A stretch of 64,000 bases of DNA from Candidatus Methanoplasma termitum (lineage in GTDB: Archaea; Thermoplasmatota; Thermoplasmata; Methanomassiliicoccales; Methanomethylophilaceae), in assembly GCF_000800805.1 (NCBI RefSeq), contig NZ_CP010070.1, forward strand, positions 620,001 to 684,000, written 5' to 3'. Numbering within the stretch: the first letter of the stretch is position 1; each line of letters begins with the position of its first letter. Made by a program: the position numbers and the translations under genes. This document shows, in pieces, positions 1-64,000 of this stretch. The notes below the pieces were generated by a model that ran no database searches, was not told the DNA's origin, and worked only from the letters and a program-made list of their open reading frames with translations.

Positions 1-12
1 GACGAGGAGATA

Positions 13-387
13 ATGAAAAGATATGACAAAGAGAAGAAATGGGGGCTTGCCATATGCATCGACCTCGGCGAATGCGATCACGCTAAGGTCTCGTCCAAAG
101 AGCACATTACTAAGTTCGCTATCGACCTTGCCGACGAGATCAAAATGAAGAGGTACGGCGATCCGATAGTCGTATTCTTCGGAGCTGAGCCCAAAGTGCA
201 GGGGTATTCCCTGGTACAGCTGATCGAGACGTCTCAGATCTCTGGACACTTTGCCGAGGACACGAACAGAGCGTTCATAGATGTGTTCTCATGCAAAGGA
301 TTCCCAGCGAAAAAGACTGCGGAGTACGTCAAAAAGTACTTCGGCGCAAAGAAGATGGAATTCTCATTCTGCTTCAGGGACATTTAA
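13..387 (+). CDS. S-adenosylmethionine decarboxylase-like protein (class 1B type)
   Basis: 124 residues, the length of single-gene prokaryotic AdoMet decarboxylase proenzymes, which self-cleave at a serine to make a pyruvoyl group and yield decarboxylated AdoMet for polyamine synthesis. Ser74, His79 and Cys94 have the same spacing (5 and 15 residues) as the cleavage Ser, processing His and catalytic Cys of the class 1B enzymes (Ser63/His68/Cys83 in the Thermotoga enzyme), and the Cys ends the family-like segment FIDVFSC. A GAGGAGAT Shine-Dalgarno lies just before the ATG. Overall similarity to SpeH looks low, so the substrate could differ; no aminopropyltransferase gene is in view. Followed by a strong terminator hairpin. 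Confidence 0.7.
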   Translation: MKRYDKEKKWGLAICIDLGECDHAKVSSKEHITKFAIDLADEIKMKRYGDPIVVFFGAEPKVQGYSLVQLIETSQISGHFAEDTNRAFIDVFSCKGFPAKKTAEYVKKYFGAKKMEFSFCFRDI

Positions 388-395
388 ACTTCAAT

Positions 396-418
396 GCCGG
401 CAAAGCCGGCGATTTTTA
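396..418 (+). terminator. Hairpin terminator after the AdoMetDC-like gene
   Basis: GCCGGC-AAA-GCCGGC perfect stem at 396-410 followed by a T-run (GATTTTTAAC), nine bases after the stop codon. Read directly from sequence. Confidence 0.7.
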
Positions 419-486
419 ACTTACGGGCCGGACGGCCTTTTTCTGTATTACAATAAAATATTATTACAGAATGTATACGGGAGGAT

Positions 487-1035
487 ATGGGCTTAGAGGA
501 GGTCCTCTCAAAGATCTGCGCGGACAAGAATGTGAATTCGGCATTCCTGTTAGAAGGGGAATTTTATGAAGAGGTCATTGAAGAAGAAAGCAGCATCATA
601 GAATGCACCTTCGGAATGCCTTTAGATAACAGGGCGCTGAAAGAGATCAAAACAAAAGAGATGGCCATTTGTATTTTCTGCTACGGCTCCTTCGAGCCCC
701 CTTCGGACCACGTCATGGTAATGGAAGATTGCTGCGGTAATTGGATCGGGCACGATGTTCCTTCCTGCAAGATGCACCAGTACAAGAAGGACGATCCCGA
801 TATCATTTGGCTTTGCGATGATTTTGCGATATACCCCAACAGGGCGGTATCACATGAAATGGTGATGGCCATGCTTCCTCTGAGGGTAAAATGCGTAGGC
901 GAGAGCGAAGGGGTGAAAGACCCCGTAATAATGTATCCCGCGACATCGACCGACATTATGCTCAGAAAACATTTCGGGATCCCTCTCGGGGATGCGAGGA
1001 TCGCATCGGCGATCATGGCTTTCAACATCCTGTAA
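487..1035 (+). CDS. Conserved protein of unknown function, paralogue of the gene at 23670
   Basis: 182 residues, soluble, no recognised domain. The C-terminal half aligns by eye with the equally long protein at 23670-24218: PDIIWLCDDFAIYPN here against EDVVWLSDAFVLFPN there, then a TxDxxxRK-type helix and a shared ending (AFN-I-L against GFND-L). The N-terminal halves differ more and this copy carries extra cysteines (FCYGS, DCCGNW). The other copy sits among MCR-maturation genes, so a methanogenesis link is a guess. It stands alone between a terminator and the pilin-like operon. The ATG is preceded by GGGAGGAT, a good Shine-Dalgarno. Confidence 0.75.
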   Translation: MGLEEVLSKICADKNVNSAFLLEGEFYEEVIEEESSIIECTFGMPLDNRALKEIKTKEMAICIFCYGSFEPPSDHVMVMEDCCGNWIGHDVPSCKMHQYKKDDPDIIWLCDDFAIYPNRAVSHEMVMAMLPLRVKCVGESEGVKDPVIMYPATSTDIMLRKHFGIPLGDARIASAIMAFNIL

Positions 1036-1047
1036 AAATGAAAACGT

Positions 1048-1077
1048 AGTATAACTGTACTATACTCATTATATACA
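1048..1077 (+). promoter_or_regulatory. Promoter of the pilin-like operon with an adjacent inverted repeat
   Basis: A TATA-like box TTATATAC (1070-1077) lies 24-31 bases before the ATG at 1101, implying a leaderless or very short-leader transcript. Just upstream, AGTATA (1048-1053) and TATACT (1061-1066) form an inverted repeat that could be an operator next to the BRE. Confidence 0.5.
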
Positions 1078-1100
1078 CTCATGCAGACAATCAATGAAGC

Positions 1101-1568
1101 ATGAGAAAAACAGAACGTCTCATTAGGAAATTGAACAAGAATAAGAAGGGGAGTATCGAGGGGCTGCCGCTGCAGCTGATGATAATGATCATCATTGCGA
1201 CGATAGGTACCGCCATCCTCGTCGGATGGATGGGGAACATCGATTCTCCGAAGAGCATCGGTTCGGTCGAGGTCGTCTCGGGAGACATAATACTTGACGG
1301 CAACAGCACTACCGACGGGATGATAGAAGTATACGTCTCCGATCAGGACGGTAATCCTCTGAGCGGTGCGACGGTCGTGCTTTCAGGCCTCGGAGTAAGC
1401 GACAAGAACGGAAAGACCGCATATGCCAACACAGACAGCAAGGGGTACGCAAAGTTCGATGGGTTATGTCTGACGCTGAGGGGCGCCGATATAGGTTTCA
1501 TTACCGTCAACGTATCGATGTCGGAATATGGTGAGAACAACTCCACAAGGGTGGCGGTGATCTCATAA
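1101..1568 (+). CDS. Type IV pilin-like secreted protein with Ig-like domain
   Basis: 155 residues. The N-terminus is a class III (prepilin) signal: a basic stretch (RKLNKNKKG) ending in KKG at residues 15-17, then Ser-Ile-Glu and a hydrophobic helix at about 22-43, the arrangement cut by archaeal prepilin peptidase (EppA/PibD). The rest resembles a carboxypeptidase-regulatory/Ig-like beta-sandwich: VYVSDQDGNPLSGATVVLSG followed by a second sheet (TDSKGYAKFDGL). Probably a surface pilin or adhesin. First of three overlapping genes; its TAA overlaps the proposed start of the next gene. No assembly ATPase or platform gene is in the window. Confidence 0.65.
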   Translation: MRKTERLIRKLNKNKKGSIEGLPLQLMIMIIIATIGTAILVGWMGNIDSPKSIGSVEVVSGDIILDGNSTTDGMIEVYVSDQDGNPLSGATVVLSGLGVSDKNGKTAYANTDSKGYAKFDGLCLTLRGADIGFITVNVSMSEYGENNSTRVAVIS

Positions 1569-2002
1569 AATTAAACAGAAAAGGTGTGATCGACCTGCCT
1601 ATCTGGCTGGTCGTGACCTTTTTGATTTTAGCTGTTTTCGTGCCGGTAGCCCTCAATATGATGGGTGATCTGCAGGATGACTCTGCCGTATCTGCCGCAA
1701 GGGCTGAATCGGAAAAGATCGAGGATGCCGTGAAGAGGACATACTATTCCGGCGCCGGAAGTACCGATACGGTCTCGATATCTCTATCCGGAGGAATGTG
1801 TCTGTTGCTGGGAGGGGGAGGTTCCGATTCATACTGCATTTCGATAATGCACGACGACACGGTCGTAGAGAAGAACTATCTCCAAAGACCTTCGGTGAAG
1901 TTCCTGGGAGACCCGCTCTATGTCATGGGAAATAGAACGCTTTCCATTGAGTGCGTGATAGTTGGAGGCGTCTACGGCGTGGAGGTGAGCGTGATTGATT
2001 GA
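1565..2002 (+). CDS. Pilin-like protein, probable ATA start overlapping the upstream stop
   Basis: About 145 residues with a hydrophobic N-terminal helix followed by a beta-rich, glycine-rich domain. The first conventional start is GTG at 1586, but that removes a class III signal: the in-frame upstream residues IKLNRKG place an RKG cleavage site just before VIDLPIWLVV. No ATG, GTG or TTG exists between the upstream in-frame stop and 1586. ATA at 1565-1567 overlaps the preceding TAA as ATAA, and a perfect GGTGATC Shine-Dalgarno (1556-1562) sits 2 nt upstream, the same spacing as at the TTG start at 40153. I infer an ATA start; N-terminal peptide data would decide. Confidence 0.55.
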   Translation: MKLNRKGVIDLPIWLVVTFLILAVFVPVALNMMGDLQDDSAVSAARAESEKIEDAVKRTYYSGAGSTDTVSISLSGGMCLLLGGGGSDSYCISIMHDDTVVEKNYLQRPSVKFLGDPLYVMGNRTLSIECVIVGGVYGVEVSVID

Positions 2003-2393
2003 GTTCACATTGTCAAGGGTTATGCTGATCGTATGCGGTGTGGCGATCCTCGCCGCAATTGCGGTGCCTATACAGTCATTCTATGATGTAAGCTACGACA
2101 GTTCGATGGAGGATACCGCAGATCATATCTCGTTCATATTAGATGAGTTCTGGGCATCAAATGCTGACACAATGACGATCAGGGGATGGGAGATATTGCC
2201 GTCATCAGATTGTTCGATCGAGATAGAAGGCCACAAACTCACAGTCCTTCTGGGAGACAGAACATATCATGCGATGATCGCAGAGAATATGGACAAGATC
2301 GTTATCGGCTACGGGGATGTTGTGACTATATCCAAAAATGAGCCTTCGGCAGCGAAAAACTTGGGCAGCAACGACATAGATGCAACTGTTTGA
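1995..2393 (+). CDS. Pilin-like/pseudopilin membrane-anchored protein
   Basis: 132 residues, TTG start at 1995 overlapping the end of the preceding gene by 8 bases, with GGAGGTGA at 1981-1988 as Shine-Dalgarno. A single N-terminal hydrophobic helix (about residues 8-28) begins with an IEFTLSR segment reminiscent of a mature pilin N-terminus, but a basic leader ending in KG or KA is missing. It is therefore either an N-in anchored subunit or a minor pseudopilin. The rest is a small alpha/beta domain (DADTM-like helix, then WEILPSSDCSIEIEGHKL strands). Third and last gene of the operon; a bidirectional hairpin follows. Confidence 0.55.
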   Translation: MIEFTLSRVMLIVCGVAILAAIAVPIQSFYDVSYDSSMEDTADHISFILDEFWASNADTMTIRGWEILPSSDCSIEIEGHKLTVLLGDRTYHAMIAENMDKIVIGYGDVVTISKNEPSAAKNLGSNDIDATV

Positions 2394-2423
2394 GTGCCAT
2401 TAAACATTACACAAAAAATACCG

Positions 2424-2463
2424 CCGCAGGAAGATAACGAATGCCCTGCGGATGGGTTCGTAT
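2424..2463. terminator. Bidirectional terminator between convergent genes
   Basis: CCGCAGG (2424-2430) pairs with CCTGCGG (2445-2451); T-rich sequence (TATTTTTTATTT) follows on the + side, and A/T-rich sequence flanks it toward the pilin operon. It separates the rightward pilin operon from the leftward desulfurase gene. Confidence 0.55.
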
Positions 2464-2466
2464 TTT

Positions 2467-3690
2467 TTATTTCTTATCGCCGAATGTTTCTGCGATATTT
2501 ATCAACGCAGCCGCGAACCTTTCAATGTCTTCCTCGTTATTGTAAAGATACACAGAAGCTCTGGCACTGCCCTCGATGCCTTTTGATACAAAGAATGGAT
2601 GGGTACAGTGCATGCCGGACCTTATCATGATGTTGTCCATCTTATCCAGCATCATCGCCACATCATGCGGCGACAGACCCTCGACATTAAAAGAGAAGAC
2701 CCCGCATCTTCTGTCCGGGTCGTTCGGCCCTATGACGCTCAATCCTTCTATTTCGCCGACCCTTTTGAATATGGATCTCATCATATCTCTGTCATGTTCA
2801 AGGATCTTGTCCATTCCCACCGATGTTAGGTATTCCAGAGCTGCTTTTGTTCCGGCTATGCCGGAATAGTTCTGCAGCCCCGCTTCGAATTTGTCCGGTA
2901 TCGGCGCGGATGTTACACGCTCATATGTTGCCATGCCGACCGTGCCTCCCCCCGTGGTCAGCGGTTTGAGAGATTCCAGGCATTCTCTTTTCCCGTATAA
3001 TATGCCCATTCCAGAAGGACCCAGCATCTTATGCACAGAGAGCGAATAATAATCCACATCCATTCTCTTCAGGTCTGTCTTCATGTGCGGTGCTGCCTGA
3101 GACCCGTCCACAAGGACCTTTGCACCGATATCGTGAGCTATCTCCGTTATTTCTTTGATCGGCACTACACATCCTGTGACATTGCTCGCATGATGCACAG
3201 ATACCAGTTTTACATCCTTCCCCATGACCTTTTTGAAGCTCTCGATATCGAACTCCCCATCGTCCCGGGCTTTGGAATACCTTCTCTTTAACCCTATTTC
3301 TTCGGACAAAACTGTCCATGGGGCATGGTTGGAGTTGTGTTCTGTGTCGGTGGTAACAACCGCATCGCCTTTTCTGAATCTGAAACCTTTTGCAACGGTG
3401 TTTATCCCCTCTGTACAGTTTTTTGTGAAGATATAACACTCAGGGTCGTCTGTGCCGAAGAATCCGGCCGCCTTTTCTCTGGCCTCGTCGGTGACAAGCG
3501 ATACCTTTGCCGACATTCCGTGAATGCTTCTTCCTCCGCAGGAAGGGTAATTCTCATAATATTCGGTTACTGCTCTGATCACCTGGTCGGGCCTGAGCGA
3601 CTGACATGCGCTGTCCAGGTAAACTCCCCCTCCCTTACGAATAGTAGGAAAATCGTTTCTGACAGCGGACATGTTCATGTTGCAGCCCAT
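2467..3690 (-). CDS. SufS/CsdA-family cysteine desulfurase-like aminotransferase (class V)
   Basis: 407 residues, the usual length for group II (SufS-type) PLP-dependent cysteine desulfurases, which take sulfur from cysteine as an enzyme persulfide. PLP lysine Lys221 lies in SVHKMLGPSG, the PLP-phosphate motif TEHNSN is at about 116-121, and the catalytic cysteine Cys362 is in RSGMHCTHP, on the short SufS-type loop. It stands alone with no sufBC or sufE beside it; the IscS-type enzyme is at 7466. Having both suggests a division of labour, such as Fe-S assembly against tRNA or cofactor thiolation, but that is inference. The first ATG gives MGCNMNMSAV; the second or third Met is also possible. 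Confidence 0.85.
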   Translation of the reverse strand: MGCNMNMSAVRNDFPTIRKGGGVYLDSACQSLRPDQVIRAVTEYYENYPSCGGRSIHGMSAKVSLVTDEAREKAAGFFGTDDPECYIFTKNCTEGINTVAKGFRFRKGDAVVTTDTEHNSNHAPWTVLSEEIGLKRRYSKARDDGEFDIESFKKVMGKDVKLVSVHHASNVTGCVVPIKEITEIAHDIGAKVLVDGSQAAPHMKTDLKRMDVDYYSLSVHKMLGPSGMGILYGKRECLESLKPLTTGGGTVGMATYERVTSAPIPDKFEAGLQNYSGIAGTKAALEYLTSVGMDKILEHDRDMMRSIFKRVGEIEGLSVIGPNDPDRRCGVFSFNVEGLSPHDVAMMLDKMDNIMIRSGMHCTHPFFVSKGIEGSARASVYLYNNEEDIERFAAALINIAETFGDKK

Positions 3691-3738
3691 TACTTAGTAT
3701 TATTTAATAATCGGTTATGTGTATCCCTATCTGATAAA

Positions 3739-4638
3739 ATGCTGACGACCTCTGTGGGAAAACTCAGGCTCGAAAGACCGGGAATGGTGGCATCCGGCAT
3801 AATGGATGAGACCGGCCCGTCGATGGTGAGGATGCTGAGATCGGGCGCGGGTGCCGTTGTAACAAAATCCATCGGGATGGAACCGAACAAAGGACACCCT
3901 AATCCGACATTCTCTGAAGTGAAGGGCGGGTACATCAATGCAATGGGCCTTCCCAATCCGGGGATAGAACTTTTCGGGAAAGAGATGGAGATTGCGGCGA
4001 AAGCCGGGAACATAATAGGTTCGATATACGGATCGTCGCCGGAACAGTTCTCGATATTAGCGGGTAAGATGGAAGATTACGGCGCCGCGGCAGTAGAGCT
4101 TAATCTGTCGTGCCCGCATGCGACCGGTTACGGGATGGAGTTGGGGACTGACCCAAAAGTGATCAAGACCATTGTTTCGGCAGTTAAGTCATCGGTATCG
4201 ATACCCGTCTGGACGAAACTTACTCCCAACACACATATGATCAAAGACCTGGCATTAGCTGTTCAGGGAGCGAACGGCGACGCTATTGTCGCCATTAATA
4301 CAGTCAAGGCCATGATCATCTCCCCTCAATTGGGAAAACCCATTCTGAGCAATAAGTTCGGCGGGCTTTCCGGTCCCGCCATACGTTCTATAGGCGTCAG
4401 GGCTGTATTCGACATCAAAATGGTTGTCGATATCCCGATCGTGGGGGTCGGAGGGATATCGGACTGGAAGGATGCCGCTCAGTATCTTATGGCGGGTGCC
4501 TGCGCATTCCAGATCGGAAGCGCTATCGGCATGAAAGGGATAGAGATATTCGATACGATCAACACTGAACTTGAAAGATTCATGAAGGATTTCGGTTACA
4601 ACAGCATCGCAGATATGGTAGGTGTTGCCCATGAGTGA
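3739..4638 (+). CDS. pyrD: Dihydroorotate dehydrogenase catalytic subunit, class 1B
   Basis: 299 residues from the ATG at 3739 (the open frame extends further upstream but without homologous sequence), typical of the class 1B FMN subunit that oxidises dihydroorotate to orotate in pyrimidine synthesis. Family signatures visible: ASGIMDETG near the N-terminus, SIGMEPNKGHPNPT, the LNLSCPH segment with the active-site region after it, WTKLTPN, and the FMN phosphate site GVGGISDW...GACAFQIGSAI near the C-terminus. It overlaps pyrK by 8 bases (ATGAGTGA), so the two subunits are translationally coupled. The heterotetramer with PyrK passes electrons to NAD+. Confidence 0.95.
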   Translation: MLTTSVGKLRLERPGMVASGIMDETGPSMVRMLRSGAGAVVTKSIGMEPNKGHPNPTFSEVKGGYINAMGLPNPGIELFGKEMEIAAKAGNIIGSIYGSSPEQFSILAGKMEDYGAAAVELNLSCPHATGYGMELGTDPKVIKTIVSAVKSSVSIPVWTKLTPNTHMIKDLALAVQGANGDAIVAINTVKAMIISPQLGKPILSNKFGGLSGPAIRSIGVRAVFDIKMVVDIPIVGVGGISDWKDAAQYLMAGACAFQIGSAIGMKGIEIFDTINTELERFMKDFGYNSIADMVGVAHE

Positions 4639-5395
4639 TACAGTAAAGATCATGAGTATTATCACCGACTCCCACGATACAAAGACGTTCGAATTCCAGT
4701 GGGATGATAAAGTGAGCCCGGGACAGTTCATTATGGTTTGGAAGCCCGGAATGGAAGAGATACCCATGTCCCTTTCCAAAACGAGCCGTATAAAAAGCAT
4801 CACGGTAAAGAATATCGGAAAAGATACTCAAAAATTGTGTGAATTGGGTCTCGGAGACCCTATCCGGATCAGAGGCCCTTACGGTAAAGGCTTCGATATG
4901 AAGAAAAGCAAGAATATGCTGATAATAGGCGGAGGAGTGGGGACCGCCGCAGTCATACCCGTTGTGAAAGAGACCGGTGCAGATACGATAATCGGTGCCA
5001 GATCCGCCAAGGATATCATCATGGATGAGGTCGCGGGGAAATACGCTAAGAATCTGTGGCTTGCTACAGATGACGGTACCAAAGGGTTCCGCGGGAATGT
5101 CGTACAACTGATGAAAGAAAAGGTTCGGGAGAACAAGTACGATATGGTCATTGCCTGCGGCCCCGAGATAATGCAATATCATCTCTACAAAGCGTGCGTT
5201 GAATTGAACATCGACTGCCAACTGTCATTGGAGAGATACATGAAGTGCGGTGCCGGCGTCTGCGGATGCTGCATGATGGATGATATGCGTGTATGCAAGG
5301 ACGGTCCGGTCTTCACAAAGGAACAGATCTCAAAGATGAGCGACTTCGGTGTATCGAAGAGAGATGAATGCGGACGTCTTGTGAAGCTCGGGTGA
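4631..5395 (+). CDS. pyrK: Dihydroorotate dehydrogenase electron transfer subunit
   Basis: 254 residues from ATG 4631 (an in-frame GTG lies at 4622). It is the FAD/[2Fe-2S] partner of PyrD that relays electrons from FMN to NAD+. An N-terminal FAD-binding beta barrel (PGQFIMVWKPG; RGPYGKGF) is followed by an NAD-binding fold starting at LIIGGGVGTAAVIP. The C-terminal 2Fe-2S ligand cluster is CGAGVCGCCMMDDMRVCKDGP-like: a Cys-x4-Cys-x2-Cys pattern plus a later Cys before KDGP, as in PyrK and related reductases. Coupled to pyrD by overlap. The next gene follows within 35 bases and may share the transcript. Confidence 0.93.
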   Translation: MSDTVKIMSIITDSHDTKTFEFQWDDKVSPGQFIMVWKPGMEEIPMSLSKTSRIKSITVKNIGKDTQKLCELGLGDPIRIRGPYGKGFDMKKSKNMLIIGGGVGTAAVIPVVKETGADTIIGARSAKDIIMDEVAGKYAKNLWLATDDGTKGFRGNVVQLMKEKVRENKYDMVIACGPEIMQYHLYKACVELNIDCQLSLERYMKCGAGVCGCCMMDDMRVCKDGPVFTKEQISKMSDFGVSKRDECGRLVKLG

Positions 5396-5426
5396 TAATA
5401 TCTCGACCCCGGAAGGTTATTTCGAG

Positions 5427-5813
5427 GTGACCCACGGCAAACTTGCTGTCAACGTTCCGAGAAATATCTTCAAAGGAGACGGTGCAACGATCGATAAGGA
5501 AAAGGCTGCCGCTTTCAGAGAGATTCTGAAGCAGAGATATCCCTGGCTCACCGACAATTCTCTCGATGTCTTGATGGAAAAGGCCAGAAAGACCGTGGTC
5601 GAGATACGCAATGAGGAAACGAACGGCCTTTCCGTGAGCAGAGAATTGGAATCACAGGGCAGACCCGAAGAAGCGATCAAACACCTGAGAAGGCGCTTGG
5701 AGATGGATGCCGACGATCCTGATCTATGGTACGCACTCGGAGAGCTTCTCTGTAAAACAGGCAAAACGGAAGAGGGCTACAGAGCGTTTGCGAGGGGAAG
5801 AGAATTATTCTGA
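5427..5813 (+). CDS. Small TPR-like protein of unknown function
   Basis: 128 residues from the only conventional start (GTG 5427). The C-terminal third holds about one and a half tetratricopeptide repeats (GRPEEAIKHLRRRLEMDADDPDLWYALGELLCKTGKTEEGYRAFARG); the N-terminal part is mixed charged helix. Such proteins usually mediate protein-protein contacts; no specific role can be read. It follows pyrK closely. A GGTGAT Shine-Dalgarno at 5391-5396 would fit an ATC codon at 5400 in the same frame, adding nine residues (ISTPEGYFE), so the start is uncertain. Its 3' end overlaps the convergent gene by 9 bases. Confidence 0.65.
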   Translation: MTHGKLAVNVPRNIFKGDGATIDKEKAAAFREILKQRYPWLTDNSLDVLMEKARKTVVEIRNEETNGLSVSRELESQGRPEEAIKHLRRRLEMDADDPDLWYALGELLCKTGKTEEGYRAFARGRELF

Positions 5814-6644
5814 ATCAGCGTACAAAGCATTGATCGCGTCGATCACTTCCGGAACTGTCGTTCCCCATGGTACTTTCGCGATGTTCCCGTCTATCTCATG
5901 GCCGTTCTTTACGGTGCAGCATCTGACTATCGTTTTTGTCCCGTCTTTAGGGACGGCATCGACCGGACATACGTTGATAAGTGGAACATCTCTGTCATAG
6001 ATCGCCTGATATATCCTGTTGGATAAACTGCAGCCGATGAGCGTTACATCATGCTTCACCTCCGGAGCCCTATCCAGGAAATAGTATGGCATCTCCGCTT
6101 TCAGACCGGATACTCTGCACGGGAACATCACCGCTTCTGTCTTGACGTATTTGATCTTGTCTTCCAAATCCATATCCACAAATTCGGGTATTATCGGGTG
6201 CTCTATCATTCCGGAAGATAATGCTTTGTCTACAAGAATGCGCAATCTGGATGGTCCGGGAGGTATGTTATCTATCGCCCTCAGCTTAAGCGGCCTCATT
6301 CCGGATATAAAACTCATGTACGAGAACATCCCTTCTATCACGACGGTCTTACCCGGATATTTCTCCTGCACAGAAGCAACAGCGGGGACATTAAGAACAT
6401 CTATACTCGGATCCCTTACAAAAACAGTATCTTTCGGCAGGGATATCACCTCCACGCCGGTCACCTTTCTGAAAAGGCCTTCCGGTTCACTTCTGTCCAC
6501 CCTGACGGTAGCCAGTTCATTCCCGTTCTTCAACACAAAATACTCTGTCCGGACATAGACCTTCCATTTTGACACTTCTTTAACAATATTATTCTTTGTT
6601 AAAGGAAAGTCTACATCGTGAAGTGAAATGTCCTTGCAGTGCAT
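5805..6644 (-). CDS. Conserved archaeal protein of unknown function
   Basis: About 279 residues from ATG 6644 (a TTG at 6695 would add 17 residues lacking an obvious pattern). I do not recognise the family. No membrane segment. The sequence has two apparent halves: a beta-rich N-terminus (KWKVYVRTEYFVLKNGNELATVRV) and a C-terminal region with conserved-looking cysteines and prolines (AVMFPCRVSG, LIGCSLSN, VPLINVCPVDAVP, IVRCCTVKNGH). The cysteines could bind metal or be redox active. An AT-rich TATA-like element at 6708-6716 would serve this leftward gene; the tRNA-Cys gene diverges from it. Confidence is for it being a real gene. Confidence 0.7.
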   Translation of the reverse strand: MHCKDISLHDVDFPLTKNNIVKEVSKWKVYVRTEYFVLKNGNELATVRVDRSEPEGLFRKVTGVEVISLPKDTVFVRDPSIDVLNVPAVASVQEKYPGKTVVIEGMFSYMSFISGMRPLKLRAIDNIPPGPSRLRILVDKALSSGMIEHPIIPEFVDMDLEDKIKYVKTEAVMFPCRVSGLKAEMPYYFLDRAPEVKHDVTLIGCSLSNRIYQAIYDRDVPLINVCPVDAVPKDGTKTIVRCCTVKNGHEIDGNIAKVPWGTTVPEVIDAINALYADSE

Positions 6645-6741
6645 ACGACCGTATCTTCCGTTTTGCCTATAATCCTGCCGTCCATCATCAGACAACGGAC
6701 ACGAAACGTTTATTAATCAGTCATATGTGGGGATGTTCAGT

Positions 6742-6812
6742 GTCGGGATAACACAGTGGCTATGTGGCGGACTGCAGATCCGCATACGGGGGTTCAATTC
6801 CCTCTCCCGACC
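6742..6812 (+). tRNA. tRNA-Cys (anticodon GCA)
   Basis: Folds as a full cloverleaf: acceptor GTCGGGA/TCCCGAC (6742-6748 with 6805-6811), D stem CAC/GTG with GG in the loop, anticodon stem GCGGA/TCCGC around loop CTGCAGA (anticodon GCA at 6774-6776), T stem GGGGG/CCCTC with one G-U and loop TTCAATT. No intron. The base after the acceptor stem is C (6812), followed by CCA; U73 is the usual discriminator for tRNA-Cys, so the C is noteworthy. CCA may be encoded by chance. Confidence 0.95.
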
Positions 6813-6882
6813 CCATCCTGTTTTTTACCGGAATATATCCAAACAATATCATCCAATACTATATCCAACCGGGATCAATAGA

Positions 6883-7335
6883 ATGGAAGAGCGGCAACTA
6901 CTGCGCGATAAGAACAACGAACCGACGGGTGAGACCATTGCTGAGGGGCTCGGCAGTGCCGGTGCCGCATACGATAAATTCATCGAGGAAGCGAAACATC
7001 ATGATATTCAGGTCGATTGGCGCTACTATAATGACGGCGGGTGGCTCGGAAAGGCATTATACAAGTGGACGACCGCCCGAGGTACACAAAAAGAAATGAC
7101 GGCCTTTTGGCTTTCTGTCTGGAGTGGGTTCTTCAAAGTAAGCCTTTACTTCCCGGCGAGTTCACGCGCCGATGCGTTGAACCTTCCATTATCTAATGAA
7201 TTAAGGAAAAGAATAGAGAATTCAACGCAGATGGAAAAGATGAAGACCATCTCGCTGACCTTCGAACCCCGTTCAGATGAGTTGTTCGATGAAATATTCA
7301 TTCTCGTCGATTTTAAGAGAACGCTGAAGCGATGA
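6883..7335 (+). CDS. DUF3788 family protein
   Basis: 150 residues from ATG 6883; the open frame continues upstream through the tRNA and is not coding there. The sequence has the DUF3788 hallmarks: an N-terminal MEERQLLRDKNNEPT segment, a central WRYYNDGGWLGKALYKW motif, then FWLSVWSGFFKVSLYF and a C-terminal LVDFKRTL. Family members are small cytosolic proteins of unknown function, found mostly in gut bacteria and methanogens, distantly like heme-degrading or DUF1801-type folds; I do not assign a role. Monocistronic, between tRNA-Cys and iscS. Confidence 0.8.
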   Translation: MEERQLLRDKNNEPTGETIAEGLGSAGAAYDKFIEEAKHHDIQVDWRYYNDGGWLGKALYKWTTARGTQKEMTAFWLSVWSGFFKVSLYFPASSRADALNLPLSNELRKRIENSTQMEKMKTISLTFEPRSDELFDEIFILVDFKRTLKR

Positions 7336-7465
7336 CGCTCGGATCGATCTGAACCCAATTCATGGAGTACTCAACAAACAATTAAATATTGTAAAATCTA
7401 CTTCGTACCTAATTCATATCAAAATAGTATGGAATCGATATGAACGAAACTGATGGTGAAAATTA

Positions 7466-8650
7466 ATGCCCGAACTCGTCTATCTTGACAATGCCGCCAC
7501 GACCAAAATGCTGCCCGAAGTCCTTGACGCAATGATGCCCTATCTGACGGATAAATACGGCAACCCGTCAAGCATCCACTCTTTCGGTGCTTCATGCAAC
7601 GCAGCCTGCGATGAAGCCAGAAAAAAAGTGGCGAGCGTTATCAACGCAAAAGAGAACGAGATATACTTTACGGCGGGAGGCACAGAATCCGATAACTGGG
7701 CCCTGAAATCCGTCGCATACATGAAAAAGAGCAAAGGAAAGCATATCATCACGTCAGCGATAGAGCATCATGCCATCTTTGAGACCTGCGAGTTCTTGGC
7801 AAGAGACGGTTTCGAGATCACTTTCGTCGGCGTCGATGATAAAGGAATAATAAAAATGGATGAACTCAAGGCGGCCATCCGCCAGGATACCATCCTGATA
7901 TCGGTGATGTACGCAAACAACGAAATAGGTACGATACAGCCTATCAGAGAGATCGGGGCCCTCGCACGCTCGAAGGGCATACTCTTCCATACGGATGCGG
8001 TTCAAGCTTACGGACACATTCCGATCGATGTGGAGGCAGACAATATAGATCTTCTCAGCGCCAGCGCACATAAGCTCCACGGTCCAAAAGGCGTAGGGAT
8101 GCTCTATATGAAGAACAACATAAAATTGACCCCTTTCATTCACGGCGGAGCTCAGGAAAGGAACAGGAGAGCCGGGACGATGAATGTACCCGGAATAGTG
8201 GGGTTCGGCAAAGCGGCGGAGATCGCAAAAAAGAACATGGCAGCCAACGGTGCAAAGCTGAAAGAGATGAACTACTACCTCATGGATAAGATCCTTAAAG
8301 AGATCCCGTTCTCGAAGCTCAACGGCGACAGAGACAAAAGGCTCCCGGGAAGCGTGAACATAAGTTTCAGGTTCATAGAGGGAGAATCGATGCTGATGAT
8401 GGTCGATATGAAGGGTGTTGCCGCATCCACCGGGTCTGCATGCGCTTCGGGCTCGCTTGACCCTTCACACGTACTTCTGGCAATAGGGCTGCCCCATGAG
8501 ATCGCACACGGTTCGATAAGATTGACCATGTCGGAAGACACAACGAAAAAAGACCTTGATTACACAGTAGGGGTACTGAAAGAGGTCGTATCAAAACTGA
8601 GAGCAATGTCCCCGTTGTATGAGGACGCAGTAAGAAGAAAGGAGGCATAA
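7466..8650 (+). CDS. iscS: Cysteine desulfurase IscS/NifS
   Basis: 394 residues, the group I desulfurase length. It supplies persulfide sulfur to the IscU scaffold encoded just downstream. PLP lysine Lys203 is in SASAHKLHGPKG; the PLP contacts GGTESDN (71-77) and HTDAVQ (175-180) are present; the catalytic Cys326 lies in STGSACASGS on the long mobile loop typical of IscS. Two bases separate its stop from the iscU start, with AGGAGG inside the end of the gene as Shine-Dalgarno for iscU. The AT-rich upstream region carries GTAAAAT and CTACT elements also seen before the IscR-like gene at 9634, hinting at shared control. Confidence 0.95.
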   Translation: MPELVYLDNAATTKMLPEVLDAMMPYLTDKYGNPSSIHSFGASCNAACDEARKKVASVINAKENEIYFTAGGTESDNWALKSVAYMKKSKGKHIITSAIEHHAIFETCEFLARDGFEITFVGVDDKGIIKMDELKAAIRQDTILISVMYANNEIGTIQPIREIGALARSKGILFHTDAVQAYGHIPIDVEADNIDLLSASAHKLHGPKGVGMLYMKNNIKLTPFIHGGAQERNRRAGTMNVPGIVGFGKAAEIAKKNMAANGAKLKEMNYYLMDKILKEIPFSKLNGDRDKRLPGSVNISFRFIEGESMLMMVDMKGVAASTGSACASGSLDPSHVLLAIGLPHEIAHGSIRLTMSEDTTKKDLDYTVGVLKEVVSKLRAMSPLYEDAVRRKEA

Positions 8651-8652
8651 GA

Positions 8653-9114
8653 ATGCAATATAGCGCAAAGGTGATGGATCACTTCACAAATCCAAGGAAT
8701 GTCGGGGAGATAGAAGGCGCGAGCGGCGTCGGAACGGTCGGCAACGCAAAATGCGGGGACATAATGAGGATATACCTCAACATTGACGATAACAACATCA
8801 TAAGAGATGTGAAATTCAAAACGTTCGGGTGCGGTGCAGCTGTGGCAACAAGCAGCATGGCCACAGAACTCATAAAAGGCAAGAGCATTAATGAAGCTTT
8901 GAAACTCACAAACAAAAGTGTGATGGAGGCGCTCGATGGTCTTCCTCCCATCAAAGTGCACTGCTCCCTGCTTGCCGAAGAGGCCGTACATGCGGCACTC
9001 TGGGACTATGCAGAGAAAAAAGGAATTAAGATCGAGGGCCTGAAACCGCCCGTCTCCGATATAGATGAGCACGAACACGGTCACGATCATGACAATGACA
9101 TCCCGATGATATGA
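8653..9114 (+). CDS. iscU: Fe-S cluster scaffold protein IscU/NifU N-domain
   Basis: 153 residues. The scaffold ligands are intact: Cys34 and Asp36 (NAKCGDI), Cys60 (TFGCGAAVATSS) and His103-Cys104 (KVHCSLLAEEA), matching Cys37/Asp39/Cys63/His105/Cys106 of bacterial IscU. The C-terminus carries a His/Asp-rich tail (HEHGHDHDND), unusual for bacterial IscU and a plausible metal-binding extension. The LPPVK motif that bacterial HscA/DnaK recognises appears as LPPIK at 97-101. It sits directly behind iscS. An inverted repeat follows the stop codon. Confidence 0.95.
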   Translation: MQYSAKVMDHFTNPRNVGEIEGASGVGTVGNAKCGDIMRIYLNIDDNNIIRDVKFKTFGCGAAVATSSMATELIKGKSINEALKLTNKSVMEALDGLPPIKVHCSLLAEEAVHAALWDYAEKKGIKIEGLKPPVSDIDEHEHGHDHDNDIPMI

Positions 9115-9141
9115 TCAAAGAGGACCTTTCGGATCTTTGAT
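9114..9141. terminator. Inverted repeat after iscU
   Basis: ATCAAAGA (9114-9121) and TCTTTGAT (9134-9141) form a perfect 8-bp stem immediately after the iscU stop. No long T-run follows, so it may be an RNA-stabilising or regulatory hairpin rather than a classical terminator. Confidence 0.4.
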
Positions 9142-9196
9142 ATCGACGCAAAGATCGTTGCCGATATCGAATGATAACCTTTCCTCAGGTGATGTT

Positions 9197-9634
9197 TCAG
9201 TAATCCGGAATTTCGATCTCGATGAGCTGGCCTCTTGAGCTCCAGTCCATCATATCTGCGAGTGTGGTTCCGTCAAGAACAGAATTAACGGCATCGTCGA
9301 GTTTCTTCCATAATATCATCGAAACACATTTGTCGGATCTGCCGCAGTCGTCTGCCAAACACGATACGGGGGCTGTGTTCCCCTCAATGACTTTTATTAT
9401 CATCCCGACTGTGTACTCTTCGGGGGGTCTTGAGAGACGATATCCGCCATTTGGTCCTTTTTTTCCTTTAACAAAACCTGCTTTGTTTAGCGTAGAAACG
9501 ATCTGTTCCAGATATTTCAAAGGAATATCCTGCCGTTCTGCGATATCTTTTATTTTCACATTGTCCTCTGTACCATTCAGCGAGATGTCCAGCATACATC
9601 TCAATGCATAACGTCCCTTGGCAGATATGAGCAC
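9197..9634 (-). CDS. IscR-like Rrf2 family transcriptional regulator
   Basis: 145 residues, GTG start. N-terminal winged helix (KGRYALRCMLDIS; IKDIAERQDIPLKYLEQIVSTLNKAGFVKGKKGPNGGYRLSRP) of the Rrf2 family, followed by a three-cysteine cluster Cys92-Cys97-Cys103, nearly the spacing of the [2Fe-2S] ligands of IscR. It lies next to iscSU, convergent with it, so an iron-sulfur-sensing regulator of Fe-S assembly is the natural reading. Rrf2 regulators are mainly bacterial, so archaeal copies are likely old transfers. A semi-palindromic element lies in its own promoter region (9657-9680). Confidence 0.88.
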   Translation of the reverse strand: MLISAKGRYALRCMLDISLNGTEDNVKIKDIAERQDIPLKYLEQIVSTLNKAGFVKGKKGPNGGYRLSRPPEEYTVGMIIKVIEGNTAPVSCLADDCGRSDKCVSMILWKKLDDAVNSVLDGTTLADMMDWSSRGQLIEIEIPDY

Positions 9635-9656
9635 AAATGTATATCATTCTTCAAGC

Positions 9657-9680
9657 GTAAAATATTTCCTACTAATTTAC
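9657..9680. promoter_or_regulatory. Candidate Rrf2/IscR operator
   Basis: Imperfect palindrome with outer arms GTAAAAT (9657-9663) and ATTTAC (9675-9680), 24 bp overall, between the TetR gene end and the IscR-like start. A related GTAAAAT...CTACT string lies before iscS (about 7391-7403). Suggestive of autoregulation; no binding data. Confidence 0.3.
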
Positions 9681-9691
9681 AGTATTATCTT

Positions 9692-10258
9692 TCAAAGAGC
9701 TTCCCCCAACAGAATATCCAGTTGTTCTGAAACAAGTACCCGGAGCTGACTCTTATCGCGGACATCTATCCCAGAATAAGACGCAAACCCCTCTGGGTCC
9801 TCAGAAATCATCATCAGGAAGCATAGGGTTCTGAAGATTGATATTTTATCCTCAACATCATTGGTCTTCCTGCTTAGCCGCTTTTTCATTTCAACGATCT
9901 TACGTGAATATTCCAAAACGTCTCTTGAAAATGTTTCTGTATCTCTGCTTATCCCAAACCTAGCATACTGCATGGAAGTCTCGCATATACCCACAAGTTG
10001 ATCGAATAATGTTTTTCTGGATATCTCGGGTGAGAGAGAAGCATCCGAGATGTGATCCCGGGTCATTGCCGACATGACCAATTTTAGGAGGTTGCCTTTG
10101 GAACCGAAGTAATAGTTTACCATCGCAGGATTGATGCCGGCGTTTTCGGCGATCCTGCGAGTGGTAATTTCCCTTCCTTCAGTTGAAGAAACGAGATTTG
10201 CAGTCCTCATGACTATTTCTTTTTTCTTTTCTTCAACGTGCATTCCATTACTAAACAT
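9692..10258 (-). CDS. TetR/AcrR family transcriptional repressor
   Basis: 188 residues. The N-terminal TetR helix-turn-helix is clear: EIVMRTANLVSSTEGREITTRRIAENAGINPAMVNYYFGSKGNLLKLVM, with the family NPAMVNYYFGSK turn. The C-terminal ligand domain is helical and diverged. The upstream region carries three near-identical palindromes of the TAAACATGTTTA type, one overlapping the proposed start codon, as expected for a self-repressing TetR protein. No transporter or enzyme gene is adjacent, so the effector cannot be inferred. An internal ATG at 10243 (MHVEEKKKE) would leave the first operator wholly outside the coding region and is an equally good start. Confidence 0.85.
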   Translation of the reverse strand: MFSNGMHVEEKKKEIVMRTANLVSSTEGREITTRRIAENAGINPAMVNYYFGSKGNLLKLVMSAMTRDHISDASLSPEISRKTLFDQLVGICETSMQYARFGISRDTETFSRDVLEYSRKIVEMKKRLSRKTNDVEDKISIFRTLCFLMMISEDPEGFASYSGIDVRDKSQLRVLVSEQLDILLGEAL

Positions 10259-10331
10259 GTTTTAAATATATTTAATTTTTTCTGCAAAAAGATTTTGTTA
10301 AACATGTTTAATTTGTTTTTAAACGTGTTTA
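10252..10331. promoter_or_regulatory. Three palindromic operators upstream of the TetR gene
   Basis: AAACATGTTT at 10253-10262, TAAACATGTTTA at 10299-10310 and TAAACGTGTTTA at 10320-10331. The last two are 21 bp apart centre to centre (two helical turns), the first is 47 bp from the second. All are self-complementary and flank an AT-rich promoter stretch, the classical arrangement for autoregulation. Confidence 0.65.
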
Positions 10332-10435
10332 ATATGTTCTATTTACAGAACTGTCGGATCATGGCCGTGTTTTTTGAGAGACCTCTTTTCCTCTTCCCGA
10401 CCACTAATGAAAAATACCCACTGTGCGTACAGATA

Positions 10436-10735
10436 CCGTCAAGAGATGAAGGGCAGCCGACGGTAGGACATAGTCCAGCTGAGGAACTTCCCTCCTCCAC
10501 AGGGCAAGATGAACCGGGAGATCGGTAAGGCGAGAGCTTTGGCAAGGGCCCAGAAACGACACAGCCTTGGTTAAGGATGATCTGCGGACAGTGACATTCC
10601 CAAGGATATGGTGAAACGGCGACACCTCATCGGAGCAAACTCATACAGTCGGGATGACCGCCCGAGACCGGCGGGTAGAGCGCTTAGTTGAATGCTGCCT
10701 GAAACAGAAGAGGGAGTACTATCATGACTTGACAC
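10436..10735 (+). ncRNA. rnpB: RNase P RNA
   Basis: The catalytic RNA of RNase P, which removes tRNA 5' leaders. Elements in order: P1 GTCAAG (10438-10443) with CTTGAC (10728-10733); P2 GACGGTA with TACTATC, one mismatch; a tiny P3 hairpin GGAC-ATA-GTCC; the P4 5' strand with the conserved GAGGAA...CCTCC; a core segment AGAAACGACACAG; a GGTGAAACGGCGACACC hairpin; and the universal 3' ACAGAAGAGGGAG element pairing back into P4. About 300 nt, the usual archaeal size. A TATA-like AAAAATACC about 20-27 nt upstream is the likely promoter. Ends are set by P1 and may be off by a few bases. Confidence 0.9.
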
Positions 10736-10781
10736 TATTCCTCATCCTAAGTTTAATAAAAACTGTTGCCATCCCATTACC

Positions 10782-11465
10782 GTGGCTTTGGATCCGAAAT
10801 ATAAGGCTGTCGGCTTTGACATGGATGGGACGTTCATGAAAACAAAGATAGATTACATAAAGTTGGCCAACGCCGTTTTTGATGAACTTATCTGCATGGG
10901 TGTGCCGGAATCGGCGATAATCAGAACAGACGGAACAAAAGGAGAAATCGAGAGCGGGATCCATTGGCTCAATGACAACGGAAGAAAAGATGATGCATGC
11001 AAGGTTTACGAACATGCTTCGAAACGTTGGACCTCCATAGAAAAAGAATTCTCTTATTTATCCAGACCGTTCGACGGTGCCGCGGAAGCCGTCGGAATGT
11101 TGCGCGAGCGCGGTTATAAGACGGGCATTGTCACAAAAGGGGGGCGGGAATATGCAGAGTGCATCCTCGGCATGAACAACGTCATCGGCCTGTTCGATGC
11201 GATCGTTGCGAGAGATGATTATCCCGAAGAAGAAGCAAAACCGTCACCTAAGGCAATGATCAATTTCGGGAATCTTGTCGGTGTCAGACCCGAAGAGATA
11301 CTTTTCCTCGGCGACAGTAAGATGGACTGGTTGACAGCCAGGGATTCGGGTGCGGGATTCTACGGTGTGCTTACAGGAGGCTTGCGCCGCGAGGGATGGA
11401 ATGCTATCGACCCGAATATCGAATTGATCGATGGGGTGGCTTCGCTGCTCGATATGATAGAATAA
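10782..11465 (+). CDS. HAD superfamily hydrolase (phosphoglycolate phosphatase-like)
   Basis: 227 residues, GTG start. The four HAD motifs are visible: nucleophile DMDGT (about 14-18), Thr in IVTKGG, a Lys in the KPSPKAM segment, and acidic motif GDSKMDWLTARDSG near 170. A helical cap lies between motifs I and II. Such enzymes dephosphorylate small phosphoesters; phosphoglycolate, nucleotide or sugar phosphates are all possible and the sequence does not choose. It follows rnpB by 46 bases, likely with its own promoter (AAGTTTAATAAAAAC about 30 nt upstream). Confidence 0.85.
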   Translation: MALDPKYKAVGFDMDGTFMKTKIDYIKLANAVFDELICMGVPESAIIRTDGTKGEIESGIHWLNDNGRKDDACKVYEHASKRWTSIEKEFSYLSRPFDGAAEAVGMLRERGYKTGIVTKGGREYAECILGMNNVIGLFDAIVARDDYPEEEAKPSPKAMINFGNLVGVRPEEILFLGDSKMDWLTARDSGAGFYGVLTGGLRREGWNAIDPNIELIDGVASLLDMIE

Positions 11466-11487
11466 AAAAGAGATCGCTGAAAGTGGT

Positions 11488-14202
11488 TTACTGGGTCCCG
11501 TCGCCGAGTTTGTGGGTCCTGTCCGCATCCTTGCGGTGTTCCACTTCGTTGTACCTGAACCTTTTCTTGTTGTCGGCAAACGTCGTGTCCGCGGGCAAAA
11601 GCTTCTTCATCATCTGCATCATTGCGCTTCCGATACCCATCAGCTGCTTGCTCATTTTTATGCCGAATCTTGTGTTCCCGCATACGAGATGTCCGGGGTT
11701 GATGATATCGCGCGGATCTGCCGAGGTCTTCATTTCCCTCATGTATTGGACGGTTGCCGCATCGTGCACGTTATCCAGGTTCCAAGCGAAGAAAACTCCG
11801 AATCCTGTGGTCCTTCCGCCGTACTCAACGGCTCTGTCCCCCAGATAGAAGTTGAATGCAAAGGCGGCCATTCCCAGCAGGGACTCGTCATCCTTGAAAT
11901 AGTAAGGCATGAACATTACAGTGTTGCGGTCTACGACCACACCTATCACTCCGCCCGCCTCCATCTTCATCTTCTTGAAGCCTTCGTAGCACTCTTTTGT
12001 GAATTTGCCGAATTGCGAAGTAGGAACGATTATCTCAGCAGGTATCTCTCCGACACCGATCTTCCTTGCCCTGAACTCATAGCATCTCTCGTCCCATTCA
12101 TGCTCCGAAATTGCATCGACATTCCTCTTGCCGCCGAATCCCGCTGTTATTGAATCCAACTCTGCCAGATCCCTATCTACAAAGGCCTTGTCGCCCTGCA
12201 GTGTGAGAAGCAGCAGGCTTTGCACATCGGGTGCTTTTATTCCTGCTTTCCTCTGGTTGGCAAAATGAAGCTCGTCCGAGAAAGCTATGTGCAGCGGCTT
12301 TATAGACGGATTGTTAACTATCTTTTCGATCGTTCCGTGCATATCTGCCAATGACGGATAGCTGTACGCCAATGGGTGTATAACTCCCATGGGATAGATC
12401 CTGAGTGTAACTGTCCCGAAGACACATAATGTTCCCTCTGAACCTGCGAACGCTTGATTTAGGTTGTATCCGATACCGTACGATCCCATGTGGTCGTCTC
12501 CGGTCTCCAGCATATCTCCGTTCGATAGGACGACCTCCATGTTCAGTACGTTGTCTTTTGCGGACCCATACTTATAGGAGCCTATTCCCATCCCATTTGT
12601 TGCGATCCATGCTCCGATGGTCGCAGATGGGAAACTTGATGGGTATGAACCGATGATGTAACCTTTCTTCATGCATTTGTCCAGCACTTCTTTCCAGGTG
12701 CATCCCGAACCCACCTTGACATACATTTCTTCGGTGTTTATCTCCATCACTTTGTTCATTTTTGATGCGAGATCGAGGACAATTCCTGCGTTGGCAGGCA
12801 TGCAACCTCCGAGTCCCCATGACGAGTTGCCCCTGGGTACCACGGGTATGCCTTTTTTGTGTGCGATCTTTACTATTTGTGATATGTGGCTTACTGTTGA
12901 CGGCCTTACGACCACATCCGGGATGTTCTTGAATGCCATACCGGCCTCTTTCGGCAACGGAGCAAGGTCCTTGCTGTAAAGCAGGAGGTCCATTCCGTTG
13001 ACGGTCATGTTGTTCTTTCCGACGATGTCCGCAATTTCGGAGAGAACTTCATCAGTTACCTCTCTCTTGAAACTTTTCTTTTCTTCTTCTGCGGGCTTTG
13101 ACGGGGTCCACCTGAATGATTCGCACACGACGGACCTCCCTCCGAACTTTGAGGCGTTGTCCATGAGGGTTTTCTCATCCTGTGACATTACATAGGCGGT
13201 GCTGCGGTCGGCGATTATCCCGTATACCTTGTTGCCGCATGCTTCGACCATCGATTTCCAGTTGTGCAGAGGAATTATCGCTTTGGCGGCCTTCGGGGCT
13301 TTCGGCCCGCATACCACTCTGCATACCTTGCATGCTTCGGCCTTATCCAGTTTTGAAGCTTGGATCTTCTCCATTATCGCATCTATTGACTGTTCTTCCA
13401 AGTCTACCGAGCCTTTTGAACCGTCCAGTACAAAAGCGATCGTCAGATTCTTTGCGCACCATATGATGTTTCGGGGCTTTATGCTTGGGTGTTGAACAAT
13501 CTTCTTGATCGCTTCCTGCATCTTTTCCGGTGATTCGAACTTGAAAGAGAAACGCCTGTTCACGCCTTTCGGAACCAGCTTCAGAGTTACCTCTGTGACA
13601 ATGCCGAGCGTTCCCTCGGAGGCGGCGAACATTTGTGTCAGATTGTATCCCGACATGTAGTATCCGATGTTGTCGTACGCTGTTTCTATTGTCGCCGCGT
13701 TCTCCGTCACAGCCTTAATGTTGACGACGTTGTCCCTGGAGTTACCGTATTTGTACACCCCGTATCCAATCCCGTTGGTGACAGCCCATGCTCCCACTGT
13801 AGAGGACCAGTCAAAGGGATATGATCCCAATGTGAACCCCGCTTCGGAACATGCTCCGGCGAGGGTCTCGAACTTACATCCGGCCCCCACCCTTACAGTC
13901 AATGAGACCGGGTCTATCTTGATTATGCTGTTGATATTGGACAGGTCAACGAATACTACTGAATTGCCGCATTTCGTTCCGTCTATGGCCCAGGATGGGT
14001 TGTTGCTTGAAACAACCTTAACGTTGTTTTTCCTTGCTATTGCGACAATCTTGGAAACATCTTCCGTGCTGCTCGGTGCGACACATGCCTCTGCGCAGTC
14101 GCATTTTTCGCAGACATCGACTTTCTCCACTCCGATCGCCGCACCGATTGCATCGATAACATTTGCGATCGCTTCTGACTTGTTCCCTTTCGCTGAATTC
14201 AT
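11488..14202 (-). CDS. Internally duplicated FAD-linked (GlcD-like) oxidase with N-terminal Cys motif
   Basis: 904 residues, about twice the length of a GlcD/D-lactate dehydrogenase subunit. Two vanillyl-alcohol-oxidase-type FAD domains are fused: roughly 40-390 and 400-870. They share GSYPFDWSSTVGAWAVTNG against GSYPSSFPSATIGAWIATN, YKYGNSRDNV against YKYGSAKDNV, and SEGTLGI against SEGTLCV. Only the second half keeps the PRGNSSWGLGG pyrophosphate loop; the first has SSNNPSWAIDGT and may be degenerate. The N-terminus adds Cys31-x2-Cys34-x-Cys36-x3-Cys40, a possible metal or Fe-S site. Related single-domain dehydrogenases occur beside hdrD in Methanomassiliicoccales, but no hdrD is here. The substrate is unknown (2-hydroxy acids are typical). 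Good Shine-Dalgarno GGAGG before the ATG. Confidence 0.85.
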   Translation of the reverse strand: MNSAKGNKSEAIANVIDAIGAAIGVEKVDVCEKCDCAEACVAPSSTEDVSKIVAIARKNNVKVVSSNNPSWAIDGTKCGNSVVFVDLSNINSIIKIDPVSLTVRVGAGCKFETLAGACSEAGFTLGSYPFDWSSTVGAWAVTNGIGYGVYKYGNSRDNVVNIKAVTENAATIETAYDNIGYYMSGYNLTQMFAASEGTLGIVTEVTLKLVPKGVNRRFSFKFESPEKMQEAIKKIVQHPSIKPRNIIWCAKNLTIAFVLDGSKGSVDLEEQSIDAIMEKIQASKLDKAEACKVCRVVCGPKAPKAAKAIIPLHNWKSMVEACGNKVYGIIADRSTAYVMSQDEKTLMDNASKFGGRSVVCESFRWTPSKPAEEEKKSFKREVTDEVLSEIADIVGKNNMTVNGMDLLLYSKDLAPLPKEAGMAFKNIPDVVVRPSTVSHISQIVKIAHKKGIPVVPRGNSSWGLGGCMPANAGIVLDLASKMNKVMEINTEEMYVKVGSGCTWKEVLDKCMKKGYIIGSYPSSFPSATIGAWIATNGMGIGSYKYGSAKDNVLNMEVVLSNGDMLETGDDHMGSYGIGYNLNQAFAGSEGTLCVFGTVTLRIYPMGVIHPLAYSYPSLADMHGTIEKIVNNPSIKPLHIAFSDELHFANQRKAGIKAPDVQSLLLLTLQGDKAFVDRDLAELDSITAGFGGKRNVDAISEHEWDERCYEFRARKIGVGEIPAEIIVPTSQFGKFTKECYEGFKKMKMEAGGVIGVVVDRNTVMFMPYYFKDDESLLGMAAFAFNFYLGDRAVEYGGRTTGFGVFFAWNLDNVHDAATVQYMREMKTSADPRDIINPGHLVCGNTRFGIKMSKQLMGIGSAMMQMMKKLLPADTTFADNKKRFRYNEVEHRKDADRTHKLGDGTQ

Positions 14203-14230
14203 GACTTGCCTCCGTGCCTAAAAGCGCGAT

Positions 14231-14275
14231 TACTAATAAAAAAGGGTAGCGTCTGATATATTATAATGATTGTGC
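14231..14275 (-). promoter_or_regulatory. Promoter of the duplicated FAD oxidase gene
   Basis: On the minus strand an ATTATAATATATC TATA-type box (about 14255-14267) lies some 55-65 bases before the ATG at 14202, leaving a leader of about 30 nt that contains GGAGG. Confidence 0.45.
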
Positions 14276-14301
14276 AGGCGACCGCGATAGATGCTGGCGG
14301 T

Positions 14302-14709
14302 TTATCGCATGTAAAGGGTGAAACACGGGTCTGAAGTGAGTTTTCTCTTCGCCTCTCCGGTCAATCCGAAGAGATGGGTCTGACATTTGCAGTCGGAACA
14401 GCCGAACCCCCTGGCTATTCCTTTTCCGCCGTTTTTCTGCACGACCGCGCACAACCCGCATTCGGGGATACTTTTATCATTTACCACGTACGCCTCCATA
14501 CAACTGCATACTGTTGAAAGATAGTCAATGTGCCAGCGGACCTTCTTCTTTTTTGACATGTGTCTCTCCAGCCTTTGGTCTAGACCGTTCATCGCGCTGC
14601 CGACGTAACAATATGAGCCTTCACTCAGTTCTATAAGACCCAGAGCGCCCACCTCTATCCTTATTTCAGGCAGATCGAATATCAGGATGTATGTTCCTTT
14701 ACGGACCAT
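14302..14709 (-). CDS. GIY-YIG nuclease domain protein (DUF123 family)
   Basis: 135 residues. The archaeal DUF123 variant of the GIY-YIG fold: GSYCYVGSAMNGLDQRLERH carries the GIY...YIG equivalent and the catalytic Arg region, followed by WHIDYL. Cysteines at the C-terminus (CSCMEAY, ECGLCAVV, GCSDCKCQTH) are typical of this family and probably bind metal. The cellular role of DUF123 proteins is not established; nucleic-acid cleavage or repair is assumed. It overlaps mmp7 by 11 bases as the last gene of the MCR-activation operon, probably an operon passenger. Confidence 0.85.
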   Translation of the reverse strand: MVRKGTYILIFDLPEIRIEVGALGLIELSEGSYCYVGSAMNGLDQRLERHMSKKKKVRWHIDYLSTVCSCMEAYVVNDKSIPECGLCAVVQKNGGKGIARGFGCSDCKCQTHLFGLTGEAKRKLTSDPCFTLYMR

Positions 14710-15643
14710 TTGCGCCTGCTTTTTTGAGATCTTCCTGCCTGACCTCGGATCTCGTTTTGACCTTGATTATTATGCTGCTGTCATTGATCTTCGAAGGCGT
14801 CACTTTGCATATCTCGCCTACTTTGCGGCCGTATATCTCCATGTCCTCGATGTTCCTGTGGTGTTCCTCATAACCGATCTTGACCCTGAGACCGTCCAGG
14901 TGGAGGACCACCGGCGCCGGCCTGAGACACATATCCACGGGTTCGTATTCCTCGAGAAGCTTCTTTACCTCGGCCGGGTGTATGAACAGCGGGTCCTCGT
15001 CCAAGAACCTCTTTTTTTCTTCCAGGATCTTGGCCACCCTATCAGTTATATCATCGAGTTTATCCCTTTCCGGAGCGGTCCTCATTCTCGATACTTTTCT
15101 TCCGACGCCGTAGACGATCGCGCTGCACTTGTCGTCAATGCCCTCCGGCTTCGGTCCGCACACCAGAACGACCGGTACCCTGATATCGCTGAACAGATCG
15201 GTTTTCGCTTCGATGCAGGTCTTGAAATTCCCGAGAGAGAATATCGCCGCATCGTACTCATCGATGATCAGTTTCTCTTCGAGGTTTATCTGGGATGTCA
15301 GCTTTCCGCGCCCTCTCGCCAATCCCATTACGACCGTTATCGCACCCATCCTCCTGAGATTCTCGGCTATGTCGCAGATCGGATGCGGCATGTGATGGCG
15401 TCCGAGCGTCGGCCCGACAACGGCTATTTCCGTGCCCGCAAGAGGTACGGTCTTTATTTCCCCCCCTATCTCTTTGCACAATTCCGCAATGGCGGCCTTG
15501 TCCTCTTCGGGGATGGACATTGTAAGGTTCAGAAGCTGAGAGCTTCTCGTTTTCTGGATGACCACGCCTCCCACATCCTCGATCAGTTCTAACAGCTCAT
15601 CGGATCTGTAGATGCCTCCGTCGAACATCAAGACCTCAAACAT
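14699..15643 (-). CDS. mmp7: Methanogenesis marker protein 7
   Basis: 314 residues matching the marker-7 family found in essentially all MCR-bearing archaea. Recognisable segments: the N-terminal MFEVLMFDGGIYRSDELLEL, the Rossmann-like IAVVGPTLGRHHMPHPICD, VVMGLARGRGK, and VLVCGPKPEGIDDKC. Marker 7 has been reported in a complex with McrC, marker 3, marker 17 and AtwA (component A2) that reductively activates F430 in MCR. Its gene overlaps mmp17 by 8 bases in the same order as the rest of the set, consistent with a stoichiometric complex. Confidence 0.93.
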   Translation of the reverse strand: MFEVLMFDGGIYRSDELLELIEDVGGVVIQKTRSSQLLNLTMSIPEEDKAAIAELCKEIGGEIKTVPLAGTEIAVVGPTLGRHHMPHPICDIAENLRRMGAITVVMGLARGRGKLTSQINLEEKLIIDEYDAAIFSLGNFKTCIEAKTDLFSDIRVPVVLVCGPKPEGIDDKCSAIVYGVGRKVSRMRTAPERDKLDDITDRVAKILEEKKRFLDEDPLFIHPAEVKKLLEEYEPVDMCLRPAPVVLHLDGLRVKIGYEEHHRNIEDMEIYGRKVGEICKVTPSKINDSSIIIKVKTRSEVRQEDLKKAGANGP

Positions 15644-16211
15644 CTTCGCCCGCCTCCATCATTTTCTTGTGATACTCGAGACCGTCTGCCAGCATCTCCC
15701 GGGTGAATATCTCTTCGGTCGCCACCACCGTTATGACCGTTCCATCAATGTATGTATGGCGGACCTTGATGCCCTCTGGCATGGTCCTCCAAACGGCCCC
15801 TATCATCTCTTTGAGATATCCTTCGCCTGATGCTATTATTATGTCCTCAATCTCGTTTGCAGATGCATTCTTCACGAATATGTCGAACCTGGTCTGTTGG
15901 TCGACGTTCTCTTTCCCATATTTTGCCCAGAGTTCCCGTTCAATATCCGGTGCATATCTTTCATCTGTTATGGTGATGAATATGCTGTCTCCTTCTGCCC
16001 TTATGTTCGCAACATCCGAGATGGTCTTGTTTGCGGGCTCGGTCTTGAGTCTTATCGAGAATATGAAAAATGGTATGCTTGGCTGCAAAATCAGCAGCGC
16101 CTTCTGAACATGGAATGCCTTTCCGACATCTGACATTATATCTTCAAAAAGGGTCCTGTATGAATCGTTCCCGAACACTTCCTCACTGATTATCTCGATG
16201 TTCATTCGCAC
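15636..16211 (-). CDS. mmp17: Methanogenesis marker protein 17
   Basis: 191 residues, the family length. Soluble alpha/beta protein without catalytic motifs I can name; conserved-looking segments include VFGNDSYRTLFEDIMSDVG, IFVKNASANEIEDIIIASGEG and WRTMPEGIKVRHTYIDGT. Marker 17 is a reported partner of marker 7 and McrC in the ATP-driven MCR activation complex. Three bases separate it from mmp15 upstream and it overlaps mmp7 downstream, so all are co-translated. Confidence 0.92.
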   Translation of the reverse strand: MRMNIEIISEEVFGNDSYRTLFEDIMSDVGKAFHVQKALLILQPSIPFFIFSIRLKTEPANKTISDVANIRAEGDSIFITITDERYAPDIERELWAKYGKENVDQQTRFDIFVKNASANEIEDIIIASGEGYLKEMIGAVWRTMPEGIKVRHTYIDGTVITVVATEEIFTREMLADGLEYHKKMMEAGEDV

Positions 16212-16214
16212 ACC

Positions 16215-17438
16215 TCAGAGGAATCCGGAACTCAGGAGAGCGCCGCCCACGGCACCTATGTATTGTGAATTCGGCGGCACGATCGTTTGTTCACCTACGA
16301 CCTCGCTCACTGCTTTCACCAGTCCGGTATTGAGCGACGTTCCGCCCACCTGTATAACGGGGTGGCGTATATCGATCTCCTGCAGCTGCTGCTCGTAAAC
16401 CTGCTCGGCTACTGAATGGCACGCAGCGGCCGCAACATCCTCGAACCGCTTTCCTTCTCCGAGCATAGTGACAAGCCCCTGTATCCCAAAGACGGAACAA
16501 TATGAATTCATCTTTGCTTTGCGCCAGTCTCCTTTCTCTGCCATTTTTCCAAGATCCTCTATCTTGACCTTCAGCCTGCTTGAGGTCATTTCCAGGAAAC
16601 GTCCGGATGCACCTGCGCAGATGCCTCCCATGGTAAAGTTATCCGGTATCCCGTCCCTGACGGTTATGGCCTTGTTGTCCATTCCTCCTATGTCAAGTAT
16701 GGTCGCCTCTCCTTTCTGCCTGTCCGCCAGCCATACCGCTCCTTTGGAGTTGACGGTTAGCTCCTCCTGTATAAGTTTCGCATTGAAATGCTTACCCAAC
16801 GTGAACCTTCCGTATCCTGTGACCCCCATTGCCTCGATCTGTTTCAGCTTGATGCCGGCCTCTTTCATTGCATTTTCGAGCACCTGTGTGGCGGACTGCA
16901 CCACATCGCCGGACGATGTCCAGTCCTTGCCGATGATCTTATTATCCTGCATGATGACCGCTTTCGTCGTACTTGATCCCGAGTCTATACCCGCAGTGAG
17001 ACCGGTCTGCCTCGCCCTTGCCAGAAGTTCTTTTCTGGAAACGATGGTGACCAATGCCTCCATCCTTGTGAGCAGTTGCGCGGCCTTGAGTCTCTCCGTA
17101 AAAGAGTATGTGACCACAGGCAGCCTGGTGTTCTCCTGTATGAACCTTCTCAGCTCATTCCTTACGAGCGCTGCCTCGGCACACCTGAAGCATGTTGAAA
17201 TGAAGACCGCATCGGCATCATATTTCTCATCTGCGAGCTGCACGGCCCTTGCGATCATGAGCTTCAGCTGGGGGGACTTTGGATTGAATCCGAATCTTTC
17301 CACTGCTGTTTTCACATCGGCATAGGATACATCCGGATAGACCATCTTTCCGCCGACGGATTGCGCCGCCTGTTCGATCTCGGACTGAACACTGCTGTAT
17401 TCCGCACCGCATGATAATTGCGCGATCTTTATCGTCAT
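16215..17438 (-). CDS. mmp15: Methanogenesis marker protein 15 (BadF/HgdC-type ATPase)
   Basis: 407 residues. A methanogen-specific N-terminal domain (about 1-145, with a CFRC motif at 83-86) precedes an acetate/sugar-kinase-fold ATPase of the 2-hydroxyacyl-CoA dehydratase activator type: phosphate-1 motif [11 protein letters not shown] (150-160), [16 protein letters not shown], and the Fe-S ligand segments [11 protein letters not shown] and SYCSVFG that bridge a [4Fe-4S] cluster in HgdC. By analogy it may couple ATP hydrolysis to low-potential electron transfer, which suits MCR activation; direct evidence is not known to me. The stop overlaps mmp17's region closely and the start overlaps mmp5 by 4 bases. 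Confidence 0.93.
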
Positions 17439-17869
17439 TTCTTTCCCTCCAGGAATCGTTTTATCTGACCTATCGTGGCGACCGCTTCCTTTTCATCAGC
17501 GGGATATGTTACTTCTATCGCCGGGATCTTGCGCCTATGGATCAGATGTCTTACCATCTCATTCGAGCGCTCGCATCCGACACATCCGAAATTGAAGGGC
17601 GGATCCAACATTATTATCGCCGCGTCGGCCTGCTCTATGAGCGGCCCCCACAGTGCCAGTCTCCCCCTTATCCCGGAAGGGACCTCGACACCTGCATACT
17701 TCAGACCTGTGACCACATCATCCAACGTAACATTCATTGGAGGCATATCGATCTCGGCTTTGTCTATTCTTTCTTGGAGTGGCATCATCACACCCAGCGG
17801 TTCATGACCGAATCTCTCTACGAGGTCGAACAGGATCAGGCTGTTCGGCGGACTTATGAATACTTTCAT
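17435..17869 (-). CDS. mmp5: Methanogenesis marker protein 5
   Basis: 144 residues, the family's usual size. Contains [26 protein letters not shown]-type N-terminus, [35 protein letters not shown], with a CVGC motif that could bind a metal or cluster, and an IPAIEVTYP strand. Function unknown; its co-occurrence with MCR is the basis of the name. It overlaps both neighbours by 4 bases (ATGA junctions), giving tight translational coupling. Confidence 0.92.
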
Positions 17870-18288
17870 CGGTTTGCCTCACATATCTTTTTGAATTTTT
17901 CAACAGGGAGTTTTTCCTTTTTTTTGGGGATATCGAATTTCTCCCCTCTCTCGCATGCGAGAAGGCCGTGTTTGACCAGATACAGTCCTTCCCATTCAGC
18001 TTCCAGCTGAGCGAATCCGGGTCTGGTGCCGTGATGTGCACGGCACCTTCTCATATCCCCTGCGGGATACGCCCTTGTTTTTGAATAAATGTCAAAGGGG
18101 TGTTTCTCTCTTATCTCGGCAAGGACCTCGCGGACATTTTTCCTCGGCCCTTCTACCACGGACCCGTAGCACGTTTCCTTAGCGGTCACTCCTTTCCCCA
18201 TCGCATGCACCTCCCTGACCAGCTGATCGGGTGTGATCATGGAATCAGGAGATATCATGAATAGCCTGGTCTCTCTTTCCTCGCTCAT
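17866..18288 (-). CDS. mmp6: Methanogenesis marker protein 6
   Basis: 140 residues. Family features: FMISPDSMITPDQLVREVHAMG, KETCYGSVVEGP, DIYSKTRAYPAGDMRRCRAHHGTRPGFAQLEAEW. The conserved Cys/His-rich RRCRAHHG segment might bind a metal. Biochemical role unknown; genes for markers 3, 5 and 6 are typically neighbours, as here. Four-base overlaps with mmp3 and mmp5. Confidence 0.92.
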   Translation of the reverse strand: MSEERETRLFMISPDSMITPDQLVREVHAMGKGVTAKETCYGSVVEGPRKNVREVLAEIREKHPFDIYSKTRAYPAGDMRRCRAHHGTRPGFAQLEAEWEGLYLVKHGLLACERGEKFDIPKKKEKLPVEKFKKICEANR

Positions 18289-19799
18289 TTTCTCTCCTCT
18301 GTAATATAAATCGTTTGTTCTTCTTCTACATCGCCGAGCCTCTTTAGGTCGTCGATGAACTTACCGATAATGTTCGTCCCATACGGCTCTTCTCCGGTGG
18401 GACCGTATTGTTTGCTGTCCTCAAGCCTTATACCGATAAGACCGTGGTGCGGTCTGGATTGGTTTGTTATGCCGATATCGCCTTTTTTGCACGTCTTGAA
18501 CGGCTTCTCTTGGGGATACAGGTTCTTCGATCTGTCCTCATCCCCGTAGAATGTTATCATCGGCATGCCGGGGAATGCGAACTGTGTTTTCAACGAACCT
18601 ATCGGTTTGTGGCTCAGGCCGGTCATCTTTTTGAAGTAGTGTACATCCGCCGCATTCGTTCCGTCAAGCTGTATCTTAAAGACCTTCCCATTCGGAACGC
18701 CCAGCGTTTCTATTTCGTTGCTGGCGATAGCCTTCAGCGTCATTTCCGGTGATTGTTCGACTATTATCGCTTCGTCTGCCACGTCGCCGACCCTTTTCTG
18801 CTTCAATCCGAGTTTTGATAGGAATTTCTCCCCGTCTGATTGGGTCATTCCGACTGACATTATCCTTGCCGGTTCGGTCACAAGGGTTATCTTCTCGCCT
18901 TTTTTCGCTTGTGATACTATGCCGAATCCTCTTTCCACCGTTCCCGCGCTGTTGTGTGCAGGACTGGTCTGCCTTCTTTCTTTGTATATAAGGATGCGAC
19001 CTGCACCTAACCCGGTGTTCCTGACGGCGACGCTTCCGGCATCTCTTGTCTGGCTGTACTCGACTGGCATTTCCACATCGAGTTCCTCGCTGCAGCCAAC
19101 GGCTGTGCCCATGGACTCGGTTATACTCAAATGGCCTTTTGCTCCCGATATCAATATCTGTTCGGCTGCCGCAGGTGACCTCTCGTCCAATCTTATAAAC
19201 ATGTTCGTATCGATGGAATATCCTTCATCCAGCTTGTATCCGAGATCCTTGGTCACGATGATCGTTTTATTACTGGATTCTGAGACAACGGGCCTGACAT
19301 CGAGAAGTTTGTCACCTTCGGCTGAGAGATCCAAGATGTGCCTTCCGAGAGTTATCCTTCCTATTTTCCCGATGCTCGCACCGTATGATCTGGTGTGCTC
19401 TTTCTTTGCTATCATGATATATGTGGAGTGGTTATCGAAACCGCCCAGTGTGAAGAAACAGTCATATTTGCTGTAGTGCCTGTTTTCCCTGTCGATGGGG
19501 ATGTCCGTCTTGAACGATCCGAATGCTATTATCTCCTTCGTCAGCCATCTGGCCGTAGAGCCTTTTACCGACTCTGTTATCGATCTGAACAGCTTTGCGC
19601 CGTCGGAATCCTCAAGCCGCAGCACCATCGTACCGTTAGAAGTGACAAGTTCGAATTCGTTCGTTTCCCCGATAAGCTTCTCGGTTGAAAGATGGATTGA
19701 AATCAGCGACCCCGGCTCATATATCTCGCCTTTTACAGCTTCCTTCAGGGTTGCGCCTTTTGCAACCTCTTTCTCTTTTCCGTTGACGGTGATCCTCAT
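18285..19799 (-). CDS. mmp3: Methanogenesis marker protein 3 (UPF0288)
   Basis: 504 residues. An N-terminal ubiquitin-like/ThiS-like domain (MRITVNGKEKEVAKGATLKEA) is followed by beta-rich domains, including the GAKGHLSITESMGTAVGCSEEL and GIVSQAKKGEKITLVTEPARIMSVGMTQSDGE regions typical of the family, and a C-terminal part with SRPHHGLIGIRLED and FGPTGE-like (YGPTGEEPYGTN) motifs. Marker 3 has been reported as a component of the McrC/A2 activation complex. One base separates it from mcrC. Confidence 0.93.
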   Translation of the reverse strand: MRITVNGKEKEVAKGATLKEAVKGEIYEPGSLISIHLSTEKLIGETNEFELVTSNGTMVLRLEDSDGAKLFRSITESVKGSTARWLTKEIIAFGSFKTDIPIDRENRHYSKYDCFFTLGGFDNHSTYIMIAKKEHTRSYGASIGKIGRITLGRHILDLSAEGDKLLDVRPVVSESSNKTIIVTKDLGYKLDEGYSIDTNMFIRLDERSPAAAEQILISGAKGHLSITESMGTAVGCSEELDVEMPVEYSQTRDAGSVAVRNTGLGAGRILIYKERRQTSPAHNSAGTVERGFGIVSQAKKGEKITLVTEPARIMSVGMTQSDGEKFLSKLGLKQKRVGDVADEAIIVEQSPEMTLKAIASNEIETLGVPNGKVFKIQLDGTNAADVHYFKKMTGLSHKPIGSLKTQFAFPGMPMITFYGDEDRSKNLYPQEKPFKTCKKGDIGITNQSRPHHGLIGIRLEDSKQYGPTGEEPYGTNIIGKFIDDLKRLGDVEEEQTIYITEERK

Positions 19800-19800
19800 C

Positions 19801-20421
19801 TCAGTCGCCTCCGCGCGGCGGCAGGACCTGCTGCACCTTCGAAACTATCTCATCCAGTTTATCCTGCGGTGCGGTAACTCCTCTTATCACTCCGGTGATG
19901 ATCTCTTTTATCTCGCCGCGTGTGTTGATGTCCTCGTCGGCCGGCATTACTCTCACGGTCTTAACGCCGATCGCCGCAAAGTCCTCAAAATCCACCGGTG
20001 CCTGAGCTACCACTATTGCTGGAATGTCAACATTTCTCAATATGAGTCTGGCTTTGTAGATTATATGCTGCCTGACGTTCCCGAGGTGGATTATGGCGAC
20101 CTTGTACTGCTGTATCCTTTCGACCTCTATCGGATCCAGCCCGAAATATGTGGATGTGGTCATGTCCGGCGCGTCTGAAGGCACCCCTGACCCGGCGTTC
20201 ACAACAAGCACGCTGGTATCGATCCCTTCTTCTCTCAAAGCATATGTTATCTCGCAGACCGGTTTCGTTATATGTCTTCTTCCCGGGCCCATTGCGATGA
20301 CTATGACGTCCATACCGCTCTCTGATATTGTTGCTCTCGCGGCGAGCCCTCCGCCCACTCCCATTCCCATTGATTCTCTGCATTCCACAAAGCTCAGGTG
20401 TCTGCCGATCTGCTTTTTCAT
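19801..20421 (-). CDS. mcrC: MCR operon protein C
   Basis: 206 residues. McrC signature elements are visible: [66 protein letters not shown], and a C-terminal helical tail. In many methanogens mcrC lies inside mcrBDCGA; here, as in several lineages, it is located with the activation factors instead. It is an organising subunit of the MCR activation complex. Marker 7 in this operon shares the GPxxGRHHMPHPICDIAENLR type of motif ([19 protein letters not shown] here), so the two proteins look homologous. Confidence 0.95.
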
Positions 20422-20430
20422 CGCACGGCC

Positions 20431-22014
20431 TCACTCCAACTTATTGAATTCAGAAATTATCTTTTCCGGCGTCCCGACATCCAATACCTTACCGTTTGCC
20501 ATGAATGCCGCGCGGTCGCAGCAGTTAAGGATGAAGTCCATATCATGGCTTACAACAATGAATGTTTCGTCGAGGTCGTCCCTTGCTTTGAGGACGGATT
20601 TTGCTATTATCACCTTAGTTATAGGATCCATTGTTCCGGTGGGTTCGTCGAGGATTATTATCTTCGGTTCTTTGATAAGCACCTGTGCGAAAGCGATCCT
20701 CTGACATTCTCCCACACTCAGAGAATCGGGATATGAATAGAGCGTCTTCTCTATGTCGTTCTTCGGGAATCCTACGCTGAGGAGTACCTGTATGGCTTTC
20801 ATTTTTGCAAGTTCGGCGGGCATCTTCATCCCTATCGATGTGGAGAGGTTCTGAAGAACTGTGTCGAAAGGATACAGCGAATACTCTTGGTGAAGGAATC
20901 CGATATACGGGGTCGCCCTCCCTTTGCCGGAGAACCCCTCCTCAGACATGTTCACCCAATCCTCGCCGATCCTTATCATCACTTTGCCTGATGTGACCGG
21001 CGTCATTCCCGCTATCATCCTGGATGTTGTCGTCTTTCCTGCGCCGGACAGCCCCACCATGGCAAAGACCTCTCTTTCTTTTATTTCAAGTGTCACGCCG
21101 TCGACTGCCTTCACCACTCCCCTTGAAACGGAGAAATAATGTTTTCTCGCATCTTCGAGCATTATCAGCGGCTTTCCGGCCTCCTTGCCCGCCTCTTTCT
21201 CGAAGTGGTAGTCTGCCATGAATTTTTCTGTTACCTCTTTGGGGTCGCCCTCCATAACAACATTGCCTGCGTCCAGCCATACCGCATAGTCGGACATCTC
21301 CTCCACGGCCTCAGGCCAGTGTGAGGCAAGGATCATGCAGATCTTGTGCTCTCTCACATACTCGACAAGTCTTTTGTGAATGAGTGCGGATGTGTGCGGG
21401 TCCAACGTTCCCGTAGGCTCGTCCGCAAGGAAGAACAGCGGCTCTTTTGCAAGCTGTCTCGCCATCACGACCCGCTGCTTTTCCCCTCCGGACAGATCCC
21501 TTGCGATGTGTGTTGCACGGTGTGTCATATTAACAAACTCCAGAACGCTGACGGCTTTATCGACGCGTTTTGGATCGTTCGGGTCGAGGACCTCTAGGAT
21601 ATTCTCAATGACGGATTTGTCTCCGAAAAGTGCGAATGTCCTCTGTATCATTATTGCGATCCGTCCCTTCAGCTCTTGCCTTACGGGGTCGTACTCTTTC
21701 AGGCCCCAGTAGTCAATATCCTCTTTTTTTGATTCAGCACCGCATTTTGAGCATTTGACGCCCGGAAACGGGAGATCCATATTGCCGCATTTGGGACAGC
21801 GGTTCACATGGTAGATCAAACGACCGGAGTCCGGGCCGTAGCCCTCACTGCCTCTTATCATATGGATAAGAACACTCTTCCCGGCAGCACTCTTACCGAT
21901 CAATCCCAATGTTTTTCCTGTTGAAATCTTTGCACTAACATTTTTCAGGACCACTCTTCCGTTAAAAGATTTGGTCACATTCTCTATGGTCAGAAGATCG
22001 ACCGGCTCGTCCAT
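20431..22014 (-). CDS. atwA: MCR activation component A2, double ABC ATPase
   Basis: 527 residues from ATG 22014; the frame extends upstream to 22122 but that part lies before the promoter. Twin ABC cassettes: Walker A GKSAAGKS (40-47) and [11 protein letters not shown], signatures LSGGEKQR and LSVGECQR, Walker [11 protein letters not shown] and [11 protein letters not shown] zinc ribbon (Cys73, Cys76, Cys88, Cys91) is inserted in the first cassette, a hallmark of component A2. No membrane partner: A2 is a soluble ATPase that drives reductive activation of F430 in MCR. First gene of the nine-gene operon; a TATA box 24 bases upstream implies a leaderless or near-leaderless transcript. Confidence 0.95.
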
Positions 22015-22037
22015 GAGTATGCAAAGTATCCAACAGA

Positions 22038-22048
22038 TATAAAATATA
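22038..22048 (-). promoter_or_regulatory. TATA box of the MCR-activation operon
   Basis: TATATTTTATA on the minus strand, centred about 29 bases before the atwA ATG at 22014. The 22049-22215 stretch between it and the divergent promoter shows no further gene. Confidence 0.6.
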
Positions 22049-22307
22049 GGAACAAACAAAATATCGCATACCCGAATATTGATGGCTTTTCGGAGACTTT
22101 GAACAAAATTGGCCCTTAACACCGCTGATCCCGATGCATGGATCCGGAAACTATGCCTTCAAAAATCAGATGAAAAATTGTGCCGCGGATGACGGCTGTG
22201 TGTTACGAGATCGAGTGTTATTATAAGCGACGGCGGACGGATCTCCGATGAAAAATGCTCTTCTGTGTTGCGTTACCTTTTTTAGATTGGATGCCCTATA
22301 TATCCAC

Positions 22308-23267
22308 ATGGCATACCGAAAAACCTCCCATCTTGGCGGGCCGGTACCGAAGTTCGGAGACTATCACGTTTGGAAGACACTCTATTGTATTGCCAAATAC
22401 AGTCCTCTGGGCAGGAAGAGTTTGGCTGCGCATCTGAAGATAGGGGAAGGAAGCACGAGGACGATCCTGAACATGCTCCAGGATGACGGCGTCGTTGCTA
22501 TCAACAAGAACGGCGTCATCTTGACAAAAGCAGGCTTGGACATCTGGAAGACCGTAAAGATGGACCTGCATGCCGTCCGCATTCCGGAACTGACCATCGG
22601 CAAATGCGACTGTGCCGTGAGAGTCCCGGGGATGGCGGGGAATATCAAATTCGGATGTGAAGAGAGAGATGTCGCAATAAAGAACGGGGCGATGGGCGCT
22701 ACCACGCTGATCTGCTCCAACAATATGTTGATCTTCCCGGGTTCATACTATCCTGTCGACCAAAAAATAGAGAACAGACTCAGAGACCATCTGGATATTA
22801 TGGACGGAGATGCTGTCATCATCGGTACGGCATCCGATGACGACCGTGCGGAATTAGGTGCGGTCACCGCCGCCCTTGAGACTATGGGCGGGTTAAGAAT
22901 AAGACGCGAACTTGACGATTTGCTCACATATAGGAGTACCGGGAGCGAATTGCTTTCGCTTGCCTTTGCGATACATGATCTCGTCGGAGGTCTGCCGGTG
23001 TGTGCGAAGAGCAGGGATAATCTCGGAATAAGGATAGAAGAAGGCAAGGTCATAGACAATGCTTACACAGGCGCCGTACTTGAAGAAGTAATTAATGCAG
23101 GTACGACAGTACGGAAGACTGCAATGTCGGGGCCGTACAAAGGAATAAGAGTTATCGTAACACCCATAGAGCTTGACAACAAGGTCATTGCCGCCATCGG
23201 CGTTGTCGATATCAGAAGTATGGCCGGTGTAAACAATTTGATCAGACTAAAGAGTGATGATGAATGA
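22308..23267 (+). CDS. DUF4443-DUF2111 fusion protein, methanogen-conserved regulator-like
   Basis: 319 residues from ATG 22308 (an in-frame ATG at 22248 would add 20). N-terminal winged helix of the DUF4443 type: KFGDYHVWKTLYCIAKYSPLGRKSLAAHLKIGEGSTRTILNMLQDDGVV. The C-terminal part matches DUF2111: LAFAIHDLVGGLPVCAKSRDNLGIRIEEGKVIDNAYTGAVLEEVINAGTTVR...GVRV-like, ending in VIAAIGVVDI. DUF2111 is confined to methanogens, usually as a stand-alone protein, so a DNA-binding sensor of some methanogenesis signal is plausible. Divergent from the MCR-activation operon; a TATA-like TTATTATAAG sits at 22215-22224. No Shine-Dalgarno precedes 22308, so 22248 as a leaderless start remains possible. Confidence 0.8.
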   Translation: MAYRKTSHLGGPVPKFGDYHVWKTLYCIAKYSPLGRKSLAAHLKIGEGSTRTILNMLQDDGVVAINKNGVILTKAGLDIWKTVKMDLHAVRIPELTIGKCDCAVRVPGMAGNIKFGCEERDVAIKNGAMGATTLICSNNMLIFPGSYYPVDQKIENRLRDHLDIMDGDAVIIGTASDDDRAELGAVTAALETMGGLRIRRELDDLLTYRSTGSELLSLAFAIHDLVGGLPVCAKSRDNLGIRIEEGKVIDNAYTGAVLEEVINAGTTVRKTAMSGPYKGIRVIVTPIELDNKVIAAIGVVDIRSMAGVNNLIRLKSDDE

Positions 23268-23587
23268 GCAATGAATGTAAAGTAACCGTAGATGCTGGCG
23301 TATGCAAAATGAAGACTGTCGTAGTAGCGAAAGCGAACCCCGACACAGGCATGATCGATCTGGTGATAGAAAGTGACTGCCCCCATGTTCTCAAGATGTC
23401 CTGGTCCTTGCAGCCCATCTGTCCGTATACTGAGGTGGAAGCGGCGATGAACCAGACCGAGGTCTATAAAATGGCCAGCGAGGCCTTGCCGCACGCAGCT
23501 TGCCCCGTCCCATGCGGAATGATCAAAGCTGTAGAGGTCGCGGGAGACCTCGGGCTCAAAAGGGATGTTGTGATCAAGGTCGAATAA
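23264..23587 (+). CDS. DUF6951 family protein, methanogen-conserved
   Basis: 107 residues, overlapping the preceding gene by 4 bases (ATGA). N-terminal VDAGVCKMKTVVVAKA, a central VIESDCPHVLKMSWSL and the C-terminal LPHAACPVPCGMIKAVEVAGDLGLKRDVVIK match a small family of methanogens and some anaerobic bacteria. The cysteines Cys14, Cys44, Cys82 and Cys86 are suggestive of cluster or metal binding. Function unknown; linkage to MCR maturation genes on both sides is the only clue. A terminator hairpin follows. Confidence 0.8.
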   Translation: MSNECKVTVDAGVCKMKTVVVAKANPDTGMIDLVIESDCPHVLKMSWSLQPICPYTEVEAAMNQTEVYKMASEALPHAACPVPCGMIKAVEVAGDLGLKRDVVIKVE

Positions 23588-23594
23588 AAATACA

Positions 23595-23627
23595 GTCATA
23601 GGAGCTGAAATGCTCCTGACACCTTTT
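23595..23627 (+). terminator. Hairpin terminator after the DUF6951 gene
   Basis: AGGAGC (23600-23605) pairs with GCTCCT (23612-23617), extended by GTC/GAC, followed by CACCTTTTTCT. Confidence 0.65.
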
Positions 23628-23669
23628 TCTACAGTTAACTGTTTATAATCATCCTTCCATTTTACATTC

Positions 23670-24218
23670 ATGAGCAAAAAGTCCCCCAGCAAACCTCTGG
23701 AGATAATAAAAGGTATGAAAGGTGTTGTGAACGCATTCTATCTTGACAAGACGGTCCTCGACCAGATGAGAGCTGAAGAGGGTAAGGTAAAGGCCATGGG
23801 CGACATTGCCGTCCTCAATCAGGGGTTCAACGATGCCCTCGAAAAGGATCATGTGATCGCGATCATCAAGGATCCGCGTTTCAGACCTCCGCCGGAACCC
23901 ACCGTCATCCTGGTTGCCAACACGGGAGAGATAATGGGGCTCGAAGTTTTTCCGTTCACCGCAAAGGAGTACCTTAACAGAGAGGATGTGGTCTGGCTTT
24001 CGGATGCTTTTGTCCTGTTCCCAAATGTGAAAGGCAAAGGAGGAGAGAGATTCATCATGCCGCCGGTATCATTCCCGGAGCTCAACGAGAGCAATGGATG
24101 CAGCGGTGTTGTTTCTTGCAGCCCCGCACCGACGTGCGACCTCATTATGAGAAAATATTACGACCTTAAAGACGACCCCAAGCTTGCGAGCGTGCTTGTG
24201 GGATTCAACGACCTGTGA
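23670..24218 (+). CDS. Conserved protein of unknown function, paralogue of the gene at 487
   Basis: 182 residues, soluble. The same family as 487-1035: shared VWLSDAFVLFPN block, TCDLIMRKYYDLKDDPKLASVLVGFNDL at the C-terminus against TDIMLRKHFG...ASAIMAFNIL. The N-terminal half contains PRFRPPPEPTVILVANTGEIMGLEVFP, where the paralogue has a Cys-rich segment instead. Between the DUF6951 gene and ycaO, in a region otherwise composed of methanogen-specific genes. I do not recognise a named domain. Confidence 0.75.
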   Translation: MSKKSPSKPLEIIKGMKGVVNAFYLDKTVLDQMRAEEGKVKAMGDIAVLNQGFNDALEKDHVIAIIKDPRFRPPPEPTVILVANTGEIMGLEVFPFTAKEYLNREDVVWLSDAFVLFPNVKGKGGERFIMPPVSFPELNESNGCSGVVSCSPAPTCDLIMRKYYDLKDDPKLASVLVGFNDL

Positions 24219-24264
24219 TATTCGAAATTAAAATATATCATATTGAATACATCCAGACACACCC

Positions 24265-25473
24265 ATGATACTTAACAGATGTCCGAAATATTCGCCCGGT
24301 GCGGGAATAAGAGTGGTGCCTCCAGAGAAGACGTTGGAAAGGGTCCTTCCCATACTCCCGCGGATCGGGATATGCGACCCTTTGGACATCACTCCGTTAG
24401 ACAACATAGGCATACCGGTTTTCGCTGTGGACCGCCCCGGCGCTTCAAAGGGGGCTGTCAAGAACTATAACGGAAAGGGCGCTACACCGGAGCAGGCGAA
24501 AGCATCGGCTGCGATGGAAGCGATCGAAAGATACAGTGCGGAACGGCGCGATACGGACGAGGTCGTGTACGGCACTTTGCAGCAGGCGATGAACGTCGGC
24601 ATGACAGTGGATCCAAAGGACCTTATACTTCCTCTCAGGACCCTCGGCGTTTATGATACGGCGGAGATCGCTTGGGTATTGGGATATGAGCTGCTCAGAG
24701 GCGCCCAGATATGGATCCCGGCCTGTGCGGTCTTCCATCCTTATTTCCCAGACAGCGATCTCCCCTTATTCAGATATCATACGAACGGTATCGCTTCCGG
24801 GAACACCGTGGAAGAAGCTATCCTTCATGCACTGTTCGAGTTGATCGAAAGGGATGCTTGGTCCATGGCGGAAGGACGCGGCAGGGCGTTCGCAGATGTT
24901 GTTGTGGAGGAGGATTCCGTCCCGGGAAAGCTGTTGAGAAAGATGGAGGATAAAGGGGTCAAGATACACCTCAAGGACCTGACGCACGATATCGGTATTC
25001 CGACAATAGGTGCCGCTGCGGACGATACGGTTTCAAAGGACCCGGAACTCCTTACTATCGGAGTGGGGACGCATCTTAACCCGGAGATCGCATGCATACG
25101 CGCCATCACAGAGGTCGCACAGAGCAGGACCACACACAAACACGGCGTCAAGGGGAACGCACGCCTGTTGAAGATAGCGAACGACATGGGATATGATAAA
25201 ATAAAATCCGTCAACTCTCTTTGGTATAGAGATCTGAACGAGAAAGTTCATCTGAAAGATATGATTGATCTTTCCACCCCATATGTTCTGGATGACATCG
25301 AGGTCGTTCTTGACAGGCTTGTGCAGACAGGTTTCGACATGGTGATCGTTTCCGACCTTACACGGCCCGAAACGGGAATACCTGTCGTGAGGATGACAGT
25401 GCCAGGTCTGGAGGTATCCACTATGGATCCGGAGAGAGAAGGCGCCAGACTCAACGGTATGTGGAATGAATGA
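24265..25473 (+). CDS. ycaO: YcaO-type McrA glycine thioamidation enzyme (methanogenesis marker 1)
   Basis: 402 residues. YcaO enzymes use ATP to activate a peptide amide; the methanogen member converts a McrA glycine to thioglycine with a sulfide source. ATP/Mg-binding acidic motifs are present: SAAMEAIERYSAE (81-93) and HALFELIERDAWS, plus the family's RAITEVAQSR. The C-terminal GIPVVRMTVPGLEV is characteristic. A TfuA partner is often encoded next to it; none is visible here, though some methanogens manage without an adjacent copy. Its location beside the MCR-activation genes supports McrA as substrate. Promoter: ATTAAAATATATCATA about 25-40 bases upstream. Confidence 0.93.
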   Translation: MILNRCPKYSPGAGIRVVPPEKTLERVLPILPRIGICDPLDITPLDNIGIPVFAVDRPGASKGAVKNYNGKGATPEQAKASAAMEAIERYSAERRDTDEVVYGTLQQAMNVGMTVDPKDLILPLRTLGVYDTAEIAWVLGYELLRGAQIWIPACAVFHPYFPDSDLPLFRYHTNGIASGNTVEEAILHALFELIERDAWSMAEGRGRAFADVVVEEDSVPGKLLRKMEDKGVKIHLKDLTHDIGIPTIGAAADDTVSKDPELLTIGVGTHLNPEIACIRAITEVAQSRTTHKHGVKGNARLLKIANDMGYDKIKSVNSLWYRDLNEKVHLKDMIDLSTPYVLDDIEVVLDRLVQTGFDMVIVSDLTRPETGIPVVRMTVPGLEVSTMDPEREGARLNGMWNE

Positions 25474-25515
25474 CCGCTTTTGTGTTTATGCAGAAATTAT
25501 AATGTATGAGTGCAT

Positions 25516-26208
25516 ATGGTCAAACCGATGGCTCTGGTCGCGATTAGGTGTCCGAACTGCGGCGGTACGGTCCAGTTCGAAGAAAAAATGAACTCGGGAT
25601 TCTGTGTACACTGCGGCAATAAGATCGCAAATGAGCACCCCGCAATTGAACAGGTACCGACCGATCATGATTCAAAAATGGCTTACTATCTGAAAAAAGC
25701 AAAAGGATCCCTGACAGATCATGATTGGGATACCGCGGACGGACTGGTGAATAACATACTGAAGCTGGACCCCGACTGCAAGGACGCTTGGTATATGCAG
25801 GCCCTTCTGCACCGCAGGGACGGTACATCTGAAAGCATAATTGAGAAAGCGGAAAGCGGCGGGAAGAGGGACTACGGCGTGTTCTCCAAGGAGGACATAT
25901 CAAAGTGCTGGGGAGAATTCGACCTGACGGTCAAATATGAAATTTCAAAAAGGACCACCCTTACCGTAAAAACACTCGTAGTGATCGACGGGAAGGACTC
26001 GTTCCCGCTTGAAAGGGGCAAAAGCACGATCTTCGGAGTGAACTCAGGCACGCATGATATCACAGCCCAGTTCATAATGAAAAAGGGTTTGACGAAGGGA
26101 GATAATATGTCCTTCATCGCCTCCAAAGATCATGAATTCGTGATAAAAACGTCTACTTCCGGCATGATAATGGTCTATATCGAGCCAAAAATAGTTCAGA
26201 TAAGTTGA
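25516..26208 (+). CDS. Zinc-ribbon protein with TPR-like segment, unknown function
   Basis: About 230 residues; GTG 25510, ATG 25516 and ATG 25528 are possible starts. An N-terminal zinc ribbon CPNCGG...CVHCGN is followed by a TPR-like helical pair (AKGSLTDHDWDTADGLVNNILKLDPDCKDAWYMQALLHRRDG) and a C-terminal beta-sandwich (DLTVKYEISKRTTLTVKTLVVIDGK...PKIVQIS). This zinc ribbon plus TPR architecture also appears, greatly expanded, in the 1006-residue protein at 53713. Function unknown. Confidence 0.7.
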   Translation: MVKPMALVAIRCPNCGGTVQFEEKMNSGFCVHCGNKIANEHPAIEQVPTDHDSKMAYYLKKAKGSLTDHDWDTADGLVNNILKLDPDCKDAWYMQALLHRRDGTSESIIEKAESGGKRDYGVFSKEDISKCWGEFDLTVKYEISKRTTLTVKTLVVIDGKDSFPLERGKSTIFGVNSGTHDITAQFIMKKGLTKGDNMSFIASKDHEFVIKTSTSGMIMVYIEPKIVQIS

Positions 26209-26228
26209 GACTTTTGAGAAAGTATGAG

Positions 26229-26301
26229 TGCGACTGCCGGGATTCGAACCCGAGTTCTAACCTTGGCAAGGTCAAGTGATAACCAACTACACTACGGTCG
26301 C
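26229..26301 (-). tRNA. tRNA-Gly (anticodon GCC)
   Basis: On the minus strand: acceptor GCGACCG/CAGTCGC (one C-A mismatch at pair 6-67), D arm with GTTGG, anticodon stem TGACC/GGTTA around TTGCCAA (anticodon GCC), T arm TCGGG-TTCGAAT-CCCGG, discriminator A. 73 nt, no intron, CCA not encoded. Confidence 0.93.
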
Positions 26302-26349
26302 AGTGTCTCTGGCAAGATATTTTTTACATATAAATGTTATCATCTTTTT

Positions 26350-27867
26350 TCATATCTTGCGCTGACCTTGGAACAGAGCATTGTTCTGATAGACCGGTTC
26401 GCAGGTAATATTGAGCCCTAATCTTTTCAGGGTGGATTCTTCCACGGACGAGAGTATCACAGAAGAATGCATCTCGCATCCCCTCAGCTTGGGAAGTTGT
26501 TCGAGTGCGACCTTCGCTCTGGTATCGGTAAGCGCAGATATCGAAAGTGCGATCAACATCTCGTCCACGTGGAGTTTTGTATTCTTAAACCCAAGATTCT
26601 CCGTTTTCAGTGCCTGGATAGGCTCCAGTACTGTCGGCGATATCAGCAGGACGCTGTCATCCATGCCCGCCATGGTCTTCAAAGCGTTGAGTATCATCGC
26701 GGAGCTGGCGCCAAGCAGCATCGACGTCCTGCCGGTCAGTATCGTCCCGTCCTCCAACTCCACTCCGGATACGGCTGTGGCCTCGAGAACCGAGGGATCT
26801 TTATTGAGGGTCTCCGCTCTTTTCATTACAACGCCGATTACCTTCCTTTCACCTGAACCGATCGATGCGTTCTTCATCAACAATTCCATTCTGGCCACCA
26901 TCTCGTCTGATGCCATGCCCTGTTTCCTGTCTTTCAGCAGATCGTAATAGCGTCTTATCACTTCAAGCCTCGACGCTGCGGAGACCACTTCTTCGTCTGT
27001 GATGCAGAACCCGGCCATGTTCACGCCCATGTCCGTCGGCGACTTATAGGGAGATTCGCCGGATATGCTTTTCAAAATTGAATTCAGGACGGGGAATATC
27101 TCGATGTCCCTGTTGTAATTGACCGCTTGTTTGGAATACACTTCCAAGTGATAGGGGTCGATCATGTTCACATCCACAATATCTATCGTCGCCGCTTCGT
27201 ATGCAACGTTAATAGGGTGTTTGAGGGGTAAGTTCCAAATGGGGAATGTCTCGAACTTGGCATATCCGGCAGAAACTCCTTTTTTGTTCTCATGATATAG
27301 CTGTGAAAGGCATGTGGCCATCTTGCCGCTGCCGGGTCCCGGTGCGGTAACAACGACCAGCGGCCTGCTTGTCCTTATGTAATCGTTCTTCCCAAAGCCT
27401 TTTTCGCTGACGATCTTCTCGACATCAAGAGGATAGCCTTCGATAGAGTTGTGCCTGTATACCTTGATGTTCAATGCTTTCAGACGTTTCTCGAATACGA
27501 CCACCGCAGGCTGTGAAACATACTGAGTAAGCACGATGCTGTCGGCGAGGATCCCTCTTTCCCTGAACGAATCGACCAATCTGAGAGCTTCCATGTCATA
27601 TGTTATTCCGTTATCTCCCCTCATCTTGTTCTTCGCAATGTCGCCGGCATTGACGACGACGATCGCTTCAAGGCTGTCCTTCAGTTCCATGAGCATCTTT
27701 ATTTTGCTGTCGGGGCTGAACCCCGGAAGCACCCGAGAAGCATGGAAGTCGTCAAAGAGCTTGCCACCGAATTCGAGATACAGCTTGCCACCGAACTTGT
27801 CGATCCTTTTTCTTATATTTTCAGACTGTATCCTGATGTACTTCTCGTTGTCAAACCCCATTCTCAT
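26350..27867 (-). CDS. DUF1846 family protein
   Basis: 505 residues, the length of this family, known from Firmicutes and some archaea. A P-loop-like VVTAPGPGSGKMATCLSQLYHE at about 173-194 suggests nucleotide binding; other family blocks are KLYLEFGGKLFDDFHASRVLPGF at the N-terminus, KNKMRGDNGITYD, and GMASDEMVARMELLMKNA. Structures of family members exist but the cellular function is unsettled. Monocistronic, between tRNA-Gly and the helicase. Patchy archaeal distribution suggests transfer from gut Firmicutes, which is inference. Confidence 0.85.
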   Translation of the reverse strand: MRMGFDNEKYIRIQSENIRKRIDKFGGKLYLEFGGKLFDDFHASRVLPGFSPDSKIKMLMELKDSLEAIVVVNAGDIAKNKMRGDNGITYDMEALRLVDSFRERGILADSIVLTQYVSQPAVVVFEKRLKALNIKVYRHNSIEGYPLDVEKIVSEKGFGKNDYIRTSRPLVVVTAPGPGSGKMATCLSQLYHENKKGVSAGYAKFETFPIWNLPLKHPINVAYEAATIDIVDVNMIDPYHLEVYSKQAVNYNRDIEIFPVLNSILKSISGESPYKSPTDMGVNMAGFCITDEEVVSAASRLEVIRRYYDLLKDRKQGMASDEMVARMELLMKNASIGSGERKVIGVVMKRAETLNKDPSVLEATAVSGVELEDGTILTGRTSMLLGASSAMILNALKTMAGMDDSVLLISPTVLEPIQALKTENLGFKNTKLHVDEMLIALSISALTDTRAKVALEQLPKLRGCEMHSSVILSSVEESTLKRLGLNITCEPVYQNNALFQGQRKI

Positions 27868-27987
27868 ATTAACGTGAAAAGGAGATAGCTTTCGCTTCTA
27901 AATAAGGTTATCCCGCTTTTTCGATCGCTTTCTACTTAGGTAAGTATTTATTATTATGGAGAATTAACAACAACGAAACAGAGATGT

Positions 27988-28004
27988 CTGCGTTATAGTC
28001 GCAG
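27988..28004 (+). promoter_or_regulatory. 5' UTR hairpin ahead of the DEAD-box helicase
   Basis: CTGCG (27988-27992) pairs with CGCAG (28000-28004) across loop TTATAGT. A TATA-like GTATTTATTATT at about 27945-27956 predicts a leader of roughly 55 nt containing this hairpin, with GTGAT at 28024 as Shine-Dalgarno. A structured leader on a helicase gene is a common autoregulation or cold-response layout. Confidence 0.35.
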
Positions 28005-28034
28005 GCTGTTTGGATTCAGATCAGTGATGTATAA

Positions 28035-29447
28035 ATGATCTCAAATTTCACAGACCTAGGTATTTCAGAAGATATTGCAAAAGCCATGGATGACATCGGT
28101 TGGGAAGAACCCACCCCCATACAAAAAGCATCGATCCCGTTGGGTTTGAAGGGGACTGATATGTTCGGGCAGGCCCAGACCGGAACAGGAAAGACCGGTG
28201 CGTTCGGAACAATAATCCTTCAAAGGACGGAGCCGAAACAGAGACTTCCCACATCGATAATCCTTGTGCCTACAAGGGAGCTTGCCAACCAGGTGTCCGA
28301 TCAGCTGACGGATATCGCAAAATACACCGGACATAAAAGCGTCCCGATATACGGCGGAGCCAGCATCGAGGGGCAAATGAAGCAGTTGGAAAAAGGTGCG
28401 GATATCATCGCCGGGACCCCCGGAAGGGTGAAGGATATGATCAACAGAGGCATCCTCAATCTCAGCAAGATCGAGATCATGGTCCTGGATGAAGCGGACA
28501 GGATGTTGGACATGGGATTCATCGAGGATATTGAAGATATTCTCAAAGCGATGCCGAGGAACAGACAGACGCTGCTTTTCTCAGCAACGATGTCCGAGGA
28601 CGTGAAACGTCTGGCCGGCGACTATATGATCAAACCGAAAGAGATCAGCGTCTCTCAGGACGAGGTCGTTCTGGATCTAACAAAACAATATTACATACCG
28701 GTGGGGAGAAGGAACAAATCCTGGGCACTGACAAGGATACTCGATATCGATAAACCCAAAGCGATAATATTCTGCCAAACAAAGAAAATGGTCGATATAC
28801 TCGACGAAAGGCTCACAAGCTTCCGTTATAAGGTCAAGGCCATCCATGGAGATATGCCTCAGTCGAAAAGAGAAAGGGTGCTCAGCGATTTCAAAGAGGA
28901 TAAGATAGAGATACTCATAGCAACGGACGTTGCCGCGAGAGGCCTGGATATAGATGATATCTCTTACGTTATCAACTACGACATGCCTGAGGACATCGAG
29001 ACATACATCCACAGAATTGGACGTACCGGAAGGGCAGGCAAGGAGGGAGTTGCCATCTCTTTCGTTACTACTGAAGAGGAATACCTTATCAGAGAATTCG
29101 AGCTCAGGACAGAAATGAAGATCGAGAAAAGAGATGTTCCGGAGGGTGAGGAAGGAACAAAAGACACCATAAGAAGAGTGGTCGACTATGATCAGCTCTC
29201 TGATGTTTACGGTATGGTGAAGTTCGAGATCAATCTTGGGAAGAATGACGGTCTCGGAAAGGTAAGTCTCGCAGAGCATTTGATCAGAGCAGCTAAGATC
29301 AGAGATTTCGCAATAGGAAAGATCGAACTCGGACCAGAATCATCGGTTGTCGAAGTACACAAAGACTTCGGGAACAGGATGACAATGGATCTACCCAAGG
29401 TGAAATTCAAAAATAAGAGAGTTACCGTGAAAGTGGTGCAGAACTGA
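28035..29447 (+). CDS. DEAD-box ATP-dependent RNA helicase
   Basis: 470 residues. All core motifs: Q motif (WEEPTPIQKASIP), motif I AQTGTGKTGA (47-56), PTRELAN, TPGRVKD, DEADRM, SAT, and C-terminal RecA motifs ATDVAARGLDID and HRIGRTGRAG. A C-terminal extension (about 385-470) resembles a DbpA-type RNA-binding domain: YGMVKFEINLGKNDGLGKVSLAEHLIRAAKI...GKIELGPESSVVEV. That points to rRNA or ribosome assembly, or cold adaptation. The gene is convergent with valS. Confidence 0.95.
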   Translation: MISNFTDLGISEDIAKAMDDIGWEEPTPIQKASIPLGLKGTDMFGQAQTGTGKTGAFGTIILQRTEPKQRLPTSIILVPTRELANQVSDQLTDIAKYTGHKSVPIYGGASIEGQMKQLEKGADIIAGTPGRVKDMINRGILNLSKIEIMVLDEADRMLDMGFIEDIEDILKAMPRNRQTLLFSATMSEDVKRLAGDYMIKPKEISVSQDEVVLDLTKQYYIPVGRRNKSWALTRILDIDKPKAIIFCQTKKMVDILDERLTSFRYKVKAIHGDMPQSKRERVLSDFKEDKIEILIATDVAARGLDIDDISYVINYDMPEDIETYIHRIGRTGRAGKEGVAISFVTTEEEYLIREFELRTEMKIEKRDVPEGEEGTKDTIRRVVDYDQLSDVYGMVKFEINLGKNDGLGKVSLAEHLIRAAKIRDFAIGKIELGPESSVVEVHKDFGNRMTMDLPKVKFKNKRVTVKVVQN

Positions 29448-29453
29448 CCTCGG

Positions 29454-32063
29454 TCAGATCTCCAACACGATCAGGGTGTTTCCGAGCTGGATCGTCTCGA
29501 CTGTTTTGCCGTCGAGCGTCAATCTTTTTTCAGCTTCCCAGAACTCTTGTGCCAGCGTCATCTTTTCTCCGTCGACGGTGATCTTTAATCCTGCCGGTGT
29601 GATCGAGTTGACGGCGTCCTTGGGAGACAATGCGGAAAGGGCCGCAACTATTCCTTTTGCCTGTGCCTTGAATGCCGGACCGAGCTTTGCATGAACGGGT
29701 TTGATCGCAACGATCTCCTCCTTCAGTTCAGCCTTCTTCAGGAATATCAGGTCTTTGATCTTCGATGTCTCGGTGATATCCTGAGATGCTTTTTCAAGCA
29801 CAAGCACATCCTCTCCGATTATCTCGACCTTGGACAGTTCCGCATTCAAGGGCATCTTCTTTTCCGATTTCCAGGCCCTTATCGCAGATGTGATCTCTGT
29901 GATCGCCCTGCCGATCCCGATCGCTTCCTCATCAACGAAGATCGATGACGGCCAATCCATTATGTGTATGCTCTTGGACTTTTCGTATTTGGCAAAATGC
30001 TCCTGATAGACGTCCTCAGTAACATGAGGCATGAACGGTGCCAGCATCTTTATGCTTCTCAGGAAAACATTATAGAGAGTGTACTTAACTGCGGGGTCTT
30101 TCCTCATCTTTGCCATTTCTATGTAATTGTCGGCGAACTCATGCCAGATGAATGACTCCACTTCTTTCAACGCCTTATCGAATTGATACTGGTCGAGATA
30201 TTCCGTCACCGCTTCCCGTGTCTCGGAGTAACGGCTTATTATCCATTTATCTGATTCTCTGAACACTCCCGTCTTAGAAGGTTTGCTGTCGAAGAACCTT
30301 CCGACGAACTGACCGATGTTGAATATCTTGTTGGCAAGCTTCTTCCCTCTTGTGACGTCGGCCTCTCTGAATGCATGGTCCGTGCCGAGGGAACACGATG
30401 CGGCGAAATACCTCAGCGCATCGGCCCCGTGGTTCTCTAAGATGGGGATGGGATTGATCACATTTCCGACCGAGGAGTGCATCGGCGTCCCGTCCGGGGC
30501 CATGATGAATCCGTGTATCATGATATCCTCCCATGGGATGGATTGTTCAAGCTGCTCCGCTCTGAGGATGGAATAGAATGCCCAGGTCCTTATGATATCG
30601 TGGGATTGCGGCCTCATGCTCATGGGGAAGAACTTCTTATGGAGTTCGTCGTCTCTCTTCCAGAACGTGTTGTAAAGCGATGAGCCGGACGAGTCCATCC
30701 ATGTATCGAAGACATCGGTGCAGCCGATGAGTTTTCCTTTACATTTCGGACACTTCTCAACTGGCGGGGCATCCGTTGTCGGATCGACATAACACTGCTC
30801 CTCTGTCGCACAAACGGCCTCTCCGCATTCTTCGCATTCCCATACGGGGACCGGTGTTGCAAAGATACGCTGTCTGCTTAAGACCCAGTCCCATTCCAGA
30901 GAATTGACCCAATCCTGAAGCCTTATTTTCATGAATTCGGGATACCACTTTATCTCATCGGCCCTCTTGAGCACCTGTTCTTTAAGTTCAAGCGTTTTCA
31001 GGAACCACTGAGGAACCTGAAGGAACTCGACAGGCGTGCTGCATCTCCAGCAGACCGAGACCTGCTGGGGCGAATCCTTCTGTTCGACCAATATCCCGGA
31101 TGCTTTGAGATCGGCGATGATGGCCGCCCTCGCCTCCTTCACCGGCATTCCGACGTATTTTCCGGCAAGTTCGGTCATCTTACCGGCCTCGTCGATACCT
31201 TTCTCCATCTCCAGGTGGTACTTCATCACCCATTCCAGATCGTCCTTGTCGCCGATGGTGCATATCATTACATTCCCGGTTCCGAACTCCGGATCGACCT
31301 TCGGATCTGCTATGACCTTCACTTTACGCCCATAAATCGGGGTAACAAGCTCTTTTCCGATAAGGTGCTGCTTCTCTTTATCATCCGGATGGACGGCTAC
31401 GACCTTGCAGGTGCATATCAACTCAGGCCTGGTGGTTGCGATCATCACATGACCGCTTTTTCCTGCGATACCGAACTTGATGAAATTCAATTTCGTGACG
31501 TTGTCCTTATGATCCACTTCTGCGTCGGCGAGAGCGGTCATACATCTTGGGCACCAGTTGATAGGGAATGCGGCTTTGTAGACCATGCCTTTGTTGAATA
31601 ATTCAACGAACGATATCTGAGTGATCCTTCTGTAATATGGGGCATCCGTCTGATAGTAGATGCTCGGATCCATACTTTCCCCGAGTATCTCAAAGTGATG
31701 CGTCATCTCGTCTACGAACCCGTTTGCATACTCGCTGCAGAGTTTTCTGTACTCCTCTCTTGGAAGATCGAGCTTCGTGATGTTGTGTTTCTTCTCCACC
31801 TTTACTTCGATAGGAGTGCCGTTAACGTCGAAACACAACGGGAAAAAGACGTTGTAGCCTCTCATCCTTTTGTATCTCGCCGCGAAATCGATAAGCGAGT
31901 ATCCGGTGGCATGACCCAGATGGAGGGAGCCGGATGTGTACCTGGGAGGATTGTCGATGCTGTACGCAGGCTTTTCTGATTCCGGATCGAAGTGATAGAT
32001 CTCTTCGTCTTTCCACATCTTCTGCCAGCGTCTCTCGACTGAGATTGAATCGTACTGTGACAT
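29454..32063 (-). CDS. valS: Valyl-tRNA synthetase
   Basis: 869 residues from ATG 32063 (MSQYDSISVERRWQ); longer frames reach into the neighbouring gene. Class I features: HLGH in PPRYTSGSLHLGHATG, the connecting editing domain (ATTRPEL), zinc-finger cysteines WCPRC and CWRC plus CEECGE/CPKCKG, and the valyl-type WYPEFMKIRLQDWVNSLEWDWVLSRQR. The KMSKS loop reads APDGTPMHSSVGN (about residues 518-530), so the catalytic second lysine appears replaced by Ser. Anticodon-binding helices follow (FADNYIEMAKMRKD). The coiled C-terminal domain is short. It lies directly behind the CBS/HPF-like gene on the same strand. Confidence 0.93.
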   Translation of the reverse strand: MSQYDSISVERRWQKMWKDEEIYHFDPESEKPAYSIDNPPRYTSGSLHLGHATGYSLIDFAARYKRMRGYNVFFPLCFDVNGTPIEVKVEKKHNITKLDLPREEYRKLCSEYANGFVDEMTHHFEILGESMDPSIYYQTDAPYYRRITQISFVELFNKGMVYKAAFPINWCPRCMTALADAEVDHKDNVTKLNFIKFGIAGKSGHVMIATTRPELICTCKVVAVHPDDKEKQHLIGKELVTPIYGRKVKVIADPKVDPEFGTGNVMICTIGDKDDLEWVMKYHLEMEKGIDEAGKMTELAGKYVGMPVKEARAAIIADLKASGILVEQKDSPQQVSVCWRCSTPVEFLQVPQWFLKTLELKEQVLKRADEIKWYPEFMKIRLQDWVNSLEWDWVLSRQRIFATPVPVWECEECGEAVCATEEQCYVDPTTDAPPVEKCPKCKGKLIGCTDVFDTWMDSSGSSLYNTFWKRDDELHKKFFPMSMRPQSHDIIRTWAFYSILRAEQLEQSIPWEDIMIHGFIMAPDGTPMHSSVGNVINPIPILENHGADALRYFAASCSLGTDHAFREADVTRGKKLANKIFNIGQFVGRFFDSKPSKTGVFRESDKWIISRYSETREAVTEYLDQYQFDKALKEVESFIWHEFADNYIEMAKMRKDPAVKYTLYNVFLRSIKMLAPFMPHVTEDVYQEHFAKYEKSKSIHIMDWPSSIFVDEEAIGIGRAITEITSAIRAWKSEKKMPLNAELSKVEIIGEDVLVLEKASQDITETSKIKDLIFLKKAELKEEIVAIKPVHAKLGPAFKAQAKGIVAALSALSPKDAVNSITPAGLKITVDGEKMTLAQEFWEAEKRLTLDGKTVETIQLGNTLIVLEI

Positions 32064-32130
32064 TTTGAACATACTGTTATTGGGATAAGATAAAAAAAGG
32101 TTATGAAAGAAGTTTAGGATCTTTTCGTGG

Positions 32131-33273
32131 TCATTTCTTTCTTTTACGGAAGGAGACATTGGAATCCTTCATCGCAGTGACCTGCTGACCCATCTTTTTC
32201 ATAAGGTCGCTGTTCACTTTTACCAGATCCCAGCCCACTTCTTTGAGGTCGATGACCGTCCCATGTATGAAGAGCCTTCCCGACAGACTGTATTTGTTCT
32301 TGTTCCCGGCATCGTGGTACTTCGCAACGAATATCGTCAGAGACTGAGGCCTGTATATCTTGGATATCTTGGTCATCTCGGCCTCGATGTCGGCGTACAT
32401 GGCGTCGGTGTAGAATTTATCCTCGTCGTCCAACCCGCTTATCTGCACGAAGAGGGCTTCTCTCTCCCTGCTTGCAGATATCAATTCGACGATATCGAAT
32501 TCTGTGAGTATTCCGACAAGTTCCTTGCCGTCCACCACCGGCAGCGTTGAGAAACGGTTCTCTTCCATAAGCGATGCGGCGTGACCGATGGTCGCATCCC
32601 ATTCGATCGTTTTTACTGCTCCGTGATAGATGCTCTCAATGGTTATCTGAGCCTTGGAACTCTTCTTGAAGTCGCCGAAACTCTTTGTTTCGGTCTTCCA
32701 GTGGTTATCGATGATCTCTTTCATTCCGACTATCCCTATGGGCATAATGTTGCTGTCGACCACGGGCACCGTCATGATATCCAGTTTCCTCATTATCTCC
32801 AGCGCATCGTCCAGCATTCCGTCCTCTCTTACCGATTCGACGGGCGTGGTCATGATCTCCCAGACCTTGATGTCTTTCAATATTTTCATTCCCGCAGCCA
32901 CTTTTGTAAGGCTGCTCCTCGAAACTACGCCAATTATCTTCTTGCCGTTGATCACGGCTAACTGTCTGCAGTTGTTGGCGATTATGTGTTCTGCTATCTT
33001 AGTTATCTCCGTGTCCATAGAGAGGGTCGGGAGGTTCCTGATAAAATTCTTTACTTTTGTATCGGGTGTGACACTGCCTTTCCTCAGTATTGAACCGTAA
33101 CTCGCCATCCCCAGATAGTTACCGTTCTCGACTACGGGGATCTCCTGGAAGCCGGATTCCTTCATTTTGGAAAGAGCTTCTGCGGCCCTCCCCTCAGGGC
33201 CTATCGTCGGGAATTCTGACGTCATTATCTCTTTGACGGTTATTCCGCTTAATTGTGATCTCAAAATAGACAA
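32131..33273 (-). CDS. Four-CBS protein with C-terminal HPF-like domain
   Basis: 380 residues. Two Bateman modules (four CBS motifs beginning near residues 10, 80, 140 and 220: VKEIMTSEFPTI, VKNFIRNLPTLSMD, VWEIMTTPVESV, YHGAVKTIEWDATI) usually bind AMP, ADP or ATP. The last 100 residues look like a ribosome hibernation factor (HPF/YfiA) fold: SLTIFVAKYHDAGNKNKYS, RLFIHGTVID, then DLVKVNSDLMKKMGQQVTAMKD and a basic tail RKRKK. An energy-sensing ribosome-binding protein is a reasonable but unproven reading. About 70 bases upstream of valS, on the same strand. Confidence 0.75.
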   Translation of the reverse strand: MSILRSQLSGITVKEIMTSEFPTIGPEGRAAEALSKMKESGFQEIPVVENGNYLGMASYGSILRKGSVTPDTKVKNFIRNLPTLSMDTEITKIAEHIIANNCRQLAVINGKKIIGVVSRSSLTKVAAGMKILKDIKVWEIMTTPVESVREDGMLDDALEIMRKLDIMTVPVVDSNIMPIGIVGMKEIIDNHWKTETKSFGDFKKSSKAQITIESIYHGAVKTIEWDATIGHAASLMEENRFSTLPVVDGKELVGILTEFDIVELISASREREALFVQISGLDDEDKFYTDAMYADIEAEMTKISKIYRPQSLTIFVAKYHDAGNKNKYSLSGRLFIHGTVIDLKEVGWDLVKVNSDLMKKMGQQVTAMKDSNVSFRKRKK

Positions 33274-33336
33274 CTTTTTCTGATCTTCCAGGTCTTCGAC
33301 ACCTATGGTCTCACCGATTTACATATCGCCTCTTTG

Positions 33337-33347
33337 TGGATATAAAG
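33337..33347 (-). promoter_or_regulatory. TATA box of the CBS/HPF-like gene
   Basis: TCTTTATATCC on the minus strand about 65-75 bases before the ATG at 33273, within the 194-base gap after glyS. The rest of the gap shows no gene. Confidence 0.4.
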
Positions 33348-33467
33348 ATTGGTAGGATACTGGCAAATTCTCTGGACGCATCAAAACTACTTCGAATTAA
33401 TGAGGGGTCGATCCTGCCGAAACGGCTTTTTTATGCCGAACCGGCGAGGTATTAAATAGAGATTGCT

Positions 33468-35180
33468 TCAGATATCTTTGAAGGATTTACCTGAAAGCAA
33501 GGCTTTTAGGGTGTTGGGCACAGATCTTACAGGTATCCTCTTCTGCTCCGTCGTGTCCCTGTCCCTTATCGTAACGGTGCCTTTTGAAGGGCCGCTCAGA
33601 GCCTCATAATCGACGGTGATGCACCACGGCGTACCGACCTCATCCATTCTCGCATATCTTTTTCCTATGGTCCCGGAACCGTCATAGTATGCTTCCATGG
33701 TTGGCGAGTGGATCTTTTCGTATATCTGCTTCGCAAGATCGTCCAATCCGTCCTTTTCCATGAGCGGAAATACGCCGACCTTTATCGGGGCCACTTCAGG
33801 TGCGAGCCTGAGGACGGTGTAATCCTCTTTCTTATCATACGCATATGAGTGCTCGAGCACAGAGTAGAATATCCTGTCCAGCCCGTGGGACGGTTCGATC
33901 ACATGAGGTACGACCCTTTCTCCCGACACCTTCTCGGTCACCTTTACAACCTCGAAGAACTCGTCACCGAGTATTATGTCCTCGCCGCCGACCCTGAGAG
34001 TGAGCTTTCCTCCCTTTATATCGGACGGGCCTTTTGATTCCATCATTTCCGCGATGGCCTTTGCCTTGTCCTTGAATCTTGGGCCGAGGGCCTTGTGCTT
34101 TGCTTTGACCCTGACGACCTCCATTTCCTTCGGTTCATCGAACTTTTTGAAATGAGTGAGTTCCGTACCGGAGAACTCAGCGTGCCTGGAAAGGTCCCAG
34201 CAGCCTCTGTCCGCTATGCCTGTTATCTCTATCCATCCGAACGAGAGGAGAACTTCCGCGTCCCAGCAGTCTGCCGCATAGTGGGCCATCTCGTTTTTAA
34301 GGTGCTGTCTGAATCTCAGCCTCTTCGCATCTATTCCGAGCCTGATCAGGAACTGCTGCGTCGTATAAACGAAATAAGCCAGAACCTTATTGGCGATTAT
34401 TCCTTTTTCGACTGCTTCTCCGACCGTCATGGTCACGGTCTCTGTGCCTGTGTTGGGGACCAGCGTGATCATGTCATTCTCTATTTCGGGGAATCTGCTC
34501 CATCCTTTGTCTGTAGGATCGACGAAGAGTTCGACCTCCATCATGTTGAACTCCCTCATCCTTATCATTCCCTGCCTGGGTGCGATCTCGTTCCTATAGC
34601 CTCTTCCGGTCTGTATGACCCCTAGCGGGAGCTTCTCCCTGTTGTATCTGTATAAGTTGAGATAATTGACGAATATGCCCTGGGCGGTCTCGGGCCTGAG
34701 ATATCCGACCCTTGATGAACCGGGGCCTATGGTCGTCTTGAACATGAGATTGAATTCTTCCACCGGTCCGAGCTTTCCTTTACACTCAAGACATTTGATG
34801 TCATGTTTCACAAAGGCATCGTCAAGCTCCTTTGGTGACAATACATCGGGATTGTCAAAGAATTCTTTTACAAGGTGGTCTGCCCTGAAAGCCGACTGGC
34901 ATTTTGTACAGTATGTGATCAGATCGGAGAATTCATCGACGTGTCCGGATGCCTTGAACACCTCTCTGGGGTTGACCGTTTCGGAATCGATCTCGATGAA
35001 CCCCTCTCTTCCTCTGTATATGTCTCTCCACACTTCGACGATGTTGTTCCTCATATTGGAACCGAGCGGCCCGTAGTCGAACATGCCTGCCACACCGCCG
35101 TATATCTCAAAGGACGGCCAGATGAACCCTCTGCGCTTGCAGAGGGACAGTAACTCGTTGCTGTTGACCTCGTTATTCAT
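33468..35180 (-). CDS. glyS: Glycyl-tRNA synthetase (dimeric, class II)
   Basis: 570 residues, the archaeal/eukaryotic alpha2 type. Visible parts: N-terminal RGFIWPSFEIYGGVAGMFDYGPLG, motif 2 YRNEIAPRQGMIRMREF, motif 3 region EPSHGLDRIFYSVLEHS, and the anticodon-binding domain APIKVGVFPLMEKDGLDDLAKQIYEK. A Cys pair in YCTKC and in CLECKGK suggests a zinc ribbon in the insertion. Overlaps the upstream four-CBS gene by 8 bases, so the two are co-translated. Confidence 0.96.
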   Translation of the reverse strand: MNNEVNSNELLSLCKRRGFIWPSFEIYGGVAGMFDYGPLGSNMRNNIVEVWRDIYRGREGFIEIDSETVNPREVFKASGHVDEFSDLITYCTKCQSAFRADHLVKEFFDNPDVLSPKELDDAFVKHDIKCLECKGKLGPVEEFNLMFKTTIGPGSSRVGYLRPETAQGIFVNYLNLYRYNREKLPLGVIQTGRGYRNEIAPRQGMIRMREFNMMEVELFVDPTDKGWSRFPEIENDMITLVPNTGTETVTMTVGEAVEKGIIANKVLAYFVYTTQQFLIRLGIDAKRLRFRQHLKNEMAHYAADCWDAEVLLSFGWIEITGIADRGCWDLSRHAEFSGTELTHFKKFDEPKEMEVVRVKAKHKALGPRFKDKAKAIAEMMESKGPSDIKGGKLTLRVGGEDIILGDEFFEVVKVTEKVSGERVVPHVIEPSHGLDRIFYSVLEHSYAYDKKEDYTVLRLAPEVAPIKVGVFPLMEKDGLDDLAKQIYEKIHSPTMEAYYDGSGTIGKRYARMDEVGTPWCITVDYEALSGPSKGTVTIRDRDTTEQKRIPVRSVPNTLKALLSGKSFKDI

Positions 35181-36018
35181 TGATATTACCTGTTAGTGCG
35201 CATAGAACATCGACATCGTAGATCATTCCGATCAGCTCATCCTTGGTCCCATAGACGGGGAGCTGTCCGAAGTCGTTTTCCGTCATTATTCGGGCAACGT
35301 CATTCAGTGGGGTCTTCTTAAAGACGGCCTTCGGAGATTTGACCATGTAGTGGCTTACAGTGGTCTCGTTGGGGATCTGTTTGTCGATCATTGCATAGAA
35401 CAGCGGCAGGACATTCCTATAGCCTGCGAGTTCTGTGTCTTTTACTCCCAAGCGCGCCATAGCCTCAGCGTCTGCGGTCTGGTCGCTGAAGAGGTCACGG
35501 TCCGTCAGTATCCCGACAAGTTTTCCCTTTATATCCAGGACAGGGACGGCGGAAACATCGCTTATCCTCATTGCCACCACAGTATATGCGAGAGGTTCGC
35601 CCTCGTATGCGGTCACACATTTCGTTCTGATCGCATCTTCTGCGGTCATGGAGGTCCTCATCTCGCCGATCTCTATTAAAAGATCTGTCGGCGTAACGAT
35701 CCCTACAAGCTTTCCGTCCTCGATGACGGGGAGTCTGTGTATTCTTTTTTGGGCGAATATCCTTGCCGCTTCGACGATGCTTTCGTTCGGAGTTATCGTG
35801 ATGCAGTCCTTCTTCATTATCAGAGATAACTGATCTTCATCGAATTTCCTGAAAATATCCCTTCTGGAAACGATACCCATAAGTTTGCCATCTGATGCGC
35901 GCACCACTGGGAGTCCGGTCAGCTTGTTCCTGACCATCATGTTTATCGCATCGCTGCGACTTCCCGGTACCTCGACCACTATTGGTGCCGCGATCATTAT
36001 GTCCGCCACTGTTTTCAT
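35173..36018 (-). CDS. Four-CBS-domain protein coupled to glyS
   Basis: 281 residues from ATG 36018 (MKTVADIMIAAP; an upstream in-frame ATG at 36060 adds a non-CBS stretch). Four CBS motifs make the whole protein: VADIMIAAPIVVEV, DCITITPNESIVEAARIF, RTKCVTAYEGEPLAYTVVAM, VSHYMVKSPKAVFKKTPL. Such proteins bind adenine nucleotides or AdoMet and regulate partners. Its stop overlaps the glyS start by 8 bases, making a functional link with the synthetase or translation plausible. No catalytic domain is attached. Confidence 0.85.
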   Translation of the reverse strand: MKTVADIMIAAPIVVEVPGSRSDAINMMVRNKLTGLPVVRASDGKLMGIVSRRDIFRKFDEDQLSLIMKKDCITITPNESIVEAARIFAQKRIHRLPVIEDGKLVGIVTPTDLLIEIGEMRTSMTAEDAIRTKCVTAYEGEPLAYTVVAMRISDVSAVPVLDIKGKLVGILTDRDLFSDQTADAEAMARLGVKDTELAGYRNVLPLFYAMIDKQIPNETTVSHYMVKSPKAVFKKTPLNDVARIMTENDFGQLPVYGTKDELIGMIYDVDVLCALTGNINE

Positions 36019-36130
36019 CCTGAATCGACCTCTAAAGATCTCACCAAAGAGAAAAGCCAAAACTTTCCGTATGATGATTCTGGCGGGTTATTCGTCTTTA
36101 GGTAATTAAGTGTAATTGATGTGGCACGGA

Positions 36131-36580
36131 TTATTCGCTTACATCGACGTGCGCTTTGGCCACCATCACAGGACATTTTGCGTTTTGGATTATCTTCTCC
36201 GCAACACTTCCCATTAGGAGTTTAGATATTCCTGTCCTTCCGAGAGTGCCCATGACTATCAGGTCGTATCCCCCGCTCTCGGCTTCCTGAAGGATCACCT
36301 TCGGCGGTATCCCCTCGATCAATTTTTCCTCTATCTCTACACCTGCCGCATCGGCTTTTTCTTTAACGTAGCCGGTTGCGTACCTGCCTTCTTTCTCAAG
36401 CGTCTCGTAAATATTGACCAGCGCGGTGTCCATCGGCGAACTTGTGTAAACAGATCTGTCAAGAACATACAATGCCGTGATCCTTCCCCCTGTCAAAGCC
36501 GCCAGCTCTATTGCTTTCTCCACTGCATATTTCGTGAATTCGCTACCGTCCGTGGGTAAAAGTATCTTTTTGAAGTTCAT
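36131..36580 (-). CDS. Universal stress protein (UspA family)
   Basis: 149 residues. N-terminal ILLPTDGSEFTKYAVEKAIELA and the ATP-binding signature MGTLGRTGISKLLMGSVAEKI (G-x2-G-x9-G-S) mark the ATP-binding USP subtype. A dimeric stress or energy sensor; one base separates its start from the amidohydrolase stop, so it is co-transcribed as the downstream gene. Specific role unknown. Confidence 0.93.
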   Translation of the reverse strand: MNFKKILLPTDGSEFTKYAVEKAIELAALTGGRITALYVLDRSVYTSSPMDTALVNIYETLEKEGRYATGYVKEKADAAGVEIEEKLIEGIPPKVILQEAESGGYDLIVMGTLGRTGISKLLMGSVAEKIIQNAKCPVMVAKAHVDVSE

Positions 36581-36581
36581 T

Positions 36582-37619
36582 TCATCTCCTCTTTTTTGGT
36601 TTATACCTGAACACCGGATCTCTGCTCGAGAGGATCCCGTCGTGGGGTCCGGCGAGGGGGAACACAGTCAGTTCTGCCGTCATTCCAGCGGATACGTGGA
36701 TTTTATTATTCGGATATAATATCTTTCTTCCGTTCGTTATCATTTGGCTCAAAATATCCTCTGCCGAACCCCCCTGAGAAAGAAGGACCTCCTTGAATGC
36801 ATTTGCCTCGGCCCGCATGTCCGGGCTGCAAAGCATGGCGTTATCGGTGCCCATTGCGATATCGACGCCACATTCAGACATCCTTTTAAGCGGGGGAGTC
36901 TTTTTAAAATACCGATTGGATCTGACGCAAACCACTATCGGGACCTCCGCCTCGGCGCATTTCAGGAGGTCTGAGTCGGTCGCCTCCACCATATGCACAA
37001 CGAACGCGGGATCCAGGGAGAGGATGAAGTCGATGTCCTCCCTCACCCTTTCGCTGGCGTGTATCGAGAATATCTTCCTTTGTTCTCTTGTCTGGTCGGC
37101 AACCTTCTCGATATATGCGTGATCCACATCGGAGATGCTTGATAGGCCTATTCCGTCTGCGACCTTCAGGATACGGGATACTTCCTTTTGGTCATATTCC
37201 TTGCTCAGCGGCCTTCCCAGTATTACCGCTTCCGGGCAGGCCTTTCTCAAGGCTATGCATCCTTTTTCGCCGCCTTCTCTGAAATCAATGAAAGTTCCTA
37301 TCCCATTGCTGCGGGATGTTTCCGCATAGCCTGTCATGTTCTTAATGAGGTCATTCTCCCCAAGGGCCCTCAGGTACATATGCTTAAGACCGTTCGGGGG
37401 GGTGACCAGCTCTTCTATCGTCAGTCCCTGCGGTATCTTCAGACCGGCGTCCGCACAATGTGTATGTGCATTAACAAGCGGAGGCACCACCAGGCCGGCT
37501 GCGACCGGTCTTTGAGGGGGGACTCCTTCCTCGATGGAAGCCACGACCCCTTCCTCTATGCAGACGTATCCGTCGATAATGCCGTCTTCTGTGAGAACAG
37601 AGCTGCCCAATACATCCAT
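36582..37619 (-). CDS. Amidohydrolase family protein (TRZ/ATZ deaminase-like)
   Basis: 345 residues. Metal-binding motif PLVNAHTHCAD (His52, His54), later His in FSIHASE and FVVHMVE, and the conserved Asp in AMGTDNAM. The beta-barrel N- and C-terminal parts (GIIDGYVCIEEGVVASI; AELTVFPLAG) frame a TIM barrel. Related enzymes deaminate or hydrolyse cyclic amidines such as cytosine, guanine or S-adenosylhomocysteine; at 345 residues it is shorter than SAH deaminase and the substrate cannot be read. Head gene of a two-gene unit with UspA. Confidence 0.85.
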   Translation of the reverse strand: MDVLGSSVLTEDGIIDGYVCIEEGVVASIEEGVPPQRPVAAGLVVPPLVNAHTHCADAGLKIPQGLTIEELVTPPNGLKHMYLRALGENDLIKNMTGYAETSRSNGIGTFIDFREGGEKGCIALRKACPEAVILGRPLSKEYDQKEVSRILKVADGIGLSSISDVDHAYIEKVADQTREQRKIFSIHASERVREDIDFILSLDPAFVVHMVEATDSDLLKCAEAEVPIVVCVRSNRYFKKTPPLKRMSECGVDIAMGTDNAMLCSPDMRAEANAFKEVLLSQGGSAEDILSQMITNGRKILYPNNKIHVSAGMTAELTVFPLAGPHDGILSSRDPVFRYKPKKRR

Positions 37620-37713
37620 GCCAGAAGTATAGATTCGCTAATATAAATTGACTCCAGCTTGTGTTGGAAACGTTAAAATACTAACATGGATTCTTCGACC
37701 GCAGGTGTTAAAC

Positions 37714-37881
37714 ATGCCACCAAAAGTAAATGCAGCAGAATGTGTAGCGTGCGGATCATGCGCAGATGTTTGCCCCCAGGATGCAATAACAATTGATGAT
37801 ATAGCTGTTATCGATGCAAGCAAATGTGTCGACTGCGGTGCATGCGTCGACGAGTGTCCTCCGGGCGCAATAACAGAATGA
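37714..37881 (+). CDS. 2[4Fe-4S] ferredoxin
   Basis: 55 residues from ATG 37714 with AGGTG at 37703-37707 as Shine-Dalgarno. Two classical cluster motifs: [12 protein letters not shown] and [12 protein letters not shown]. This is the small low-potential clostridial-type ferredoxin; in methanogens it carries electrons among formylmethanofuran- or acetyl-CoA-type systems, heterodisulfide reductase and reductases. A TATA-like TTAAAATAC lies at about 37674-37682. It is convergent with an FNR-type reductase at 37968, a plausible partner. Confidence 0.95.
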
Positions 37882-37967
37882 TCTCCTCGGAGGTCCGAAA
37901 ACTGAAATCAGCGGCCTGTCCGCTGATACAAACAACTTCCCTCCCGGTTTTTAAAAAAAGTCATCAT

Positions 37968-38903
37968 TTAAGCCCAGTACGGCTTCTTCACAAATTTGTA
38001 TGCGCTGATCACTGCGGTGGCAGCTTCTCCGCAGGCAGTAATTATCTGTTTGTACTTTCCGGGATAATCAACTACGTCCCCGCAGGCGAATATCCCGTGG
38101 CGGTTGGTAAGCATATCAAATGTTACCTTGACCAATCCTTCAGAAGTAAGGTCTATCCCCCAATTCTTAAGATCCGTTAGGTCGGAATCTATCCCGATGT
38201 TGATGACGGCAAGGTCGGCAGGAATATCAAAGACCTTCCCTGCCTGATCCAGAGTTATGCTCTCCAGCTCATCTGTGCCGTTGAATGACACAACATTTGT
38301 GTTCATTATGGTCTTTATGTTGCTGTGGTTCAAATCATAAACGTTCGATTCGTCGGCTCTGAACTCGGCCCTTCTGTGTACTATCGCAGTATCTGTCACG
38401 GAATCTGCGATCAGCGCCATCTCTATTGCGCTGTTGCCGCCGCCGAACAATACGACCTTCTTTCCGACGAGCTCTTCCTTTACGGGCAAGACGTAAGATA
38501 CGCCCTTGCCTGTTAGTTCCGCCTCGCCCTTGCAGCCCATCTTTTTCGGATGGAAGCTTCCCATGCCTATTGCGATGATGACCGACTTTGTGTGATAGGT
38601 ATTCTTGGTCGTTACTAAGACCAGCTCCTTTTCGCCATTGTTTATCTCTTTGACCTTTTCCATCTCGCGTATGTCGCAACCGAGGGATTCGGTCTGAGCA
38701 TACAATCTGTCAGATAATTTCCTAGCCTGAACCGTCTCGAATCCGGGATAATTCCTTATCCCTTTCTCCGGGTACAGACTTGTAAGCTGGCCGCCGACGC
38801 GTCCAGCCTCGATTATCAGGGTGTCCATCATCTTCGACCGGGCGTAGATTCCTGCGGTCAATCCACCGGGGCCGGCGCCGATAATGATTAGATCGTAGCT
38901 CAT
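37968..38903 (-). CDS. Ferredoxin--NADP+ reductase type 2 (TrxR-like, no redox CxxC)
   Basis: 311 residues. FAD motif IIIGAGPGGLTAGIYARSK and NADPH motif VVLFGGGNSAIEMAL give the thioredoxin-reductase fold, but the CxxC redox pair expected between them is missing (GVSYVLPVKEEL). The sequence instead follows the YumC-type reductases: SLYPEKGIRNYPGFETVQA, VHRRAEFRADE, LKNWGIDLTSEGLVKV and FACGDVVDYPGKYKQIITACGEAATAV. Such enzymes move electrons between NADP(H) and ferredoxin or flavodoxin. It would often be mis-annotated TrxB. A TATAAAATA box is 24 bases upstream. Confidence 0.85.
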   Translation of the reverse strand: MSYDLIIIGAGPGGLTAGIYARSKMMDTLIIEAGRVGGQLTSLYPEKGIRNYPGFETVQARKLSDRLYAQTESLGCDIREMEKVKEINNGEKELVLVTTKNTYHTKSVIIAIGMGSFHPKKMGCKGEAELTGKGVSYVLPVKEELVGKKVVLFGGGNSAIEMALIADSVTDTAIVHRRAEFRADESNVYDLNHSNIKTIMNTNVVSFNGTDELESITLDQAGKVFDIPADLAVINIGIDSDLTDLKNWGIDLTSEGLVKVTFDMLTNRHGIFACGDVVDYPGKYKQIITACGEAATAVISAYKFVKKPYWA

Positions 38904-38926
38904 TTCAGGGTCGTATCGATTATCTG

Positions 38927-38935
38927 TATAAAATA
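38927..38935 (-). promoter_or_regulatory. TATA box of the FNR-type reductase gene
   Basis: TATAAAATA on the plus strand (TATTTTATA reading leftward), 24-32 bases before the ATG at 38903: leaderless or near-leaderless. Confidence 0.55.
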
Positions 38936-39010
38936 GTGTTCTGTCAAAATATTGCTTACTGATTGTTTTTCTTTAACAACGCTTCATTTTTTAAGTTTTT
39001 TAGTACTGAA

Positions 39011-39067
39011 TTCGTAAAAATGTTACGAAGAATGCAACGTCCGCTGAATCAGACCGCATATATTTTT
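39011..39067 (+). promoter_or_regulatory. Palindrome and TATA box upstream of the Cys-rich PAS gene
   Basis: TTCGTAA (39011-39017) and TTACGAA (39023-39029) form a perfect 7-bp inverted repeat with a 5-nt spacer; TATATTTTT follows at 39059-39067, 23-31 bases before the ATG at 39090. Candidate operator plus promoter. Confidence 0.45.
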
Positions 39068-39089
39068 GAATTTGCACAAATGATTTATT

Positions 39090-39479
39090 ATGCTGTACCG
39101 CAATGTGCATCCCATCATGGGCGTCAATGAAATTTCCGCAGAAAGTCTTCTGAATTTGATATTGGACAAAGTAGATGACATGATAATCATCAACGATCGG
39201 GACAGGGCAATAATATGGATGAACCGCGCCGCCCAGCGCGGCCTCTGTGTTGATATCGAAAATGTCGTGGGAATGAAATGCTATAAGCTTTTCGGAGCGA
39301 CCTGCTGCTGCGACAACTGTGTAGCCAACCATACTCTGGGAGGCCCTCATCGCTGCGGATGTAAATTCAAGTGCACGAATAAGACGGGCGAGTTCATATG
39401 CGAACCTGTTCCATACTACAAGGACGGAAAGCTGAAAGTGGTCGTTCAACACATTCGCCCAATCAACAAAAACGAATAA
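39090..39479 (+). CDS. Stand-alone PAS domain protein with cysteine cluster
   Basis: 129 residues. A PAS fold is suggested by LNLILDKVDDMIIINDRDRAIIWMNRAAQ followed by a GMKCYKLF helix and the final EPVPYYKDGKLKVVVQHIRP strands. Ten cysteines: 53, 64, 72, 73, 74, 77, 89, 91, 95 and 104. Several PAS domains carry a CYKLF...CxxC element at this place, but the CCC run plus CGCKFKC is denser than usual and could hold a metal or Fe-S centre. No kinase or output domain is attached, so it would act as a small redox or metal sensor through a partner. Probably leaderless. Confidence 0.7.
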   Translation: MLYRNVHPIMGVNEISAESLLNLILDKVDDMIIINDRDRAIIWMNRAAQRGLCVDIENVVGMKCYKLFGATCCCDNCVANHTLGGPHRCGCKFKCTNKTGEFICEPVPYYKDGKLKVVVQHIRPINKNE

Positions 39480-39504
39480 ATAGCAATATACGATACTCTG
39501 GCTT

Positions 39505-39618
39505 GTGATAATCGAAATAGCTACAATGCCGGAATTCTATCTCAGCATGATAGTTGTGATATGCTTCGCGGCCACCTTACTGATCACAAACAAGGTCAAG
39601 AGACCTAAAGAAGAATGA
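39505..39618 (+). CDS. Single-span membrane microprotein (30-37 residues)
   Basis: An uninterrupted short frame: GTG 39505 gives 37 residues, ATG 39526 gives 30. The product begins MPEFYLSM, has one hydrophobic helix (IVVICFAATLLIT) and ends with a basic/acidic tail NKVKRPKEE, a typical single-span topology with the C-terminus inside. It is flanked by the PAS gene 26 bases upstream and the flavin-type gene 68 bases downstream. No family recognised; supported only by codon structure and topology. Confidence 0.4.
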   Translation: MIIEIATMPEFYLSMIVVICFAATLLITNKVKRPKEE

Positions 39619-39685
39619 AGTTCCCGACACATCCGTTGTTAAAGGACCGTTCATAAAATATACCTGTAATCGGATTTCTCTGCAG

Positions 39686-40093
39686 GTGGAAAAAGTGGCA
39701 AACATTCCAAGCAATGTACTTGAAGTACTCAAAGCCAAAGGAACAACCAAGGTCCTCGTTACAGCATCTAAAGACGCCAAACCGCATGCGATCGTTGCCG
39801 GCAGCATAGTTTCTCCGGCGGCGGACACAATGGTGGTCGGGGAGATCCTGATGAAAACGTCGGCAAAGAATCTTAAAGAGAACGCCAAAGCAGCATTCCT
39901 GATCTCAGCCGGAAAGGATGCATATAATATCGATTGCACAGCAAAGGCTCGCCTTGACAGCGGCCCGGAGCTTGATGCTATGAACAAAGAGCTCGCGGCA
40001 ATGAAACTCAAAGCGGCAGCTGTTTGGGTCTTCAAAGTCGACGCTGTCTTCGAGCAGGGTGCGTCCCCGAAAGCGGGAACAAAGATAGCCTAA
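39686..40093 (+). CDS. Pyridoxamine 5'-phosphate oxidase-like flavin-binding protein
   Basis: 135 residues, GTG start. A compact FMN-binding split-barrel protein: VLEVLKAKGTTKVLVTASKDAKPHAIVAGSI, MVVGEILMKTSAKNLKENAKAAFLIS, and the AVWVFKVDAVFEQGASPKAGTKI end are typical of short PNPOx-like proteins in methanogens. Family members bind FMN or F420 and reduce small substrates; specific activity is unknown. The following membrane protein gene is 59 bases away and probably co-transcribed. Confidence 0.8.
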   Translation: MEKVANIPSNVLEVLKAKGTTKVLVTASKDAKPHAIVAGSIVSPAADTMVVGEILMKTSAKNLKENAKAAFLISAGKDAYNIDCTAKARLDSGPELDAMNKELAAMKLKAAAVWVFKVDAVFEQGASPKAGTKIA

Positions 40094-40152
40094 GATACGT
40101 CACCAAACCCCTTTCCAATACCTTTCTTATAAATTCTGAAGCAGGTGATCCG

Positions 40153-40374
40153 TTGGCCCTTGAAAAACAGAGAAGAAACAACAAGATTATGATGGCGATA
40201 GGCGTGATCGTCGCCGTGATCGGTTTTGCTGCCTACTTCAAGGTCGGCCAGATGGCAGGCGTCCTGCTGATGATCCTGGGTGCGGCGATAGTCGTGATAA
40301 CCTCTTCGATATCCGGCATATTTTACAGAATAGAAATGAAAGAGCTGCTGGATAAGCGCAAAAGAACTAAATGA
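40153..40374 (+). CDS. Small two-helix membrane protein
   Basis: 73 residues from TTG 40153, preceded by a perfect GGTGATC Shine-Dalgarno at 40144-40150. The rest of the longer open frame upstream overlaps the preceding gene and is not coding. Two hydrophobic helices (about 13-31 and 36-55: MMAIGVIVAVIGFAAYF and AGVLLMILGAAIVVITSSI) are flanked by basic segments (EKQRRNNK at the start, DKRKRTK at the end). Unknown function. Confidence 0.65.
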   Translation: MALEKQRRNNKIMMAIGVIVAVIGFAAYFKVGQMAGVLLMILGAAIVVITSSISGIFYRIEMKELLDKRKRTK

Positions 40375-40403
40375 AAGTAAAAAGTTTGGGTTAAGAAAGA
40401 GAT

Positions 40404-40613
40404 TTAGAATCTCCTTCTGTCGTTGCTTCTTCCGCCTTCCGGCTGGTGTTTCTTGAAGCAATCCCTGCAGTAGACCGGTCTTCCCTGTGTGGGTTTGAAC
40501 GGTACTTCGCACTCGGCGCTGCAATCCGAGCATTTTGTTTTGAAATATTCCTTGGGCTGATCCCTGCGGTCTCCGCCGCCCCTGTATCCGCCGCCACTGT
40601 TTCCGTAGGCCAT
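40404..40613 (-). CDS. Small CxxC-type zinc-binding protein with Gly/Arg-rich N-terminus
   Basis: 69 residues from ATG 40613, with AGAGGA six bases upstream (an ATG at 40619 is too close to it). GNSGGGYRGGGDRRD is an RGG-like, RNA-binding-type tail; then two Cys-x2-Cys knuckles, CSDCSAEC and CRDCFKKH, spaced by VPFKPTQGRPVY. This is a widespread archaeal and bacterial zinc-ribbon pattern of unknown function, plausibly nucleic-acid binding. Ends RSNDRRRF. Confidence 0.8.
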   Translation of the reverse strand: MAYGNSGGGYRGGGDRRDQPKEYFKTKCSDCSAECEVPFKPTQGRPVYCRDCFKKHQPEGGRSNDRRRF

Positions 40614-40786
40614 TTTCATTCCTCTTTTTTTATTAGGTCTTCCCAATACTCTACCTTTACCTCTTCAACGATGGACCGGGCGCAATATTTGAATGCCTAT
40701 CTGCTGAACATATCATTTAGTTTATATACGTTACTATAAAACCAGAGTCTGTAATATTTATTTTTAAAAGGTTTGGGCAAAAAACT

Positions 40787-41020
40787 TCAGATATCTCTGT
40801 CTTTCAGGGCGCTTTTTAATATCGCTACTTCTTCATCGGAGAGGGTTATTCCTTTCCCCATCTTCTCTCCGTCGGGGGACCATTCTCTGATATCATACTT
40901 CGGATCCCTGTCGTTCCAACTGATCAGATTCAGTTCTTTCGTCCAGCCTTTGGACGATTCCGAGAGGACCGCTATCTTCTCTACAATCTCATATTTGAAC
41001 TCTACCGGCATGGGGCTCAC
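40787..41020 (-). CDS. PC4/YdbC-like ssDNA-binding protein
   Basis: 77 residues (ATG 41020; an internal ATG three codons on is possible). Matches the YdbC/PC4 fold: KYEIVEKIAVLSESSKGWTKELNLISWNDRDPKYDIREWSPDGEKMGKGITLSDEEVAIL, including the conserved GWTKELN and KYDIR...W.P segments. PC4-like proteins dimerise and bind single-stranded DNA or RNA; in prokaryotes they may affect transcription or replication. Monocistronic. Confidence 0.88.
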   Translation of the reverse strand: MSPMPVEFKYEIVEKIAVLSESSKGWTKELNLISWNDRDPKYDIREWSPDGEKMGKGITLSDEEVAILKSALKDRDI

Positions 41021-41222
41021 TCTTTAAAAAAACATTACGCTCTTATAGTATATAATGAGATAGGAATAAAGAAAAGAAAAATATAGAGACAAAAAAAGTA
41101 GAAAAATTAACCAAATAAAGAGAAGGGGATCATACTTTATCGTTCAAACAAAAGACCCAGCAGTCAAAAAATTGAACTTTTATCAATATAATATAAATAC
41201 CTGAAATTCACTCACACAATTT

Positions 41223-49165: not shown

Positions 49166-49936
49166 ATGAACAATAGGTTAAAAATACCAGCCCCATTACC
49201 GTCTGATATGGCCGGAGACGAGGATGGAACGGAAGGGATACGGATCAACAAGTTCCTCAGCGAAGCGGGTACCGCATCAAGAAGGGGATCCGATAAGATC
49301 ATCGAAGATGGGAGAGTAACTATCAACGGAAGGACGGCGGTCCTCGGCGATAAAGTATTCGATGACGACAAAGTATGTGTCGACGGCAAAGAAGTAAAGA
49401 GGGTATTGGAGGACATAATCCTCGCATTCTACAAACCTATGGGCGTGACCTCGACTTCCGACAGGAATGATGAGAACAATGTCATTGACTACCTCGGCTA
49501 TCCGAAAAGGATATTCTCCATCGGAAGGCTGGACAAAGATTCCGAAGGGCTCCTCCTTATGACGAACAACGGCGACCTTGCGAACCGAATAATGCGTTCG
49601 AAGAACGAGCACGAGAAAGAATATCTGGTGAAGGTCAACAAGAACCTGACTGCGGAGTTCATCCAAAAGATGTCAAACGGAGTGCTGCTGGATGACGGTA
49701 AGGTGACAAAGAAATGCTTTGTCGAGTCCGAAGGTCCCAGAGAGTTCAGAATAATACTGAAACAGGGATTAAACAGGCAGATAAGAAGGATGTGCGAACA
49801 GCTGGGTTATGAAGTAAAGAATCTGAAACGGATGAGGGTTGTCAACATCACTTTGGGCGACCTTAAGGAAGGGCGCTACAGAGATATTTCGAAAAAAGAA
49901 AGAGAAGAGCTGTACAGACAATTAGGCCTGAAGTAA
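49166..49936 (+). CDS. RsuA/RluB/RluF-family pseudouridine synthase
   Basis: 256 residues. N-terminal S4 RNA-binding domain (IRINKFLSEAGTASRRGSDKIIEDGRVTINGR) followed by the catalytic domain with the active-site Asp in SIGRLDKDSEGLLLMTN and the KEYLVKV and NRQIRRMCEQLGYEVKNLKRMRV blocks. This is a bacterial-type enzyme acting on large- or small-subunit rRNA; archaea normally use TruB/TruD/PUS10-type enzymes, so transfer from bacteria is likely. The RluF or RluB sub-branch is probable but not certain. The N-terminal 25 residues before the S4 domain are extra. Confidence 0.9.
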   Translation: MNNRLKIPAPLPSDMAGDEDGTEGIRINKFLSEAGTASRRGSDKIIEDGRVTINGRTAVLGDKVFDDDKVCVDGKEVKRVLEDIILAFYKPMGVTSTSDRNDENNVIDYLGYPKRIFSIGRLDKDSEGLLLMTNNGDLANRIMRSKNEHEKEYLVKVNKNLTAEFIQKMSNGVLLDDGKVTKKCFVESEGPREFRIILKQGLNRQIRRMCEQLGYEVKNLKRMRVVNITLGDLKEGRYRDISKKEREELYRQLGLK

Positions 49937-50005
49937 AACTTTATTTTCACAAAAATGAAAGGGTTTGAATAGGTTTGAAAAAAAGGGGCGATGCCCCCGG
50001 TTTGT

Positions 50006-51589
50006 TCAGTTCCCTGTTGTGACCTTCTCCATAAGTCCCTGAGAATCTTTGATCTCGGAGTCGGACATCTGGAGTTTGTTCTGTAATTGATACTCAGCGT
50101 GCTGGGACATACAATCCACATGCGCAACCAGTATACCTTCATCCGTTGCGACGAATTTTACCGTGATCGGGGTGCTTCTGTTGACACCTACTGGAAGATC
50201 CATCTCGAATTCTCCGACGCTGTATCCATCTATGAGCTCGATCCTCTTTCCCTCGTCGTTGTCTGATGCCGAGTTCTCGAATATCTCCACCTTGATGGAG
50301 GTCTGCCCGTCTTCGATGGGGTAGTATGTCTTGGTCTGTACGATGGGAAGGACCTTGTTCCTGAAGATAATGTTGGATATCATCTCTTTTCCGTCATCGT
50401 ACTGCGCCTTGATACCGAATGATTTACTCAGAACGTTATGGACGGTGATCTCTCCCTCTTTGGGAACGATCGTCTTTCCTGCAGCAACTGCTGCCGCCAC
50501 CTCGTCCGCGCCTACCCAGTTGTGGGACTTCGAGAATATCGCCGCGCCTTTTGCTATCGATTGGTCCGGATCGAACACCCTGACATTTGCCTCCGGATAT
50601 TTTTTAGAGATGCCGTTCTTTACCTGAGGCATCCTTGAGGAACCTCCTACCAGGATGAGGTCGTCGATGTCTTTCATTGTAAAGTTCTTTGCCGCAAGGA
50701 CCCTGCCTATTATTTCAATTGTGGTCTGCATAAGAGGTGCGGTGGCAGCCTCGAATTCCGCTCTCGTAATTGTATAGACAGCTTTCTTTCCTCCGACCGT
50801 GAGCGTTCCCTTCGTGGACTCTGCGGATGATAACCTCTTCTTGATCGTCTCCGAATCTAGTATCAGTGCCTGTTTCACGTCGTCGTCATCCTCGAGCTCG
50901 CTTCCGTCGATGCCGTTCTCCTCACATACCTTCTGTTTGATCAGCTTAATCAGTACCTGATCCCAGTCCTTTCCTCCGAGGAGTCTTTCTCCGTCGGTGG
51001 CAACCGCAGTGAATGCATTGCCGTTTATATCCAGAATGGTAACATCGAACGTTCCGCCACCCAGGTCATAGATCATGACCCTTTTCTTCTCCCCTCCGCC
51101 TGCGCCGAATCCGAATGCGATCGCTGCTGCGGTAGGCTCGTTGATTATGGTCACTTCCTCGAGGCCGGCGACCTTTCCTGCGGTTTTTGTTGCATCCCTT
51201 TCATTCTGCCCAAAGTATGCGGGACAGGTGATCACCGCTCTCTTTACTTCAACGCCGTGGTTGTCATTGAAATCGTTGATCATTTTCCTGAGTATCGCTG
51301 CGGATAATGTAACGGGAGTATACTTGTCCCCGTCGATGTCCACTTCATAGTCGGTGCCTATCTGTCTCTTTATGGCTGTAACGACCCTTTCCAATGGATA
51401 CATTATCGCCATGTCTTTTGCGGGCGAACCGACTATTATCTCTCCGTTCTCATTGAAAAGTATGACCGAGGGCGTTGTGTCCTCCTGCTCAAAATTTTTC
51501 TCAACTACCGGGTCTCCGTCTTCGTTTATGTACGCAAGGCACGAGTAAGTCGTACCGAGGTCGATTCCGATCACATATTCATTGCTCAT
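50006..51589 (-). CDS. Hsp70 (DnaK-type) lacking the C-terminal lid
   Basis: 527 residues, about 100 shorter than DnaK. The ATPase domain is intact: VIGIDLGTTYSCLAYI, VITCPAYFGQNERDATKTAG, INEPTAAAIAFGFG, YDLGGGTFDVTILD, LVGGSSRMPQV. Then a beta substrate-binding domain (NVLSKSFGI...NKVLPIVQTKTYYPIEDGQTSIKVEIFENSA) with only a short tail in place of the helical lid. Loss of the lid usually means fast, low-affinity client exchange or a specialised partner. Last gene of a five-gene leftward operon; overlaps the GrpE-like gene by 4 bases. It is not the housekeeping dnaK, which should sit with grpE and dnaJ elsewhere. Confidence 0.9.
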   Translation of the reverse strand: MSNEYVIGIDLGTTYSCLAYINEDGDPVVEKNFEQEDTTPSVILFNENGEIIVGSPAKDMAIMYPLERVVTAIKRQIGTDYEVDIDGDKYTPVTLSAAILRKMINDFNDNHGVEVKRAVITCPAYFGQNERDATKTAGKVAGLEEVTIINEPTAAAIAFGFGAGGGEKKRVMIYDLGGGTFDVTILDINGNAFTAVATDGERLLGGKDWDQVLIKLIKQKVCEENGIDGSELEDDDDVKQALILDSETIKKRLSSAESTKGTLTVGGKKAVYTITRAEFEAATAPLMQTTIEIIGRVLAAKNFTMKDIDDLILVGGSSRMPQVKNGISKKYPEANVRVFDPDQSIAKGAAIFSKSHNWVGADEVAAAVAAGKTIVPKEGEITVHNVLSKSFGIKAQYDDGKEMISNIIFRNKVLPIVQTKTYYPIEDGQTSIKVEIFENSASDNDEGKRIELIDGYSVGEFEMDLPVGVNRSTPITVKFVATDEGILVAHVDCMSQHAEYQLQNKLQMSDSEIKDSQGLMEKVTTGN

Positions 51590-52443
51590 TTTTCCTCATC
51601 TCCTTCTGCTTTTCCATTTCCATTTCCAGAATATCTGTAGATCACTACTTTCTCTTTCAAGAGAACGCGTCCTTGGTACACGTACCCGTCCGACACCCTC
51701 TTTGCTATCATACCGTTCATTACTTCATCGCCGGTGGGTATGACATCGACGATTCTTTGGTTCATTGTGTTCAGTTTATCGAACTTGCTGGGCCCGATCT
51801 GCACGCCGCAGTCTATCAGGATATTCTCCATATCAACACCGTACGCTTCGAACGAACTCAGCACATCCTTTGCTGAGAAACTGTCCAGCTTAGTGTTAAT
51901 TCCCGCGCAAAGTTTGAAGAAATCCTCTCTCATTGCAGACAGCTGCTCGAGCATGCCTATGAACTTTCTGTTGGCAAGTTCGGTGTCCCTTCTGCTCACG
52001 ACCGCAGAGTATTCCTTCAGTTGATCTTTTGTTGTTGTGTATTTTCCCAACTCAGATGTCAGATTCTCGATCTTTTTTTCCAGCTCGCAGATCCTATCAT
52101 AGTTTGACGGTTCGGGTCTTTGTATCACACCGGCATTGGATTGTTCAGCTGCGGTGCCGGCTTCTGCGGCGGGAGGCTGCGCCTCCGGCTGCGGAACGCA
52201 TGCCGGGGGGATCACAGACGCGGGAGGCTCCTCTTGTAACGGTTCCTCGGTCACATCTTCGATGACAATTGTCTCTTTTTCGAAAAATAACTCGGCTTCC
52301 TGCGGTCCTTCAGCAATGTACGCTTCTTTCTGAGGCTTTTCTCCCTCGCCAAGCTCACGTTCATCGCCTTTTGTGTCAACGGAACCTGTGACTAGGAAGT
52401 TCTTTAATTTGGCGGTCTTGTTGGATATCTTCTTCTCGGTCAT
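51586..52443 (-). CDS. GrpE-like nucleotide-exchange factor with disordered N-terminus
   Basis: 285 residues. The first 110 are acidic, Pro/Glu/Ala-rich and probably disordered (EEPPASVIPPACVPQPEAQPP); about 110-165 is a coiled coil (RICELEKKIENLTSELGKYTTT); the end has the GrpE beta-domain signature VDVIPTGDEVMNGMIAKRVSDGYVYQGRVLLKEKVVIY. GrpE dimers release ADP from Hsp70; here the partner would be the lid-less Hsp70 downstream or the Hsp70-vWA protein. Divergent enough that a simple search might miss it. Four-base overlaps with both neighbours. Confidence 0.8.
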   Translation of the reverse strand: MTEKKISNKTAKLKNFLVTGSVDTKGDERELGEGEKPQKEAYIAEGPQEAELFFEKETIVIEDVTEEPLQEEPPASVIPPACVPQPEAQPPAAEAGTAAEQSNAGVIQRPEPSNYDRICELEKKIENLTSELGKYTTTKDQLKEYSAVVSRRDTELANRKFIGMLEQLSAMREDFFKLCAGINTKLDSFSAKDVLSSFEAYGVDMENILIDCGVQIGPSKFDKLNTMNQRIVDVIPTGDEVMNGMIAKRVSDGYVYQGRVLLKEKVVIYRYSGNGNGKAEGDEEK

Positions 52444-53708
52444 CTTTTCTTCTCCTCCAGACTCTCACAGTTCAGAAGCCATATGAATGGGTCTTCGACG
52501 CGCATTGGGGATATTCCTCTGGTCAGAACATTTCCCGTAGGGTTGCTGCCGAGTGCCGATACCGCAAAATACGAGTGTTCCTTGAACTCCTTGACGGTCT
52601 GTATAAAACCCTTTGACACTGCTCTGCGCATATATTCCTCGATCTCGGCACTTATCTGTTCAAAATTGGTCCTATCGAACTTTCCTTTCTCTCTCTCAAT
52701 GTTCAGTGATGAGTTGGGGCCGAACAGTATGCTGCTCTCTTCATCATTCTCGGGGGCTTTCATGAGAACATCGGCCTTTGTGAGAACAACCGCCAGCGGT
52801 ATCTGTATCTGTTCTTTCATTCTCATGGAATTGTTCGTTCTTATTATGTTTGTGATATCGGAAAGCATGTTGGCAACGTTTGCTCCGACGGGGGGCTTGT
52901 TGTCCATGCGTATCCTGTTGTTGATGTAAGGTATCTGGAGCGGATCGACAAGGAACACGATGCCTGATGCCCTTGATATGAATGAATTTAGGTTCAGACT
53001 CATCATCTTGTTCGTGGAGTCCATATCCTCCCCGGCAGTGTCGAAGAACGCCAGTGTATACACACGGGGAGAATCCCCGCCCAGGAACCTGAGATAATAT
53101 ATCATCGGCTCCCTTGATTCTCTGCTTTGTTCGAAAGAGAGAGTCGGCGAAAGTTTCCTTCCTTCTTCGAACAGTCTCTTGTAATACATGTCTCTGTACT
53201 TCAGAGTAGTACGGTCGGTGGCGGGACTCATTGTGGCTCCGAACTCCGGAGAGAATGAGTTCCTCAGTTGATTTATCAGCACTGCGATGTAATGGCTTTT
53301 TCCTACACCTTTCGGCCCCAACACTACGAATACGGTACTCCCTTCTTCCTCCGCTCCCTGCGGAATAGGGTTGTGGCAACCCGGACATAGTCTTTTATAG
53401 ACCGGTTTTTTACAAATATCGCATATCCCCGACGCATTCCTTATGATGTGGTACTTCGTTGTCACGGGCGACAGGCCGGCCGGATCTTTCCCGAGGAAGA
53501 TCGAGTTCTCCGGGTCTATCTCCTCGTCTATATTTTTGGATCTGTACTTACGTGCGGTCTTTTCATCAAGTTCCCTCAGGAACATCTTAGTGCATGCCGG
53601 GTTCGTGCACTGATAATGTATGTCTTTCAGATCTACCGAGGCAAAGCAGAAAGGGCATGTGTATTTTGATGAGTGGGGGTGTGTTTCTATTTCCTGTTTC
53701 TTTGCCAT
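52440..53708 (-). CDS. Zinc-ribbon TRAFAC-type GTPase of a chaperone-linked system
   Basis: 422 residues. Two N-terminal zinc ribbons (Cys18, 21, 34, 39 and Cys96, 99, 108, 111), then a P-loop GPKGVGKS (131-138), a switch II-like LAFFDTAGEDM, and an NKxD-like LTKADVLM with a SALGS segment (FAVSALGSNP) like the G5 SAK/L motif. This is the arrangement of Ras-like GTPases of the 'double-GTPase' kind encoded in bacterial conflict and regulatory operons; that family name is from memory. Distantly similar to the membrane GTPase at 46605. Five bases behind the 1006-residue gene and overlapping the GrpE-like gene by 4. Confidence 0.8.
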   Translation of the reverse strand: MAKKQEIETHPHSSKYTCPFCFASVDLKDIHYQCTNPACTKMFLRELDEKTARKYRSKNIDEEIDPENSIFLGKDPAGLSPVTTKYHIIRNASGICDICKKPVYKRLCPGCHNPIPQGAEEEGSTVFVVLGPKGVGKSHYIAVLINQLRNSFSPEFGATMSPATDRTTLKYRDMYYKRLFEEGRKLSPTLSFEQSRESREPMIYYLRFLGGDSPRVYTLAFFDTAGEDMDSTNKMMSLNLNSFISRASGIVFLVDPLQIPYINNRIRMDNKPPVGANVANMLSDITNIIRTNNSMRMKEQIQIPLAVVLTKADVLMKAPENDEESSILFGPNSSLNIEREKGKFDRTNFEQISAEIEEYMRRAVSKGFIQTVKEFKEHSYFAVSALGSNPTGNVLTRGISPMRVEDPFIWLLNCESLEEKKR

Positions 53709-53712
53709 GTTC

Positions 53713-56700
53713 TCATCTCTCCTTGTTAAGCGGGTGTATGAATTTGAACCCGTTATAGTCCTCTTCCTTGGGGAAGAAAAGCCTCGTTTTGTTGATGTCT
53801 ACTTTGTCTTTCACAATGAACGTCACGACCGCCTTCCCAGATGTGAGTGGAATCGGCTTGATGGAGGACCATATCGATTCTCCGTCGTTGATCTTAAGCG
53901 GTATCCCTTCTTTGACTGCCACTGCCGTTATGGGGGGGAGTTCCTTTGCACCATGTTCAACAGTTATGCTGAGCGCGATCTTCGTCCCCATATTCGACTC
54001 TCCTTCGACCGCCATGGAGTACCGGACCTTGCTGGAGGCGCCGGAATAAATATCCAGCGTCATACCGCGGGACGGCATCTTCTCTCCCGAAACATCGTAC
54101 ATGGCATATATCGTGACGACCCTTTTTTTAGAGTTGCCCATGGGTATCCTGACCATCTTGTCTTTGTTGTATCCTTCACGGGTGATCGTTATCCTTTCTG
54201 CATCCATGTCGTCCGGTCCGGTCGCTACGGATGAGTCCTTTATCACGAACACTGCCATTTCCGCACCGTTGGGCCAGGTCATTGTGATGTCGCAGTCGTT
54301 TCCACTCATGGTCTTCAGAACATCTCTGAAGGGTTTCAGATTGGCAACCATGATGTCTTTTCCTCTGACAGCCACCTTTCCGGCCGGTATCATCGGATAA
54401 ATGTACTGCACAGCGCCGTCAGGCAGGAGGAACCTCATTCCGTTCTCGTATGACTCCAGAGGTTGTATCTCTTTCATCCATGCATTGAGGTCATCGACCC
54501 TGACGGTCCTTCCGAACATGTTGACCTTTTTAGGGGAAGAATAGAGCACCACTTTCTCTTTTCCTTTCCATTTTGCCGTGAATGAACCGTCAGCTTTGTT
54601 CCATCTGATCTCCATGTCCCTTACTGGCTCCGGAAGTTTTGTGGTTGTGAATGAGAAAGCATTTCCCATCGATCTCTCGATGCGCCCTTTATTTTTGTAT
54701 TCGGCAACGAAAAGATAGTGGTATTTCACTCCTCCTTTCAACCCATAATCATCGATTACATTGCCGCCATCGTGCATGATCTCTACTTCCTCTCCCGCAC
54801 CGGCCGCAGATGTGCCCTCTTTTCTCCATACACGCACTTTCGAGCTGCCTTTTGGTTTCTCATAGATCAGTCGGAGTCCGCCCTCGATGGGTTCAATACT
54901 TACATTTTCGACCTCTTTAAATACCATTATAGGACCGCATGACGCTGCTTCTCTGGAAAGTATCCCCCACCTTTTCGAATAAATTGAATAATAAACGTCA
55001 ACGCCGGGGTCCATGGTCTTGTCCAGGAAAACGCTTCCGGGTATCTCTGTCAACGGGACAGTATCATCTGTGACCACCGGAAGGGAGTCTTTTCCTCTGA
55101 ATATGCAGAAGGTCATGCCCGTTCTTTCCTCGGGAACCGCGAATTTTATCAGCGCTTTCCCTTCTCTCACCTGAACTGTCGCATCTGCCGGCGATTCAGG
55201 AGGATGCTCCTTCATTTTTGCTTTGGCGACAGGATGGTCCGGGCATATCTCTACCGCCGTCACATACATCATCATGATGTTGCTGTGGTCCTTCGATGCT
55301 GCCGCACGTCCGCAAATGCCGTCCGCTTCGGTTATCTTCTGTACCGCCTCATCGTACTTCCTTTCGATGTCCGGGTTGTTCAATATCTTTGTGAAATCCA
55401 GTTTTGAATCGTCTATTGTGCTCCTGAGTGCATAGAACTTCCTTTGCTTGTAAAGAAGGTCGATAGAGTTGATCAGTTCCGCATACTTTGCTGAAAGGGG
55501 CTTAAGATCATTCTTCATCCCGGGTATTGCCGGATATGTGGAGTATATGCGCTCTATCTTCGCTATGCAGTCAGCAGCCTCATCCACCATCCCATACGAC
55601 ATTGCTATCCTGAACTTCTTCTCGAGGTCCTTCGCTTTATTGAACCCATCCTGGAAATCAAATCCGCATTTTATGCATGCTTTGTTCCCCGATGTCTGCA
55701 CGGTCCCGCACTGGGGGCACTTGGTCTTTATGCTCGCTCCGCAGACCGAGCAGCACATTATATTATCGCCTGTCTCGACAAGAGCATCGCAGTATACGCA
55801 CGTGGTGAGTTTGCTTTCTTTGGATGAGAAGTTCGCGAGATATTTCTTCTTCACGCAGTAATCTTCCAATATGGCAACCGCCATTTGCGGGTCGATGTTG
55901 GTGTTGCGGACAAACTTGTTGATCATATCGTCTATGTATTCTCTTGTGAAGGGTTGGCCGTAATCCTCGTCCATCATCTGCTTTGCAGGGCCGAGTACTC
56001 TCATGCATTTACCGTATTTCACAAGATTAGAAAGCTCATGATCGGAACTGAGAAGGAGTTTGAGCGACCTTAACGTCTGGATGTACGAATCTTGATTGGG
56101 GAGCACTTCTTGTCTTACGGTGCCCACTCTCTTTTCACATGCTTCGAAGGATGCCCTTATCTGAGTTAAAGAACTGCCTTCGTCAAGCGGGCTGATATTT
56201 ATCTCGAGATCTTGGTTCCCGATAAGGTCATTGAGGACGTCCATCGGAGTAAAAGATTGAACATCCTGAAGCGCTTTGAAGGCAGATATCACTTTGTCGC
56301 TGACCACAGGTTTTGCCGAGATGTTCTTGATGCCTGCCAGATTGATCATGTCGTCCTTGCTTACACCGTCCCACTGGAGCTTTTTTATAAAGTTCTCTGC
56401 GGTGCCCGGTAAAAGCATGCGGTTTCCGTCATGGAGTATTATAGAATCCCTGTTCAGCCTTGTTGCCTTGGCTTTGAGTATCTTCTTTCCCGCTTCAAAC
56501 TCTTTGGACCTCAGGACAGGATCCTTCATGACGCGATACATATCGGGCACCATGTCCAACCATGTGCCGATCAGGAACCTGCGGTCAAGATCGTTCTGTT
56601 TATCTTTACTCTCTTTTTTCCACTTGCCCTCTTTGGCGGCGATCTTCTTCTCTATCGCGTCGTAGGTGTACGTACTCTCTTTGAGAGGATTCAGACCTAT

Positions 56701-56733
56701 CAGGCGACAGTAATTCTCTCTGTCCTCGGCCAT
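53713..56733 (-). CDS. Giant multidomain protein: J-like N-terminus, zinc ribbons, helical repeat, Fn3-like modules
   Basis: 1006 residues. About 1-95 resembles a degenerate J/DnaJ-like helical module (YCRLIGLNPLKESTYTYDAIEKKIAAKEGKW...VPDMYRVMKDPVLR) without HPD. A helical region to about 310 is followed by two or three zinc ribbons (CVYC, CCSVCG, CPQCG, CIKCG, about 313-360), then TPR-like helices (360-490). The C-terminal half (about 510-1006) is several beta-sandwich, fibronectin-III-like repeats (VSIEPIEGGLRLIYEKPKGSSKVRVWRKEG). No signal peptide. It most likely bridges the Hsp70s and a client. Second gene of the operon, 11 bases after the Hsp70-vWA gene. Confidence 0.75.
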   Translation of the reverse strand: MAEDRENYCRLIGLNPLKESTYTYDAIEKKIAAKEGKWKKESKDKQNDLDRRFLIGTWLDMVPDMYRVMKDPVLRSKEFEAGKKILKAKATRLNRDSIILHDGNRMLLPGTAENFIKKLQWDGVSKDDMINLAGIKNISAKPVVSDKVISAFKALQDVQSFTPMDVLNDLIGNQDLEINISPLDEGSSLTQIRASFEACEKRVGTVRQEVLPNQDSYIQTLRSLKLLLSSDHELSNLVKYGKCMRVLGPAKQMMDEDYGQPFTREYIDDMINKFVRNTNIDPQMAVAILEDYCVKKKYLANFSSKESKLTTCVYCDALVETGDNIMCCSVCGASIKTKCPQCGTVQTSGNKACIKCGFDFQDGFNKAKDLEKKFRIAMSYGMVDEAADCIAKIERIYSTYPAIPGMKNDLKPLSAKYAELINSIDLLYKQRKFYALRSTIDDSKLDFTKILNNPDIERKYDEAVQKITEADGICGRAAASKDHSNIMMMYVTAVEICPDHPVAKAKMKEHPPESPADATVQVREGKALIKFAVPEERTGMTFCIFRGKDSLPVVTDDTVPLTEIPGSVFLDKTMDPGVDVYYSIYSKRWGILSREAASCGPIMVFKEVENVSIEPIEGGLRLIYEKPKGSSKVRVWRKEGTSAAGAGEEVEIMHDGGNVIDDYGLKGGVKYHYLFVAEYKNKGRIERSMGNAFSFTTTKLPEPVRDMEIRWNKADGSFTAKWKGKEKVVLYSSPKKVNMFGRTVRVDDLNAWMKEIQPLESYENGMRFLLPDGAVQYIYPMIPAGKVAVRGKDIMVANLKPFRDVLKTMSGNDCDITMTWPNGAEMAVFVIKDSSVATGPDDMDAERITITREGYNKDKMVRIPMGNSKKRVVTIYAMYDVSGEKMPSRGMTLDIYSGASSKVRYSMAVEGESNMGTKIALSITVEHGAKELPPITAVAVKEGIPLKINDGESIWSSIKPIPLTSGKAVVTFIVKDKVDINKTRLFFPKEEDYNGFKFIHPLNKER

Positions 56734-56744
56734 CGGTCACATCC

Positions 56745-58823
56745 TCAGCGGAGCCTTCCCTTGACTTCTGCACTACCAAGCCTTCCCATGCTTTCACCCG
56801 AGCTCTCACGCATCCCCATTGAACCTGAGTTAAGTGCTCTGGCTATCTTACTGAACGATTCGCCCAAACGGTCAAGCGTGGTGAACATGGCGCCTTCTTC
56901 GACCGTAGATATCTGCTTCAGGAAGCTTATGTCCGCCTCGCCAATTCCTAAACCAACAACTGCCACGTTAGCATTCCTGCAGGAAAGTGCTTCGCTTACC
57001 GCAAAGTCCCTCTTTCCCCATATGCCGTCGGTAAGAATGACTATCATCTTGCCTCCGGGACGGTTGGCCATCATTGACATCGCAGTACCCATCGGGCTTG
57101 CGTCCGTCCCTCTTCCATACACGTTGACCTTAAGGCTGTCGAGAGCAGTGATGATTGTATTTGTGTCACCGGTCATGTCTCTCATGATACCGACCTTGTC
57201 GCCGAAACCGATTAGACCTATCTTTGTGTTCTCGTCCGCTGCCGCGATAACGAAGTCACGGATGTGGTTCTTTACCTCTTCGAGGGAATTCCTCATACTT
57301 CTTGAAAGATCGATGCACAGTACCACATTCTTCATTACTGGGCCGCCGGTAGTGTTGGCGCTCGGAGATCCGCCCATCCACGATATATCCTCGGGAACCG
57401 GCTCGGAAACGACCTCCAGACGCTCTCCGTCCTGATAAGCGGACACTTTTACCACACCATTCTCGTCGTAGGTATATTCGATATCTATCAAAGCGCCGTT
57501 CCCGTCGTTGTAGAATCCCGTGATAACGACTTTTGCGAGAACATAGCAGTCCAGCGGGATCTTGCTCTCCCCCTGAAGTGTATAGACCTCTATCACATCT
57601 GTCGGATTACCGGGGCTTATCTTGAATGGCTTCTTGACCGATGACGGAACTTTGGAGTTCCTTTTGATCATTATCTCGTTGATGTATCTGTCCCCTCCGG
57701 GACTTTCAGCCAAAGCACCGAGGCTGTGGGCAGTAACATCTGCTATCTGAACCTCTCTTACCCCCGTATGCGTGCCGCAATACAGCTCAGCTGTAATTGC
57801 CGCGCCTTTTGCGACGGCCAGGTCGGTGTCGGCATGATCGATCACAGGTCTGCCTGAGACCATTTCTAAGAATTTAGGTACCTGAGGCATCCTTGTGGAT
57901 CCTCCGACAAGCAAGATCTCGTCCACATCTTTCCAGGATTTTCCCAGATCATTGAACAATTTCATGCATACATCGTTAGTCGCATTGAGGAGGAACTGGG
58001 TCCTCATATCGAATTGCTCTCTCCTCAATACATACTTCCCGGAATAGCCTTCATATTTTATCTGGATCGCTACGCTGTCTGATTTGGTAAGAACTTTTTT
58101 GTAATTCTCCGAGGCAACGATGAGCTCATTCTTTGCTGACTCATCGTCTCTCGGATCCACGCCGAACTCTTCAAGGAACTGTTCGCATGCGAACTTAACG
58201 ATCGTCGCATCCCAGTCCTTTCCTCCGAGAAGGTGGTTGCCGTCCGTCCCTATGACCTGTATGTTGCCTTTGTTTATCTTTACAAGCGTCACATCGAACG
58301 TCCCGCCGCCCAGATCGTACACGAGCACGGTCTTGTTGGACTCTCTGGTGTACCCATAGGATATGGCGGCGGATGTGGGTTCGTTTATGATCTTCATCAC
58401 CTTAACGCCGCACGCTTCTCCTGCACGAATGGTCGCTGTCCTCTGGAAGTCGTTGAAGTACGCCGGGACGGTGATTACGACAGAATCGATCTTCTCCTTT
58501 ACTTTCGCTTCCGCGTCAGTTATCAGCTTTTTGAGAAGCATCGCAGAAAGATCCTCTGCGGTATACACCTTACCATTTGCTTCAACAGTAAAACTGTTGT
58601 CGCCCATGCCGCGTTTGAAAGACGCCGCAATTGTGCCTGCGCCTCCAGCCTGCATGTCTTTTGCATCTTCTCCGATCAAAATCTCTCCGTTATCCAAGAA
58701 ACAAATTACTGAGGGGGTCAACTCCTTTTCGAATTGGTTGTTGATCACTTCGGGCCGAGATGTTTTCTTGTCATATCTTGCAACTGTAGAGTACGTTGTT
58801 CCCAGGTCTATACCGACTTTCAT
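56745..58823 (-). CDS. Hsp70 fused to a von Willebrand factor A domain
   Basis: 692 residues. An Hsp70 ATPase (about 1-375: KVGIDLGTTYSTVARY, VITVPAYFNDFQRTATIRAG, INEPTSAAISYGY, VYDLGGGTFDVTLV, LVGGSTRMPQVPKF) and beta substrate domain (about 385-490) are joined to a vWA domain starting near 497. The vWA MIDAS is complete: Asp505-x-Ser507-x-Ser509, Thr573 in GRGTDASPMG, Asp599 in LTDG. The tail is Ser/Gly/Met-rich and probably flexible. The fusion replaces the Hsp70 lid, suggesting metal-dependent client or partner binding. First gene of the five-gene operon with a TATA box 31-44 bases upstream. Confidence 0.93.
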   Translation of the reverse strand: MKVGIDLGTTYSTVARYDKKTSRPEVINNQFEKELTPSVICFLDNGEILIGEDAKDMQAGGAGTIAASFKRGMGDNSFTVEANGKVYTAEDLSAMLLKKLITDAEAKVKEKIDSVVITVPAYFNDFQRTATIRAGEACGVKVMKIINEPTSAAISYGYTRESNKTVLVYDLGGGTFDVTLVKINKGNIQVIGTDGNHLLGGKDWDATIVKFACEQFLEEFGVDPRDDESAKNELIVASENYKKVLTKSDSVAIQIKYEGYSGKYVLRREQFDMRTQFLLNATNDVCMKLFNDLGKSWKDVDEILLVGGSTRMPQVPKFLEMVSGRPVIDHADTDLAVAKGAAITAELYCGTHTGVREVQIADVTAHSLGALAESPGGDRYINEIMIKRNSKVPSSVKKPFKISPGNPTDVIEVYTLQGESKIPLDCYVLAKVVITGFYNDGNGALIDIEYTYDENGVVKVSAYQDGERLEVVSEPVPEDISWMGGSPSANTTGGPVMKNVVLCIDLSRSMRNSLEEVKNHIRDFVIAAADENTKIGLIGFGDKVGIMRDMTGDTNTIITALDSLKVNVYGRGTDASPMGTAMSMMANRPGGKMIVILTDGIWGKRDFAVSEALSCRNANVAVVGLGIGEADISFLKQISTVEEGAMFTTLDRLGESFSKIARALNSGSMGMRESSGESMGRLGSAEVKGRLR

Positions 58824-58853
58824 ATCCCATCATACGGAGGTAGCGCACACGCG

Positions 58854-58867
58854 TATAAAATATATTT
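58854..58867 (-). promoter_or_regulatory. TATA box of the Hsp70-vWA operon
   Basis: TATAAAATATATTT on the plus strand (AAATATATTTTATA reading leftward) lies 31-44 bases before the ATG at 58823; the predicted leader is only a few bases. Confidence 0.6.
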
Positions 58868-59001
58868 CCCATGGCGCTACGAAAATCGAAATCAGAATTA
58901 AGCCGACAGATTAATTTTTTAAATTTCGGTTTTGAGATTACGAAATTCGTAGTCGTTCGTTCCGACCGATGCCAGACGTGCTATCCTCATATGCCAGATG
59001 T

Positions 59002-59622
59002 TCAGACCTCATCTAAACTGCTGACAAAAAGGTCGCATTCGTCACAAGACATATCCTCACAGTTTCTGTTTATCAAAACCGTGAAAAGGCCTGCACTCCT
59101 GCCGGCCGCAATATCATTGACGCTGTCACCTATCATAACGGATCTGTCCGATCCGGCTCCCATCTCCGACATACACAACAAAACCGGCTCCGGATCCGGT
59201 TTCGGCAGTGCCACTCTTTCATACCCGACCAAAGATGAGAACCGCTCCAATACACCAAGCCTTGAGAGGATCTCCCTTATCTGCGATGTGTACGAGTTTG
59301 AAACAACACCCATTATCTTCCCCTCGTTCGAGAGGCGGTTCAAACATCTTTCCGCATCGGGGAACAATCTCACTTCGTTCAAGTATGACCTCTCATAGGT
59401 AGTCAAAACAATTGATACAAAATCTCTGTATTTACACGGTGAATTCGGATAATATCTTGAGAAGATGTATTCTAAAGGAGAACGGACATATTCGTTATAC
59501 AGTGCAGGCTCATAAGGGATATCGAACTCTTTGAACCCTGCCTTGAAGGCTTCCTCGTATCCTTTCCTGGAATCGACTATCGTGTTGTCCATGTCGAATA
59601 TGTAGAAATCGTATCCTTTCAT
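59002..59622 (-). CDS. HAD superfamily hydrolase (phosphoglycolate phosphatase-like)
   Basis: 206 residues from ATG 59622 (MKGYDFYIFDMDNTIVDS); upstream in-frame sequence is not coding. HAD motifs: DMDNT, the VVSNSYTSQI Ser/Thr motif, Lys in LPKPDPEPV and GDSVNDIAAGRSAG. A helical cap is inserted after motif I. A phosphatase for small metabolites; pyrophosphatase PpaX or Gph-like are both possible. It is divergent from fhs across a 60-base AT-rich promoter region. Confidence 0.85.
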   Translation of the reverse strand: MKGYDFYIFDMDNTIVDSRKGYEEAFKAGFKEFDIPYEPALYNEYVRSPLEYIFSRYYPNSPCKYRDFVSIVLTTYERSYLNEVRLFPDAERCLNRLSNEGKIMGVVSNSYTSQIREILSRLGVLERFSSLVGYERVALPKPDPEPVLLCMSEMGAGSDRSVMIGDSVNDIAAGRSAGLFTVLINRNCEDMSCDECDLFVSSLDEV

Positions 59623-59639
59623 TTCAAACAATACACAAT

Positions 59640-59681
59640 AATATGTGTCATATTTATTTATTATAAGGCAATCAGTGCTCA
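59640..59681. promoter_or_regulatory. Divergent promoter region between the HAD and fhs genes
   Basis: AT-rich stretch with TATTTATTTATTATAAG (59651-59667) about 25-45 bases before the fhs ATG and, read leftward, TATA-like elements before the HAD start. Both transcripts would have short leaders. Confidence 0.4.
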
Positions 59682-61367
59682 GTGAGTCAATTGATGGATG
59701 ACATCCAGATTGCGGAAGCGGCCAACGCAAAAAATATCATTGAAATCGCAAGATCTATAGGTCTCAGCTCTGAGGACATCGAACAATATGGGAAGTATAT
59801 AGCAAAGATTCCGCTTGATGTTCTCTCAAGGTTCGATAAGAACAAGAACGGAAAACTTATCGTCGTAACAGCGGTGACCCCTACTCCGGCAGGAGAAGGA
59901 AAGACCGTCACGACCATCGGCCTGATACAAGGTCTCAGCCATATAGGGAAAAAGGTCGTAGGCGCGCTCAGGGAACCATCCATGGGCCCTACGTTCGGTG
60001 TTAAAGGGGGAGCGACGGGGGGAGGTTACTCTCAGGTCTATCCTATGTGGGATATCGACCTTCATTTCACCGGTGACATACATGCGGTCTCATCTGCCCA
60101 CAATCTGCTGTCAGCAATCCTGGAGAACAATCTCGTAAGAGACAATCCTCTGATGATCGATCCGTCGAGGATAGTTCTGAAAAAAACGATGGACATGAAC
60201 TGCCGCGAGCTCAGACAGATCATTGTAGGCCTCGGGGGGAGCAGGTCCTCCGGAGGTGTTATGCATGAGAGCGGATTCCTTATCACTTCCGCCTCGGAGA
60301 TATCTGCCATTCTTGCTCTTGCTACCAGTTACAGCGACCTCAGAGAGAGATTAGAGAAGATGGTCGTTGCTTACACATACAAGAACGAGATGGTGACCGT
60401 CAAAGACCTTGGATGCGTCGGTGCGATGATGATATTGCTCAAAGACGCACTCAAACCCAACCTCGTCCAAACGCTGGAAGGACAACCGGTGTTCATTCAC
60501 GGATTCCCCTTCGCGAACATAGCGCATGGTAACAACAGTGTGATCGCAACCAAATACGCAATGAAGCTCGGCGACTATGCTGTCACGGAGGCGGGATTCG
60601 CCGCCGACCTCGGAGGAGAGAAGTTCCTGGACATTGTTTGCAGGCAGGCGGGGATAGCACCCGATTGCGTGGTCATCGTTGCTTCCATCAAGGCACTGAT
60701 GACACACGGAGGAGGAAAGCTCGAAGAACCCGAGACCCTGACAAAGGAGACGCTGGTAAGAGGCCTGTCGAACCTTGACAAACACATCAAGAATCTCAAG
60801 AGCTACGGTGTGCCTGTGGTCGTTTCGATCAACCACTTCTCATTCGACGATCCGGAGCATATGCAGATACTGCGCGATCACTGCAAGGATCTGGGTGCGG
60901 AATGCGTACAATCCGATGCCTTCATGGAAGGCGGAAAAGGAGCGGAAGAACTGGCCAGAAAAGTTGTGGAAGTTATCGGAAAGGTCAAACCGAAATTCAA
61001 AATGCTGTACGCAGATGATGTTCCGCTCAAGGATAAGATCGAGGCGATCGCGGAGAAGATATACGGAGCGGACGGAGTGATATTTTCTGTTGCGGCAGAG
61101 AGTACACTTAAGACCCTTGAGGAGAAAGGGTATGGAAAACTCCCAATTTGTGTTGCAAAGACACAATACTCCCTTTCTGATGTAGCTGAACTTAAAGGTG
61201 CACCGAAAGGCTGGAAGCTCAATGTGAGAGAAGTGGCTTTGTCGGCGGGAGCCGGGTTCGTCGTTCCGATCTGCGGTACAATGACACTCATGCCGGGACT
61301 GTCGAAGACCCCTGCCGCCATGAAGATGGATCTTACCGAGGACGGAAAGGTCAGAGGGCTGAAATAA
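59682..61367 (+). CDS. fhs: Formate--tetrahydrofolate ligase
   Basis: 561 residues (GTG 59682 or ATG 59694), the usual 556-residue size. P-loop-like TPTPAGEGKTVTTIGL (70-85), the folate and formyl-phosphate segments LREPSMGPTFGVKGGATGGGYSQV, DMNCRELRQIIVGLGG and TPAAMKMDLTEDG at the end. It makes 10-formyl-tetrahydrofolate from formate and ATP. Most methanogens use tetrahydromethanopterin instead; folate-type C1 genes in this order are attributed to bacterial transfer. No folD or other folate gene is adjacent. Convergent with the Sel1 gene at 61351, overlapping it by 17 bases. Confidence 0.97.
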   Translation: MSQLMDDIQIAEAANAKNIIEIARSIGLSSEDIEQYGKYIAKIPLDVLSRFDKNKNGKLIVVTAVTPTPAGEGKTVTTIGLIQGLSHIGKKVVGALREPSMGPTFGVKGGATGGGYSQVYPMWDIDLHFTGDIHAVSSAHNLLSAILENNLVRDNPLMIDPSRIVLKKTMDMNCRELRQIIVGLGGSRSSGGVMHESGFLITSASEISAILALATSYSDLRERLEKMVVAYTYKNEMVTVKDLGCVGAMMILLKDALKPNLVQTLEGQPVFIHGFPFANIAHGNNSVIATKYAMKLGDYAVTEAGFAADLGGEKFLDIVCRQAGIAPDCVVIVASIKALMTHGGGKLEEPETLTKETLVRGLSNLDKHIKNLKSYGVPVVVSINHFSFDDPEHMQILRDHCKDLGAECVQSDAFMEGGKGAEELARKVVEVIGKVKPKFKMLYADDVPLKDKIEAIAEKIYGADGVIFSVAAESTLKTLEEKGYGKLPICVAKTQYSLSDVAELKGAPKGWKLNVREVALSAGAGFVVPICGTMTLMPGLSKTPAAMKMDLTEDGKVRGLK

Positions 61368-62049
61368 CTTCGGCATCTTCCATAGCATACCAACGTTCCG
61401 CTTCATCCTTATCTACGGGAACACCGTCCCCCATTTCATACATGTTACCTAAAAGGATCTGAGCGCCCCTGTGTCTGTTCATTGCCGCGGAAGTGAGCCA
61501 GTTCAGGGCTTTATCGATATTCTTTTCAACGCCGTATCCTGTTTTATACAGCTGTCCGAGCACGAACTGTGCTTCCGAGTGTCCCGATTCAGACGCAGAT
61601 GTGAACCATCTGACCGCGGCGTGAAGATCTTTCTCTGTGCCGCCGCCGTCGAAGTATATCAATCCCAGTTCATATTGAGCGCGCGGGTCGCCCATAGTTG
61701 CCGGCGTATTCAGAAGCTCAATGGCTTTTTTGATGTTCTTCTCGACCCCGTATCCCTTGCTGTACATTTTTCCTAAGAAGTACATGGCGCCAAGATTGCC
61801 GTCTTTTGATGCGAGCTCGAACCAATGTTTGGCCGCAGAAAGATCCTTTTTGACCCCCTGGCCTCTCGAATATATCAGGCCGAGATAGAATTCCGCATCG
61901 ACCGATCCTTTGTTGGCTTGTGCTGAGAGTATTGAGAACGCACTTGCGTAGTTCTTTTCAGACCTGGTCCTTATTATAAATTTGGCCCATTCCAACGGTT
62001 CCATCTGACTTTCAAACGGAATGCCGGAATCCTCATGCATGGACAGCAA
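61351..62049 (-). CDS. Sel1-repeat protein (about five repeats)
   Basis: 232 residues. After a short N-terminal helix, Sel1-type repeats of about 36 residues follow: AEFYLGLIYSRGQGVKKDLSAAKHWFELAS, AMYFLGKMYSKGYGVEKNIKKAIELL, AQYELGLIYFDGGGTEKDLHAAVRWF, AQFVLGQLYKTGYGVEKNIDKALNWL, AQILLGNMYEMGDGVPVDKDEAERWY. Sel1 repeats form a TPR-like superhelix for protein binding. No signal peptide, so cytosolic. One of three Sel1 genes in this corner of the window; it starts divergently from the next. Confidence 0.92.
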   Translation of the reverse strand: MLSMHEDSGIPFESQMEPLEWAKFIIRTRSEKNYASAFSILSAQANKGSVDAEFYLGLIYSRGQGVKKDLSAAKHWFELASKDGNLGAMYFLGKMYSKGYGVEKNIKKAIELLNTPATMGDPRAQYELGLIYFDGGGTEKDLHAAVRWFTSASESGHSEAQFVLGQLYKTGYGVEKNIDKALNWLTSAAMNRHRGAQILLGNMYEMGDGVPVDKDEAERWYAMEDAEVISAL

Positions 62050-62157
62050 TAATGGAAGGTAATTATAACTTTTATGTCTCTATTACATTATAGAGAAAAT
62101 ATTTGAGAAGGGGCATGATTTTAGAATGATTTCATTCTGGAAATGGTCACTAAAATG

Positions 62158-62164
62158 ATAAATA
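62158..62164 (+). promoter_or_regulatory. TATA box of the 488-residue Sel1 gene
   Basis: ATAAATA, 22-28 bases before the ATG at 62186; the transcript would be leaderless. Confidence 0.45.
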
Positions 62165-62185
62165 CATTCGACATATGGAGTAATC

Positions 62186-63652
62186 ATGCCCTCGGAAAGG
62201 TATGACGGCAGTTTTTCAGAAGCACGTTCGCACATGGACTGCGCATCGTCGAGATACGATCTGAATAAAGCAGCTGAAATGCTTGAGAGGTTGTCCTCCG
62301 AAGGCAACGGCGCAGCTCAATACCTTTTTTCCCTTTTCTTATTGACGGGGACATCTGTTCTGAAGGATAACGTAACGGCAACGGACCTGCTGGTCCTTTC
62401 TGCGGCGTCCGGAAATGAGGATGCGATCATACTGAAGGACGAGATCGATAAAAACGTCAACGCCGCTGAACTCGACAAACTCATTTCACTTAAATTAAGG
62501 GGTGAACAGAGGAACACAGATGCATGCAGGGAGCTGTTCGATATCTACACCGAAGGAAGACCCCCCGCGAAGAAGAACCACCGCGTTGCGATAAAATGGT
62601 ACACTATCTGCGCAGAAGAGGATGATGTATTCGCACAGAACACAGTAGGATTCATGTATCTGATGGGGAAGGGCGTCAGCAAAGACAAAGATAAAGCTGT
62701 GTTCTGGCTGAAAAAAGCGGCTGAGAACGGCAGTGCCGATGCTATGTACCACATGGGGGAAATGTACGAGACGGGGCTTTGCTTTACCGAACCAGATATC
62801 AAGCAGGCGCTTATATGGTATCAGCTCGCCGCGGAAGCCGGCAGCGCAGATGCCCAATATTCTCTCGCTGCCATTCACTCTGTCCAAAAAACAAGACAAT
62901 TCGACCCCGCAAAGACCGTTCACTATCTTGAAAAAGCCTCTGCACAGGGACACGGTGAGGCACAATATCAGCTGGGAATGATGTATGCCTACGGCAACGG
63001 TGTGAAACGGAATGAAGAAAAGGCCGTGAGTCTACTGGAAGCCTCTTGCAGGTCCGGATTCCAACAGGCGATGGTAGATTATGCGAACATGAGATTCGAG
63101 GGAGATGTCCTGAAGAGGGACCCTGCGATCGCCGCCGAATGGTTTGAGAAGGCGGCCGCATCATGCAACGGTTACGCACAATACGCTCTTGCCGTTATGT
63201 ATGGGAACGGAGATTACTACAATAAAGACGATAAAATGGCCGTCAAATACTTCACCGAGGCTGCGGAGATGGGGGAGGTCAACTCTCAATACAGCCTCGG
63301 CTGTTTCTACTATGAAGGGAGGGGAGTGGAAAAAAGCGAGAAGGATGCCGCACTGTGGTTGGGGCAGGCTGCTGAACAAGGACACCCGGGCGCAAAAGCA
63401 TTCCTCGGAATGCTTACGATCAACGGCAGAGGTGTGGAACAGGATATTGACGAGGGCATGAGGCTTTTGAACGAATCCGCAGATTACGGATACTTCGAAG
63501 GACAATTTTACCTCGGAAAGATCTATATGGAAGGCAAGATCGTAAAGAGAAACATACCGCGTGCGAAAAAATATCTTTCGATGGCGGCAAAACAAGGAGA
63601 TCCGGATGCGAAAAAACTCCTTGAAAAAATAAAAACTGAGAGGATGCATTGA
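62186..63652 (+). CDS. Sel1-repeat protein (about ten repeats)
   Basis: 488 residues. Repeats run almost the whole length, for example AQNTVGFMYLMGKGVSKDKDKAVFWLKKAAENG, AMYHMGEMYETGLCF, AQYQLGMMYAYGNGVKRNEEKAVSLL, AQYALAVMYGNGDYYNKDDKMAVKYF, SQYSLGCFYYEGRGVEKSEKDAALWLGQAA, GQFYLGKIYMEGKIVKRNIPRAKKYL. Cytosolic scaffold-like protein of unknown partner. Two bases separate its stop from the start of the next Sel1 gene, so the two are co-transcribed. Confidence 0.93.
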   Translation: MPSERYDGSFSEARSHMDCASSRYDLNKAAEMLERLSSEGNGAAQYLFSLFLLTGTSVLKDNVTATDLLVLSAASGNEDAIILKDEIDKNVNAAELDKLISLKLRGEQRNTDACRELFDIYTEGRPPAKKNHRVAIKWYTICAEEDDVFAQNTVGFMYLMGKGVSKDKDKAVFWLKKAAENGSADAMYHMGEMYETGLCFTEPDIKQALIWYQLAAEAGSADAQYSLAAIHSVQKTRQFDPAKTVHYLEKASAQGHGEAQYQLGMMYAYGNGVKRNEEKAVSLLEASCRSGFQQAMVDYANMRFEGDVLKRDPAIAAEWFEKAAASCNGYAQYALAVMYGNGDYYNKDDKMAVKYFTEAAEMGEVNSQYSLGCFYYEGRGVEKSEKDAALWLGQAAEQGHPGAKAFLGMLTINGRGVEQDIDEGMRLLNESADYGYFEGQFYLGKIYMEGKIVKRNIPRAKKYLSMAAKQGDPDAKKLLEKIKTERMH

Positions 63653-63653
63653 T

Positions 63654-64000
63654 ATGCCCGGAAGGAACACGAATGACCTGACCATATTTCAGGATGCTGA
63701 AAGGGGAGACCCGTATGCAAGGCTTGGTCTGGCCTATATGTACCACCATGGGAAGAACATCGACCCCGATTCGGACCTTGCTGTCAAATGGTACATAAAA
63801 TCATCCAATTCCGGATGCTCACGGGCAAAATGGGAGTTAGCGAAAATATTCAGAGACGGAACGATAGCCGAGAGAGATAATGAAAAATTCATTAAGTATC
63901 TGAAAGCGGCGGCGGAATCGGGGGTTCCGGAAGCAAAGGTCGAACTGGGTATCGCCCATCTTATCGGCGACCATGTGGAAATAAATGAGGAACGCGCATT
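63654..64000 (+). CDS. Sel1-repeat protein, 3' end outside the window
   Basis: Starts ATG 63654 with AGAGGATG a few bases upstream and runs open to the window edge (115 codons). The visible part has an N-terminal DLTIFQDAERGDPYARLGLAYMYHHGKNIDPDSDLAVKWYIKSS repeat, then AKWELAKIFRDGTIAERDNEKFIKYLKAAAESG and AKVELGIAHLIGDHVEINEERA. Co-transcribed with the preceding Sel1 gene. Incomplete. Confidence 0.88.
   Translation, partial: MPGRNTNDLTIFQDAERGDPYARLGLAYMYHHGKNIDPDSDLAVKWYIKSSNSGCSRAKWELAKIFRDGTIAERDNEKFIKYLKAAAESGVPEAKVELGIAHLIGDHVEINEERA

Follow-up and report, generated by a model that had tools for sequence, protein, structure and literature searches.

In this study, the window is a stretch of 64,000 nucleotides of the Candidatus Methanoplasma termitum genome, which is a single contig of 1,488,669 bases. 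The open reading frame at 11488-14202 on its minus strand is a real gene, and its 904-residue product consists of two GlcD-like halves that are homologous to each other (Table 1). Pfam recognised two FAD_binding_4 stretches (1.4e-67; best 428-567) and a single FAD-oxidase_C stretch (613-838), and in a family search of the genome both FAD domains were above the cut-off, with 139.7 and 97.5 bits. The AF2 model of the whole protein had a pLDDT of 86.4 and a pTM of 0.89, and that of the N half alone had a pLDDT of 86.6. In the fold search, the models of the C half and the N half matched D-lactate dehydrogenases with Z scores of 37.1 (2.3 A over 443 residues) and 31.0 (2.8 A over 343 residues), respectively; the matches listed for both halves were FAD proteins and are uninformative on function. 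The fused double GlcD-like protein read from the letters by the first-pass annotation was therefore borne out by the reading frame, Pfam and the modelled folds of both halves.

Table 1. Features of the double flavoprotein gene and its surroundings (positions in the window).
Feature	Position	Strand	Remark
Double GlcD-like flavoprotein gene, 904 aa	11488..14202	-	ORF, Pfam, AF2 model
N half, residues 1-371	13090..14202	-	Degenerate GlcD-like domain, faster-diverging than C half
C half, residues 372-904	11491..13089	-	FAD-competent; orthologue of the order's single-domain protein
FAD pyrophosphate loop PRGNSSWGLGG, residues 456-466 (C half)	12805..12837	-	Intact
N-half loop, residues 65-75	13978..14010	-	Degenerate; reads SSNNPSWAIDG
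Helix 852-868	11599..11649	-	Hydrophobic across the family; within C-terminal extension
Site of lost GHxGDGNxH metal motif, residues 754-762	11917..11943	-	No His at 755 or 762 in 69/69 aligned proteins
Site of lost EHG motif, residues 795-805	11788..11820	-	Now GGRTTGFGVFF
Cys31/34/36/40 stretch	14083..14112	-	C36 unique; C31/C34/C40 mostly kept within genus only
Second Cys trio C291/C294/C298, N half	13309..13332	-	Genus: 14, 15 and 15 of 15
Upstream MCR-activation/marker cluster: A2, mcrC, mmp3, mmp6, mmp5, mmp15, mmp17, mmp7, DUF123	14302..22122	-	

The first-pass annotation had also claimed that the second half keeps the pyrophosphate loop and that the first has lost it, and both statements stand, SSNNPSWAIDG being the N-half equivalent. 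The loop was altered in the N halves compared and, in alignment A3, was shortened or deleted in the 19 sequences of genera g9 and g7, while the core ETGYDxIGYYMSGYNLTQ was conserved in the same alignment. A changed loop beside a conserved core is in keeping with a structural role on which selection still acts. Within the genus, identity to the window protein was 41-66% for the N half versus 68-80% for the C half.

The residues of the GHxGDGNxH and EHG motifs have metal-binding and catalytic roles, as known from the structures of D-LDH and D2HGDH. Of the 73 references listed, duplicates and partial sequences were excluded, and alignments A1 and A2 comprised 68 plus P0001 and 29, respectively. 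None of the 69 aligned proteins of the order had a histidine at residue 755 or 762, and GHxxDxNxH was likewise found in 0/69. In the outside relatives compared on the motif alignment, the metal histidines were absent as well. They were kept in all seven canonical GlcDs of the order that were compared, one of which is the separate canonical GlcD of the window genome itself (L034 8542-9975). The letters EHG occurred in the last 260 residues of 4/69 proteins (L006, L087, L091 and L092); in L087 and L091 they stand immediately before GGR, away from the aligned place of the motif. At the old motif sites there are new conserved residues, D758 and GGRxxG, and HEWxERCYEFR is also conserved. In a scan of contigs, most of the matches listed were about 30% identical and only the best were used; among these matches, the regular expressions HxGDxNxH and EHG hit 51/80 and 58/80, respectively, and these patterns are too strict for counting losses.

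Compared with canonical GlcD or D-lactate dehydrogenase (TIGR00387; 8jde, 7qh2_C, 9qit), the C half has the same FAD_binding_4 and FAD-oxidase_C fold (Z 35-37). In contrast, the window protein lacks the metal histidines, has a GlcD equivalog score (TIGR00387) of 259.1 bits, far below the cut-off of 567.9, and carries an extra C-terminal extension with a helix. Both domains of a GlcD or D-2-hydroxyacid dehydrogenase are thus present, but neither the metal and catalytic residues nor the equivalog score agree with membership. The extension is common to the clade and missing from the compared canonical GlcDs, six of seven of which end 10-29 residues from the last NPG on; the seventh has no NPG. 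Since the metal histidines are lost, the C half, judged from its residues, is no GlcD-type oxidase. The earlier division into one catalytic and one structural or modified half therefore holds insofar as there is one FAD-competent half and one modified half, but the FAD half does not have the metal histidines that a GlcD-type oxidase has.

A match to the protein was found in 144 of the 147 genomes of the order Methanomassiliicoccales at E <= 0.001 and in 137 at E <= 1e-70; the remaining seven had weaker matches only, which may be paralogues. Among the 74 good-quality genomes of the order, one (G137) had a weak match only. Fifty-nine neighbourhoods were hand-picked from these genomes for genus spread and length of contig. 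The double form was full-length in 26 of them, besides the window protein: all 6 of genus g1, 3 in g6, 10 in g9 and 7 of the 12 in g7. The other sampled loci encoded singles of 523-561 aa, except L065, a broken double, and L063, which is cut by the contig start and could be of either form; both were counted as single among the 59.

The trees were built from hand-picked inputs of 84 FAD sequences and 26 HdrD sequences. In the tree of 84 sequences, the N halves of the order formed one clade (UFBoot 100) nested in the family of the window protein, with values of 86 and 90 at the joining nodes, and long branches leave the exact joining point uncertain. By this nesting, the N half is an internal duplicate that arose in one family, and the double form would later have been lost in g14, g3 and part of g7. 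Four loci of non-methanogens also have the double form, with a degenerate N half beside HdrD in genomes without an mcrA match (L113 5158-7974, L114 7814-10630, L115 9137-11884, L116 6016-8463). Their N halves cluster apart (UFBoot 94), so the double form evolved more than once. The fused form had been called unfamiliar; the fusion is common in the sampled order. No characterisation of it, and no paper on the fusion or on the position of the gene behind its cluster, emerged from the literature searched.

In the GlcDEF glycolate oxidase, GlcE is a short paralogue of GlcD, and there is an HdrD-like Fe-S partner. The window protein is similar in that a short GlcD-like domain accompanies a full one, and the GlcE model NF008439 fitted best at residues 54-274. 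However, this model scored 109.2 bits on the whole protein against a cut-off of 284, and the tree derives the N half from the C half by duplication inside a single family. On this score and this placement, the idea that the N half is a GlcE orthologue was rejected.

A CCG-domain search of the genome found no hdrD-type gene inside the window; on the contig, HdrD1 (G000:C1:1433632-1434831) is at a distance of about 0.8 Mb and a second HdrD at about 0.59 Mb. The remark of the first-pass annotation that no hdrD is nearby holds for the locus, but the trees and the co-occurrence described below point to the unlinked HdrD1 as partner. Its statement that GlcD-like proteins of this order occur near hdrD applies to canonical GlcD at two of eight canonical loci (L150, L151) and does not apply to the window genome.

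A profile of the single-domain proteins was run on 389 genomes of the phylum, a match of 450 bits or more being taken as strong, and strong relatives were found in 12 genomes outside the order. Eighteen outside loci were taken from 14 genomes, and HdrD-type genes were called by blastp to HdrD1. Such a gene was adjacent at 10/18 loci and fused at 2/18; four had no HdrD match in the stretch examined (L106, L107, L110, L111), and two were cut by contig ends (L112, L117). GlcD-like and HdrD-like domains stand in one chain at L118 7974-10685 and L119 9308-12856. In G179, genes for a cytochrome b561 and a multihaem cytochrome c adjoin the flavoprotein-HdrD pair, and in G219 a cytochrome b561-type gene, with a match below the Pfam cut-off, lies beside it. 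Among the matches listed, a relative from Bathyarchaeia (Ca. Hecatella, L172) adjoins an HdrD-type gene and showed neither motif. The FAD tree placed the order as sister to o102_G179a, the copy of G179 (UFBoot 100), and the HdrD tree placed HdrD1 of the order as sister to h102, which adjoins this same copy (UFBoot 100). The flavoprotein thus shares ancestry with HdrD-adjacent relatives but is not adjacent to hdrD in the order. The link to HdrD-type chemistry made in the first-pass annotation is supported by these relatives and by the matching trees.

HdrD1 was found at E <= 1e-75 in 62 of the 389 phylum genomes, of which 55 belong to the order and 7 do not, and all of these 7 belong to the 12 outside genomes in which the flavoprotein was strongly matched; the genomes share ancestry, and such counts overstate independence. 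In G363 and G479, the two genes were on different contigs. The other 5/12 outside flavoprotein genomes had no HdrD1 at this threshold, which counts against a partnership with HdrD. In the same searches within the order, G058 had no HdrD1, and G120 and G137 had no strong flavoprotein match. In the full search of the order, HdrD1 was matched in 145/147 genomes at E <= 1e-60 and in 133/147 at E <= 1e-80. The match of 12 genomes was at E > 1e-80 only and may be the HdrD2 paralogue; one of them, G131, had a 58%-identical fragment, and the good-quality genomes G058 and G008 are in this weaker class yet have the flavoprotein. The partial distance correlation over 22 genomes was highest for GlcD2-HdrD1 among 15 protein pairs (0.445), with mmp3-GlcD2 not far below (0.372), and GlcD2-HdrD1 was the top pair in 252/500 subsamples. 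This correlation is modest and only suggestive.

The intact FAD loop without the metal histidines, the HdrD-adjacent relatives and the matching FAD and HdrD trees lead us to propose that a GlcD-HdrD gene pair gave rise to the protein, which would serve an HdrD-type heterodisulfide reductase as its FAD electron-transfer subunit; we put this at about an even chance. By sequence, HdrD1 of the order goes back to the HdrD of that pair, and the two genes are now unlinked. A GlcD-like flavoprotein linked with HdrD, as proposed here, has also been put forward for Methanomethylicia, Korarchaeia and Bathyarchaeia (PMC6783470, PMC10667645, PMC8407382). In contrast to that pair, here the pair is split, the gene stands behind an MCR-activation cluster, there is no hydroxyacid active site, and the protein is doubled in one family.

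These methanogens conserve energy without cytochromes. In the HdrDE membrane heterodisulfide reductase, the task proposed here, electron delivery to HdrD, belongs to a cytochrome b subunit rather than a flavoprotein. On the most economical view, the flavoprotein has given up hydroxyacid oxidation while still handing electrons to HdrD. We propose that in the cell it binds HdrD1 and passes electrons through its FAD, that these electrons would come from an Fpo-like complex supplied by ferredoxin, either straight from the complex or through a lipid carrier, and that the flavoprotein would thereby do the job of the cytochrome HdrE elsewhere and allow CoM-S-S-CoB to be reduced. As a duplicate without the FAD loop, the N half would probably make a single-chain pseudo-dimer as a structural or docking half, and the siting beside MCR-activation genes would have the gene expressed along with the system from which the heterodisulfide comes. 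The binding, the source of the electrons and the direction of transfer are what we infer. Two papers state that the order has no HdrE and describe the route from Fpo to HdrD as unresolved (PMC4153887; PMC7374477), and the models presented in one of them let Fpo contact HdrD directly, with no flavoprotein (PMC7374477, citing Lang 2015). The flavoprotein is a candidate for the step that connects the Fpo-like complex with HdrD in HdrE-less methanogens. Conserved across the order and sharing ancestry with HdrD1, it gives a named gene for testing this gap. In its fullest form, the proposal is that the flavoprotein supplies what the energy-conserving HdrD system of Methanomassiliicoccales lacks, an electron-delivery subunit, standing in for HdrE to join the headless Fpo-like complex to HdrD1 and being co-expressed with MCR activation; that one family made it a single-chain pseudo-dimer with an FAD-free half; and that non-methanogenic Thermoplasmatota evolved the double architecture separately. 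We hold this whole picture tentatively, as possible rather than probable.

The constant neighbours of the gene are MCR-activation genes and neither hdrD nor fpo, which, together with the unlinked HdrD1 of the order, speaks against the HdrD reading. The clustered marker genes have been described, and Table 5 of that paper, in the part available, has no entry named FAD protein or GlcD (Borrel et al. 2014, PMC4153887). The usual order of the cluster, listed in Table 1, leads from A2 to DUF123 and then to the flavoprotein gene; at some loci this series is cut or interrupted by additional genes, and in the window the scores of mmp6 and mmp7 are just below their NCBIfam cut-offs. In the sampled loci, mmp7 was upstream on the same strand in 57/59 and DUF123 in 56/59, so that at 57/59 the gene either belongs to the marker cluster or follows it directly; in the two loci without mmp7, the contigs end 1 and 1,557 bases upstream. 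The gap to DUF123 was mostly <200 bp in the window's family f1 (exceptions 627 to 1,255 bp), 113 bp in the single f4 locus and 355-2,897 bp in f2, f3, f5 and f6. Given these lengths, co-transcription with the cluster is likely only where the gap is short, and not in f2, f3, f5 and f6. At three loci of deeper families, mmp7 and DUF123 are separated by a gene of the NADPH-dependent FMN reductase type (L085 11650-12207, L089 7048-7605, L080 3565-4134).

The protein might accordingly be an electron donor or assembly factor for the reductive activation of MCR (Ni(II) to Ni(I) F430), together with A2, McrC, Mmp3, Mmp7 and Mmp17. The constant place downstream of mmp7, the short gaps in the window's family, the FMN-reductase-type gene within the cluster and the mmp3-GlcD2 correlation all agree with this role. 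A paper on the activation complex, in the text available, presumes a need for additional Mmp proteins and names ferredoxin as a possible physiological donor, while FAD and flavo- are absent from its main text as available (PMC12176620). The long gaps of the deeper families argue against such a role, and so does the wider distribution: all 14 of the genomes outside the order that carry relatives had no match to mcrA or MCR_C, although 5 of the 14 are <90% complete or >5% contaminated. The gene is therefore not confined to genomes with MCR, and the older role of the clade seems to be independent of it. The neighbourhood favours a role in MCR activation and the wider distribution does not, and we consider this role, the chief alternative, rather unlikely.

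A substrate-using flavoenzyme with changed chemistry in the old active site, either a VAO-type oxidation or a reaction on an unknown small molecule, seems to us unlikely and somewhat more doubtful still. The fold and the FAD loop are intact, the residues newly conserved at the old motif sites and HEWxERCYEFR could belong to such an enzyme, and VAO-family structures were the next best fold matches (Z about 29). The pairing and co-inheritance with HdrD speak against it, and no conserved neighbour from a substrate pathway was noticed, the neighbours having been labelled solely by similarity to window proteins.

The first-pass annotation had suggested that the N-terminal cysteines, read as CxxCxCxxxC, could carry an Fe-S cluster for relaying electrons. 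Among the 15 genus sequences of alignment A3, C31, C34, C36 and C40 were present in 14, 14, 1 and 13, respectively, and in the 22 sequences of other genera in 5, 1, 0 and 5. The second trio, C291, C294 and C298, is at least as well conserved within the genus (14, 15 and 15) and was present in 0, 0 and 6 of the 22 sequences of other genera. Orthologues thus do not conserve the motif, which is the refutation that the first-pass annotation had itself named, and as a general Fe-S motif it was rejected. Each of six cysteines (31, 34, 40, 291, 294 and 298) recurs in 13-15 of the 15 genus sequences, and together they could form a possible metal site at genus level; nevertheless, with C36 not conserved, the cysteine set absent from fused forms of other genera and the whole N half absent from the single-domain orthologues, we regard an Fe-S relay in this half as very improbable.

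An ordinary D-lactate or glycolate oxidase feeding HdrD, as proposed for HdrD/GlcD elsewhere, would agree with the Pfam and GlcD profile matches and with the lactate coupling put forward in the accessible part of a published study (PMC10667645), but it was rejected as highly improbable because both histidines of the metal motif are lost from the aligned proteins and the window genome keeps a separate canonical GlcD that has them. Annotation of this gene as a lactate or glycolate oxidase would mislead, and a case for lactate-driven methanogenesis should not rest on it.

Some observations concern the HdrD proteins and other carriers. HdrD1 of the window genome (L094 610-2376) has a C-terminal extension of roughly 180 residues, and the length of the HdrD1 open frames varies widely across genera. 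At L108 8181-8612, a gene for a glycine-cleavage-H-like protein (lipoyl carrier) was found by Pfam near a GlcD-like gene, with similar-looking open reading frames in L109, L110 and L169, and a disulfide substrate such as lipoamide is conceivable for the GlcD-like protein there. The second HdrD of the window genome (L098 1-1827, about G000:C1:42-44 kb) is fused to a lactate-racemase-like LarA_C domain and may serve the canonical GlcD of the genome in lactate use.

Follow-up and report, generated by a model that had tools for sequence, protein, structure and literature searches.

The window, a stretch of 64,000 nucleotides from the complete genome (1,488,669 bases) of Candidatus Methanoplasma termitum, contains a five-gene operon that is rather likely to be an archaeal variant, lacking GAP1, of the HSP70 theme described for bacterial DO-GTPase systems, and to encode a probably domesticated, GTP-switched Hsp70 machine for assembly or remodelling. 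DO-GTPases were defined by Kaur, Burroughs, Iyer and Aravind (eLife 2020, PMC7159879), who regard the bacterial sets as predicted conflict systems, and a previously unassigned archaeal operon is now tied to this predicted class. The first-pass annotation of this DNA had put the five genes forward as an undescribed system, which we reject because that paper already describes the same set in bacteria and names the DO-GTPase family. The operon, its flanking signals and a second GTPase gene nearby are as follows.

58851..58870, minus strand: TATA-like candidate promoter element before the first gene (sequence reading)
56745..58823, minus strand: Hsp70-vWA fusion, 692 aa (Pfam HSP70 2e-105, VWA 7e-14)
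53713..56733, minus strand: giant, putative scaffold protein, 1006 aa (Pfam: weak double zinc ribbon only)
52440..53708, minus strand: soluble DO-GTPase, 422 aa (Pfam DO-GTPase2, PF19993, 6e-11, above cut-off)
51586..52443, minus strand: GrpE-like putative exchange factor, 285 aa, fast-evolving (Pfam GrpE 1.5e-6, above cut-off)
50006..51589, minus strand: second Hsp70, 527 aa, without helical lid (Pfam HSP70 2e-92)
49984..49998, minus strand: intrinsic-terminator-like hairpin and T run past the last gene, GGGGGCATCGCCCCT followed by TTTTTT
46605..48104, plus strand: second DO-GTPase, predicted to be membrane-anchored, 499 aa (DO-GTPase2 3e-5, below the curated cut-off; hydropathy)

The five reading frames lie on the minus strand with junctions of +11, +4, -4 and -4 bases in operon order, exactly as annotated before (overlaps of 4 bases and gaps of at most 11), and the TATA box given as the start of the operon corresponds to a TATA-like stretch, aaatatattttata, that closely precedes the first ATG (58823). 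The terminator-like hairpin at 49998-49984 is right past the last gene, so the five-gene unit is well bounded. Genes with SEL1 repeats flank the operon at 61351-62049 (minus strand) and 62186-63652 (plus strand), and, as a raw count, 20 of 52 archaeal loci (L091-L142) have a SEL1-repeat family close to the operon.

The full-length giant is present in 27 of 81 sampled genomes of the order, all of them in the family that includes Ca. Methanoplasma and its relatives (27 of the 36 sampled), whose records are labelled Methanomethylophilaceae or Methanomassiliicoccaceae, and the operon is in none of the sampled genomes of five sister families. The genes for the Hsp70-vWA fusion, the giant, the soluble DO-GTPase and the second Hsp70 keep their order and orientation in all 26 main-lineage loci (L034-L059). 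Co-occurrence in other genomes had been named beforehand as the point on which the idea of a common system would stand or fall and, as this conserved arrangement indicates, the five families do recur together and in the same order. Where dN/dS could be computed (dS is saturated in several comparisons with the window genes), it is 0.02-0.12 for most of the operon genes, while the giant reaches 0.17 and the GrpE-like gene 0.2-0.3, and the operon is under purifying selection. Because the unit recurs across the family and dN/dS is about 0.02-0.3, it is not a product of chance; a fortuitous neighbourhood of chaperone-like genes with no common function is refuted for practical purposes by the gene order, identical in every main-lineage locus examined, and by full co-occurrence in distant bacterial phyla. 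Three of the 26 loci, all of genus g4, gave no match to the GrpE-like gene, and in loci of the g4 type it has apparently been lost. In these loci (L045, L046, L047, L122, L124 and L127) about 75 bases separate the genes for the DO-GTPase and the second Hsp70.

The two Hsp70s differ from each other in the way that had been noted, one being fused to a vWA domain with an intact MIDAS and the other lacking a lid, and here the Pfam matches and the MIDAS alignment agree. In the fusion the Hsp70 ATPase and the beta substrate-binding part occupy residues 1 to about 470, and the vWA domain (499-649) is found where the helical lid is expected, with a complete MIDAS in the alignment (D505, S507, S509, T573 and D599). 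The lid is missing in both proteins, with Pfam HSP70 coverage extending no further than positions 490 and 509 of the 599-position profile; the second Hsp70 is the one that reaches position 509, so that the beta substrate-binding part is present and nothing follows it. Both keep the ATPase motifs IDLGTT, NEPTAA/NEPTSA, DLGGGTFD and GGS[TS]R. An Hsp70 whose lid is replaced by a vWA domain, common to archaea and to bacteria of five phyla (see below), raises a testable question about how release of Hsp70 substrates is controlled. In one close relative the second Hsp70 is broken into two reading frames (L034:8887-10470), by a frameshift, gene decay or an assembly error.

The divergent GrpE is likewise confirmed, with a match to PF01025 of 28.5 bits against a cut-off of 25.8, and has homologues in loci L061 (3e-10) and L157 (3e-12). 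A canonical GrpE-DnaK-DnaJ cluster is encoded in the same genome (C1:1,053,465-1,057,007), about 0.38 Mb from the operon, in agreement with the proposal that the operon is distinct from the housekeeping DnaK, and literature on the chaperones of gut methanogens mentions only housekeeping dnaK, dnaJ and grpE. The operon shares with that housekeeping system the logic of Hsp70, J protein and GrpE; it differs in its lid-less Hsp70s, in a J-like start without the HPD motif and in the addition of GTPases and a vWA domain.

The giant consists, in order, of a J-like segment (1-95), a helical part, two zinc ribbons (312-356) with eight invariant cysteines, TPR-like helices (360-507; profile match to the TPRs of OGT, 4e-7) and Fn3-like modules from 512 to near the end (fibronectin profile 3e-4; Foldseek E 1e-11 on the predicted structure). 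The zinc ribbons and Fn3 modules of the first-pass annotation thus stand, whereas the degenerate J-like start is weakly supported. Comparison of residues 1-95 with J domains by HHalign gives a weak match (P 2e-5, probability 76), the best Foldseek match is a J domain but also weak (E 0.46), and there is a profile match to DNAJB8 (E 0.053); however, the HPD motif is absent from the window's giant and from its archaeal relatives. We therefore reject a canonical J protein, and as the J-like start is without HPD, stimulation of Hsp70 by the giant may be absent; of the three roles said to be represented here, those of Hsp70 and exchange factor have their domains, and that of the J protein has only this degenerate segment. 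An AlphaFold model built with 26 sequences has a mean pLDDT of 86.8 but a pTM of 0.41, so that the individual domains can be trusted but not their arrangement relative to one another. Bacterial homologues align over the whole length of the giant. NCBIfam has no match for the giant, the soluble DO-GTPase or the GrpE-like protein.

The soluble GTPase is a zinc-ribbon P-loop GTPase as annotated, and its PF19993 match places it in the DO-GTPase2 family. Its motifs (P-loop GPKGVGKS, DTAGE and TKAD) are invariant or nearly so, and the cysteines of the N-terminal zinc-ribbon clusters (C18, C21, C34, C96, C99, C108 and C111) are invariant; no solved relative was found in the PDB. The list of five parts drawn up earlier is correct as far as it goes but overlooks the second DO-GTPase at 46605-48104 (TM-GTPase), in which hydropathy shows four hydrophobic N-terminal segments followed by cysteine clusters and the GTPase domain, and no C-terminal transmembrane segment. 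Of the 27 genomes that have the giant, 19 also have a member of the TM-GTPase family, against 0 of the 54 genomes that lack the giant. Linkage of the TM-GTPase gene to the operon is seen in the window's genus, in genus g6 and in one g3 genome; in g5 the gene is located elsewhere, and in g4 and most g3 genomes it was undetected. It is likely that the TM-GTPase belongs to the system despite its opposite transcription. As it was undetected in those genomes, and the GrpE-like gene in g4, neither is strictly required.

These GTPases bear on a second explanation, that the operon is an ordinary but specialised chaperone set, analogous to DnaK/DnaJ/GrpE and serving particular proteins, with the GTPases as passengers. 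The presence of Hsp70, J-like and GrpE roles and the retention of ATPase motifs in both Hsp70s would fit such a set, but we consider it improbable, as the DO-GTPase is inside a tight operon and is kept in every main-lineage locus examined and in the bacterial counterparts, family genomes without the giant have no DO-GTPase2 match, and canonical DnaK, DnaJ and GrpE are already provided elsewhere in the genome.

The HSP70 theme of GAP1-N2-type systems, as given in PMC7159879, comprises a zinc-ribbon DO-GTPase, an HSP70, a GrpE, a second HSP70 without a peptide-binding domain, and an FNIII protein that carries a DnaJ or TPR fusion; where there are two GTPases, one has four N-terminal transmembrane segments and one C-terminal one. 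The defining partner is GAP1, a proposed sensor-coordinator, and the role published for such systems is itself a prediction. By their predicted domains, all five parts of the operon match this description; the likeness extends less certainly to the TM-GTPase, which has the four N-terminal segments but no C-terminal one. A scan of named genomes, with parts read using profiles built here, identified eight bacterial loci with the Hsp70-vWA fusion (one confirmed with Pfam), in Azospirillum, Phaeospirillum, Thiomargarita and Alkalihalobacterium and in metagenome-assembled genomes (MAGs) of Lachnospiraceae, Desulfobacterales, Tannerellaceae and Ardenticatenales. In bacterial loci of five phyla the GrpE, Hsp70, Hsp70-vWA, giant and DO-GTPase are together with GAP1 and/or a TM-GTPase, and GAP1-N2 was confirmed by Pfam in all six bacterial proteins tested. 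As bacterial sets with the Hsp70-vWA fusion exist, the window's operon belongs to this kind. A weak match to the STING ligand-binding domain, below the cut-off (E 0.0044), was seen in one bacterial GAP1 (L163:10133-12574).

There are nonetheless several departures from the theme as far as that source describes it. The gene order in the window is rearranged, with the GrpE-like protein and the second Hsp70 at the operon end; the second Hsp70 lacks the lid alone and keeps its beta substrate-binding part; the TM-GTPase is 1.9 kb off, in opposite orientation and without the C-terminal transmembrane segment; the Hsp70-vWA fusion is without mention in the available text; and GAP1 is missing from the genome. 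A mobile neighbourhood with variable effectors is also expected of the theme, whereas in the main archaeal lineage the gene content does not vary and is conserved, with no recognised effector. A further comparison, made by text alone with the description of the CoCoNuT systems (eLife 2024, PMC11090510), shows a likeness in proteins with Hsp70-like NBD/SBD and vWA domains accompanied by a GTPase, but there the GTPase is McrB-type, of an unrelated family, and there are nucleases and no GrpE.

One of these departures is that of GAP1, which the first-pass annotation, correct about the five genes present, was in no position to see. The window's complete genome has no match to PF20013 and none to full-length archaeal GAP1, and GAP1-N2 was not found in 94 of the 102 family genomes searched; there were seven clear matches, all in genus g5, and one weak one. 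In one sister genus there are divergent second copies (L060, L061 and L085-L089) that have the five families and TM-GTPases, and that differ from the window's operon in that GAP1-N2/GAP1-M adjoin their GTPase; the proteins of L060 and L061 are only 22-43% identical to those of the window. In the GTPase tree, which has a midpoint root only, the archaeal sequences form one clade (100/99) with both GAP1-bearing and GAP1-less branches. This, together with the presence of GAP1 in nearly all bacterial counterparts, suggests that GAP1 was lost in the main archaeal copy. GAP1, thought to be core, can therefore be missing while the remaining parts stay under selection. Two Bacteroidota MAGs (L156 and L162) with isolate names matching those of termite-gut archaeal MAGs also carry DO-GTPase systems, but the tree places their GTPases apart from the archaeal sequences, so for these two loci a recent bacterial donor is rejected.

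A mechanism can be proposed from the domain assignments. As scaffold and sensor, the giant would bind the client through its Fn3 and TPR parts and dock the Hsp70s at its J-like start. In the Hsp70-vWA fusion, where the metal-binding vWA domain takes the position of the lid, ATP would drive the binding and release of a client or partner, and the lid-less Hsp70 and GrpE-like factor would drive the nucleotide cycle. The soluble DO-GTPase may pair with the four-TM DO-GTPase, with GTP binding at the membrane starting assembly or disassembly and hydrolysis stopping it. With its five genes and one TM-GTPase, this naturally reduced version is expected to lend itself to reconstitution more readily than the bacterial ones.

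The regulated chaperone or assembly machine suggested earlier, possibly for conflict, agrees with what the literature proposes for the set, although that interpretation is only partly supported overall. It could still be an active antiviral conflict system, as proposed for the bacterial versions, with the Fn3/TPR giant as sensor of an invader, the DO-GTPase pair as switch and the Hsp70 assembly as effector. The description of the bacterial relatives as conflict systems, the patchy distribution within the family (27 of 36 genomes) and the second copies in one genus are consistent with this. We nevertheless regard it as unlikely, though less so than a plain chaperone set: the proposed sensor-coordinator is missing, no effector is recognised (as judged by recognisable domains only), the giant is colinear along its length, under purifying selection and not hypervariable, no defence-system model in PADLOC scores above chance, and none of 26 pattern matches in viral contigs is a relative. 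We favour a domesticated role in stress or complex assembly over active conflict, because GAP1 appears lost, the copy is widely kept, no effector is recognised, and the components are conserved and non-hypervariable; a counterpoint is that roughly one in four of the sampled family genomes lacks the operon. A more specific history is offered tentatively, as somewhat less likely than not: the ancestor of this gut-methanogen family would have acquired a bacterial-type conflict machine, which then lost GAP1 and was domesticated to a fixed assembly or stress machine in which the vWA domain is a substitute Hsp70 lid.

Single in-frame TAG codons occur in the giant, GAP1 and TM-GTPase genes of some relatives (L056 near 7493; G070:C54:57632-59968; G075:C38:19589-21076). 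Pyrrolysine use is known from this order of methanogens, which makes these codons candidates for read-through, and they may alternatively reflect pseudogenes or assembly error.
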